In this document: positions 1-40,026 of the stretch, in pieces
Numbering within the stretch: the first letter of the stretch is position 1
Layout: each line of letters opens with the position of its first letter
NCBI GenBank assembly: GCA_002010665.1
Contig: MTON01000037.1
Span: 1-40,026, forward strand
DNA from: Candidatus Aminicenantes bacterium JdFR-78
Lineage (GTDB): Bacteria > Acidobacteriota > Aminicenantia > JdFR-78
Length of the DNA: 40,026 nt
Reading direction: 5' to 3'
Position numbers and translations under genes: made by a program
The notes under the pieces: model-generated
What the model was told of the DNA's origin: nothing
Databases searched by the model: none
What the model saw: the letters and a program-made list of their open reading frames with translations, nothing else

Positions 1-742
1 AATTTTCACCGTATTCTTTTTCGAAAAGGATTATTGTTTCTCTGCCAGAACAATGGCATGGAGCTGCTTTTTGAACCCCAAAATCTTTAAAGTCATATAT
101 AACCTTTTCTATTTCTCGTTTTGAGAAACCCGCCATATGAAAACCTCCCAAAACCAGATATACATTTCCCTTAACTATTTCTTTGGCTTTTGACACGATT
201 AATATAATTCCTGGATGAGCACAACCTGTTATAACAATCAATCCTTTTCCTGTCTTTAAAATAAGGGATTGTTCTTTTATCCAAGTCCCGAGAACTCCCG
301 TGGTATAAACATTTTCAATAATCTCCTGCGGACCTTTAACCTCCCGAAGAACTGCTCCTTTCTCTTTAATTTTATTTTTAAATTTTGCAGAGAAAGTCTC
401 AGGAACCCATACTTCTACTTTATTTTTTATATTAAAAACACCCGTGTGATCGCCATGAGCATGTGAAAGGAAAATTATGTCAATTTCAGCTGGCTCAATT
501 TCTAATTTTTTCATATTAGAAAGGAGAGTTTCATTACTTCCCCCGGTATCAAATAATATTGTTTTTTCAAAACCACGTATCAAACAGGAAAAACCCCATT
601 CAGTTTTCAATTCTTCATTGAAAGGATTATTATCATAAACAATAATAATCTCTGGATTTTTATTTTTCTTCATCCCTATTACTCCTAAAAAAGAAATTAA
701 AATTATAAAATTTATTAGAAAAAACTTGAGATTATCTTTCAT
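1..742 (-). CDS. Membrane-anchored metallo-beta-lactamase fold hydrolase, 3' end cut by window edge
   Basis: About 247 residues are visible and the C-terminus lies beyond position 1. An N-terminal hydrophobic stretch (about residues 5-22, NLKFFLINFIILISFLGVIG) looks like a signal anchor, followed by an MBL-fold domain. The metal-binding signature SHAHGDHTG is at about residues 90-98, and downstream conserved pieces are TGCAHPG, GGFHMAG and APCHCSG. This set resembles the MBL subgroup annotated as dihydropterin/ribofuranosyl-aminobenzene phosphate synthase-like; the substrate is unknown. The start at 742 is chosen because its ATG overlaps the TGA of the upstream ferredoxin (ATGA) and has a GGAGG ribosome site six bases before it. 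It is the last visible gene of the metal/Fe-S cluster. The family call is firm; the function is not. Confidence 0.85.
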   Translation of the reverse strand, partial: MKDNLKFFLINFIILISFLGVIGMKKNKNPEIIIVYDNNPFNEELKTEWGFSCLIRGFEKTILFDTGGSNETLLSNMKKLEIEPAEIDIIFLSHAHGDHTGVFNIKNKVEVWVPETFSAKFKNKIKEKGAVLREVKGPQEIIENVYTTGVLGTWIKEQSLILKTGKGLIVITGCAHPGIILIVSKAKEIVKGNVYLVLGGFHMAGFSKREIEKVIYDFKDFGVQKAAPCHCSGRETIILFEKEYGEN

Positions 743-1005
743 TTCCTCCATGCCAACTCATTAATTTTTTTATTTAGCCTGTTTATTTTATGTTTTAAAT
801 TTTGAATTTTTTCTTTTAAATCATCTATTTCTGAATAAGATACAAATTCGATTGCTCCTAAGGGACATACAGAAGAACATGTTCCACATTTGATACATCT
901 TGAAACATCTATGAAAGCTTTTCTATTGATAAGAGAAACGGCACCAGTAGGACAATATTGAATACACAGCCCGCATCCCCTGCAATTTCTGTTTATTCTG
1001 GACAT
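739..1005 (-). CDS. 2[4Fe-4S] ferredoxin with C-terminal coiled coil
   Basis: An 88-residue protein with two bacterial-type 4Fe-4S motifs, CRGCGLCIQYCP (about residues 9-20) and CIKCGTCSSVCP (about 37-48). It should carry low-potential electrons in the cytoplasm. The last 30 residues are charged and heptad-like (LKEKIQNLKHKINRLNKKINEL), a tail most small ferredoxins lack but one that echoes tails on the small proteins encoded at 3106-4284. It is four bases from the upstream zinc-ribbon gene and overlaps the following MBL gene by four bases, so translational coupling is likely. The partner enzyme cannot be read from sequence; the neighbouring Mrp and NifX-like proteins are candidates. Confidence 0.9.
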   Translation of the reverse strand: MSRINRNCRGCGLCIQYCPTGAVSLINRKAFIDVSRCIKCGTCSSVCPLGAIEFVSYSEIDDLKEKIQNLKHKINRLNKKINELAWRK

Positions 1006-1008
1006 TCA

Positions 1009-1248
1009 TTAATCCCTTCTGCAAATTCCATCCAATGAACAAGGTGGTATATCACACCTTTCTGTTCCTCCACAGCAAGTTGTCCCACTTTGAGTGGATT
1101 CGCCCATCATTACTGCACCAGGAATGGATAGTAACTTCTCTAATTCCCTTGAGCCACAATTTGGACAATTTGGTTTTTCTTCAATAGTCTTCTGAAAAAT
1201 TTCTATTATTTTCCCACAATTTTTACATTTGTACTCATAAATGGGCAT
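1009..1248 (-). CDS. FmdB-type zinc ribbon protein with Cys-rich C-terminus
   Basis: A 79-residue protein starting MPIYEYKCKNCG, the hallmark of the FmdB/CxxC_CxxC_SSSS putative regulatory family. A second CPNCG at about residues 29-33 completes a zinc ribbon. The C-terminal third adds five cysteines (TTCCGGTERCDIPPCSLDGICRRD spans them), more than the minimal FmdB ribbon and possibly a second metal site. A strong ribosome site (GGGAGGGAAGGGAG) precedes the ATG. The role of FmdB proteins is poorly defined; here it sits between a second zinc-ribbon protein and a ferredoxin in the metal cluster, which suggests metal handling or an accessory role. The family call is secure and the function unknown. 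Confidence 0.85.
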   Translation of the reverse strand: MPIYEYKCKNCGKIIEIFQKTIEEKPNCPNCGSRELEKLLSIPGAVMMGESTQSGTTCCGGTERCDIPPCSLDGICRRD

Positions 1249-1300
1249 CTCCCTTCCCTCCCAAAAACTAAAAAATAAAAATTAATTTGTATTTTTAATT

Positions 1301-1522
1301 TTATTCCCTTATCATTCTCGTTCCACACTTTGGACAGGAAACCTGATTACAGGGAACTCCTCTCTGATGAGAAATTCTTGTGCCACAGGAAGGACATACA
1401 CAATAGCCTCCTGGTCCTAAACCTCCTCCTCTTCCTCTGCCAAATCCTTGACCGCCTCTTCCTCGACCCCATCCGCCACCAGGTCCTTTGTCCATTGGGC
1501 CAGTGCCATTTCCTCTCGGCAT
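1301..1522 (-). CDS. Small Gly/Arg-rich protein with C-terminal zinc ribbon (DUF5320-like)
   Basis: A 73-residue protein. Residues 1-40 are almost entirely Gly, Arg and Pro (MPRGNGTGPMDKGPGGGWGR begins it); the C-terminal 33 residues hold two CPxCG knuckles (CPSCGTR and CPKCGTR) plus HQRGVPC, forming a likely zinc ribbon. The Gly-rich start resembles the MPRGDGTGP-type small proteins found near Mrp and NifX genes in anaerobes. The start codon has AAAGGAG seven bases upstream. It lies 28 bases after the mrp-like gene in the same direction, so it is probably co-transcribed. Biochemical function is unknown. Confidence 0.8.
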   Translation of the reverse strand: MPRGNGTGPMDKGPGGGWGRGRGGQGFGRGRGGGLGPGGYCVCPSCGTRISHQRGVPCNQVSCPKCGTRMIRE

Positions 1523-1550
1523 TATAAAACTCCTTTATTATTGTTAATTT

Positions 1551-2366
1551 TCAGTCTTTCTTTAACTGATTGATTATTCTTTCCACTATATTATTAAAGG
1601 CTTTTGTTGCCTCAGAATCAGGTTGATTCAGGATAAAAGGTTCTCCACTATCTCCGGATTCTACAATTCGAGGATCAATCGGAATTCTTCCTAAGAACGG
1701 AACTCCTAATTCCTTTGCTGCTCTCTCACCGCCACCTTTTTTGAATAAATCTATTCGCTTTCCGCAATAAGGGCATATAAATTCACTCATATTTTCTATG
1801 ATACCTAGTATTTTTAAATTTAATTTCCTGGCAAATAGAACTGCTTTTTTTGAATCAAGAAGGGACACCTCCTGAGGCGTGGTAACAATTATAGCCGCAG
1901 TAGCAGGAATTAACTGAGCTATTGAGAGAGGCTCGTCTCCAGTCCCAGGAGGAGAATCCACTACTAACCAGTCAAGTTCACCCCATTTTACATCTCCAAG
2001 AAATTGCTGTATTGCTTTCATTTTCATTGGTCCTCGCCATATCACCGGCAAATCAGGACTTTCCAATAAAAAAGCCATTGAAACAAGTTTTAAATTCTCT
2101 GTAACTCTAACTGGAAGAAGATAATTTTCTGAAATACCCATTCTCTCATTTTCTACACCGAGCATTTTTGCTAAATTTGGTCCATGAATATCCACATCAA
2201 GAAGACCAACCTGCATTCCTTTTTCACTCAATGCAAGAGCAAGATTAGCTGCCACAGTGCTTTTTCCAACTCCTCCTTTTCCACTAAAAATTAAAATTCT
2301 ATTTTTAATTTTCGCCAAATTCTGACTAACTCTTTTATCAAGCTCACTTAATGTCTGCTGTTCCAT
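1551..2366 (-). CDS. mrp: Mrp/NBP35 family iron-sulfur cluster carrier ATPase
   Basis: A 271-residue SIMIBI-class P-loop ATPase. The deviant Walker [10 protein letters not shown] is at about residues 30-38, the switch DVDIHGPN near 58-65, and [11 protein letters not shown] near 135-145. A CPYCG pair (about 200-204) is the CxxC that bridges an Fe-S cluster between two subunits in Mrp/ApbC/NBP35 proteins. The family binds and transfers 4Fe-4S clusters to target apoproteins in the cytosol. It lacks the N-terminal MIP18/FeS-assembly (DUF59) domain of longer Mrp proteins. It follows two NifX-like genes and precedes zinc-ribbon and ferredoxin genes, consistent with cofactor or cluster delivery. GGAGGTAAAAG precedes the ATG. 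Confidence 0.93.
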
Positions 2367-2390
2367 CTTTTACCTCCAAAATTAAGAAAT

Positions 2391-3083
2391 CTACATTTTA
2401 AGTCTTTTTTTATATTCAGTAATTATCTCTTTAATTATACCACTTGCTCTAGTTACTGTTTTTATTCCTGCAGTATTCAAAATTTCAAATGCATTTGGAC
2501 CTATATTGCCTGTTAACAAAACATCAATTTTCTGATTTATTATAAATTGAGCAGTTTTTATTCCTGCTCCTTGAGGCTCTTCTTTATAAGGATTCTCAAT
2601 TGCTTTATAGCTCATTGTGTTTAAATCAATAATAAGAAGATATTTTGCTCTTCCAAATCGAGGGTCCACCTCAGAATCTAAATTATTGCCTTTCGAGGTT
2701 ACACAGATTTTTTGAGAATAAAAGTGTTCATGTTGACATTGATGCATTTCACTGAGATGAGTACACTTACTTTCTCCAATTTCAAGTTCATTATTAATAA
2801 ACTTCTGGATTATATCGTCTGCTTTACCACTAACTCCAATGACTGTCTCTATACCTTTTATCTTAAATAAATTTTGTGCTCTTGGACCCATTCCTCCTGT
2901 AATAACACAATTCACACCATACTCTGCTAAAAATTGAGGAAGAAATCCTGGCTGATGTCCTGGATTATGGATGATTTCCTTATTAATAATCTTTCCTTTC
3001 TCAATCTCATATATTGCATAAGCCTTACATCTTCCAAAATGAGCCGACACATCACCATTATCTACAGATACAGCCACTTTCAT
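2391..3083 (-). CDS. Tandem NifX/dinitrogenase iron-molybdenum cofactor domain protein
   Basis: A 230-residue protein made of two copies of the NifX/NafY/NifB-C-terminal fold. The first covers about residues 1-100 (AHFGRCKAY, then CVITGGMGPRAQNLF), the second about 125-228 (DPRFGRAKYLL, then LLTGNIGPNAFEIL). The family binds Fe-S or Fe-Mo type cofactor precursors, but no nitrogenase genes are visible here, so this is a NifX-like protein of unknown cargo. The linker holds a dense Cys/His patch (C107, H109, H114, C116, H118, H120) that could bind metal. It lies 22 bases after the next NifX-like gene and 24 bases before mrp, in one apparent operon. Confidence 0.9.
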   Translation of the reverse strand: MKVAVSVDNGDVSAHFGRCKAYAIYEIEKGKIINKEIIHNPGHQPGFLPQFLAEYGVNCVITGGMGPRAQNLFKIKGIETVIGVSGKADDIIQKFINNELEIGESKCTHLSEMHQCQHEHFYSQKICVTSKGNNLDSEVDPRFGRAKYLLIIDLNTMSYKAIENPYKEEPQGAGIKTAQFIINQKIDVLLTGNIGPNAFEILNTAGIKTVTRASGIIKEIITEYKKRLKM

Positions 3084-3105
3084 TTTTAAGCCTCCTGATA
3101 TTTTA

Positions 3106-3684
3106 TTACTTTTTCTCCTTTTCTAATTCTTTTATTCTTCTGTTAATTTTTTCAATTTGCTGTCTCAAAAATTCTGCATGTTGCTTCAAAGTTTCTATTT
3201 CTTCCTCAGGAGAAGAAGGTGGAGAAGGTGGAAAAGGGTGCTGACTTACAGGTCCAAACCCCATTCTTCCTCTTCCCATTCCTCTTCCCCATCCAGGACC
3301 CATTTGCTGACCAGGTCCATATCCCATTCCAAAATGGGGCGGAACATTTGGCTGAGCTGTAGGTCTTAATGTTCCTGATTTATATTGTTGGATTGCATCT
3401 TTAACTGTTCCAGCAACACCAATTATCACTTCTATCCCAGCTGCTTGAAGGGTTTGAAAAGCATTGGGACCACAACTTCCTGTAAGGACTGCTTTAACTC
3501 CTTTATTAGCAACAAGCTGTGCTGATTGAATACCTGCGCCACCCGGAGCACCAACATTGGGATTTTCAATCGCTTCAAATTCCAAAGTTTCTGGGTCTAC
3601 AAAAATAAAATAAGCGCATCTCCCAAATCTTGGGTCAACCGGACTCTCCAGATCAGGACCGGATGAAGTTATTGCAATTTTCAT
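3106..3684 (-). CDS. NifX-like protein with Gly-rich linker and coiled-coil tail
   Basis: A 192-residue, three-part protein. Residues 1-105 form a NifX/dinitrogenase iron-molybdenum cofactor domain (VDPRFGRCAYFIF, GAGIQSAQLV, LTGSCGPNAFQTL). Residues 106-155 are rich in Gly, Pro, Met and Arg. Residues 157-192 are a charged heptad-type helix (EEEIETLKQHAEFLRQQIEK and onward) closely matching tails of the two upstream small proteins. The Gly-rich plus coiled-coil part is DUF5320-like, so this looks like a fusion of the NifX fold with that module. The stop of the upstream gene overlaps this start by four bases. Cargo and partners are unknown. Confidence 0.88.
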   Translation of the reverse strand: MKIAITSSGPDLESPVDPRFGRCAYFIFVDPETLEFEAIENPNVGAPGGAGIQSAQLVANKGVKAVLTGSCGPNAFQTLQAAGIEVIIGVAGTVKDAIQQYKSGTLRPTAQPNVPPHFGMGYGPGQQMGPGWGRGMGRGRMGFGPVSQHPFPPSPPSSPEEEIETLKQHAEFLRQQIEKINRRIKELEKEKK

Positions 3685-4039
3685 TTTTTCCCTTCTAATT
3701 CCTGAATCCTCTTTTCAATTGCTTCTAATTCGTTCTCGAGTTCTTGAGCTTGAGTTTTCAGAAATTCCAATTCCTCCTCTTTCCTAAGACTCATTGCACC
3801 CCATGGGTCATATGGAGTGGGGAAGCCTGCTTTTGGAAAACCAGGAGCTGGAGAAAATGGAATTTGTCCACTCTGCCAGAAATAACCCATTTGTGGAGTG
3901 GGCCACCTTCTTGTTAATAAATATTGAATAGCTGGACCCAATCCCATAGAACCTCTACCCAGCCATCCAGGAGAAAACCAAACCTCATCCATCCTGGCAA
4001 ACCGGTTAAACGGAACCACCATCTATGTCTATGCCTCAT
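3681..4039 (-). pseudogene. DUF5320-like coiled-coil protein gene with an apparent one-base frameshift
   Basis: The uninterrupted downstream frame runs from an ATG at 4022 to 3681 (113 residues), but that ATG has no ribosome site. The strong site GGAGGTG at 4046-4052 sits six bases before a different ATG at 4039. Read from 4039 the protein begins MRHRHRWWFRLTGLPGWMRF and then meets a stop shortly after. The other frame continues with FSPGWLGRGSMGLGPAIQYL. Joining them at the A-run 3974-3977 (one extra base needed) gives LPGWMRFG-FSPGWLGR, which reads as one continuous domain, followed by a C-terminal coiled coil (residues EEELEFLKTQAQELENELEA onward). So the gene is either genuinely frameshifted, recoded, or carries a homopolymer sequencing error. 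The corrected length is about 119 residues. Confidence 0.72.
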
Positions 4040-4056
4040 TATAATCACCTCCTTTT

Positions 4057-4284
4057 TTATTTAGTTTTTTTAAGCTCAGTTAATCTCTTATTAATCTGAG
4101 TTAATTCATCCTCCAGAATTTTCTTTTGCTGTTCAAGCATTGCTTTTTCCTCTTCCTCATTTAATGGAGAATATGGGAACCAGTAGGGAAAACTATACCA
4201 AGGATAGCCATATCCCCAATATCTCATCCATTGAACAAAATATGGCAACATAAACCATCCTGCTGGTCCCATTCCAAAAGGCAT
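4057..4284 (-). CDS. Small aromatic-rich protein with C-terminal coiled coil (DUF5320-like)
   Basis: A 75-residue protein from the ATG at 4284, chosen because GGAGGTG lies just before it; a longer frame to 4302 would start at TTG and swallow the ribosome site. Residues 1-42 are rich in Trp, Tyr, Phe, Pro and Gly (GPAGWFMLPYFVQWMRYWGY). Residues 43-75 form a charged helix (EEEEKAMLEQQKKILEDELT onward) with the same pattern as the tails of the two following genes. No enzyme motif is seen. It is probably a structural or scaffold component; function unknown. It sits in the Fur-box-headed operon. Confidence 0.75.
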   Translation of the reverse strand: MPFGMGPAGWFMLPYFVQWMRYWGYGYPWYSFPYWFPYSPLNEEEEKAMLEQQKKILEDELTQINKRLTELKKTK

Positions 4285-4314
4285 TTTTTCACCTCCTTTC
4301 AATAAAATTTTAAA

Positions 4315-4572
4315 TTAACTTGACTTCCCGGTTTGGGGTTGAGTTTCACTTTGATAACCATATCCGGGCCATTGTGGCCAGCCCATCCCGAATGGATAGC
4401 CAAAATAAGGAATTGTTCTTAAATAATAACCTGTATAAGGTGAAGCCCACCACCATCTCGGTAACCACGGAAACCATCTACAAAAGGGAAAAGGATTTCC
4501 TCTACCCCAACCCCAAAAGGGATAGCCAAACCATCTCATGGCGCCCCAACCTCTTCCAAATCCTCTTGGCAT
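4315..4572 (-). CDS. Small Trp/Tyr/Phe/Gly-rich protein, first gene after the Fur box
   Basis: An 85-residue protein beginning MPRGFGRGWGAMRWFGYPFW. Nearly half the residues are aromatic or Gly, with PWLPRWWWASPYTGYY in the middle and a polar tail (SETQPQTGKSS). It lacks the coiled-coil tail of its neighbours and has no recognised domain. GGAGGTGAG precedes the ATG. The start MPRGFGRG resembles the zinc-ribbon protein encoded at 1301-1522, so the two may share an ancestral N-terminal module. It is the first gene downstream of the Fur-box-like site at 4586-4606. Function unknown; the coding call rests on the ribosome site, the codon pattern and the operon context. Confidence 0.7.
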   Translation of the reverse strand: MPRGFGRGWGAMRWFGYPFWGWGRGNPFPFCRWFPWLPRWWWASPYTGYYLRTIPYFGYPFGMGWPQWPGYGYQSETQPQTGKSS

Positions 4573-4585
4573 TTTCTCACCTCCT

Positions 4586-4606
4586 TGATAATGATAATCA
4601 TTTTCA
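4586..4606 (-). promoter_or_regulatory. Fur-box-like operator before the small-protein/NifX/mrp cluster
   Basis: Two overlapping 7-1-7 motifs, TGATAATGATAATCA (4586-4600) and TGATAATCATTTTCA (4592-4606), each match the Fur consensus TGATAATnATTATCA at 13 of 14 defined bases. The site ends two bases from the ribosome site of the gene starting at 4572 and lies within the 51-base gap after fur. I see no convincing -35/-10 pair around it, so the promoter it acts on is inferred. Confidence 0.75.
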
Positions 4607-4623
4607 ATAAATTTGAAAAAAAA

Positions 4624-5070
4624 TTATTTGCATTTACTGCAAATTCCATAAAATTGAATTTTATGATCTTTGATTTCAAAATTATATTTTTTGGAAAGAG
4701 CTTCCTCCACTTTTTTTACTAATTCTATTTCCTCTTTTACAAAATCATCGTAATCAATTATTTTTCCACATTTAACGCATACTAAGTGATGATGATGATT
4801 CTTCTTAATCCCGGAAGCAAGTTCATATCTACTCTGACCGTCTCCAAAATCGAATTTTTTTAATAGTCCCATTTGAACAAGGAGATCAAGTGTGCGATAT
4901 ATTGTGGTGAGACCAATTGCAGGATAAATTTTATGAACTGCAGAATAAATTTCCTTCGCACTTAAGTGTTTTGATGTTTTACTCAAAAGCTCTAAAATAG
5001 CTTGGCGAGGAAAAGTGAGTCTGTAACCACAACCTCTAAATCTATGTCTCCACCAATGAGGTCCACTCAT
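4624..5070 (-). CDS. fur: Ferric uptake regulator (Fur) family repressor
   Basis: A 148-residue Fur-family regulator. The N-terminal winged helix (about residues 15-80) includes LTFPRQAILELL and GLTTIYRTLDLL. The dimerisation/metal domain has KKNHHHHLVCVKCGKIIDYD (about 88-107) and a closing CSKCK, giving two CxxC pairs for structural zinc. The start is set at 5070 (MSGPHWWRHRF) because GAGGAG precedes it; a longer frame to 5139 would run back through the operator and core promoter. The Fur-type operators at 5084-5098 and 4586-4606 favour Fur over Zur or PerR, but specificity within the superfamily cannot be proven. It probably represses itself and the cluster that follows. Confidence 0.9.
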   Translation of the reverse strand: MSGPHWWRHRFRGCGYRLTFPRQAILELLSKTSKHLSAKEIYSAVHKIYPAIGLTTIYRTLDLLVQMGLLKKFDFGDGQSRYELASGIKKNHHHHLVCVKCGKIIDYDDFVKEEIELVKKVEEALSKKYNFEIKDHKIQFYGICSKCK

Positions 5071-5083
5071 ATTTCTCCTCAAT

Positions 5084-5098
5084 TGAAAATGATTTTCA
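5084..5098 (-). promoter_or_regulatory. Fur-box-like operator in the fur leader
   Basis: TGAAAATGATTTTCA is a perfect 7-1-7 inverted repeat that matches the Fur 7-1-7 consensus at 12 of 14 defined positions. It lies just downstream of the expected fur transcription start (about 5104) and upstream of the ribosome site, a position suited to autorepression. Confidence 0.7.
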
Positions 5099-5110
5099 TT
5101 ACCAATTAAT

Positions 5111-5139
5111 AATATAATCTCTAAATTCAAGTTTGTCAA
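5111..5139 (-). promoter_or_regulatory. Sigma-70 type promoter of fur
   Basis: On the minus strand TTGACA (5139-5134), a 17-base spacer and TATATT (5116-5111) form a near-consensus promoter. The predicted start near 5104 falls immediately before the Fur-box-like repeat. Confidence 0.75.
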
Positions 5140-5161
5140 GTTTTTTATATGTGTTTATAAC
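5133..5161 (+). promoter_or_regulatory. Divergent promoter for the CPAC protein/TonB receptor genes
   Basis: On the plus strand TTGTCA (5133-5138), 17 bases, then TATAAC (5156-5161). Its -35 box overlaps the fur -35 on the opposite strand. A second candidate, TTGACC (5162-5167), 17 bases, TAAAAT (5185-5190), would start only about six bases before the ATG at 5203. I cannot tell which is used. Confidence 0.5.
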
Positions 5162-5202
5162 TTGACCTTAAAAATCAGTTATTTTAAAATTTAACTCAAA
5201 GA

Positions 5203-5526
5203 ATGAAAATCTTATTGAAACCTGAAACAAAAATAAGACTGAAAAAAAGTAATATTCTTTGTCTTCTTGTTATTTTATTCCTTTTCTCCATAGTTACGCT
5301 TTTCATTGATTTTCTTCATACAGAAACAACTCTTTCGAGTAAAGAATTCTGTCCAGCCTGTAATTTCCACAATTCTTCAATTACCACAGGAAAATTTAAC
5401 TTTTTATCCCTCCCTTCTTTAGTTTTTATTAAGGTATTAAAGATATTTGATTTTTTCAATTACAATCAGGAATATATTGTCAACCCTTCTTCCCGATCCC
5501 CTCCAATTAATATACCTTCCAATTAA
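5203..5526 (+). CDS. Small membrane protein with CPAC motif preceding a TonB receptor
   Basis: A 107-residue protein with a Lys-rich N-terminus, one clear membrane segment (about residues 19-38, ILCLLVILFLFSIVTLFIDF), then FCPACNFHNSS (about 49-59), a second less hydrophobic stretch (about 67-85) and a C-terminal SSRSPPINIPSN. The layout of membrane segment, CxxC and a terminal RxPP resembles small exported proteins that precede TonB receptors in other Gram-negatives, but I cannot assign a named family. The CxxC could bind a metal or be a redox pair. There is no ribosome site before the ATG. It lies 54 bases upstream of the TonB receptor in the same direction, suggesting a shared role in uptake. 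Confidence 0.6.
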   Translation: MKILLKPETKIRLKKSNILCLLVILFLFSIVTLFIDFLHTETTLSSKEFCPACNFHNSSITTGKFNFLSLPSLVFIKVLKIFDFFNYNQEYIVNPSSRSPPINIPSN

Positions 5527-5580
5527 TCTTTCAATTTCCGATCCCACTTGAAATTTAAAATTTAAAACGAGGAGGGGAAA

Positions 5581-7851
5581 ATGAGATTAAAAAAATTATT
5601 AATAATAAATCTAATAATCCTAATAGTTCTATCTTATTCTTCCATTTTTGCCGAAGAGACTAACCAGAAACAAATGAGGCTATTTACAATAAAAGGAAAG
5701 ATTATAGATTGGGAAGAAAAACCAGTAAAAAAAGCAGTGGTTTTAATTCCAGAACTTGGTAAATCAGTGGAATCAGATGATTCAGGCAATTTTGAAATAA
5801 ATGGAATCCCTGAGGGAAGATATCACATAGAAGTCTATGCAGAGGGCTTTATAAATTATTCTTCTGATTTTTTCATACTAAAACAGAATGAGCTCAATTT
5901 TAGAATAATCCTTATAAAAAAATTAAAAGAGGAAATAGTTGTTACTGCTACAAGAACCCCAAAATTATTCGATGAGGTTCCGGTTAAAACTGACGTGATA
6001 AATGCAGAAGAAATTGTAAATAAGGCTGCTGTGAACCTGGCTGAGACACTTTATCAGACCACAGGTGTAAGGGTTGAAAATGACTGTCAGAACTGTAATT
6101 TCACTCAGGTTCGAATAAATGGAATGGAAGGGAAATATACTCAGATTCTTATTGATAGCTCTCCTGTTTTAAGCGCTATGACAGGAGTATATGGGCTTGA
6201 GCAAATTCCAGCCGAGATGATTGAAAGGGTGGAGATTGTAAAGGGAGGAGGTTCAGCTCTTTATGGAGGAAATGCTGTCGCTGGTGTCATAAATGTTATA
6301 ACTAAAGAACCAGAGGAAAATAAGACTTTCCTGAAACTTAATCAGGAATATATTTCAGGTCAGCCTTATACAAATCTTGGCTTTCGTTCCAGCCTTATTT
6401 CAAAGGATTTAAATACAAAAGCATATCTATTTGCAAGCTATCAAAAGAGAGAGCCAGTGGATTTAAATGGAGATGGATTCTCTGAATTAGGTTCAATTTC
6501 TAATACTTCTTTTGGGCTTAATTTTTACAATTATTTTCCCTCAATTAACGGGAAAATTAAACTCAGTTTTTTCAGAATATTTGAGGAAAGAAGAGGAGGA
6601 GACCTTTTTGATAAACCTCCCCATGAAGCAAATACGGCCGAATGGGCGAAAACAGATCAAATAGGCTTTAGTTCAGAGTGGAATCATTATTTATCTGAAA
6701 AACTGTATTATAATATTTCCTTTTCCATTGTTGATGCTAAAAGAAATACATATTATGGAAGCCATCAAGACCCAAATGCTTATGGACTTACGAGAAATCC
6801 TTTGTTATTTTTCAATGGGCAGTTAAACTATCAGACAGGCAGTCATGTTCTATCTCTCGGATTTCAATATAAAAGAGACAGAATAAAAGATGAGGCAGTT
6901 GGATATAATAGGATAATCAAAGCCACATATCATGAAAGCGGTTTCTTTTTGCAGGATGATTTTAAATTAAGTCGAATCATATCAATTTTGACAGGAATAA
7001 GGTTAAATAAACATTCAGCGATAAAGAAGCTAATAGTAACCCCGAGATTCAGTATACTGTTAAATCTAACTGAAACTCTAAACTTTAGAACTTCATTTTC
7101 TACTGGATTCAGAGCACCTCAGGTTTTTGATGAAGATTTACATATAACCCAGGTTGGTGGTGAGGGAATGATGGTTGTTAATTCCCCTGATTTAAAGGAA
7201 GAAAGCTCCTTTAGTATTAGTGGTGGTTTTGATTATGGAAAACAAATTGGAAAAAATTTAATTCAATTCAGTGTGGAAGGATTTTATAGCAGGCTTTCAG
7301 ACACATTTATTCTCCGTGAAATAAAACGAATTGAAAATGCACGAATTATGGAAAGAATAAATGGCTCTGGCTCAAAGGTTTATGGATTATCCTTTGATTT
7401 TGGTTTAATTTTAGGACCAAAAATCAATTTCTCTTCGGGATGGACCATTCAGAGGAGTGAACTTGACGAGCCTGAACCGAATTTTAATTGCAGGGAATTT
7501 TTTAGAACACCCAATAGTTATGGTTATGTTACCATGAATTACAAAAATGAGAGATTAATTAATATGAATATTTCCATGGAATACACAGGGAAAATGAAAG
7601 TTCCTCATTTTGCTGGATATATTGAAAAAGATACCCTTGAAATAACATCTCCATTTTATGTATTAAATATTAAAATCGATAGAATTGTTAATTTCTCAGA
7701 AAATACAGCTGTACGGTTTTTTATCGGAGCATACAATATACTCAACTCTTATCAGAAGGACTTGGATAAAGGAGTGAACAGAGACTCGGGTTATGTTTAT
7801 GGACCTTCTAAACCAAGAACTTTTTATGCAGGCTTTGAATTTTCATTCTGA
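5581..7851 (+). CDS. TonB-dependent outer-membrane receptor with carboxypeptidase-regulatory-like domain
   Basis: A 756-residue receptor. A signal peptide covers about residues 1-25, an Ig-like carboxypeptidase-regulatory domain about 33-112 (KGKIIDWEEKPVKKAVVLIP), the plug about 115-235 (EEIVVTATRTPKLFDEVPVK to GVINVITKEP), and a long beta-barrel follows to a terminal phenylalanine (AGFEFSF). The plug carries NDCQNCNF, a CxxC insert. Such receptors import metal chelates, haem, vitamin B12 or other ligands using TonB energy; the ligand cannot be read here. Proximity to fur favours an iron-related substrate, though no strong Fur box lies directly upstream. GGAGGGG precedes the ATG. The 3' end overlaps the convergent radical SAM gene by 28 bases. 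Confidence 0.93.
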   Translation: MRLKKLLIINLIILIVLSYSSIFAEETNQKQMRLFTIKGKIIDWEEKPVKKAVVLIPELGKSVESDDSGNFEINGIPEGRYHIEVYAEGFINYSSDFFILKQNELNFRIILIKKLKEEIVVTATRTPKLFDEVPVKTDVINAEEIVNKAAVNLAETLYQTTGVRVENDCQNCNFTQVRINGMEGKYTQILIDSSPVLSAMTGVYGLEQIPAEMIERVEIVKGGGSALYGGNAVAGVINVITKEPEENKTFLKLNQEYISGQPYTNLGFRSSLISKDLNTKAYLFASYQKREPVDLNGDGFSELGSISNTSFGLNFYNYFPSINGKIKLSFFRIFEERRGGDLFDKPPHEANTAEWAKTDQIGFSSEWNHYLSEKLYYNISFSIVDAKRNTYYGSHQDPNAYGLTRNPLLFFNGQLNYQTGSHVLSLGFQYKRDRIKDEAVGYNRIIKATYHESGFFLQDDFKLSRIISILTGIRLNKHSAIKKLIVTPRFSILLNLTETLNFRTSFSTGFRAPQVFDEDLHITQVGGEGMMVVNSPDLKEESSFSISGGFDYGKQIGKNLIQFSVEGFYSRLSDTFILREIKRIENARIMERINGSGSKVYGLSFDFGLILGPKINFSSGWTIQRSELDEPEPNFNCREFFRTPNSYGYVTMNYKNERLINMNISMEYTGKMKVPHFAGYIEKDTLEITSPFYVLNIKIDRIVNFSENTAVRFFIGAYNILNSYQKDLDKGVNRDSGYVYGPSKPRTFYAGFEFSF

Positions 7852-8807
7852 ACAAGATTAAAATCACTATAAATTTTTCTTGCTAAACAGATGTCCTTAG
7901 ATTCCGAATCATTCATGCTGGAATAATAGATTTCTAAATTTTTTTTAAATTTCTCATACCCATTGGTTACAAAATCTCTCCAAATGTCTAAAAATCTTCT
8001 TTCCTTAATATTCCCTAATTTAAATTCCTGGTTTTCTCTTAAAAATCCACACGGAAATACATCTCCGTTTACTGTAACAGTTATAAAATCAGCACCAGCT
8101 GGACAGCTATTCTTTTTCAATTCATAAAATGCACAATCCATCGAGCAATCAACCATAATTCTGACTTTTCCATTATTCTCATATCTTTTTAAATCAATTA
8201 ATGTTTCCATTAACATGTCTTTTGGAACTAAAAGCTCTTTCTGTTGTTCTGCACCCCTTCCAGCAGGAATAAAGCCAAGAATAAAAAGATTTTTAACACC
8301 AAGAGTTGAACACAGTTCCACCATTTTAGGAATATCTCTGTAATTGATTCTATTTAAAACAAAAGCCACAGTAACTTTAAAACCTTCCTCTATAAGGAGT
8401 TTTATTCCTTCACAGGTTTTCTGAAATAAATTCCTTCCATCTCCTCTTATTATTTCATGCTTTTCAGGATCAGGCCCATCAAGGCTGACAAAAATCTCCT
8501 TAATCCGTGCTTTCTTCAGATTGTTTATAATCTTTTTATTAATGAAATATCCGGATGTGTTTATAATTACTTTCGGTATTCTATCTGCAGCAAATTTCAA
8601 TAATTCGTAAATATCCTGCCTTGCTAAAGGCTCCCCTCCAATTACATCAAAAATCCTGACACCAAGTTTGGCACAATCCTCTACAAGTTCAATATAATTT
8701 TCATTGGGCAAATCAGTCTTTTCTTCTCCTGCCCTCAAACTGCAGTGAACACAATGCAGAGGACATCTCAAAGTAATCTCAATCTCCACATGATATGGAC
8801 CTCTCAT
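7824..8807 (-). CDS. Radical SAM protein with SPASM-like C-terminal region
   Basis: About 327 residues from the ATG at 8807, preferred over an upstream GTG because AAGAAGG is properly spaced before it. The radical SAM motif CPLHCVHC (CxxxCxxC) is near residue 15, followed by GGEPLAR and VSLDGPDPEKHE. The C-terminal part has CSMDC, SCPAGADFITVTVNGDVFPC and LGNIKERRFLDIW, as in SPASM proteins of the PqqE/anSME/NirJ type. The closing CxxC of a standard SPASM domain is missing; only one late Cys (KDICLAR) is present, so auxiliary cluster binding may differ. Likely a peptide- or cofactor-modifying enzyme. It is the last gene of the lysS-lol operon and converges on the TonB receptor gene. Confidence 0.85.
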   Translation of the reverse strand: MRGPYHVEIEITLRCPLHCVHCSLRAGEEKTDLPNENYIELVEDCAKLGVRIFDVIGGEPLARQDIYELLKFAADRIPKVIINTSGYFINKKIINNLKKARIKEIFVSLDGPDPEKHEIIRGDGRNLFQKTCEGIKLLIEEGFKVTVAFVLNRINYRDIPKMVELCSTLGVKNLFILGFIPAGRGAEQQKELLVPKDMLMETLIDLKRYENNGKVRIMVDCSMDCAFYELKKNSCPAGADFITVTVNGDVFPCGFLRENQEFKLGNIKERRFLDIWRDFVTNGYEKFKKNLEIYYSSMNDSESKDICLARKIYSDFNLVQNENSKPA

Positions 8808-8825
8808 TTTTATCACCTTCTTTTC

Positions 8826-9506
8826 TTATATTTTTTCTATTAGCTTTCCCTTTTCCAACAGAAAAACTCTGTCACAGTGTTCAGCTATTCTCTCATTATG
8901 AGTTACAATAATAGATGTTAAACCCTTTTCTTTATGCAGGTTCTTTATCAATTTTATTATACCCTCTCCTGTTTTCCAGTCAAGATTCCCTGTTGGTTCA
9001 TCAGCAAGAAGTAATACGGGTTCAGTAACAAGAGAACGTGCAATTGCAACCCTTTGTTGCTCTCCTGCTGATAATTTATTCGGCTTTATATTTATTTTAG
9101 CTTCAAGTCCCACTTCTTTTAATAATCTCAAAGCTTTCTCTTTTGCTTCATTAAAGTCATTTTTACGAATTAGAAGGGGAATAATAACATTTTCAAGTGC
9201 TGTAAATTCTGGAAGAAGGTGATAAAATTGAAAAACAAAACCTATTTTTTTGTTTCGAATCTCTGCTAAACCAGCTTCACTTTTTGAAAATATATCCTCT
9301 CCTTCCAAAAAAACTTTTCCCCTTGTCGGACGATCAAGGGCTCCAAGTAAATTCAGGAGAGTTGTTTTTCCAGCTCCTGAAACCCCCATAATTCCAACAA
9401 AATCTCCCTTTTGAACAGTAAAATTCAAGTTCTCAAAAACCTTTAGATAGCCATCAGGTGTTGGATAAAATTTCGTTAAATCTTTTGTTTCAATTATTTT
9501 ATTCAT
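8826..9506 (-). CDS. lolD: Lipoprotein-releasing ABC transporter ATPase LolD
   Basis: A 226-residue MacB/LolD-type ABC ATPase. Walker A GVSGAGKTT is near residues 41-49, the Q-loop QFYHLLPEFT near 93-102, the signature LSAGEQQRVAIARSL near 143-157, Walker B VLLLADEPTGNLDW near 162-175, and the switch His in VTHNERIAEH. It overlaps the permease gene upstream by eight bases, giving the usual LolC/E-LolD pair. The complex extracts lipoproteins from the inner membrane for transfer to the outer membrane. MacB-like exporters share these motifs, but the permease partner supports LolD. Confidence 0.9.
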   Translation of the reverse strand: MNKIIETKDLTKFYPTPDGYLKVFENLNFTVQKGDFVGIMGVSGAGKTTLLNLLGALDRPTRGKVFLEGEDIFSKSEAGLAEIRNKKIGFVFQFYHLLPEFTALENVIIPLLIRKNDFNEAKEKALRLLKEVGLEAKINIKPNKLSAGEQQRVAIARSLVTEPVLLLADEPTGNLDWKTGEGIIKLIKNLHKEKGLTSIIVTHNERIAEHCDRVFLLEKGKLIEKI

Positions 9507-10719
9507 ATTTTAAGGCTATAACAGGATCAACCTTTGAAGCTCTATGGGAAGGAAAAAGTGTTGAGAGAAAACTTATCAAAAGTGCCACTCCCACGATAAT
9601 CAGAAAATCAAGGGTCTTTATTTTAAAAGGAATATAGGATAATTGATAAATATCAATTGGAACTTTTATTAATTTGAAAGTGTTTGCTATCCAGCATGTA
9701 AGCAATCCAAGAAGACTTCCAAAAAAGGTTCCAAACACACCTATCATTGCACCCTGTAAAAAGAAAATTCTTTTTATATTTTTCGATGTTGCTCCCAGGG
9801 ATACTAGGATTCCAATATCCTTTGTTTTCTCCATTACCATAAGAATCAAGGTTGCAATGATATTCAGAGCTGCAACAAGAACAATCAGGGTAATTGTTAA
9901 GAATAATACATTCTTCTCGAGTTTAAGAGCAGAAAAAAGAGTCTTATTAAGTTCCATCCAGGTTGTGATGTAAAGGGGAACCAGTATGATTTTTTTTATC
10001 TCTTTTGCGATCTTATCCGCATCAAATATCTTTTCAATCTTAATTTGTAAATAATGTATTCTATTATCAAGATTGAAAAGTTTTTGAGCAGTAGAGAGAG
10101 AAATGAGTGCAGTGGAAGAATCAAATTCATAGAGCCCTGTCTTAAAAATTCCGACCACAACCATTCTTCTCATTTTTGGAAGAATTCCGATTGGAGAAAG
10201 ACGAGGAGTAGTTGTTAAAACAGTGACAGTATCCCCTACATTTACTCCAAGATTAAAAGCCATCTCACTTCCAAGAAGTATACCAGGCTTTTCTCTTTCT
10301 TGCTCAATAATTTTCCCTTCTTCAAGATTCTTAAGCCAGGAGGAATACTTTACTTCTTCTCTAAAATTAATACCTTTTAGGACTGCACCAATTGTTTTGT
10401 ACGGACTTTTAATTAAAACAGTCTGATAAGCAACAGGTGTGACCGACTCAACACCCTTTATTTCTTTTATTTTATTTGCGAGCTCTGAATAGTTCTTTAT
10501 CCCCTCTCCTGTTAAACTGCTAACCATAATGTGGGAGGTTGTTCTCAGAATTTTATCCTGTATGTCTTCCTGGAAACCTGTAATGAGCGCGATAGCAATT
10601 ATTAATGCCATTACACCGATTGTTATTCCGAGAATGGAGATAAAGGTTATAACAGAAATAAAAGCCTGTTTGCGTTTTGCTGTTAAGTATCTCTTTGCAA
10701 TAAAGAATTCAAATTTCAT
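9499..10719 (-). CDS. Lipoprotein-releasing system permease, LolC/LolE family
   Basis: A 406-residue permease with the LolC/E layout: an N-terminal amphipathic and membrane segment (FIAKRYLTAKRKQAFISVIT, then a hydrophobic helix to about residue 50), a large periplasmic domain (about 50-265), and three C-terminal membrane helices. KTKDIGILVSLGATSKNIKR is the characteristic cytoplasmic loop before the third helix, and the protein ends HRASKVDPVIALKYE as in FtsX/LolC proteins. Only one permease gene accompanies lolD, so it probably forms a homodimer (LolF-like) as in many non-enteric diderms. It begins eight bases after lysS ends. Confidence 0.9.
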   Translation of the reverse strand: MKFEFFIAKRYLTAKRKQAFISVITFISILGITIGVMALIIAIALITGFQEDIQDKILRTTSHIMVSSLTGEGIKNYSELANKIKEIKGVESVTPVAYQTVLIKSPYKTIGAVLKGINFREEVKYSSWLKNLEEGKIIEQEREKPGILLGSEMAFNLGVNVGDTVTVLTTTPRLSPIGILPKMRRMVVVGIFKTGLYEFDSSTALISLSTAQKLFNLDNRIHYLQIKIEKIFDADKIAKEIKKIILVPLYITTWMELNKTLFSALKLEKNVLFLTITLIVLVAALNIIATLILMVMEKTKDIGILVSLGATSKNIKRIFFLQGAMIGVFGTFFGSLLGLLTCWIANTFKLIKVPIDIYQLSYIPFKIKTLDFLIIVGVALLISFLSTLFPSHRASKVDPVIALKYE

Positions 10720-10726
10720 TTAAAAA

Positions 10727-12211
10727 TCAATCGGTTTTAGGTCTTAAAAGAGGAAACAGAATAACTTCACGAATGGATGGCTTGTTTGCAAAAATCATTA
10801 CCAGACGGTCAATTCCTATTCCCTCTCCTGCAGTCGGAGGCATTCCATATTCAAGTGCAGTAAGGAAATCTTCATCTATCAAATGAGCTTCCTCAACTCC
10901 AGCCTCTCTCTCAGCGAGTTGCATCTCAAATCTCTCTCTTTGTTCTTTTGGGTCATTCAACTCACTGAAAGCATTAGCAATTTCCATTCCTCCAATTATT
11001 AATTCAAATCTTTCTACCTCTTCTGGATTATCAGGACACGCTTTTGAAAGAGGAGATATTTCTTTTGGATGATTTATTACAAAAGTGGGCTGAATCAATT
11101 TGGGTTTAACGAGCTTATCAAAAATTATATCAAGTGCCTTTCCATAAGAAATTACCTCCTTACCTGTCTCAAAATTCTTTGCGATTTTAATAACCTCTTC
11201 TCTATTATCAAATTTTGATGGTGTTAAACCGCTGTGATAGACAATTGCATCTTTAAATTTAATCCTTTTAAAAGGAGGTTTAAAGGAAATAGTATGTTCT
11301 TTAAACTTAACCTCCAATGTATTAAGAAGAGTCTTTGCAAGATAGGAAAGCATTTCTTCTGTCAAGTTCATTAAATCATTATAGTCACTGTATGCCTGAT
11401 AAAACTCAAGCATTGTAAATTCAGGATTGTGCTGAGAAGAAATACCTTCATTCCTGAAATTTCTGTTAATTTCATATACCTTTTCATAACCGCCAACGAC
11501 CAATCTCTTAAGATAAAGTTCTGGAGCAATTCTCAGATATAGATTTATACCAAGTGCATTGTGATATGTTTCAAAGGGACGAGCTAAAGCACCACCAGGA
11601 ATTGGTTGCATCATAGGAGTTTCAACCTCAACATATCCCATTCCATCCAAAAATTTTCTGATTTCTTTTATTAATTTGCTTCTTAAATCAAAAATTTTTC
11701 TGACCTCTGGATTGACTATCAAATCCAGATAACGCTGTCTATATCTTATTTCCACATCTTGCAATCCATGCCATTTCTCTGGTAAAGGATGAAAGGACTT
11801 TACCAGAAAAGTAAAATTCTCTACAAGAACTGTTAATTCATTTGTTTTTGTTCTGAATAGTCTTCCTTTAATTCCTATAAAATCACCTATGTCAAAGAGA
11901 TCAAATATCTTATAATTCTCTTTTCCAACTATATCTTCTTTTATATAACCCTGAATTTTTGATAGCCCATCATAAATATGAAAAAAAGTTGCTCTTCCCA
12001 TTCTCCTTATTGAAATTATTCTTCCAGGGACAGAAACTTTAATTTCTTTCTTTTCAAGTTCTTCATGGGATAAGTTAGAGAACTCTTTTACAATCTCGCT
12101 CACAGAATGAGTCTTGTCAAATTTTTTTGGATAGGGATTAATTCCAAGTTCCATTAATTTTTTGAGTTTTTCCTCACGAGCTATTTCCTGATCAGTCTTC
12201 TGATTCCTCAT
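10727..12211 (-). CDS. lysS: Lysyl-tRNA synthetase, class II
   Basis: A 494-residue enzyme of the usual class II LysRS length. The N-terminal OB-fold anticodon-binding domain is at about residues 50-165 (VPGRIISIRRMGRATFFHIY). Class II motif 1 covers EVETPMMQPIPGGALARPF, motif 2 is FRNEGISSQHNPEFTMLEFY, and motif 3 is GEGIGIDRLVMIF near the C-terminus. It charges tRNA-Lys in the cytoplasm. AAGGGGAAG precedes the ATG. The start overlaps the end of nusB by 20 bases. The lysS-lolC/E-lolD order is common in several anaerobic and acidobacterial-type diderms. Confidence 0.97.
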   Translation of the reverse strand: MRNQKTDQEIAREEKLKKLMELGINPYPKKFDKTHSVSEIVKEFSNLSHEELEKKEIKVSVPGRIISIRRMGRATFFHIYDGLSKIQGYIKEDIVGKENYKIFDLFDIGDFIGIKGRLFRTKTNELTVLVENFTFLVKSFHPLPEKWHGLQDVEIRYRQRYLDLIVNPEVRKIFDLRSKLIKEIRKFLDGMGYVEVETPMMQPIPGGALARPFETYHNALGINLYLRIAPELYLKRLVVGGYEKVYEINRNFRNEGISSQHNPEFTMLEFYQAYSDYNDLMNLTEEMLSYLAKTLLNTLEVKFKEHTISFKPPFKRIKFKDAIVYHSGLTPSKFDNREEVIKIAKNFETGKEVISYGKALDIIFDKLVKPKLIQPTFVINHPKEISPLSKACPDNPEEVERFELIIGGMEIANAFSELNDPKEQRERFEMQLAEREAGVEEAHLIDEDFLTALEYGMPPTAGEGIGIDRLVMIFANKPSIREVILFPLLRPKTD

Positions 12212-12626
12212 TTTTCTTCCCCTTTCTTATTTTTTTTCTTATTGTATCTAATATTCCATTTACAAATTGACCTGACTCTTCTGTACCATATTTTTTGGCT
12301 ATTTCTATAGCCTCATTTATTATTACAGGATGAGGTATATCCTGTTCAGAAAGCAACTCAAAAGTAGCTATTCTTAAAATATTCCTGTCAACAGTAGCCA
12401 TCCTCGACAATCTCCAGTTTTCTGAACATTCTTCAATTATATTATCTATTTTTTCCTTTGAAGAGATAACTCCACGAACCAACCAATTTGCATATTCCCT
12501 AGTTCTAGCATTTGCTTTTCTTTCTTTCCAGTATTCTTCTATGACCTCCTCATAATTGTCTGGAGAGAATTCAAGCTGGAAAAGAATCTGTAATGCACTT
12601 TCTCTTGCTTTTCTTCTTTCACCCAT
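12192..12626 (-). CDS. nusB: Transcription antitermination protein NusB
   Basis: A 144-residue all-helical RNA-binding protein. The N-terminus RRKARESALQILFQLEF and the C-terminal half with WRLSRMATVDRNILRIATFE and VIINEAIEIAKKYGTEESGQ are characteristic of NusB. It binds boxA RNA with NusE (S10) to promote antitermination of rRNA transcription. It follows ribH by 31 bases, a widespread ribH-nusB pairing, and overlaps lysS by 20 bases. Confidence 0.95.
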   Translation of the reverse strand: MGERRKARESALQILFQLEFSPDNYEEVIEEYWKERKANARTREYANWLVRGVISSKEKIDNIIEECSENWRLSRMATVDRNILRIATFELLSEQDIPHPVIINEAIEIAKKYGTEESGQFVNGILDTIRKKIRKGKKNEESED

Positions 12627-12657
12627 TTTTAAATCTTTTCGATATTCGAGAGGGCTA

Positions 12658-13134
12658 TTAATGCTTGAAACCTGTCTCTTTTAGAAGATTAATCATTTCA
12701 ACAACAGATAAAGCTGCATCCCATCCCTTGTTTCCACTTTTTGTTCCTGCTCTTTCTATCCCCTGTTCTATTGTGTCAACTGTTAAAATTCCATATGCTA
12801 CAGGAACACCGCTTTCAATGGAAATCTGCGCCAGACCTTTTGTAACCTCAGCACTCAGAAAATCAAAGTGGGGAGTATCTCCCCTTATTAATGTTCCAAG
12901 ACAAATTACTCCATCAAATTTATTTGATTCAACAAGATGTTTTAGAACAACGGGTATTTCAAAAGAGCCAGGAACTTTAAAAATAGAAATATTCTCCTCT
13001 TCTGCACCAAGTTTATTGAGTGCATCAAGAGCACCTTCAAGTAATTTGTCTGTAATGAATTGGTTGAATCTGCTTACAATTATTCCAATTTTTAATCCTT
13101 TTGCATTTAATTTTCCTTCATATATTTTTTTCAT
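12658..13134 (-). CDS. ribH: 6,7-dimethyl-8-ribityllumazine synthase
   Basis: A 158-residue lumazine synthase, normal length. Conserved pieces are [20 protein letters not shown] at the N-terminus, [27 protein letters not shown] with the catalytic histidine, [20 protein letters not shown], and [13 protein letters not shown]. It condenses the ribityl uracil intermediate with dihydroxybutanone phosphate in riboflavin synthesis and usually forms a 60-mer or decamer. The other rib genes are not in this window. I found no FMN riboswitch upstream. Confidence 0.96.
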
Positions 13135-13208
13135 TTTTTCTCCTTAAATTTTAATTTTATATCAATCCGACCCAGATTTCATATTAAAATTTTTATTTAT
13201 TTTGAGAT

Positions 13209-13991
13209 TTATTTCCCTTTAAAAACCGGCTTTCTTTTCTCTAAAAAAGCTTTTGTTCCTTCTTTGCTATCCTCTGTTCCGCATACCATACCAAAAAGCT
13301 CTGCCTCAATATCCAAGCCCTCTTCTAAACTTTTATCCAGTCCATTATTAACTGCCTCAAGTGCATACTTAACTGCAATTGGACTATTATTTATTATTTT
13401 CTTTGCAATATCTTTGCATGCGGATAACAATTCTTCTGGAGGAACGACTTTATTGACAAGTCCAATTTCTAGTGCTTGCTGAGCTGTTATCATGTCTCCA
13501 GTAAGGATCAGTTCAAGAGCTTTCCCTTTTCCTACAAGTCTTGCAAGTCGCTGTGTGCCTCCATATCCAGGTATTAAACCGAGTTTTACTTCAGGTTGTC
13601 CAAACATTGCTTTTTCTGATGCAATCCTTATATGACATGCAAGAGTAAGCTCTGTTCCACCCCCCAGAGCGTATCCATTCACTCCTGCTATGACTGGTTT
13701 TCCAAGATTCTCTATCAGGCTAAATACTCTCTGTCCTCTAAGGGAGTATTCCTTTCCTTCTACCATGTTCAATTTTGAAAGCTCCTCAATGTCAGCTCCT
13801 GCAACAAAAGCTTTTTCCCCTGCTCCAGTGATTATGACTACCTTTATTTCTTGATTTTCCTTGAGATGAGTAAATAATTCTTCAAGTTCTTTGATAGTTT
13901 CAATATTTAAAGCATTCAATTTATCAGGCCGATTTATTGTTACAAACCCTATCCCCTCTTCCTGTTTAAATAATAAATTTTTAAATTCCAC
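13209..13991 (-). CDS. Enoyl-CoA hydratase/isomerase (crotonase) family protein
   Basis: A 260-residue crotonase, typical length, starting at GTG with GAGGTG upstream. The oxyanion-hole segment AFVAGADIEEL is near residues 61-72. GYALGGGTELTLACHIRIAS and FGQPEVKLGLIPGYGGTQRL supply the two glutamates used by hydratases. It probably hydrates short-chain enoyl-CoA in fatty acid or butyrate-type metabolism, but crotonases vary in reaction. No other beta-oxidation gene is adjacent. It stands between ribH (74-base gap) and a 207-base non-coding gap. Confidence 0.92.
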   Translation of the reverse strand: MEFKNLLFKQEEGIGFVTINRPDKLNALNIETIKELEELFTHLKENQEIKVVIITGAGEKAFVAGADIEELSKLNMVEGKEYSLRGQRVFSLIENLGKPVIAGVNGYALGGGTELTLACHIRIASEKAMFGQPEVKLGLIPGYGGTQRLARLVGKGKALELILTGDMITAQQALEIGLVNKVVPPEELLSACKDIAKKIINNSPIAVKYALEAVNNGLDKSLEEGLDIEAELFGMVCGTEDSKEGTKAFLEKRKPVFKGK

Positions 13992-14198
13992 TTATTCCAC
14001 CTCACATAAAAATTATAAAGCAGTTTATGTATATCAAATTTACCTTATTTTTGCAACCATATAGCTTTTGTTTTTACATATTAAGATAAAAAATACAAAA
14101 CTTTAGGAATTATTTTTTTGATAATTTATACTTAGAATGATTTATACTTAGGAAAATAAAAAGTTAAAAAAGACCCCAGATATCAAAATTATTATTTT
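13992..14198. other. Non-coding gap of about 200 bases
   Basis: It contains AT-rich sequence and a 12-base direct repeat (ATTTATACTTAG at 14124-14135 and 14140-14151). I see no gene, RNA or clear terminator in it. Confidence 0.5.
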
Positions 14199-15362
14199 TT
14201 AAAATCTAATTCTTAATCCAGCAATGAAATTAAATCCACTGAAATCCACTTTTGCTTCTCTTGCCTCACTGATATTAGTTCCAGAAGGCTTATCTTTTGA
14301 AATGATTAAATTATAATATTTTCCAAAGGGAGTATCTGTTTTATAAATATAAAGCTTACCTTCCTCCTTCTCAGAATATCCGTAACTATCTGTATCTTCA
14401 AAGGTTCCTTCAAAGCCACTAATACTTGCATATCTTCCTTGGCCTTCTATAAAAAATGCAATATTAGGAGAAAACGCAAATTCGAATCCAAGGCCTCCAT
14501 GAAAACCAAAACCAGTTGCCTTTGCTTCAGCATCAATCTCCCACCAGTAACCATCGCTTTCAAGACGCCAATTATAATAAGCTTTTGCCATGTACAATCC
14601 TGCTCCTGCATTTATAACAAAGTTCATTGAACTGTTCAAAGGAATCAAGTAATAAATTCCAGCTTTTATCGGAATAGCAGTTATTTTCGGTTTATTTGTC
14701 ATGCTACCTTCTTCTAAATTTTTAAACGAAATTTCATCAGTTCTATTAGCCTGTATATATCCAACTCCAAACCCGATTCCAATTTGCGGAGTGAAATAAA
14801 TTATAATATCTCCTCCAAAATCAAACCCAAGATGTAATGGTTTTGTATCTCCTTTTACTGTGTAACCTAAGAGAGTAAGATAATCACTCCATAAATCATT
14901 CACTCCTTCAACTCCTTTGTTCACATCTGATGGAGAAAGATAACCTAACCCTCCAAATATTCTTAATCCAAAGCCAATTCCAGAAGACTCGTGATATGTT
15001 GGAACAGGTGGTTGAGGTGGACGAGGAGGTTGAGGTTTTTTGGGAGTTGGTGGAGGAGGAACAGGTTTTTCCTCTATAATTTCAACCATGCTCAAATGAA
15101 CATAACCTGTCACAACAAATCCTTTTTCGTCAGGTGGTAAATTTACTTTAAACCACTCACCTATCCGTTTTTCAGCTTCTAAAACCGCACCTAAGGGAAC
15201 AGAACTTATAATCGGGCTCCCTAAATCAGGTTTTAATCTGATATTCGCTTTTTCCACAATAACTCTTATTTTCGTTTTTTCTGCTTTGCTCAATTGAGGG
15301 GAAATTAAAAGAGCTATACAAAAAAACATAATTGCAATTGTTTTTCCTTTGCCGAAATTCAT
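14199..15362 (-). CDS. Exported protein with SH3b domain, Pro-rich linker and outer-membrane beta-barrel
   Basis: A 387-residue protein. The signal peptide is about residues 1-27 and the bacterial SH3 domain about 28-95 (VIVEKANIRLKPDLGSPIIS, then GEWFKVNLPPDEKGFVVTGY). A linker with repeated PP/PRPP (about 98-122) leads to an OmpA/OmpW-like barrel (about 128-387) with alternating hydrophobic strands, ending in the outer-membrane C-terminal pattern GLRIRF. The SH3b part may bind peptidoglycan or protein on the periplasmic side. It is monocistronic by appearance, with its own near-consensus promoter and a strong AAAGGAGG ribosome site. The domain reading is good; the role is unknown. Confidence 0.82.
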   Translation of the reverse strand: MNFGKGKTIAIMFFCIALLISPQLSKAEKTKIRVIVEKANIRLKPDLGSPIISSVPLGAVLEAEKRIGEWFKVNLPPDEKGFVVTGYVHLSMVEIIEEKPVPPPPTPKKPQPPRPPQPPVPTYHESSGIGFGLRIFGGLGYLSPSDVNKGVEGVNDLWSDYLTLLGYTVKGDTKPLHLGFDFGGDIIIYFTPQIGIGFGVGYIQANRTDEISFKNLEEGSMTNKPKITAIPIKAGIYYLIPLNSSMNFVINAGAGLYMAKAYYNWRLESDGYWWEIDAEAKATGFGFHGGLGFEFAFSPNIAFFIEGQGRYASISGFEGTFEDTDSYGYSEKEEGKLYIYKTDTPFGKYYNLIISKDKPSGTNISEAREAKVDFSGFNFIAGLRIRF

Positions 15363-15394
15363 AATTACCTCCTTTTATCTTTAAACCTTCTGAG

Positions 15395-15423
15395 ATTATC
15401 ATATAATATTAATTCTTTGTCAA
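15395..15423 (-). promoter_or_regulatory. Sigma-70 type promoter of the SH3b/beta-barrel gene
   Basis: On the minus strand TTGACA (15423-15418), a 17-base spacer and GATAAT (15400-15395) lie 33 bases before the ATG at 15362, with a predicted start near 15388. Confidence 0.75.
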
Positions 15424-15438
15424 GCTAGGATTATTTCT

Positions 15439-15543
15439 TTACTGTTTGTTTATTCTTTTTAAAATTTCTTCTCCAAAATCCAAACAGATTATTCCTCCAA
15501 TTGCAGTAGATTTTAAAAATTTCCTCCTATCTATATTATCCAC
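15439..15543 (-). CDS. Very short ORF resembling a truncated Tat signal peptide
   Basis: A 34-codon frame from GTG at 15543 to TAA at 15439 reads VDNIDRRKFLKSTAIGGIIC, then ends about 14 residues later. RRKFLK followed by a short hydrophobic stretch is a twin-arginine export signal, but nothing is exported after it. It begins ten bases after the NRAMP stop, in the same direction. It could be the surviving start of a lost Tat-exported protein, or a real micro-protein. Low confidence. Confidence 0.35.
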   Translation of the reverse strand: MDNIDRRKFLKSTAIGGIICLDFGEEILKRINKQ

Positions 15544-15553
15544 CCCTTGTTTT

Positions 15554-16762
15554 TTAATGTAAAAAGATTCTAATTATATGCCATATCCCAATAGCTGAAA
15601 CTATTGCTACAGTAATAATTCCAAGAATATTCTGGAATAAATTATTAGCATAATTACGAAGTTTATTTATGTCATTTAAAATCAAAAGGAGAAAAATAGA
15701 AGCAACAGGTAAAATAAGACCATTTGCTGCTTGAGCAAAAACAATTACTGCTAAAGGATTTAGATTTAAAAGCGAAATAAAAAGACCAATTAGGATAACT
15801 CCAGCCCATACGAGATTGAATCTAAAATCTTTTTTTCCTCTTTTCCAATTAAAAACACCTGCTGAGGCAAATGCCGCAGCATAGGGAGCAGTCAGAGCTG
15901 AGCTCATCCCTGCTGCAAAAAATCCTATCCCAAAAAGTATTTTTGCAATCGGCCCGAATAGGGGTTCAAGCTGTTCAGCCAATTGTGCTCCTTTTTCAAG
16001 AGGAATTCCCTTTGCATAAAATGCAACTGCAGAGGTTATTATAATTGATATTGATATTATTCCCCCGAGAGAGATTGAAAGAAATAAGTCTTTCCTCAGA
16101 TTCGTTAAATCTTTAATTGATTTCCATTTTTCTTTAACAACTGCTGAATGGAGAAAAAGATTATAAGGGACAACAGTTGTTCCAATTAAGGCTAATATAT
16201 AATAAAAAGAGTTTAGAGGAAAAGTTGGAACAAAGCTTTTTAGTATATCCTTAAAATCAGGACGCACTATAATTGCTGTGGTCAAAAAGGAAAATCCCAT
16301 AATAGCCACTAGAGTTATCAAAAATTTCTCTATCCAGTTATATTTACCTGTACTCAGAAGAACTCCAGCCAAAAAAGAAATTAGTATAACCCAATAATTC
16401 TTTGAAATTGGAGTGACCATTTCAAGTCCGAGAGAACCTCCTATTATATTACCTGCTTCATAAACCGCACAACCGAAAGTTATTGCACTAAAAGTTAATA
16501 GAATGTAAATAATTTTCAGAATTTTATTTTCTGGAAACTCCCTTAGAGCTTGCGCCAGATCAAAACCGCTCGCCAAACCCAATCTCCCACTCATTTCCTG
16601 AAGAATTATTGTGGTTAATGTGGCAAAAACCATTGCATAAATTAATGCATAACCAAACTTTGCACCAGCAAGTGAACATGTAGTTACAGTTCCAGGCCCT
16701 ATAAAGGCTGCTGTTATTAAAAAACCTGGTCCAAATGAAAATTTTTTATTCTTTTGAGCCAT
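15554..16762 (-). CDS. NRAMP-family metal ion transporter with non-canonical binding motifs
   Basis: A 402-residue membrane protein with about eleven hydrophobic segments in the LeuT-like NRAMP arrangement. The start at 16762 follows GGAGGGGG; a GTG at 16774 is less likely. In the first helix the usual DPGN is replaced by GPGT (AAFIGPGTVTTCSLAGAKFG). In the sixth helix the usual MPHN is VPYN (GTTVVPYNLFLHSAVV). These residues normally hold Mn2+ or Fe2+, so the substrate is probably different; NRAMP-related Mg2+ transporters are known to depart from these motifs. It overlaps the end of hyuB by 17 bases, implying co-expression with the hydantoinase pair. Confidence 0.85.
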   Translation of the reverse strand: MAQKNKKFSFGPGFLITAAFIGPGTVTTCSLAGAKFGYALIYAMVFATLTTIILQEMSGRLGLASGFDLAQALREFPENKILKIIYILLTFSAITFGCAVYEAGNIIGGSLGLEMVTPISKNYWVILISFLAGVLLSTGKYNWIEKFLITLVAIMGFSFLTTAIIVRPDFKDILKSFVPTFPLNSFYYILALIGTTVVPYNLFLHSAVVKEKWKSIKDLTNLRKDLFLSISLGGIISISIIITSAVAFYAKGIPLEKGAQLAEQLEPLFGPIAKILFGIGFFAAGMSSALTAPYAAAFASAGVFNWKRGKKDFRFNLVWAGVILIGLFISLLNLNPLAVIVFAQAANGLILPVASIFLLLILNDINKLRNYANNLFQNILGIITVAIVSAIGIWHIIRIFLH

Positions 16763-18308
16763 ATCCCCCTCCACCAGGAGTTTCTATAATTAATCTATCC
16801 CTTGGATTTACTTTTAAATTTACTTTTGAGTTTAAATAAATTTTTTTATTTTTCGAGATTAAAATATTTCTTCCCCTTTTACCTGCTTCTCCTCCAAGCA
16901 ATCCATACGGAGAAAATTTTCTTCTTTCAGAAATTATTGTTACCTCGATTGGAGTAAGAAACTCATACTCACGAATTATTCCATCACCTCCTTGTTTTTT
17001 ACCTTTTCCGCCTGATCCTTTTCTAAGACAGTACTTATTTATTTTTATTGGTAAATAGGCCTCTAAAGCTTCAACTGGTGTATTTAGGGAGTTGGTCATG
17101 TGCGTGTGAACACCACTCCTTCCAGGTAATTCTTTACTGGCGCCCATGCCTCCTCCTATTGTTTCATAGTATGCAAAGCTCATTTTTTTATCAGGACTGT
17201 ATCCTCCAAAGGCTATATTGTTCATTGTTCCTTGACTTGCAGCTGGAATTCTATCAGGTATTGCCTTTGAAAGAGCACCAAGTAGGACATCCACTATTCT
17301 CTGAGATGTTTCCACATTTCCTCCAGCCACTGCAGATGGAAAATTTGCATTCACAACTGTTCCTTCAGGAGCTATTACCTTTAAGGGTTTCATAAGGCCT
17401 GAATTAAATGGGATATCCTCTTCAATTAGAGCTCTAAATACATAAAGAACAGCAGAAAAAGTAACTGCAAAATTGGCATTTACGCTTCCTTCAACCTGAG
17501 GAGAAGAACCACTGAAATCTATTAAAATTTCCTCTCCTTTAACCTTTAATTTCACTGCAATTTTTATAGGCTGATCAGATACTCCATCATCATCCAGATA
17601 ATCATGGAAGGTATATTCTCCATCTGGAATTGTAGAAATAACATTTCTTAAAATTCTTTCTGTGTAATATTTCAAATATTCTGTATATTTCAAAATTTTT
17701 TCTAAACCATATTTTTTTATAATTTCCTTTAATCTCTCTTTGCCCACCTCATTGGCTGCAAGCTGTGCTCTCAAATCGCCTTCTCTCTCTTCAGGAGTTC
17801 TCACATTTGAAAGAATGAGACGAAGAACTTCCTCATTCATCTTTCCCTTAGAGACTATTTTTAACGGTGGAATAATAATTCCCTCCTGGAAAATACTCGT
17901 TGCAAGAGGCATTGAACCAGGTGTCATTCCTCCTACATCTGAATGATGGGCTCTATTGGCTACATAGAATAACGGTTTATTATTTATGAATAAAGGTGAA
18001 ATACACGTAATATCTGGAAGATGTGTTCCTCCTTCATAAGGATTATTCAGGATTATTGTATCCTCTGGTTCTATCTCGATTTTCCTGAGAGCTGATTGAA
18101 CTGAAAGACTCATTGCACCAAGATGAACAGGAATATGTTCTCCCTGAGCAAAGGTCTCTCCAGTTTCATCAAATAGAGCACACGAAAAATCTTTCCTTTC
18201 TTTTATGTTTGGAGAAAAAGCAGTCCTTCCCAATACTGTTCCCATCTCTTCTGCTATTGAAATAAAAATATTCTTAAAAACTTCTAATTCTATAGGGTCA
18301 AACTTCAT
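16746..18308 (-). CDS. hyuB: Hydantoinase B/oxoprolinase family subunit
   Basis: A 520-residue HyuB-type protein. The start at 18308 is chosen because it overlaps the hyuA stop as ATGA; a longer frame would begin at TTG. The N-terminus FDPIELEVFKNIFISIAEEM, the segment SCALFDETGETFAQGEHIPV, and YVANRAHHSDVGGMTPGSMP with the conserved HHxD metal site are hallmarks. The C-terminal part (RSGVHTHMTNSLNTPVEALE, then ERRKFSPYGLLGGEAGKRGR) is also conserved, ending GGGGYG. With HyuA it should catalyse ATP-dependent ring opening of a hydantoin or 5-oxoproline-like compound, or a related carboxylation. Substrate cannot be assigned. Confidence 0.93.
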   Translation of the reverse strand: MKFDPIELEVFKNIFISIAEEMGTVLGRTAFSPNIKERKDFSCALFDETGETFAQGEHIPVHLGAMSLSVQSALRKIEIEPEDTIILNNPYEGGTHLPDITCISPLFINNKPLFYVANRAHHSDVGGMTPGSMPLATSIFQEGIIIPPLKIVSKGKMNEEVLRLILSNVRTPEEREGDLRAQLAANEVGKERLKEIIKKYGLEKILKYTEYLKYYTERILRNVISTIPDGEYTFHDYLDDDGVSDQPIKIAVKLKVKGEEILIDFSGSSPQVEGSVNANFAVTFSAVLYVFRALIEEDIPFNSGLMKPLKVIAPEGTVVNANFPSAVAGGNVETSQRIVDVLLGALSKAIPDRIPAASQGTMNNIAFGGYSPDKKMSFAYYETIGGGMGASKELPGRSGVHTHMTNSLNTPVEALEAYLPIKINKYCLRKGSGGKGKKQGGDGIIREYEFLTPIEVTIISERRKFSPYGLLGGEAGKRGRNILISKNKKIYLNSKVNLKVNPRDRLIIETPGGGGYGSKE

Positions 18309-20284
18309 TGTTCGCTCTTTATAATTAAATTCAAGTAACAATCAACTTCTGCAGAATAAGAAGGAGGAACAAATGCAGTTGATTCAAAATCCACTATTAA
18401 GGCAGGACCCTTTATTATATTTCCTGGCTCAAGACTTTCTCTTAAAAAGACCCTTCCTTCGTATTCCTTCCCGTTGTAATAAATTTTTTGTTTTTTAAAA
18501 TAATTATCACATATTACTTTCTTAGATACTTGATATTTCGGTAAATCTATTTTCTCTGTTTGCCCAATGCATTTAATCCTTAAATTCACTATTTCAATTG
18601 GTCTATTGAGATGAGCATAGGAATAAAGAGCTCTATGACGACGATGGAATTCCTCAATGTAATTTGAAGAATATGGAATTGTTATCTCATAGGACTGTCC
18701 AAGATATCTCAAGTCCAAGAATCTTAAAATTTTTATGTTTTCCGGAGAGAACCCTTCTTCCCTCATCTCTTCAATTCCCTTTTCAATCATCTCTATAAAT
18801 ATCCTGTTAATTTCCTTTTCATTAGTCTGCCCTATAATTTTTAATATTGACCTGGTATAATCCTTAACAGAGTCAGATAATAACATTCCCAATGCTGAGA
18901 GAACACCCGCTCTTTTCGGAATTATAATCACTGGAATTTTCAGTCTCATGGCAAGTTCAACACTATGCATTCCGCCCGCACCTCCAAATGAAAATAACGC
19001 AAAATTTCTCGGGTCATATCCTCTTTCAACAGAAATAACTCTTATAGCTCTCTCCATGTTTGTGTTTGCAATCTGTATAATGCCTGATGCGGTCTCCTTA
19101 ATGGATTTATTTATTTTTTTTGCAATTTTTTCAATTGCTTTAATACTCCTCTCTGGATATATTTTCATTTTTCCACCAAGGAAATTTTCTGGATCAAGTC
19201 TTCCAAGAACTAAATTCGCATCAGTAACTGTTGGAAAAAAACTTTTACCATAACAAGCAGGCCCTGGATCAGCGCCTGCACTCTGAGGTCCAACCCTTAA
19301 TGCACCACCTTTATCCATATAAGCAATTGAACCTCCTCCAGCACCAACTGTATGAATATCAATTACTGGTATTTTCAAAGGGAAATCCTCAATATAAGCT
19401 TCTGTTGTTCTTTTTATTTCATTATCTATGAGGGAAACATCAGTGGATGTACCACCCATATCAAATGTTATTATTTTAGAATTCCCTATTAATTTAGAAA
19501 GATAAAATGCGCCAACCACTCCACCTGCAGGACCAGAGAGAATTGTTTTCACAGCTTCCTTTCTAGCTTTATTGGATGAGATGAAGCCCTCATTGGATTG
19601 CATTATTTTTAGATTCACATTTGGAATTTTTGACTCCAGGTTTTTAAGATATCTGTCCACAACAGGCATTACATAAGCATTAATAAGTGTTGTCGAAGCC
19701 CTTTCATATTCTCTATATTCAGGCAATATTTCCGAAGATACAGAGACCAGAATTCCACTTTTCCTTAATTCCTTTGCAACTATTTTCTCATTCTCTGGAT
19801 TGATGTATGAATTAATAAAAACAACTGCAACAGCTTCTATTTTTTTTCTTTTCAATTTAGAAATTATTCTCTCTATTTCTTCAACTGAAACTTTTAGCTC
19901 AATTTTCCCAGAAGACAGAGTTCTTTCTGATATTCCAATACAGTAATTCGAAGAAACCAAAGGGTTTAATTTCTCACCCTTTAAATTATATAAAAATTTT
20001 CTTGTCTGTCTTCCAATAAAAACAATATCCTCGAATCCTTTGGTTGTTATAAAAGCTACCTTTGCTCCTTTTCTTTCAAGAAGTGCGTTCGTAGCAACAG
20101 TTGAACCATGAATTATTGTTAGATTTATATTATCCTTAAGATAATTCTGCATTCCTTTTAAAATGGCAATTGAAGGGTCATGTGGGGTGGAGGGAATTTT
20201 TTTTATTTCTAATTTACCATTTTTGTAAATAACAAAATCTGTGAAAGTGCCTCCTGTATCTACTCCTATTAAAATTTGACTCAT
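18305..20284 (-). CDS. hyuA: Hydantoinase A/oxoprolinase family subunit
   Basis: A 659-residue HyuA-type protein with an actin-like ATPase fold. The phosphate-binding loop IGVDTGGTFTDFVIYKNGKL is at the N-terminus, and TILSGPAGGVVGAFYL and TFDMGGTSTDVSLI mark the second half. FGGAGGMHSVELA and GVLSALGMLLSD are family-conserved. It works with HyuB, whose start overlaps this stop. Length fits N-methylhydantoinase or oxoprolinase alpha subunits. There is no ribosome site before the ATG, and the promoter predicts only a few leader bases. The reaction class is firm; the natural substrate is unknown. Confidence 0.94.
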   Translation of the reverse strand: MSQILIGVDTGGTFTDFVIYKNGKLEIKKIPSTPHDPSIAILKGMQNYLKDNINLTIIHGSTVATNALLERKGAKVAFITTKGFEDIVFIGRQTRKFLYNLKGEKLNPLVSSNYCIGISERTLSSGKIELKVSVEEIERIISKLKRKKIEAVAVVFINSYINPENEKIVAKELRKSGILVSVSSEILPEYREYERASTTLINAYVMPVVDRYLKNLESKIPNVNLKIMQSNEGFISSNKARKEAVKTILSGPAGGVVGAFYLSKLIGNSKIITFDMGGTSTDVSLIDNEIKRTTEAYIEDFPLKIPVIDIHTVGAGGGSIAYMDKGGALRVGPQSAGADPGPACYGKSFFPTVTDANLVLGRLDPENFLGGKMKIYPERSIKAIEKIAKKINKSIKETASGIIQIANTNMERAIRVISVERGYDPRNFALFSFGGAGGMHSVELAMRLKIPVIIIPKRAGVLSALGMLLSDSVKDYTRSILKIIGQTNEKEINRIFIEMIEKGIEEMREEGFSPENIKILRFLDLRYLGQSYEITIPYSSNYIEEFHRRHRALYSYAHLNRPIEIVNLRIKCIGQTEKIDLPKYQVSKKVICDNYFKKQKIYYNGKEYEGRVFLRESLEPGNIIKGPALIVDFESTAFVPPSYSAEVDCYLNLIIKSEQ

Positions 20285-20294
20285 TATAGGGATT

Positions 20295-20323
20295 AATTTA
20301 TCTATGAGATGTTAAAATGTCAA
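20295..20323 (-). promoter_or_regulatory. Promoter of hyuA with almost no leader
   Basis: On the minus strand TTGACA (20323-20318), a 17-base spacer and TAAATT (20300-20295). The predicted start near 20288 is about four bases from the hyuA ATG at 20284. Confidence 0.55.
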
Positions 20324-20334
20324 ATTTTTTGAAA

Positions 20335-20553
20335 TTATTTGCAGGTTGAACAGGATTTAGTGGAACAGGATGAGCATGCTAAATTACTTGAACCTGTTTG
20401 CTTGTTACTGCTTCCCCCTATTCCAAAACTAGAAATGAGTTTGGTTATATCCGAGCTTTTACACTTTGGACAGGATATCTCCATATCCTTGCCTATAACA
20501 AGTATTTCAAATTTTTCACCACATTTTTTGCACTGAAACTCATAGATAGGCAT
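20335..20553 (-). CDS. FmdB-type zinc ribbon protein
   Basis: A 72-residue protein beginning MPIYEFQCKKCGEKFEILVI with a second CPKCKSSD, the zinc ribbon of the FmdB/CxxC_CxxC_SSSS family. A Ser/Cys-rich tail (SSNLACSSCSTKSCSTCK) adds five cysteines. It is a second copy of the family in this window, but its tail differs from that at 1009-1248. It sits alone before hyuA with its own promoter and no ribosome site. Function unknown; the family is sometimes labelled a putative transcriptional regulator. Confidence 0.85.
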   Translation of the reverse strand: MPIYEFQCKKCGEKFEILVIGKDMEISCPKCKSSDITKLISSFGIGGSSNKQTGSSNLACSSCSTKSCSTCK

Positions 20554-20559
20554 ACTTTA

Positions 20560-20588
20560 ATTATATATTAATAAAAAAATACTTACAA
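20560..20588 (-). promoter_or_regulatory. Promoter of the FmdB gene, predicted leaderless
   Basis: On the minus strand TTGTAA (20588-20583), 17 bases, then TATAAT (20565-20560). The expected start falls at or next to the ATG at 20553, and no ribosome site is present. Confidence 0.6.
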
Positions 20589-20634
20589 GCAGGGTCTATA
20601 AATATTCTTTTAAATAATTTATAATTTAATACTC

Positions 20635-21531
20635 ATGATTTCAGAGCCACAAAAAATTACAGAACATATTTTTTACATTGGAAATCATTATTTTCCTGCC
20701 TACCTTATTAGGGATGAAAAATCAGCATTGATAGACGCAGGTTCAACTGTTATGGGGCCTATTTATTTAAAAGCTCTAAATGAACATCTTGGAGATTCTA
20801 ACAATTTAACTTATATTCTTCTAACTCATTCACATTATGACCATTGTGGAGCTGTTCCGTATCTAAAGAGAAAAATTCCGGGGGTTAAAATCGGAGCTTC
20901 ACTGGTTGCTTCTCAGGTATTCAAAAAAGAAAAAGCGCTGGAGCTTATCCGTTCATTTAATAAAGAAGTAGAAAAAATTGCTGGGATTAAAAGGGATGAT
21001 ATTTATTTTGATGGAATAGAAGTGGATTTTATTGTGGAGGATGGTAAAAGAATCAGTCTGGGAAAGAATATTGAAATTGAATTTATTGCCACACCCGGTC
21101 ATACAAGATGTTCTGTTTCCTATTACCTTCCAAAACAGAAAGCTATTTTTTTCGGTGAAGCAGGAGGTGTTCTTGAACCTGATGGAAAAATAAGAGCACA
21201 GTTTCTTTCAAGTTATAATCAGTATATAAATTCCATGAAAAAATTGCTCGAAAAGGAAATTGAAATTATTGGTCTTGCTCACGGAGGCTTTTTAAAAAGA
21301 GAGGAAGCTCGAAACTATTTAAAAGAATCACTCGGACAGGCTCAACTCTTTAAGGATAAAATTGTTTCTTATTTGAATAAATATAAGGACATAGAAAAAG
21401 TTGTTGAAAAAATAAGTGAAGAGGAATACACCCGAGGAGCAATTATCCAGCCAAAAAAACCCTATTTATTAAATCTAAGAGCAATGGTAAATGCTGTTAT
21501 AAAGGATTTAAAAATTAAAGATTTTTCTTAA
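20635..21531 (+). CDS. Metallo-beta-lactamase fold hydrolase
   Basis: A 298-residue MBL-fold protein. ALIDAGSTVMGP (about residues 30-41), LTHSHYDHCGAVPYL (about 63-77, the HxHxDH metal site) and ATPGHTRCSVSYYL (about 155-168) are present, then FFGEAGGV and LAHGGF supply later ligands. The C-terminal 80 residues are helical. This is the glyoxalase II/flavodiiron-like hydrolase class, but no flavodoxin domain is fused, so a thioester or ester hydrolase is likely; the substrate is unknown. TATAAT at 20620-20625 lies nine bases before the ATG and no ribosome site is visible. It converges on the oxidoreductase gene with seven bases between stops. Confidence 0.87.
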   Translation: MISEPQKITEHIFYIGNHYFPAYLIRDEKSALIDAGSTVMGPIYLKALNEHLGDSNNLTYILLTHSHYDHCGAVPYLKRKIPGVKIGASLVASQVFKKEKALELIRSFNKEVEKIAGIKRDDIYFDGIEVDFIVEDGKRISLGKNIEIEFIATPGHTRCSVSYYLPKQKAIFFGEAGGVLEPDGKIRAQFLSSYNQYINSMKKLLEKEIEIIGLAHGGFLKREEARNYLKESLGQAQLFKDKIVSYLNKYKDIEKVVEKISEEEYTRGAIIQPKKPYLLNLRAMVNAVIKDLKIKDFS

Positions 21532-21538
21532 TTCCTAT

Positions 21539-23500
21539 TCATTCGATTATCTTTAACTCTTTAAGTAATACCTTTGGCACGACCCCCTCTTTTGTCCACC
21601 CTTGCTTCTCATAATAAGCATCAAGGATTGAATTATAAAATGCTGGCTCAACTCTTTTCCCTTTATGCGGACCATGTTTTAAGGGTTCAGTCATTTTTGG
21701 AGGAATAAAAGCATCATAATTTCGATCTCGGCCTTGAAGGTTATTTATGTGGCGTTCCAGGTTATAAATTCTCTGTCCACATTTCAAAAAAGAATCTTTT
21801 GTATACTCAATTCCAGTTAAGGAATGGTAAAGTGATAGGAAAAGGTCAGAAGTAATATCTTCAGTAAAAAAATCACAGAGTCCAAGGGAATCAATGAGAG
21901 CCTTCCCAATTTGGGAAGAGATAACATATTCTGCAAGTTCTCCAGGTTCTTTCAAACCTCCTTCTTCAGCCTGAATAGTCCAGGCATAGGTGTGGTCACC
22001 TCTTCCTCTGTTTGAAGTTCCATAAGCTGTAAACATCCCCGGAAATACTTTTGGCTCAATTCCCGCATAGCCCAATCCACCAAATGCCGTTGTTACACAT
22101 CGAACTATTTCATCCACTTTTCCATTAATGTTTGCTTTGATCTCTGATATAGCCTTATCCGAATAGGTTCCTAGAATTTTCCCAAGATCATCGGATTGAT
22201 AAGCTATGGAATATAGAATTTTAATCATATCTTCGGCTTTTCCAAAGGTTGGAGCATTTTTGAACTTTTTAAGATATCCTTTTTCAGTTAGTTCCATTGC
22301 ACCTGCAACTACACTTCCAAAAGTCATAGTGTCAATACCCATTTCATTACACAGACGATTCAGATAAAAGATAGCCTCTCTGTCAACAAGACAGCAATTA
22401 ATCCATAGAGCAATTGTTTCAAACTCTGGTCTTACTCCCTTACCACCATAAACAGGATGATTTACTAAGGCTGTCCGTGAACACATTATATGACGACATC
22501 GACTACAAACTTTATGTTTTCCTGCAATTTCAAGGAAAGCCTTTGTGGAAACTTTTGAATATTGGGAAGGATCAAAATATCCTTCATCAAAATTATGCCA
22601 TGGAAGATATCCTCCTTTTTTGCCAAGGTATCCACCATTAAAAGCTCGGTCAAGCCACCAAGTAGTTCCTGTTTGCGGTCGAAAGAATGCGGTCCAGGAT
22701 GGATCCTCAACATGTTTTTTTACTGAAGAATCAAGCTCTGTCCATAACTTCTTGAATTTCTCTGAATTATGATAATTAATTTTTTTCTTACCGATTACAG
22801 TTATTGCCACTAAATTCTTTGAACCAAAAACAGCACCAGCTCCTCCTCTGCCGAAGTTTCTGTGAAAATCAGCAGTCAAGCATGCAAAACTAACTTTATT
22901 CCAACCAGCTGGACCAAGACAAACTGTTGAGGAACCAGGATATTTTTTTGTAAGGTATTTTATTATTACTGAAGCAGATTTCACCACTTTTTTGCCATTA
23001 ACTTTTTCAAATAGTTCATCTTCTGCCTCAATTATCTCAACATTCCCTTCTTTCACAAGAATACGAACAGGTGCGTCAGCCTTCCCATCTATAATCAAAT
23101 GGTCAAATCCTGCTCTTTTAATCATATTGGGAAAATATCCTCCACAGCTTGAATGTGTAATTAATCCAAAGATAGGTTTGTGCCCTTTAATCCAGTCCAC
23201 AGGCTGAGGAGAAACAGTCATTGTTCCTATAAATGAGCACGAACCCCTCCCTGCAGTTGGAACAGGAGAATCATTCATTGGCCCTGTTCCAATTATAATT
23301 CTATTCTCAGGACTAAGAGGGTCTTTGAGCGGTGCATCTTTTCTGAGGTGTTCAAATATCAGTTGGGTTTGTACACCCCGACCTCCGATATAATTGCGAT
23401 AAATTTCCAAATCTGCTGGAACAATATTAACTTTTCTACTGGTTAAATCAATAAAAGCCCATTGTCCCTGATATCCATAGAAATTATCAGAATAATTCAT
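21539..23500 (-). CDS. Tungsten-type aldehyde:ferredoxin oxidoreductase
   Basis: A 653-residue AOR-family enzyme. The N-terminus has WAFIDLTSRKVNIVPADLEI and NYIGGRGVQTQLIFEHL. Pterin binding is suggested by NRIIIGTGPMNDSPVPTAGR and GRGGAGAVFGSKNLVAI. The [4Fe-4S] ligands are the spaced cysteines in KVCSRCRHIMC and the distant DSLGLCDFF. The family oxidises aldehydes to acids with ferredoxin as acceptor, using a tungstopterin; close relatives act on glyceraldehyde-3-phosphate or formaldehyde, and orphan subgroups exist. No pterin synthesis or tungstate uptake genes are in the window. It supports an anaerobic lifestyle. Confidence 0.94.
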   Translation of the reverse strand: MNYSDNFYGYQGQWAFIDLTSRKVNIVPADLEIYRNYIGGRGVQTQLIFEHLRKDAPLKDPLSPENRIIIGTGPMNDSPVPTAGRGSCSFIGTMTVSPQPVDWIKGHKPIFGLITHSSCGGYFPNMIKRAGFDHLIIDGKADAPVRILVKEGNVEIIEAEDELFEKVNGKKVVKSASVIIKYLTKKYPGSSTVCLGPAGWNKVSFACLTADFHRNFGRGGAGAVFGSKNLVAITVIGKKKINYHNSEKFKKLWTELDSSVKKHVEDPSWTAFFRPQTGTTWWLDRAFNGGYLGKKGGYLPWHNFDEGYFDPSQYSKVSTKAFLEIAGKHKVCSRCRHIMCSRTALVNHPVYGGKGVRPEFETIALWINCCLVDREAIFYLNRLCNEMGIDTMTFGSVVAGAMELTEKGYLKKFKNAPTFGKAEDMIKILYSIAYQSDDLGKILGTYSDKAISEIKANINGKVDEIVRCVTTAFGGLGYAGIEPKVFPGMFTAYGTSNRGRGDHTYAWTIQAEEGGLKEPGELAEYVISSQIGKALIDSLGLCDFFTEDITSDLFLSLYHSLTGIEYTKDSFLKCGQRIYNLERHINNLQGRDRNYDAFIPPKMTEPLKHGPHKGKRVEPAFYNSILDAYYEKQGWTKEGVVPKVLLKELKIIE

Positions 23501-23703
23501 TATACCTCTCTTTTAAATTAAATTTCATGATGAATTAATTTATTTTTATTTTAATAACTCTAATATGTCAAGCCTTTTTCCGTAAAACATACCTCTCTCT
23601 ACATTTTATCTCTCAGCGTTTACATCTCTAAATAATCAGATTTGAAACTATAAATTATATGTTACAATTAATAAAAAGAGTTTTTTTATTAATGGAGGCG
23701 GAG
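23501..23703. other. Divergent intergenic region of about 200 bases
   Basis: AT-rich gap between the aldehyde oxidoreductase gene (minus) and the propeller gene (plus). It must hold promoters for both, but I could not find a -35/-10 pair with good spacing in either direction. No RNA gene is evident. Confidence 0.4.
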
Positions 23704-24840
23704 ATGAAATTAACCTTCATAAAAAAACTCCTTTTTATTTTATTAATTTTTAATATTTTTACTCAATTGTTAATCTCACAAAAAGAAAGTAGTTTAGTTG
23801 TTATAAGCTCGAAAAAGCCACTCCACGGAAATCTAAAATTAAAATTAAAGAAGGATTTAGTGATTGGAAATGAGTTTTCTGAACATTATATATTTGGTTC
23901 TATTAATGGAATAGAAGTTTATGACGAATATATATATGTCCTTGATGGAAAAATGGTTAAAATTCAGGTGTATGATCTAAAAGGAAATTATATTAAAACA
24001 ATTGGAAGAAAAGGAAATGGCCCTGGAGAATTCTTGCTACCGAATGCTCTCTGCTTAAGTAAAAATGGGAATATTTATGTATGGGATTTAATGAGAAGAA
24101 GAATGATAGTCTTTGATAAAGAAGGTGATTACAAAAAAGACATTATCTTAGAAAAAATTTCAGCAGGGAAATTTTATGTTGATGAAAACGAATTTATCTA
24201 CATGAGGATAGTTGAACTCGAAACAGGTTCTGATATGTATACCTACTTTGTAAAGATAAATCCAAAAGGAAAATTAGAAAAAACTTTAAAAAAACAATTT
24301 TATTTATCTCTAATAATAACAGAAAAAATGAGGTTCTTCTATGAACATCCTTATTTAGCAAATTTGTATTTTGCTGTACTTCCTGATGGAAATTTTGTAT
24401 TAATGAATTCTCTTAATTACGAATTAACTTTATTATCGCCAAAGGGAAAAATTTTGTTAAGAATTAGAAAAAAAGAAAAAAGCGAGAAAGTTACTCAGAA
24501 AGAGAAAGAAATAATTTTCTCCACTAAATTTAAAAATTTTCCAAAACATTTAAGAAAATATGTAATTTTCTCAAAATTAAGACCTTATTGCTCAAATCTT
24601 CTGACAGATGAAAAAGGAAGAATATATGTGGAGAGATTTAAACCTATAACAGAAAAAAGCAAGGTATACACTTATGATATTTTTAATAAAAAGGGTGAGT
24701 ATTTATACAAATTAAAATTAGATTTTCGAATTAATTTAATAAAGAATGGGTTTATATATACGGCTTTTATAAATGAAGAAACAGGAGAAATTAAAGTTTT
24801 CCGCTATAAAATAGAAAACTGGGAAAAAATAAAATCCTAA
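23704..24840 (+). CDS. Exported 6-bladed beta-propeller (NHL-like) protein
   Basis: A 378-residue protein from the ATG at 23704, which has GGAGGCGGAG directly before it; upstream ATGs in the frame lack a ribosome site. An N-terminal signal peptide (FIKKLLFILLIFNIFTQLLI) precedes repeated propeller blades. The first blades are clear: VYDEYIYVLDGKMVKIQVYD with GNYIKTIGRKGNGPGEFLLP, then GNIYVWDLMRRRMIVFDKEG. Proteins of this type are numerous in some anaerobic diderm genomes and their roles are unknown. It stands alone on the plus strand and converges on the lipid kinase gene. Confidence 0.85.
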   Translation: MKLTFIKKLLFILLIFNIFTQLLISQKESSLVVISSKKPLHGNLKLKLKKDLVIGNEFSEHYIFGSINGIEVYDEYIYVLDGKMVKIQVYDLKGNYIKTIGRKGNGPGEFLLPNALCLSKNGNIYVWDLMRRRMIVFDKEGDYKKDIILEKISAGKFYVDENEFIYMRIVELETGSDMYTYFVKINPKGKLEKTLKKQFYLSLIITEKMRFFYEHPYLANLYFAVLPDGNFVLMNSLNYELTLLSPKGKILLRIRKKEKSEKVTQKEKEIIFSTKFKNFPKHLRKYVIFSKLRPYCSNLLTDEKGRIYVERFKPITEKSKVYTYDIFNKKGEYLYKLKLDFRINLIKNGFIYTAFINEETGEIKVFRYKIENWEKIKS

Positions 24841-24860
24841 AAAACAAAGAGAAAAAATTC

Positions 24861-25790
24861 TCAGCAAATTAATGAAAGTGTTTTTGGAAGCACATTTATT
24901 GATATATCATTAAATTTCAAAGGTTTCTCATACCCTCCTAAAATTTCTCCATCAACCTGTATCTCAAAAGGAATTTCAGATGAAACTTTAAAACTTGATG
25001 ATTGAATTATAGAAACTTCTTTTGCCTTAATATGTTCTCCTCTTGTTGCAGAAACAGTAATTTGTAATAATCGTGGAAAACCACAGTATTCTATTAGACA
25101 GCAATCTAATTTTCCGTCATCGATCAAAGCATGTGGATTAATTTTTTTCCTGGTTGCCCAGTATTTTATATTACTGATTACAGCAAGAAGAAAAAGACCA
25201 TGAGTTTCTTTGTCATCCGTTTTTATATTTAAAGAAACTGGAATTTTTTTGGATAAATAAGAATTTATTATTCCTAATGTTCCTGCAAGAATTTGTCTTT
25301 TTCCAAAAAAAGGACTTTTACTCGCGAGCTCCTCGACATATTTGTTTACAAAAACCCCAAGTCCAATGTTTGCCTGACCAATAAAAAAACTTATTATTTC
25401 GCTCCCTTTCTTAACATAGCCAACATCAATTTTCTTAATCCTCATTCTCTTTAGAGCAAGACATGCCTTTTCCAGAGTATCAAGATTTAAATCTTTTGCT
25501 ATATCATTCGATGAACCAAGAGCAATTAAACCGAAAACGTTATTTAGATTATTTCTGATTATTTCATCCACAATAATCTGAAAAGTGGAATCACCACCTG
25601 CTCCAACTATTATCTTATAATTTTTACTTTTATCCTTTACAAGTTCTCTTATGTTTTCTAAGTCCTTACTTACGAATAAATTATAAGAAATTTCATACTT
25701 CTTTAATAATGCCTCCAGTTTTTCTCTTTCCTTTGTAGCTTTCCCTCTTCCTGCTCCTGGATTAAATATTATGGCAATTTTCTCATTCAC
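24861..25790 (-). CDS. Diacylglycerol/lipid kinase family protein (DagK/YegS type)
   Basis: A 309-residue DAGK-catalytic-fold protein. FNPGAGRGKATKEREKLEAL opens the domain; the nucleotide loop is VGAGGDSTFQIIVDEI, where the usual GGDGT has become GGDST; and LGSSNDIAKDLNL corresponds to the family GTxND. The C-terminal beta-sandwich includes HALIDDGKLDCCLIE and the common ending with EIQVDGEIL. It probably phosphorylates a lipid such as diacylglycerol on the inner membrane. The gene overlaps the end of the upstream amidotransferase-like gene by eight bases. Confidence 0.88.
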   Translation of the reverse strand: MNEKIAIIFNPGAGRGKATKEREKLEALLKKYEISYNLFVSKDLENIRELVKDKSKNYKIIVGAGGDSTFQIIVDEIIRNNLNNVFGLIALGSSNDIAKDLNLDTLEKACLALKRMRIKKIDVGYVKKGSEIISFFIGQANIGLGVFVNKYVEELASKSPFFGKRQILAGTLGIINSYLSKKIPVSLNIKTDDKETHGLFLLAVISNIKYWATRKKINPHALIDDGKLDCCLIEYCGFPRLLQITVSATRGEHIKAKEVSIIQSSSFKVSSEIPFEIQVDGEILGGYEKPLKFNDISINVLPKTLSLIC

Positions 25791-26943
25791 TCTTTCCTAT
25801 CCTCTTCTTGTAATTTTCTATTACTTTTTTGGTAAACCATGTCCATATCTTTTTATGAAATTCAAAACTTGGAGGATTGTCTTCCAGAATCTCTTTTCTG
25901 CTTATGCCATCTTTTTGGTTGGGTTTAAATTTAACCTTTATTTGGTAATCCCAAAGAGTATAATTCTCGGGATGGAATTGAACTCCGAGAACATTTGGAT
26001 ACTTAACATGTTCTACTGCTTCAATAATTTTTCCATCAAGTGATGTAGCTATTACTCTCATTCCTTTACCAAGTTTTTCAAGCGCTTGATGATGGGAGGA
26101 TAAAACAAAGGGCTGATCTTCTGATTTCATCTTCATCTCCCTACAAAATTTTCCATCCGGTAGCAATTTAATCCTGTGCATTGTTGAACGACTGAGTTTA
26201 TTTAAAGGGTAAAGAAGATAATAAGGATTTTTATGCCAGCAATGTTCAGGAAGTTCAAGAACATCTTCTACATATGTAACTTTATATATTTCTGACCATA
26301 AATCCTGATACAGACTTCCTCCTGTAGCAACATTCAGTGTCTGAAGACCAAGGCAAAAAGCTAAAATTGGAAAATCTGGATTTTTATCAAGAAATGGTTT
26401 GAAATTTTTATTCTGAAATCCTCCTAAAAAGTGAAAGGCACAGGAAAGCTCAACAAAATGACGATTAGGAGTTCGAATCTGTGTAAGTAAATTGGTTTTT
26501 TCTCCATATATTTTTGGAGGAATATCAGCTCCTCCAAAAAAAATTAAGGCATCAGCTTTTTGGAAAATCTTTTCAAATTCAGAAGTACAGGGATTTCTTC
26601 TGAATAAATTCGCTTCATTTAATTCTCCTTGAATTTCGTGAAAGATAAACCAATCTATTCCTTTTTCCTTTATTAATTTTTTTGATTGAGTGTAATCATA
26701 GCTTTCATTCTTGTAATAAACTCCTACAATCTTAAATTTCTCAAGTGTTAAAAGATTATTTGTGATTAAAGCTTCTACATTCCTTATTGTTCCAATTGAT
26801 GGGTAAAATACTGCAATTACAACCTCTGGATATTTATTATCTATCTTATCAAAGAATCTCTCTTCAGTTGAGAGGAGATAAGATGTTATTAAAAACAGAA
26901 TTAAACAAAAGATTACAGCCCGAATATAAATGCACTTTTTCAT
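25783..26943 (-). CDS. Exported class I glutamine amidotransferase-like protein (peptidase C26 type)
   Basis: A 386-residue protein from the ATG at 26943, which follows GGGAGGAAAG. A signal or anchor helix (about residues 6-24, RAVIFCLILFLITSYLLS) is unusual for this fold. The amidotransferase-like domain has FFGGADIPPKIYGE, the nucleophile elbow ILAFCLGLQTLNVATGG, and the catalytic pair in VLGVQFHPENYTLWD. The arrangement matches gamma-glutamyl hydrolase/PuuD-type peptidase C26 proteins, so hydrolysis of gamma-glutamyl bonds is the best guess, perhaps in the periplasm. It is coupled to the lipid kinase gene by an eight-base overlap. Confidence 0.82.
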   Translation of the reverse strand: MKKCIYIRAVIFCLILFLITSYLLSTEERFFDKIDNKYPEVVIAVFYPSIGTIRNVEALITNNLLTLEKFKIVGVYYKNESYDYTQSKKLIKEKGIDWFIFHEIQGELNEANLFRRNPCTSEFEKIFQKADALIFFGGADIPPKIYGEKTNLLTQIRTPNRHFVELSCAFHFLGGFQNKNFKPFLDKNPDFPILAFCLGLQTLNVATGGSLYQDLWSEIYKVTYVEDVLELPEHCWHKNPYYLLYPLNKLSRSTMHRIKLLPDGKFCREMKMKSEDQPFVLSSHHQALEKLGKGMRVIATSLDGKIIEAVEHVKYPNVLGVQFHPENYTLWDYQIKVKFKPNQKDGISRKEILEDNPPSFEFHKKIWTWFTKKVIENYKKRIGKSE

Positions 26944-26984
26944 TTTACTTTCCTCCCGCATTAAATTTAAAATTCAAATAATAT

Positions 26985-27917
26985 CTATTTTTTCTTTCCT
27001 GCCTTTTCCTTTAATCTCATAATTAAATCTTCTGTCAAATTAACAGCAATTTTAATTCCTTTTGACTCTGCTGATATACTAATACCACTGAGTAATTCTT
27101 GAAGTTCTGGACTCTGACTTTTGCCCATAGCTATCATTGCCTTAATTCCATTCAAGAAATCTGCCATTTGTTTGATTTTTGCCTCATCATCACTATATAA
27201 ATTTAATTCTCCCTGATATCCCGCGTTATTATAATCTATGAAGAAAGAAACTGCTTTTATGGATTCAAAAATTTTTGCTTGTGGATTCTTTTCGAGCATT
27301 CCCTTTATATCTTTCCTTGGGATCAAGGATGCTCCCCATAAAAAAGATTCCTGATTTAAATCCTTCACCAAATCCATCAATTCAGCATTTTTAAGAATGT
27401 TATTTCCCTTTCCTTCTTTTAGATCAATAGCTTTTTTTAGAAGACCTTCAGTTCCCATTCCTAGAAGATTATCGCTAATAAAAGCTATATTCAAATCTTT
27501 GTTTTTCTTATCAACTCCACTGATTATTGATACGTTCTTATATTTCTTTTCAGCAATATTAAGACCTTCTTTCTTAAGATTGGACAGAATCAAATCCTTT
27601 TTATAATTAACATCCATAATAACCAGGCCTCCTGCCTTTTTCCCAGGGATTATTTTTCCAGAAATAGCAATTCCTATAAAATGTATATCCTTTTCCGGAT
27701 CTATTCCCCACTTTTCTATTTTTTCTTTATTAGATGAGGTTAATTTTTTGAAAAATTCTGTATTTGAGACTTTTCCAACATTAATAAAAACAATACCTGC
27801 AGATTCTTTTGGAAGCATTTTTAAAATCTCTTCCTTCCCCTTCACCGCTTTTTTGCAATAAGTAGAAAAAATCAAAACAAGAGAGACCACAAAAATTGTG
27901 AATAATTTTCTTTTCAT
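26985..27917 (-). CDS. Putative lipoprotein of unknown function (DUF3352-like)
   Basis: A 310-residue protein with a lipoprotein signal: MKRKLFTIFVVSLVLIFSTY then Cys21, a reasonable lipobox. The body starts MLPKESAGIVFINVGKVSNT, has an alternating strand/helix pattern and a long helical C-terminus ending MRLKEKAGKKK. The opening phrase about a protein model with 'P-x-x-S/A-x-x-x-x-I/V-N' resembles DUF3352-type exported proteins, but I am not certain. AAGGAGG precedes the ATG. It lies between the S9 peptidase (27 bases away) and the amidotransferase-like gene, all in the same direction. Confidence 0.65.
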   Translation of the reverse strand: MKRKLFTIFVVSLVLIFSTYCKKAVKGKEEILKMLPKESAGIVFINVGKVSNTEFFKKLTSSNKEKIEKWGIDPEKDIHFIGIAISGKIIPGKKAGGLVIMDVNYKKDLILSNLKKEGLNIAEKKYKNVSIISGVDKKNKDLNIAFISDNLLGMGTEGLLKKAIDLKEGKGNNILKNAELMDLVKDLNQESFLWGASLIPRKDIKGMLEKNPQAKIFESIKAVSFFIDYNNAGYQGELNLYSDDEAKIKQMADFLNGIKAMIAMGKSQSPELQELLSGISISAESKGIKIAVNLTEDLIMRLKEKAGKKK

Positions 27918-27944
27918 AAAATCCTCCTTAAATTTTTTAATTTT

Positions 27945-29969
27945 TTATTTTTCTTTTTTATCTTTATCTTTTTTGTCTTCTTTGCGCTCCCAAGGTTTCC
28001 AATCTATTCCCATCACATATTTTTGCATCCATTTAATTTCTTCGATATCTCTTGTCCGCTGATGTCTTGGCTCCCTGAATCCGTGAGGCTCTCGGGGAAA
28101 TCTAATATATCTAACTGTTTTTCCCATATCTTTTAGTGCAGTAAATAATAACATACTTTGGTGTTCGGTGCACGTCCTATCCTTTTCTCCATGCATTATT
28201 AGTGTTGGAGTATTTATATTTTTCACATACGTGAATACAGACCTCTTGGTATAGCCTTCTGAATTGTCCCATGGTGTTCCACCAATATACCAGAGTCTGA
28301 CATCATAATTAAAACCAGCTCCATACTCTGATATCCATAGAGCGACTAAAGCACCCAGGGAAGCAGCTTTAAAACGATTGGTCTGGGTTATAGTCCATGC
28401 TCCAAGTATACCTCCATAACTCCAGCCACGAATTCCCATTCTTTCTGGGTCAACATATCCCATTTTTATCACATAATCAACTCCTGTCATTAAATCCCAG
28501 TAATCTCCTCCACCAATATCATACATATTTCCTCTTAAAAACTCATCTCCATAGCCTGTACTTCCCCTCACATTTGGGCACAGGGAGGCATAGCCCAGAC
28601 CTGCCCATACATGATATCTATATGAAAAACTATTAGTAAAAACCCCTGCTGGACCTCCGTGAACATGCAAAATCAGGGGCAATTTTTTCTTTCCATTGTA
28701 ATTAGGAGGAAGATAGAGAATTCCTTCAATTTCAAGTCCGTCTTTACTTTTCCATCTAATTACTTCTGCTTTTGCAAGAAGAATCTCTTTTTCAATCCAT
28801 GGATTTGCATTAGTCAGTCTTATTGGCTCAAATTTCTCAGTTGATGAAACATATAAATCCGGAGGTGTATCAAAGTCTGAAAATAGGTAAACCATTTTCC
28901 TACGGTCTTTGGAAAAAGAGCTGGCAAATAGACTTCCCTTAACGTGTGTTAACTGAATTACTTCCCCTGTTAAAACATTGATTTTATATAAATTTGAATT
29001 AGTCCTCACTAATCCAGTGAAAAGTATATACTTACTATCCGGTGTCCAGACATAATTCCGTATTTGTCCATTAAACTTACTGGAAATTAATCGATACTCC
29101 TTTGTTTCTGGATTCATTACCCATATCTTATTCTGTCTTAATTCCCATTTCTTATCATCAGGAGCAATATATGCGAAGAATTTTCCATTTGGAGCCCATT
29201 GCAAATACCTTTCAGGTGCTTTGTTTTCAGTTAAACGAATTTTCTCCTTTTTTTCTAAATTAAATAGATATATTTCAGATAAATACTCTTGATTTCTCCT
29301 ATTTTCATATCTTGCAGTGAAAATTATTTTCATGCCATCAGACGAAATATCAAAATCTTTTATTATAATTTTCTCATCTGTAATTTTTCTTTCCTTTTTA
29401 CTTTTTAAATCCTCCATCCATAAATTCTGCCAGTGTCCTTCAACCTGACCATTTGGCCCCTCATCAACAAATAGAGCATCATATCCCGCCTTGTACTTCT
29501 CTTCTTCCTCTTTAGTTCTTGCATCAGGAGCTAAAAAGAAAATTTTAGTGGAATCAGGAGACCATTTGAACGAAATAATACTCGTTTTATGCTTTGTAAG
29601 TTGAACAGCTTCACCTCCAGATGTACGCATAACAAAAATCTGACTTTTCTTATCTTTTTTTCTTAAGAAAGCAAGGTACTTACCATCCGGTGAAAAACGG
29701 AAAGATTTTCCCCCAGCTTCTCCTATGTATTGAAATTCTTCTCCCCCTTCTGCTGGAATCATGTAATATGTGACTTTCCTTTTATTTTTAGACCAGTCAA
29801 GTTCAGATTTAGAAAATAAGACCCATTTTCCATCAGGCGACATAACTGCATTTCCAACCCTTACCATATTTAATCCATCATCAACTGTCATTGGGCGTTT
29901 TTCAACTGCGTATACCCCATTTATAATAAAAAGTAAAAGAATAGCCACTAAGAGTAACCTTTTCCTCAT
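27945..29969 (-). CDS. S9 family prolyl oligopeptidase/acylaminoacyl-peptidase
   Basis: A 674-residue exported serine peptidase. A signal peptide (LLLVAILLLFIINGVYA) is followed by a WD40-like propeller (about residues 25-400, with recurring SPDGK phrases such as MSPDGKWVLFS and FSPDGKYLAFL). The alpha/beta-hydrolase domain has LILHVHGGP, the nucleophile GIRGWSYGGILGAW, TLIMHGEKDRTC for the Asp and FPREPHGFREP for the His. It should cleave short peptides in the periplasm or outside, fitting a peptide-fermenting lifestyle. The Lys-rich C-terminus is likely unstructured. Confidence 0.93.
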   Translation of the reverse strand: MRKRLLLVAILLLFIINGVYAVEKRPMTVDDGLNMVRVGNAVMSPDGKWVLFSKSELDWSKNKRKVTYYMIPAEGGEEFQYIGEAGGKSFRFSPDGKYLAFLRKKDKKSQIFVMRTSGGEAVQLTKHKTSIISFKWSPDSTKIFFLAPDARTKEEEEKYKAGYDALFVDEGPNGQVEGHWQNLWMEDLKSKKERKITDEKIIIKDFDISSDGMKIIFTARYENRRNQEYLSEIYLFNLEKKEKIRLTENKAPERYLQWAPNGKFFAYIAPDDKKWELRQNKIWVMNPETKEYRLISSKFNGQIRNYVWTPDSKYILFTGLVRTNSNLYKINVLTGEVIQLTHVKGSLFASSFSKDRRKMVYLFSDFDTPPDLYVSSTEKFEPIRLTNANPWIEKEILLAKAEVIRWKSKDGLEIEGILYLPPNYNGKKKLPLILHVHGGPAGVFTNSFSYRYHVWAGLGYASLCPNVRGSTGYGDEFLRGNMYDIGGGDYWDLMTGVDYVIKMGYVDPERMGIRGWSYGGILGAWTITQTNRFKAASLGALVALWISEYGAGFNYDVRLWYIGGTPWDNSEGYTKRSVFTYVKNINTPTLIMHGEKDRTCTEHQSMLLFTALKDMGKTVRYIRFPREPHGFREPRHQRTRDIEEIKWMQKYVMGIDWKPWERKEDKKDKDKKEK

Positions 29970-29992
29970 GATTGCCTCCTTTTTTAGAATTG

Positions 29993-32017
<2,025 letters not shown>

Positions 32018-32066
32018 TTAACTTAAACCAAAAACTTACGAAAATCTAAAAACTACAACTAAAATT

Positions 32067-33197
32067 TTAAACTTTATCTAATTCTACTTTAATTTCCAAA
32101 CATTGCATAAAATCTCGTCTTGCAATTATTCCTACTAATTTACCTTTATCTAAAACAGGTAACCTTCCTACTTTGTATTTTGACATTATAGAGAGAGCTC
32201 GAATAGCATCTTCCTCCGGTGAAACAATTAATTTCTCAATATCTCTATCCATAATTTCAGAAACCTTTGTCTCTTTCCATTTCTCATGAGTAACTTTTTT
32301 CACATCCTGAATTGTAACCATTCCTACTAGTTTTCCCTTTTTAACCACTGGAAAACCGTGATGAAAACACTTAAAGAAATGATCATTTACCAAATCCTCC
32401 ACTGATATATCAGGAGAAACTGATTTAACATCAGTTGACATGACTTTGGAAACTGGAATCCCTTCCAACAACTCCCTTGCTATGAGTTGTTGATAACTCA
32501 TGCGTGCTGCATTCATTAAGAAAAAACCTATGAATATTAGCCATATCCCATTTATGAAATTACCAAAAAATATACTTAGAAGCCCGAAAAAAATTAAAAC
32601 TCCACCGAAAAATGAACCTACATTGCTTGCTATACGCGTTGCCTCCCTTAGATTACCTTTAATATACCACAGAAGTGCTCTTAAAATTCTACCTCCATCC
32701 AAAGGAAAGCCAGGTAAAATATTAAATCCTATTAAAATGAAATTAATTATGGCAAGATATTTAAAAACACCCAGTAAAGCTGGTTTTGGATAATAAATTT
32801 TTGTTAAAAAGAAAAGAAAAAGGAAAAAAAATCCAAGCACAAAACTCGCTATGAGTCCAGCAATAGCTATTGTAAATTCCTGTCTTGGATTCTTAGGTTC
32901 CTCGGTCATTTCTGCTGCACCACCAAATATGAAAAGTGTTATTCCTTGCATGGGAATGTTATATCTTAGAACAAAAAAGGAATGGCTTAACTCATGAATA
33001 AGAAGAGAAATAAAAAGTAAAATTGCAGAAATTATTCCCATAAGCCAGTAAGTAATTTTTGGGAGTCCTGGGTAATCAGATGGAAAGTATCCTATAGCAA
33101 GGGTCCAGGAAATCAGAAGAAATATGAAAATCCAGCTTATATTTATTTTAATTGGGATACCAAGGATTTTAGCTATTTTTATATTTCTACCATTCAT
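32067..33197 (-). CDS. Site-2 protease (M50 family) with tandem CBS domains
   Basis: A 376-residue intramembrane metalloprotease. Several membrane helices surround LLIHELSHSFFVLRYN (HExxH, about residues 66-72) and NILPGFPLDGGRILRALLWY (about 160-179, third metal ligand). Two CBS repeats follow (about 248-370: VSKVMSTDVKSVSPDISVED and VSEIMDRDIEKLIVSPEEDA), which typically sense adenine nucleotides. Such Rip/SpoIVFB-like proteases cut membrane-bound regulators; the target is unknown. No ribosome site precedes the start, and a possible promoter TTGACC-17-TATGAA lies about 40 bases upstream. Confidence 0.92.
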   Translation of the reverse strand: MNGRNIKIAKILGIPIKINISWIFIFLLISWTLAIGYFPSDYPGLPKITYWLMGIISAILLFISLLIHELSHSFFVLRYNIPMQGITLFIFGGAAEMTEEPKNPRQEFTIAIAGLIASFVLGFFFLFLFFLTKIYYPKPALLGVFKYLAIINFILIGFNILPGFPLDGGRILRALLWYIKGNLREATRIASNVGSFFGGVLIFFGLLSIFFGNFINGIWLIFIGFFLMNAARMSYQQLIARELLEGIPVSKVMSTDVKSVSPDISVEDLVNDHFFKCFHHGFPVVKKGKLVGMVTIQDVKKVTHEKWKETKVSEIMDRDIEKLIVSPEEDAIRALSIMSKYKVGRLPVLDKGKLVGIIARRDFMQCLEIKVELDKV

Positions 33198-33296
33198 GTT
33201 TTTATGGACAGAACTATCCTTTTCATATCATATCTTTCTTTTATGGTCAAATTAAGACAAAAAATTTATTATTCCAGCTCCTGATATTTTTAAGAA

Positions 33297-34223
33297 TTAT
33301 AGCTTTGCAAGTCTCTGTAATCTTTCCCAATCCTCGTCCACACTCTTTTGGATTTCATCTATTAACCACTTATTTTCTTCTTTAAAAAGATGGCGAAATC
33401 TTCCTTGAGGCTCAAGCCATTTTATTACAGGTAATTTTTCTTTTGGAAAATAATTGATCTTATATTTTCCATTTTCAACTTCATATAGAGGCCACACACA
33501 GGTATCAGCTGCAAGATTTGCGATTCTCATCCCCTGAGATTCATCATATTTCCATTCAAGCGGGCATGGTGTTAAGACATTTAAAAAAGCAGGTCCATCC
33601 ACCTCAAAGGCTTTTTTTGCTTTATTATATAAATCCATCCAGCGATGGGGACTTGCCTGTGCAACATAAGGTATTCCATGAGCAGCCATTATTTGAGTTA
33701 AATCTTTCCTTTTTTGCATTTTCCCTGGAATTTTGGAACCAGCAGGAGATGTGGTAGCAGAAGCACCAAGTGGAGTTGCAGCTGAACGTTGTCCTCCAGT
33801 ATTTGCATAGACATTATTATCGTAGCATATATAAACAAAATCGTGTCCTCTCTCAGCTGCGCCGGAAAGAGCTTGAAATCCAATATCATAGGTACCACCA
33901 TCACCACCTATTGCAAGAAATTTAATTTTCTTATCTTTGGGTATTTTTCCTTTTCTTACAAGTGCTTTATACATTGCCTCTACGCCTGCTATAGTAGAGG
34001 CTGCATTTTCAAAAGCAGAATGCATCCAAGTTGTCCTCCAGGATGTCCATGGAAATCTTGAAGTGCAAACTTCGAGACAACCTGTTGCATTTGCTATAAC
34101 TATAGGGTCTGTTGTGGCTCTCAAAACCACTTTCATTATTACTGGAATTCCGCATCCAAGGCATAAACCATGACCTGAAACCAATCTATCTTCCATTGAA
34201 GCTAATTCTCTTAATCTAACCAT
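33297..34223 (-). CDS. porB: Pyruvate/2-oxoacid:ferredoxin oxidoreductase, beta subunit
   Basis: A 308-residue thiamine-diphosphate-binding subunit. GHGLCLGCGIPVIMKVVL carries cluster-ligand cysteines, FLAIGGDGGTYDIGFQAL with YICYDNNVYANTGGQRS is the ThDP/Mg motif, and a further conserved Cys is in ADTCVWPLYEVENGKYKIN. It performs the decarboxylation half-reaction with PorA, passing electrons to PorD. It is the last gene of the porC-porD-porA-porB run. Pyruvate is the likeliest substrate, but 2-ketoisovalerate-type enzymes share this layout. Confidence 0.93.
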   Translation of the reverse strand: MVRLRELASMEDRLVSGHGLCLGCGIPVIMKVVLRATTDPIVIANATGCLEVCTSRFPWTSWRTTWMHSAFENAASTIAGVEAMYKALVRKGKIPKDKKIKFLAIGGDGGTYDIGFQALSGAAERGHDFVYICYDNNVYANTGGQRSAATPLGASATTSPAGSKIPGKMQKRKDLTQIMAAHGIPYVAQASPHRWMDLYNKAKKAFEVDGPAFLNVLTPCPLEWKYDESQGMRIANLAADTCVWPLYEVENGKYKINYFPKEKLPVIKWLEPQGRFRHLFKEENKWLIDEIQKSVDEDWERLQRLAKL

Positions 34224-34234
34224 TTTTAACCTCC

Positions 34235-35416
34235 TTACTCTCTTAAATTTAGATATCCATAATACTGGTCAACTTTGCCAGTAGAGGCAATTTTCTCTAA
34301 TTTCCTGTAAACCTGGTGAAAATGCTCTGGAGTAATATCTCTTCCACCAAGTCCATACACATAATTAATAATTTTTGGCCTTTCAGGATAATCAAAAAGA
34401 GCTGATCTTGTTTCAACAAAAAGAGGTGCACCTTCAGCACCAGGACTTGTTGCCCTGTCCAGAACTGCAACTGCTTTTAACCTACTTAAAGTTTCAGCTA
34501 ATTTTCGGGCTGGGAAGGGACGAAAAACACGAAGTTTTATTAATCCAACCTTTTTACCCTGGGCTCTCAACTCATCAACTGTCTCCTTTGCAGTTCCTGC
34601 CGCTGAACTCATTAGCAATATAGCTACTTCTGCATCATCCATTCTGTATTCTTCAAAAAATCCATATTCACGACCAAACCTTTTTCCGAATTCTTTTCCA
34701 ACCTCTTCAATTACCTTTGGTGCATTTTCAATTCCTTCGAGCTGATTTACTTTATGCTCAAAATAAAAATCTGTAAAATCTATAGGCCCAACTGTTATTG
34801 GATTATCGGTATCAAGTAAAGGATATACGGGTGAATATTCTCCGACAAATTTCTTTACTGCTTCATCATCCTCAATTTTCATAGTTTCAAGAGAATGACT
34901 AATTATAAATCCATCAAAAGTAACCATAACAGGAGTTCTAACATCAGGATGTTCCGCAATTCTGAAAGCCTGAATAAAATTATCATAGGCTTCCTGTGCA
35001 TTTTCAGAATAAATCTGAATCCATCCTGAATCCCTTGCTCCCATGGTATCGCTGTGATCTCCGTGAATATTTATTGGAGCACTCAAAGCACGATTTACAA
35101 TAGCAGCAACAATGGGCAATCTTAAACCTGCAGCAATATAGAGCATTTCCCACATCAAAGCTAATCCCTGGGATGCGGTTGCAGTGGTTACTCTTCCACC
35201 AGCTGCTGCAGCTCCAATGCACACACTCATAGCACTGTGTTCACTTTCTGGACAAACAAATTCTGAATCAATAAGGCCGTCTGCAACATATTGGGCTACT
35301 GTTTCAACAATAGAAGTTGAGGGAGTAATTGGATAAGCAGCCACTACATCTGGATTAATTTGTCTTATTGCCTCAGCAATTGCCATATTACCATTTAAAG
35401 TAACAATTTTACTCAT
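34235..35416 (-). CDS. porA: Pyruvate/2-oxoacid:ferredoxin oxidoreductase, alpha subunit
   Basis: A 393-residue subunit. The N-terminal pyrimidine-binding domain has VAAYPITPSTSIVETVAQYV, and EFVCPESEHSAMSVCIGAAA and RVTTATASQGLALMWEMLYI are classic for PorA. The C-terminal transketolase-like domain (about 260-380) includes RVFRPFPARKLAETLSRL and VLDRATSPGAEGAPL. It binds ThDP and CoA together with PorB. GGAGGTGAAAA precedes the ATG, and porB starts eleven bases after the stop. In fermenting anaerobes the enzyme makes acetyl-CoA and reduced ferredoxin. Confidence 0.94.
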   Translation of the reverse strand: MSKIVTLNGNMAIAEAIRQINPDVVAAYPITPSTSIVETVAQYVADGLIDSEFVCPESEHSAMSVCIGAAAAGGRVTTATASQGLALMWEMLYIAAGLRLPIVAAIVNRALSAPINIHGDHSDTMGARDSGWIQIYSENAQEAYDNFIQAFRIAEHPDVRTPVMVTFDGFIISHSLETMKIEDDEAVKKFVGEYSPVYPLLDTDNPITVGPIDFTDFYFEHKVNQLEGIENAPKVIEEVGKEFGKRFGREYGFFEEYRMDDAEVAILLMSSAAGTAKETVDELRAQGKKVGLIKLRVFRPFPARKLAETLSRLKAVAVLDRATSPGAEGAPLFVETRSALFDYPERPKIINYVYGLGGRDITPEHFHQVYRKLEKIASTGKVDQYYGYLNLRE

Positions 35417-35428
35417 TTTTCACCTCCT

Positions 35429-35755
35429 TTAACTCAAGGTAACTTCTTCTTTAACCATCTCAATAGATTTGGGCTTTGTAGGACATTCAACCTCGCAAAT
35501 TCCACATCCTTTGCAATAATCATAGTTTATGCCCAATACCTTACCATCCTTTACTATAATTGCCATATCAGGACAATAGACCCAGCAAAAAAGGCAATGG
35601 ATGCAAGTATCCTTTTTAAAAATTGGTTTTTTACCCGAACGCCATGTTCCTGTAAAATTTTTCAATGAATTTGCTGGATCTGGGTTTACTGTCCCTATTG
35701 GTAATTCCTTCCAAGTTGCATTTTTTAATTCCTCAAGGGTTTTTGCTTTTTTCAT
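35429..35755 (-). CDS. porD: Pyruvate/2-oxoacid:ferredoxin oxidoreductase, delta (ferredoxin) subunit
   Basis: A 108-residue 2[4Fe-4S] ferredoxin subunit with CIHCLFCWVYCP (about residues 52-63) and CKGCGICEVECP (about 81-92). The N-terminal extension containing ATWKELPIGTVNPDPANSLK is characteristic of PorD/VorD rather than free ferredoxins. It relays electrons from the PorAB active site to free ferredoxin. Its start overlaps the porC stop by four bases. Confidence 0.94.
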   Translation of the reverse strand: MKKAKTLEELKNATWKELPIGTVNPDPANSLKNFTGTWRSGKKPIFKKDTCIHCLFCWVYCPDMAIIVKDGKVLGINYDYCKGCGICEVECPTKPKSIEMVKEEVTLS

Positions 35756-36324
35756 TCTCCTTTCACCTCCTTATAAGCTCTATCAATTGTTCTTAAATTT
35801 CCTTCAACTATTTCTGGTCTCAACTTTTTACTCAAAGACTTTTCAATCCTCTCCTTAAATTTTTCCTTTGGCAAAAGAGATGTTGCTTTCATTAAGGCAG
35901 CAAGTAAAGGAACATTCGGAATAGGGCGCCCAAATTCCTCAGTTGCAATCGTATAGGCATCAAGGGTATAGACCTTTCTTGGATGAAGATTGAGTTTTTC
36001 CTTGATAAAACCAGGCTCAAGAGAAGTATTAACAATAATTATTGCGTTATCATTTGTTCCAGCTTTAATGTCAACTAAGCCCAGAAGACTCGGGTCAGCA
36101 ACAACCACAATATCAGGATTTGTAACCTGACTACGCAGTCTGATGGGTTTATCGCTGATTCGAGTAAATGCAAGGATTGGAGCTCCCCTCTTTTCTGCAC
36201 CAAATTCAGGAAAAGCCTGAACATATTTTCCTTCTGGAGCTAATATATCTCCAAGTGTAACAGCAGCAGTAACAATCCCCTGTCCTCCTCTGCCATGCCA
36301 TCTTATTTCTAACATGTCTTTCAT
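35752..36324 (-). CDS. porC: Pyruvate/2-oxoacid:ferredoxin oxidoreductase, gamma subunit
   Basis: A 190-residue gamma subunit, also called PorG. IRWHGRGGQGIVTAAVTLGD at the N-terminus, QAFPEFGAEKRGAPILAFTR and VVADPSLLG in the middle, and FGRPIPNVPLLAALMKATSL are diagnostic. It stabilises the ThDP subunits. The ATG at 36324 has GGAGGTG seven bases upstream. It opens the four-gene por operon, 36 bases after recR, so it may also be read from the dnaX-ybaB-recR transcript. Confidence 0.93.
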   Translation of the reverse strand: MKDMLEIRWHGRGGQGIVTAAVTLGDILAPEGKYVQAFPEFGAEKRGAPILAFTRISDKPIRLRSQVTNPDIVVVADPSLLGLVDIKAGTNDNAIIIVNTSLEPGFIKEKLNLHPRKVYTLDAYTIATEEFGRPIPNVPLLAALMKATSLLPKEKFKERIEKSLSKKLRPEIVEGNLRTIDRAYKEVKGE

Positions 36325-36360
36325 AATGAATCACCTCCTCAATTTAAATTAAAAAATATT

Positions 36361-36969
36361 TTATTTTAATTTGAGCTCATATCTGCCTTCTAATGCTCTT
36401 GCAATGGTAACTTGATCTGCATAATCTATATCAGAACCAACTGGAAGTCCAACAGCAATTCGAGTTAACTTAATATTGTAATTTTTCAATAAATCAATCA
36501 AGTACGAAGCTGTTGCCTCTCCTTCAACAGTTGGATTAGTAGCAATTATAATTTCTCTAAAATTTCCTTCTTTGATCCTTTTTAAGAGGCTGTTTATCTT
36601 TAGATTTTCAGGACCTACTCCTTTAAGAGGTGAAATAGCCCCCAGCAAAACGTGATATCTCCCTTTATATGCCTTTGTTTTCTCTATAGCAGAAACATTA
36701 TAAGGTTCCTCAACAATCATTAGGGTATATGGATCTCTTGAATCATCTGAACATATTAAGCAAGGATCAATATGTGTAATATTGTTACATATTGAACAGT
36801 AAAAAACTTTTTCTTTCACATCTACTATTGCTTTGGCTAACTTCTCTGCCTCTTCCTTTGGAATTCGGAGAAGGTGGAAAGCTATTCTTTGAGCGGTTTT
36901 TGCCCCTATTGTTGGAATTTTCTTTAATTCCTCAATTAATTTTGCAATGGGTTCCGCATATTCATACAT
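36361..36969 (-). CDS. recR: Recombination mediator RecR
   Basis: A 202-residue RecR of usual length. A helix-hairpin-helix opens it (LKKIPTIGAKTAQRIAFHLL), followed by the zinc site CSICNNITHIDPCLIC, the Toprim domain (TLMIVEEPYNVSAIEKT and YHVLLGAISPLKGVGPENLK), and TNPTVEGEATASYL with GLPVGSDIDYADQVTIARAL at the C-terminus. With RecF/RecO it loads RecA on gapped DNA. It overlaps ybaB by eight bases in the conserved dnaX-ybaB-recR arrangement. Confidence 0.96.
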   Translation of the reverse strand: MYEYAEPIAKLIEELKKIPTIGAKTAQRIAFHLLRIPKEEAEKLAKAIVDVKEKVFYCSICNNITHIDPCLICSDDSRDPYTLMIVEEPYNVSAIEKTKAYKGRYHVLLGAISPLKGVGPENLKINSLLKRIKEGNFREIIIATNPTVEGEATASYLIDLLKNYNIKLTRIAVGLPVGSDIDYADQVTIARALEGRYELKLK

Positions 36970-37273
36970 CGGTTAATCCCGGAATTTTCAAACCTAAATT
37001 ACCCAATTTTTCAGACATAGCTTGATCAACCTTGGCCCCTGCATCATTAAATGCTGCAATTATCAAGTCCTGAAGCATTTCAATATCTCCAGATTTAACT
37101 ATCTCAGGTTCAATTTTGATTGAAATTAGATTTTTTGTACCATCTAATATCACAGTAACCATTCCTCCTCCACTTGTTCCTTCTATTCTCATCTCTGAGA
37201 GTTCCTTTTTGATTTGTTCCTGCATTTCCTGAGCTTTTTTTAACATATCCTTAAAATTAAACAGACCTTTCAT
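36962..37273 (-). CDS. YbaB/EbfC family nucleoid-associated protein
   Basis: A 103-residue DNA-binding protein. The N-terminal helix DMLKKAQEMQEQIKKELSEM, a beta segment (GGGMVTVILDGTKNLISIKI) and the C-terminal helix (LIIAAFNDAGAKVDQAMSEK) are the YbaB/EbfC pattern. It forms a tweezer-like dimer and affects nucleoid structure or gene expression. Placement between dnaX (one base away) and recR is near universal, which confirms the call. Confidence 0.95.
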   Translation of the reverse strand: MKGLFNFKDMLKKAQEMQEQIKKELSEMRIEGTSGGGMVTVILDGTKNLISIKIEPEIVKSGDIEMLQDLIIAAFNDAGAKVDQAMSEKLGNLGLKIPGLTDV

Positions 37274-37274
37274 T

Positions 37275-38954
37275 TTAAATCCTTTCTTTATTTTTAATGG
37301 ATTCCACTGAAATAATTTCAGCTTTAAACAAGTCCATGAAATACTTAACAGTGGAATTATTTAAAATTCTTTCATAATCCTTATTCTTTTCCTCTTTTTT
37401 TTCTTCTTCAATAAATCTATCTTCTTCCTTCACCTCTTGCTCCACGACCTCAACCTTCACTTCTCTATTCAAAATTCTATTAGCTATTTTTCTTAGTGTT
37501 TCAATCTCTCTTTTAGCTTTATTTATAAAAAGAACCTTACCAGGGGTAAATCCTATCAGTAATTTATTGTTTTTTAATTCAAAAAGATCACTTTGTGATA
37601 CTATAGCTGCAAGGGGAGCTTTTTCCACTTGCAATTCGTTCAGGAATTTTTTATAAAATTCTTCATTTCCAAGGGCTGCTTCCTCTCTTTTCTCTTTCTC
37701 ATCCAAATGTAAAACCTCTCTCTCCATAATTTGCTTATCCTCAGCTTCTATTTCTTTTTTTATCTCTTTCCCTTCTATTCCTTCTTCTTTCGTTTGCAAC
37801 AGGAGTGGTATATTCTCTTTTAATTTCTCGAGTTCTTCAATTATATCAGTCAATGGAACAAGCTTTTTCAAATGAGTAAGTCTCAAAAGAACAGTTTCAA
37901 GGAAAATACGAGGATGAGAGGAATATTTTAATCCTGTATCAGACTGTTGAAGGAGTGAAAGATATCTAAATATATCCTCCTCTCCGATCTTTTCTGCTAA
38001 TTTCTTAATATTTACCAACTCTTCGTCACCTATTTCCAGTAATTCTCTTGATTCAGGAGCTGTTTTTATCAGAAGTAAATTTCTTAAAAATTCAATTAAT
38101 TCCCTGTAAAAATATCTCAAATCATATCCGTGATTAATTATCTCATCAATCAATGGAAATATTCTCCTCGAATCTCCCTCTGCTATTGCGTCAACTACTG
38201 ATATCAATATTTCCCTATCCATAATTCCTAAAATTTCTTTGACATCTTCGTCTTTAACTTCCTCACCTGAGAAGGCAACAACCTGGTCAAGCAAACTCTC
38301 AGCATCTCTTAAACTTCCTTCTGCCTTTTGTGCTATCAAATTAATACTTGCTGAGGAAATTTTTATTCCTTCTTTTTCAGCAATATATTTTAAATGATCA
38401 ACTATATCCTTATTTGATATTCTTCGAAATTCGAAATGCTGACATCTTGAAAGAATAGTAGCTGGCACTTTGTGGAATTCTGTGGTAGCGAAGATAAATA
38501 TAGTATGGTGAGGAGGTTCCTCAAGGGTTTTAAGAAGGGCATTAAAAGCTTCATTTGTGAGCATATGAACTTCATCAATTATGATTACTCTATATCTACT
38601 TTGTATAGGTCGGTATTGAATTCCTTCTCTTAGACTTCTTACTTCATCAATCCCCCTGTTTGAAGCTCCATCTATTTCCAAAACATCCACTGCCCTGTCT
38701 TCATTTATTGATACACAAAATTGACATTTATTACATGGATTTGGAGTCGGGCCATTTTCACAGTTAAGGGCTTTTGCTAAAATTCTTGCAACTGTGGTTT
38801 TCCCAACTCCCCTCATTCCAGAAAATAGATAAGCATGTCCAATGCGATTTTGAATAATTGCATTTTTTAAAGTCTGAACAACTGCTTTTTGACCGATTAC
38901 TTGATCGAAAGTGAGGGGTCTATATTTTCTCGCGAAGACTAAATACGGTTTCAT
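37275..38954 (-). CDS. dnaX: DNA polymerase III subunits gamma/tau
   Basis: A 559-residue clamp-loader ATPase. Walker A is YLFSGMRGVGKTTVARILAK (about residues 42-61), the zinc cysteines are in CENGPTPNPCNKCQFC, Walker B is VIIIDEVHML, and sensor/arginine regions follow (FIFATTEFHKVPATILSRCQ). Domain III and a charged, Glu/Lys-rich linker lead to a C-terminal tau region of about 150 residues. The start lies 12 bases from the 3' end of the SRP RNA gene. An A8 run near residue 517 is too close to the C-terminus to make a typical gamma form. Confidence 0.96.
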   Translation of the reverse strand: MKPYLVFARKYRPLTFDQVIGQKAVVQTLKNAIIQNRIGHAYLFSGMRGVGKTTVARILAKALNCENGPTPNPCNKCQFCVSINEDRAVDVLEIDGASNRGIDEVRSLREGIQYRPIQSRYRVIIIDEVHMLTNEAFNALLKTLEEPPHHTIFIFATTEFHKVPATILSRCQHFEFRRISNKDIVDHLKYIAEKEGIKISSASINLIAQKAEGSLRDAESLLDQVVAFSGEEVKDEDVKEILGIMDREILISVVDAIAEGDSRRIFPLIDEIINHGYDLRYFYRELIEFLRNLLLIKTAPESRELLEIGDEELVNIKKLAEKIGEEDIFRYLSLLQQSDTGLKYSSHPRIFLETVLLRLTHLKKLVPLTDIIEELEKLKENIPLLLQTKEEGIEGKEIKKEIEAEDKQIMEREVLHLDEKEKREEAALGNEEFYKKFLNELQVEKAPLAAIVSQSDLFELKNNKLLIGFTPGKVLFINKAKREIETLRKIANRILNREVKVEVVEQEVKEEDRFIEEEKKEEKNKDYERILNNSTVKYFMDLFKAEIISVESIKNKERI

Positions 38955-38966
38955 TTTCCATCTTAT

Positions 38967-39065
38967 GGCTTAGGATTTTCTGGGCACCTGCTGGAACCTA
39001 CTTACCGCTGCTACCTTCCGGTCCTGACGGGGTTCATAGGCCCAACACCGCCCAGCTCCTAAGCC
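38967..39065 (-). ncRNA. ffs: Signal recognition particle RNA, small bacterial (4.5S) type
   Basis: The minus strand carries GTCAGGACCGGAAGGTAGCA and GCGGTAAG, the universally conserved SRP domain IV tip with its GGAA tetraloop and internal loop. The ends pair: GGCTTAGGA (39065-39057) with TCCTAAGCC (38975-38967), defining an RNA of about 99 bases without an Alu domain. It binds Ffh and targets nascent membrane proteins. It sits immediately upstream of dnaX, an order also seen in Bacilli (scr-dnaX-ybaB-recR). Confidence 0.95.
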
Positions 39066-39071
39066 TTTTAT

Positions 39072-39077
39072 ATTGTA
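39072..39077 (-). promoter_or_regulatory. -10 element of the SRP RNA gene
   Basis: TACAAT on the minus strand lies six bases before the predicted 5' end of the RNA (39065). I do not find a good -35 box at the right distance. Confidence 0.5.
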
Positions 39078-39139
39078 GAGAAAATATTAACATATTTCGC
39101 TTCTAAAATAAAACTAATTTTTAACTTTAGATAAAAAAA

Positions 39140-39436
39140 TTAAAAATCAAAAAATTCAGTTATTGATTTTTTTGTAATTTTCTCAACCTGCTCCTTAAAT
39201 GAAAGGGTCTCTCCCGAAGACTCATCGAGGAGAATTTTCTCAACCCTTGGCATCGGAAAGAATATAGTAGAAAGGCTGAAGGGATCAATTTTACGAAGCC
39301 ATTCATTAAATGAATTTATATTTAGTCCTCTTATCTGAATTCCTTCCATTTTTAATGATATGAGTTTACCCCAGTAAACTTCTTTTGGATTTTGTAAATA
39401 AACAACAATAAATGAACCTTTCTCAATTTCTATCAT
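39140..39436 (-). CDS. Conserved-looking hypothetical protein, 98 residues
   Basis: A small soluble protein with no signal peptide. It begins MIEIEKGSFIVVYLQNPKEV, with a beta-rich first half (YWGKLISLKMEGIQIRGLNI) followed by FNEWLRKIDPFSLSTIFFPM and an acidic/Lys C-terminal helix. The first half could be a small SH3-like or Sm-like barrel (a short strand pattern with a Gly-turn), but I do not recognise a named family. It lies between the truncated site-2 protease gene and the SRP RNA, same strand, about 56 bases from each reading neighbour upstream. Coding is supported by length and codon pattern only. Confidence 0.65.
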   Translation of the reverse strand: MIEIEKGSFIVVYLQNPKEVYWGKLISLKMEGIQIRGLNINSFNEWLRKIDPFSLSTIFFPMPRVEKILLDESSGETLSFKEQVEKITKKSITEFFDF

Positions 39437-39492
39437 AATTAAATTTCAAAAATAAAATAAACCTACTTTCCTTTTATGTCAAATCTATATTA

Positions 39493-40026
39493 TTAAAATC
39501 CATAAAGTTGATGAAGTAAATCAAAAAAGTTATACCCTTTTATAGGAGCTGGAATAAATGAGAGAATAAATATTATTAGAATTAAAATGCCAAGAAGCTT
39601 TCTTTTAGTGGAAAGAGGAGTTTTCTCATCAATTATTCTTGGATGTTTTAAACCCATTATAAAAATGATAAATGCCCATATAAACCATCCGATCCAAAAA
39701 AAGATACCCATTATTATAAAAAGAATGAAAAAAATTCTTGCCACTATAAATGCTCTTTTCCCAAAAATCGAATATGCTATATGCCCGCCGTCAAGTTGGC
39801 CAACCGGAAAGAGATTAAATGAAGTAACCAGAATTCCTATCCATCCTGCAAAAGCAATTGGATGAAGAATTATACTTGATTCTAGCGGAATGTCTTTAAA
39901 AATTAATTTAGCTATAATCTGTAAGATAAGAGGATCACCAAAAATAATAGTTTCTTCATCTGGGATAGAAGAGGTTAGCTTTGAAAGAGAAAGTCCATAT
40001 ATTAATGCAGGAAGTGAAAGGAAAAA
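39493..40026 (-). CDS. Site-2 protease (M50) family membrane protein, 5' end cut by window edge
   Basis: The frame is open from the window edge (40026) to the stop at 39493, giving the last 177 residues or so. A membrane segment contains FNLFPVGQLDGGHIAYSIFG, where NxxPxxxLDGGH is the third-ligand motif of site-2 proteases; the HExxH motif would lie beyond the edge. Two to three hydrophobic helices follow, including the stretch after GKRAFIVARIFF. A GTG at 39744 begins an apparent short ORF, but it lies inside this longer frame and is not the true start. No CBS domain follows, unlike the protease at 32067-33197. Confidence 0.85.
   Translation of the reverse strand, partial: FFLSLPALIYGLSLSKLTSSIPDEETIIFGDPLILQIIAKLIFKDIPLESSIILHPIAFAGWIGILVTSFNLFPVGQLDGGHIAYSIFGKRAFIVARIFFILFIIMGIFFWIGWFIWAFIIFIMGLKHPRIIDEKTPLSTKRKLLGILILIIFILSFIPAPIKGYNFFDLLHQLYGF

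Follow-up and report, generated by a model that had tools for sequence, protein, structure and literature searches.

Genes and Features of the Locus

The window, i.e., the whole stretch of 40,026 nucleotides that was analysed (contig MTON01000037.1 of Candidatus Aminicenantes bacterium JdFR-78, assembly GCA_002010665.1), contains a gene of a Fur-family regulator on the minus strand, followed in the same direction by a cluster of genes (Table 1). The fur gene starts with the ATG at position 5070. Along the minus strand, its stop codon (4626–4624) is followed by a tract of eight T residues (4623–4616), 9 nt of further sequence, a double Fur box (4606–4586), the ribosome-binding site AGGAGG (4585–4580) and the ATG of the first small gene (4572). 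An earlier note on this DNA had placed the box directly ahead of the ribosome-binding site of that gene, and this was confirmed, with the two elements adjoining each other. The divergent unit of a TonB-dependent receptor (5203–7851) has a promoter-like site of its own (5162–5190), which does not overlap the Fur box of the fur promoter, and direct control of this unit by Fur is not evident. The only Rfam match in the window was a bacterial small SRP RNA gene (38965–39064, minus strand, RF00169, 74 bits); no Rfam element was found at the internal site between fur and the cluster.

Table 1. Features of the fur locus and the gene cluster that follows it (positions in the window).
Feature	Position	Strand	Remarks
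Ferredoxin with 4Fe-4S domains	739..1005	-	
FmdB-type zinc ribbon	1009..1248	-	PF09723, 1e-15
Small Gly-rich protein with two CxxC pairs	1301..1522	-	
Mrp/NBP35-type iron-sulfur carrier ATPase	1551..2366	-	PF10609, 1.3e-102
Protein with two NifX-like domains	2391..3083	-	PF02579, 4.5e-49
NifX-like (Nitro_FeMo-Co) domain, basic Gly/Pro/Arg tail and coiled coil	3106..3684	-	PF02579, 7.6e-27; PF17253, 7.3e-11
DUF5320-like protein	3681..4022	-	25.9 bits, just under the Pfam cut-off of 27
DUF5320 protein	4057..4284	-	PF17253, 1.2e-9
85-aa Trp/Gly/Pro/Arg-rich basic protein, first gene of the cluster	4315..4572	-	27 aromatic residues, pI 10.1
Ribosome-binding site AGGAGG of the first small gene	4580..4585	-	adjoins the internal box
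Internal double Fur box	4586..4606	-	reads TGAAAATGATTATCATTATCA on the minus strand; lies in the gap from fur to the first small gene
Promoter-like TTTTCA-17-TATCAT	4591..4619	-	weak, 9/12; overlaps the T-tract and the box; p 0.15, not above chance
T8 tract	4616..4623	-	directly after the fur stop codon, 9 nt ahead of the internal box
Fur-family regulator, 148 aa	4624..5070	-	Pfam FUR, 2.2e-36; two CxxC pairs
Weak inverted repeat TTTGCA-GTAAA-TGCAAA	4627..4643	-	last fur codons before the T-tract; -6.6 kcal/mol
Double Fur box in the fur promoter	5084..5104	.	one mismatch to the 21-mer; over the predicted start site
fur promoter TTGACA-17-TATATT	5111..5139	-	11/12, near-consensus sigma-70

Downstream Gene Cluster

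The 85-aa protein encoded first in the cluster had no Pfam match and stands where the relatives have their DUF5320 gene. The small proteins had earlier been called otherwise uncharacterised; this holds only in part, since the DUF5320 family can be named and NifX-like and Mrp proteins are encoded downstream. Literature searches found no paper on the function of DUF5320, and no paper, judged by title and abstract, that linked Fur to NifX-like clusters of this kind.

Mrp/NBP35 ATPases are carriers of iron-sulfur clusters. The combination of an Mrp ATPase with Di-Nase (Nitro_FeMo-Co) domains is similar to that in the MrpORP/ORP system of Desulfovibrio, where the Di-Nase domain of MrpORP binds an iron-sulfur cluster (PMC6345978). 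Unlike in MrpORP, these parts are encoded here by separate genes located beside the Fur and DUF5320 genes, and the Mrp-type ATPase scored 384 bits with the NCBIfam MrpORP model, below the cut-off of 450. In addition, the product of ORF 3106–3684 contains a Nitro_FeMo-Co domain and a basic Gly-rich tail (residues 107–155; pI 12.0, 12 Gly and 11 Pro), in accordance with the plan of IssA, the thioferrate storage protein of Pyrococcus furiosus, in which the Nitro_FeMo-Co domain is followed by a Pro-rich, Gly-rich basic tail (PMC5524996). It differs from IssA in that the tail is a coiled coil at its end and is less aromatic, and in being bacterial. IssA serves as a store of iron and sulfur at times when both are abundant (PMC5524996), whereas a Fur box at the cluster implies expression at low, not high, iron; storage of the IssA type therefore sits badly with repression by Fur. 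Judging from the sequence, the cluster probably handles iron-sulfur units, and delivery of iron-sulfur clusters or scavenging at low iron would be the better guess for its role.

Double Fur Boxes at the Internal Site and in the fur Promoter

The internal site consists of two overlapping 7-1-7 boxes, TGATAATGATAATCA (4586–4600) and TGATAATCATTTTCA (4592–4606) on the plus strand. With TGATAATNATTATCA as the reference and at least 12 of 14 matching bases as the threshold for a Fur-type operator, each of the two boxes matched at 13 of 14 positions, with one mismatch. The recount thus agreed with the earlier note, which had reported the two motifs with the same match, and the uniqueness of the site in the genome further bore it out. 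A search of all 42 contigs (2.53 Mb) for the 21-bp double form TGAWAATGATTWTCATTWTCA revealed only one place with zero mismatches, namely 4586–4606; the next-best 21-mers were the fur promoter box (one mismatch) and two sites on contig 23 (two mismatches). Single 7-1-7 boxes with at most one mismatch were found at three places in the whole genome, two of them at 4586–4606. Allowing up to two mismatches gave 85 places per strand, compared with 35 in the reversed control, and several of the inspected genome sites with one or two mismatches lie within coding sequence (C16:26408, C4:96539, C4:97788) and were discarded as candidates. A scoring matrix made from the fur promoter boxes of other genomes, with the window left out, gave the internal site 29.1 of a maximum possible 29.4; in 100 shuffled windows, the scores reached 25.0 at most (mean 11.9). 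A near-palindromic element, TGAAAATTATTTTCA, at 29312–29338 lies inside a peptidase-like reading frame and is probably due to chance.

That the box is an accident of AT-rich intergenic DNA is extremely improbable. The region is indeed AT-rich, and boxes with three mismatches within the window are at noise level (13 vs. 8.2 expected), but the exact 21-mer occurs nowhere else in the genome and its position is conserved across three phyla, so that a chance match was rejected.

The box in the fur promoter, absent from the earlier note, forms a matched pair with the internal box around fur. The promoter hexamers are TTGACA (5139–5134) and TATATT (5116–5111), separated by 17 nt. A box upstream of fur is nearly universal among the orthologues, with a TTGACA-17-TATAAT logo ahead of it (94 upstream regions), and the fur promoters of this set scored 11.7 vs. 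4.0 for shuffles. Overlapping 7-1-7 dimer sites and Fur autoregulation are known from E. coli and B. subtilis, and a box on the start site leads to repression by metal-loaded Fur. The fur promoter described here resembles these systems in the operator sequence, in the overlapping pair offset by 6 bp and in the operator position on the fur promoter start. Unlike in these systems, a second operator is located after the regulator gene, behind a T-tract and ahead of the downstream gene. Because fur also has a matching box, fur and the cluster would answer to the same kind of operator.

The two contig 23 sites are the only other copies within two mismatches of the 21-mer in the genome. They flank a fur paralogue (L065:1058–1501, minus strand; boxes at 1018–1038 and 1511–1531), i.e., they repeat the two-box layout. 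Since boxes of the same type lie beside it, this paralogue may likewise act at 4586–4606. The feoB gene of this genome (contig 29, L183:1072–3009) had no Fur-like double box nearby, the best site having six mismatches, and the regulon therefore looks very small.

Identity of the Regulator and Its Signal

The regulator belongs to the Fur family, with a FUR domain and the CxxC...CxxC structural Zn site, and its closest solved relative is the Fur of 9ire. Alignment gave H35, E83, H93, H95 and D106 as the regulatory ligands. Asp106, which is Asp in most orthologues, aligns with Asp104 of PerR and with Glu108 of Fur (FurBS), and so the Glu of Fur proper is replaced; of the two PerR residues, Asp85 and Asp104, only the second has a counterpart (Glu83 and Asp106). 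NCBIfam models gave 137 bits for Fur, against an equivalog cut-off of 220, and 102 bits for PerR, also under its cut-off. In the contig 23 paralogue, the position matching Asp106 is occupied by Glu.

The residue at this position decides peroxide sensitivity (PMC4866751), and with a PerR-type Asp the signal may therefore be iron plus peroxide. The regulator is similar to PerR of B. subtilis and PerR3 of B. licheniformis in its Fur-family domain, the Zn-site cysteines and the Asp at the peroxide-determining position; PerR3 has, like the regulator here, Glu at the position of Asp85 (PMC4866751). It differs from both in its Fur-type operator (TGA...TCA) and in its linkage to NifX-like, Mrp and feo genes. 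One could assume that the regulator is functionally a PerR, which senses peroxide through its Fe2+ site, and that the role of the cluster is to repair iron-sulfur proteins, or to protect them, following oxidative stress. Asp106, its prevalence among the orthologues, its known effect on peroxide sensitivity and a peroxiredoxin gene near the cluster in one locus (L046) speak for this assumption. We nevertheless consider it rather unlikely, as the operator is not of the PerR type of the B. subtilis boxes, NCBIfam favours Fur over PerR, although both scores are below the cut-offs, and the feoAB neighbours point to iron. The type of operator and the linkage to feo are good support for an iron signal, and an added peroxide response is possible; with Asp106, either of the two may be the main signal. 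The tie of the small proteins to iron proposed in the earlier note is strengthened by feoAB beside fur (13 of 30 Atribacterota loci) and by the NifX-like, Mrp and ferredoxin genes, and has to be widened to a signal that may include peroxide.

Comparison across Genomes

Close fur orthologues were drawn from the class (142 genomes) and phylum of the window, from Atribacterota (50 genomes) and from the phylum of the Acetofilamentum sp. SulCav record (147 genomes); the related sequences share ancestry and hence are not independent. In most loci, fur is followed by NifX-like genes and has Mrp and DUF5320 genes beside it; feoA and/or feoB adjoin fur in the 13 Atribacterota loci mentioned above. The internal box was counted, by scoring with the matrix of upstream boxes that left out the window, in the 57 loci in which a DUF5320-type gene comes next after a close fur orthologue. 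It was present in 25 of them, namely in 16/19 loci of Atribacterota and 7/11 of the third phylum, yet in only 2/27 of the window's class (the window itself and L019), the other 25 having no such box. A Fur-type operator is accordingly found at a conserved place in three phyla. In all 25 box-bearing loci, fur and the DUF5320-type gene are at least 51 nt apart, and 26 of the 32 gaps without the box are shorter than this.

In the tree of the regulators, the window's Fur takes a basal position on the class side, and that of L019 groups with the other phyla. The basal position of the window's Fur gives no support to the idea that its lineage acquired the cassette by horizontal transfer. An old internal box may have been lost in most of the class, or the box may have been gained separately.

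T-Tract between the fur Stop Codon and the Box

A run of at least six T residues between the fur stop codon and the box was found in 24 of 32 loci, compared with 5.7 expected for the same letters shuffled. The distance from the end of the T-tract to the box is mostly 9–12 nt; that from the box to the start codon varies from 13 to more than 100 nt. The box is not preceded by a long T-tract in L137, L149 and L168. In the 50 Atribacterota genomes, the pattern T6-N8-13-box occurred at eight places, all directly after fur and in the fur direction, and at none in the reversed control. Among all fetched loci, T6 or longer plus a near-palindromic 7-1-7 element followed 17 of 101 Fur-family genes vs. 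2 of 643 others; these counts ignore shared ancestry and are a strong pointer rather than a p-value. Because the layout was spotted in these same sequences, the T-tract counts are no independent test of it.

The same arrangement occurs after the contig 23 paralogue, where T7 and 10 nt precede the second box, followed by a gene for a 240-aa protein without a Pfam match that resembles an outer-membrane barrel; it is repeated at the orthologue of this paralogue in a relative (L196). Elements of a similar kind were seen at other regulator genes. In L198 (approximately 1266–1335), T7 and, 10 nt further on, the perfect 7-1-7 palindrome TAGGAATCATTCCTA come after a PerR-like gene and ahead of a gene that looks by eye like that of a catalase; in L199 and L200, T9 and a palindrome-like element of the AAGAATCGTTACGAA type lie between a PerR-like gene and a gene of a 1-Cys-type peroxiredoxin.

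A hairpin ahead of the T-tract was significant against shuffles for only 1 of 25 T-tracts, and an intrinsic terminator with a conserved hairpin was rejected on this ground. The inverted repeat in the last fur codons (Table 1) is a possible weak terminator in this genome and is not conserved in the relatives. The T-tract before the box is conserved without a conserved hairpin and without a promoter consensus.

Possible Action of Fur at the Internal Site

On the earlier note's view that fur and the cluster are separately controlled, the internal box would be the operator of a separate promoter of the cluster, and the T-tract would end the fur transcript. The restriction of the boxes to gaps of at least 51 nt agrees with such a promoter, as do the window's TTTTCA-17-TATCAT, the weak hairpin before the T-tract and candidate hexamers in several Atribacterota loci, where TTGAAA at the box start is 15–18 nt from a TAAAAT/TATATT-like hexamer (p 0.02 in L138). 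However, the search for sigma-70 promoters at the internal site, performed in a narrow and then in a wide range, gave nothing above chance for the group in either range; across 24 loci, the best score was 5.8 vs. 5.7 for shuffled sequences, while the fur promoters stand far above theirs. There is also no conserved hairpin before the T-tract. In the window, the internal box and the ribosome-binding site leave no space between them for a promoter, and the start predicted from TTTTCA-17-TATCAT would fall on the latter. Promoter overlap or adjacency was accordingly found for the box at 5084–5104, and nothing above chance for that at 4586–4606. We rate a separate promoter at somewhat less than an even chance. 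Of the earlier claim that fur and the cluster are separately controlled, the Fur-type operator for the cluster stands, owing to its conservation in three phyla, and the second promoter does not emerge from the scores.

Without a promoter above chance at the internal site, Fur is just as likely to control transcription that reads through from fur as to act on a separate promoter. Fur bound at the internal box could be a roadblock, at which polymerase coming from the fur promoter halts with its RNA-DNA hybrid on or near the T-tract and is released, i.e., a Fur-dependent terminator that needs no hairpin. The spacing of 9–12 nt between T-tract and box in most loci, set against the variable distance from box to start codon, argues for this, together with the enrichment after Fur-family genes, the eight Atribacterota places and the T-tract with a different palindrome between PerR-like and catalase-like genes. 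Repression by roadblock is known for CodY, CcpA and LacI (PMC4132739), and the CodY and CcpA work is cited in PMC4324032. These roadblocks are similar to the internal site in having the operator inside a transcription unit; the site described here differs in the T-tract positioned directly upstream and in being predicted from sequence. On the other hand, the known roadblocks free polymerase mainly via Mfd (PMC4132739), the predicted stop is roughly aligned with the T-tract and no better, three loci carry the box without a long T-tract, and many of the examples are of common ancestry. Intragenic Zur boxes of B. subtilis repress in cis and behave in the same way in a zur mutant (PMC4324032), which calls for caution in assuming a roadblock. 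We find a Fur roadblock plausible, though short of an even probability. More generally, it is a tentative and rather doubtful proposal that Fur-family genes of several phyla carry a regulated hairpinless terminator right after the stop codon, in which release at T7–8 would need a Fur dimer about 10 nt downstream as the roadblock. If so, a second promoter would not be required for the regulator to switch off the gene downstream of it.

Proposed Model and Its Meaning

The internal site is real and very probably functional. In agreement with the observed boxes, their conservation, the fur promoter and the gene linkage, we consider it quite likely that 4586–4606 is a true operator of the neighbouring Fur-family regulator and that control proceeds through both boxes. 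Metal-loaded Fur would bind the two double boxes; on 5084–5104 it would cover the start of the fur promoter, leading to autorepression, and on 4586–4606 it would shut off the cluster of DUF5320-type, NifX-like, Mrp and ferredoxin genes. Expression of the cluster would accordingly be expected under iron scarcity, or once peroxide has inactivated the regulator. At the internal site, Fur would most likely act on RNA polymerase at the boundary of the T-tract and the box, and it would either halt the polymerase that reads through from the fur promoter or mask a weak start inside the box; under either mechanism the cluster is expected to rise when Fur is inactive.

The real box, the matched pair around fur and the recurrence of the box with a T run in three phyla make a working iron (or iron/peroxide) switch for the cluster very likely. 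The recurring T-tract is the most interesting part. DUF5320, NifX-like and Mrp genes, which are poorly known outside nitrogen fixation, would thus be placed under a Fur-family switch in three phyla, with a signal that can be tested. In addition, the recurring layout of stop codon, T-tract and operator suggests a compact way in which a repressor may separate itself from its downstream gene.
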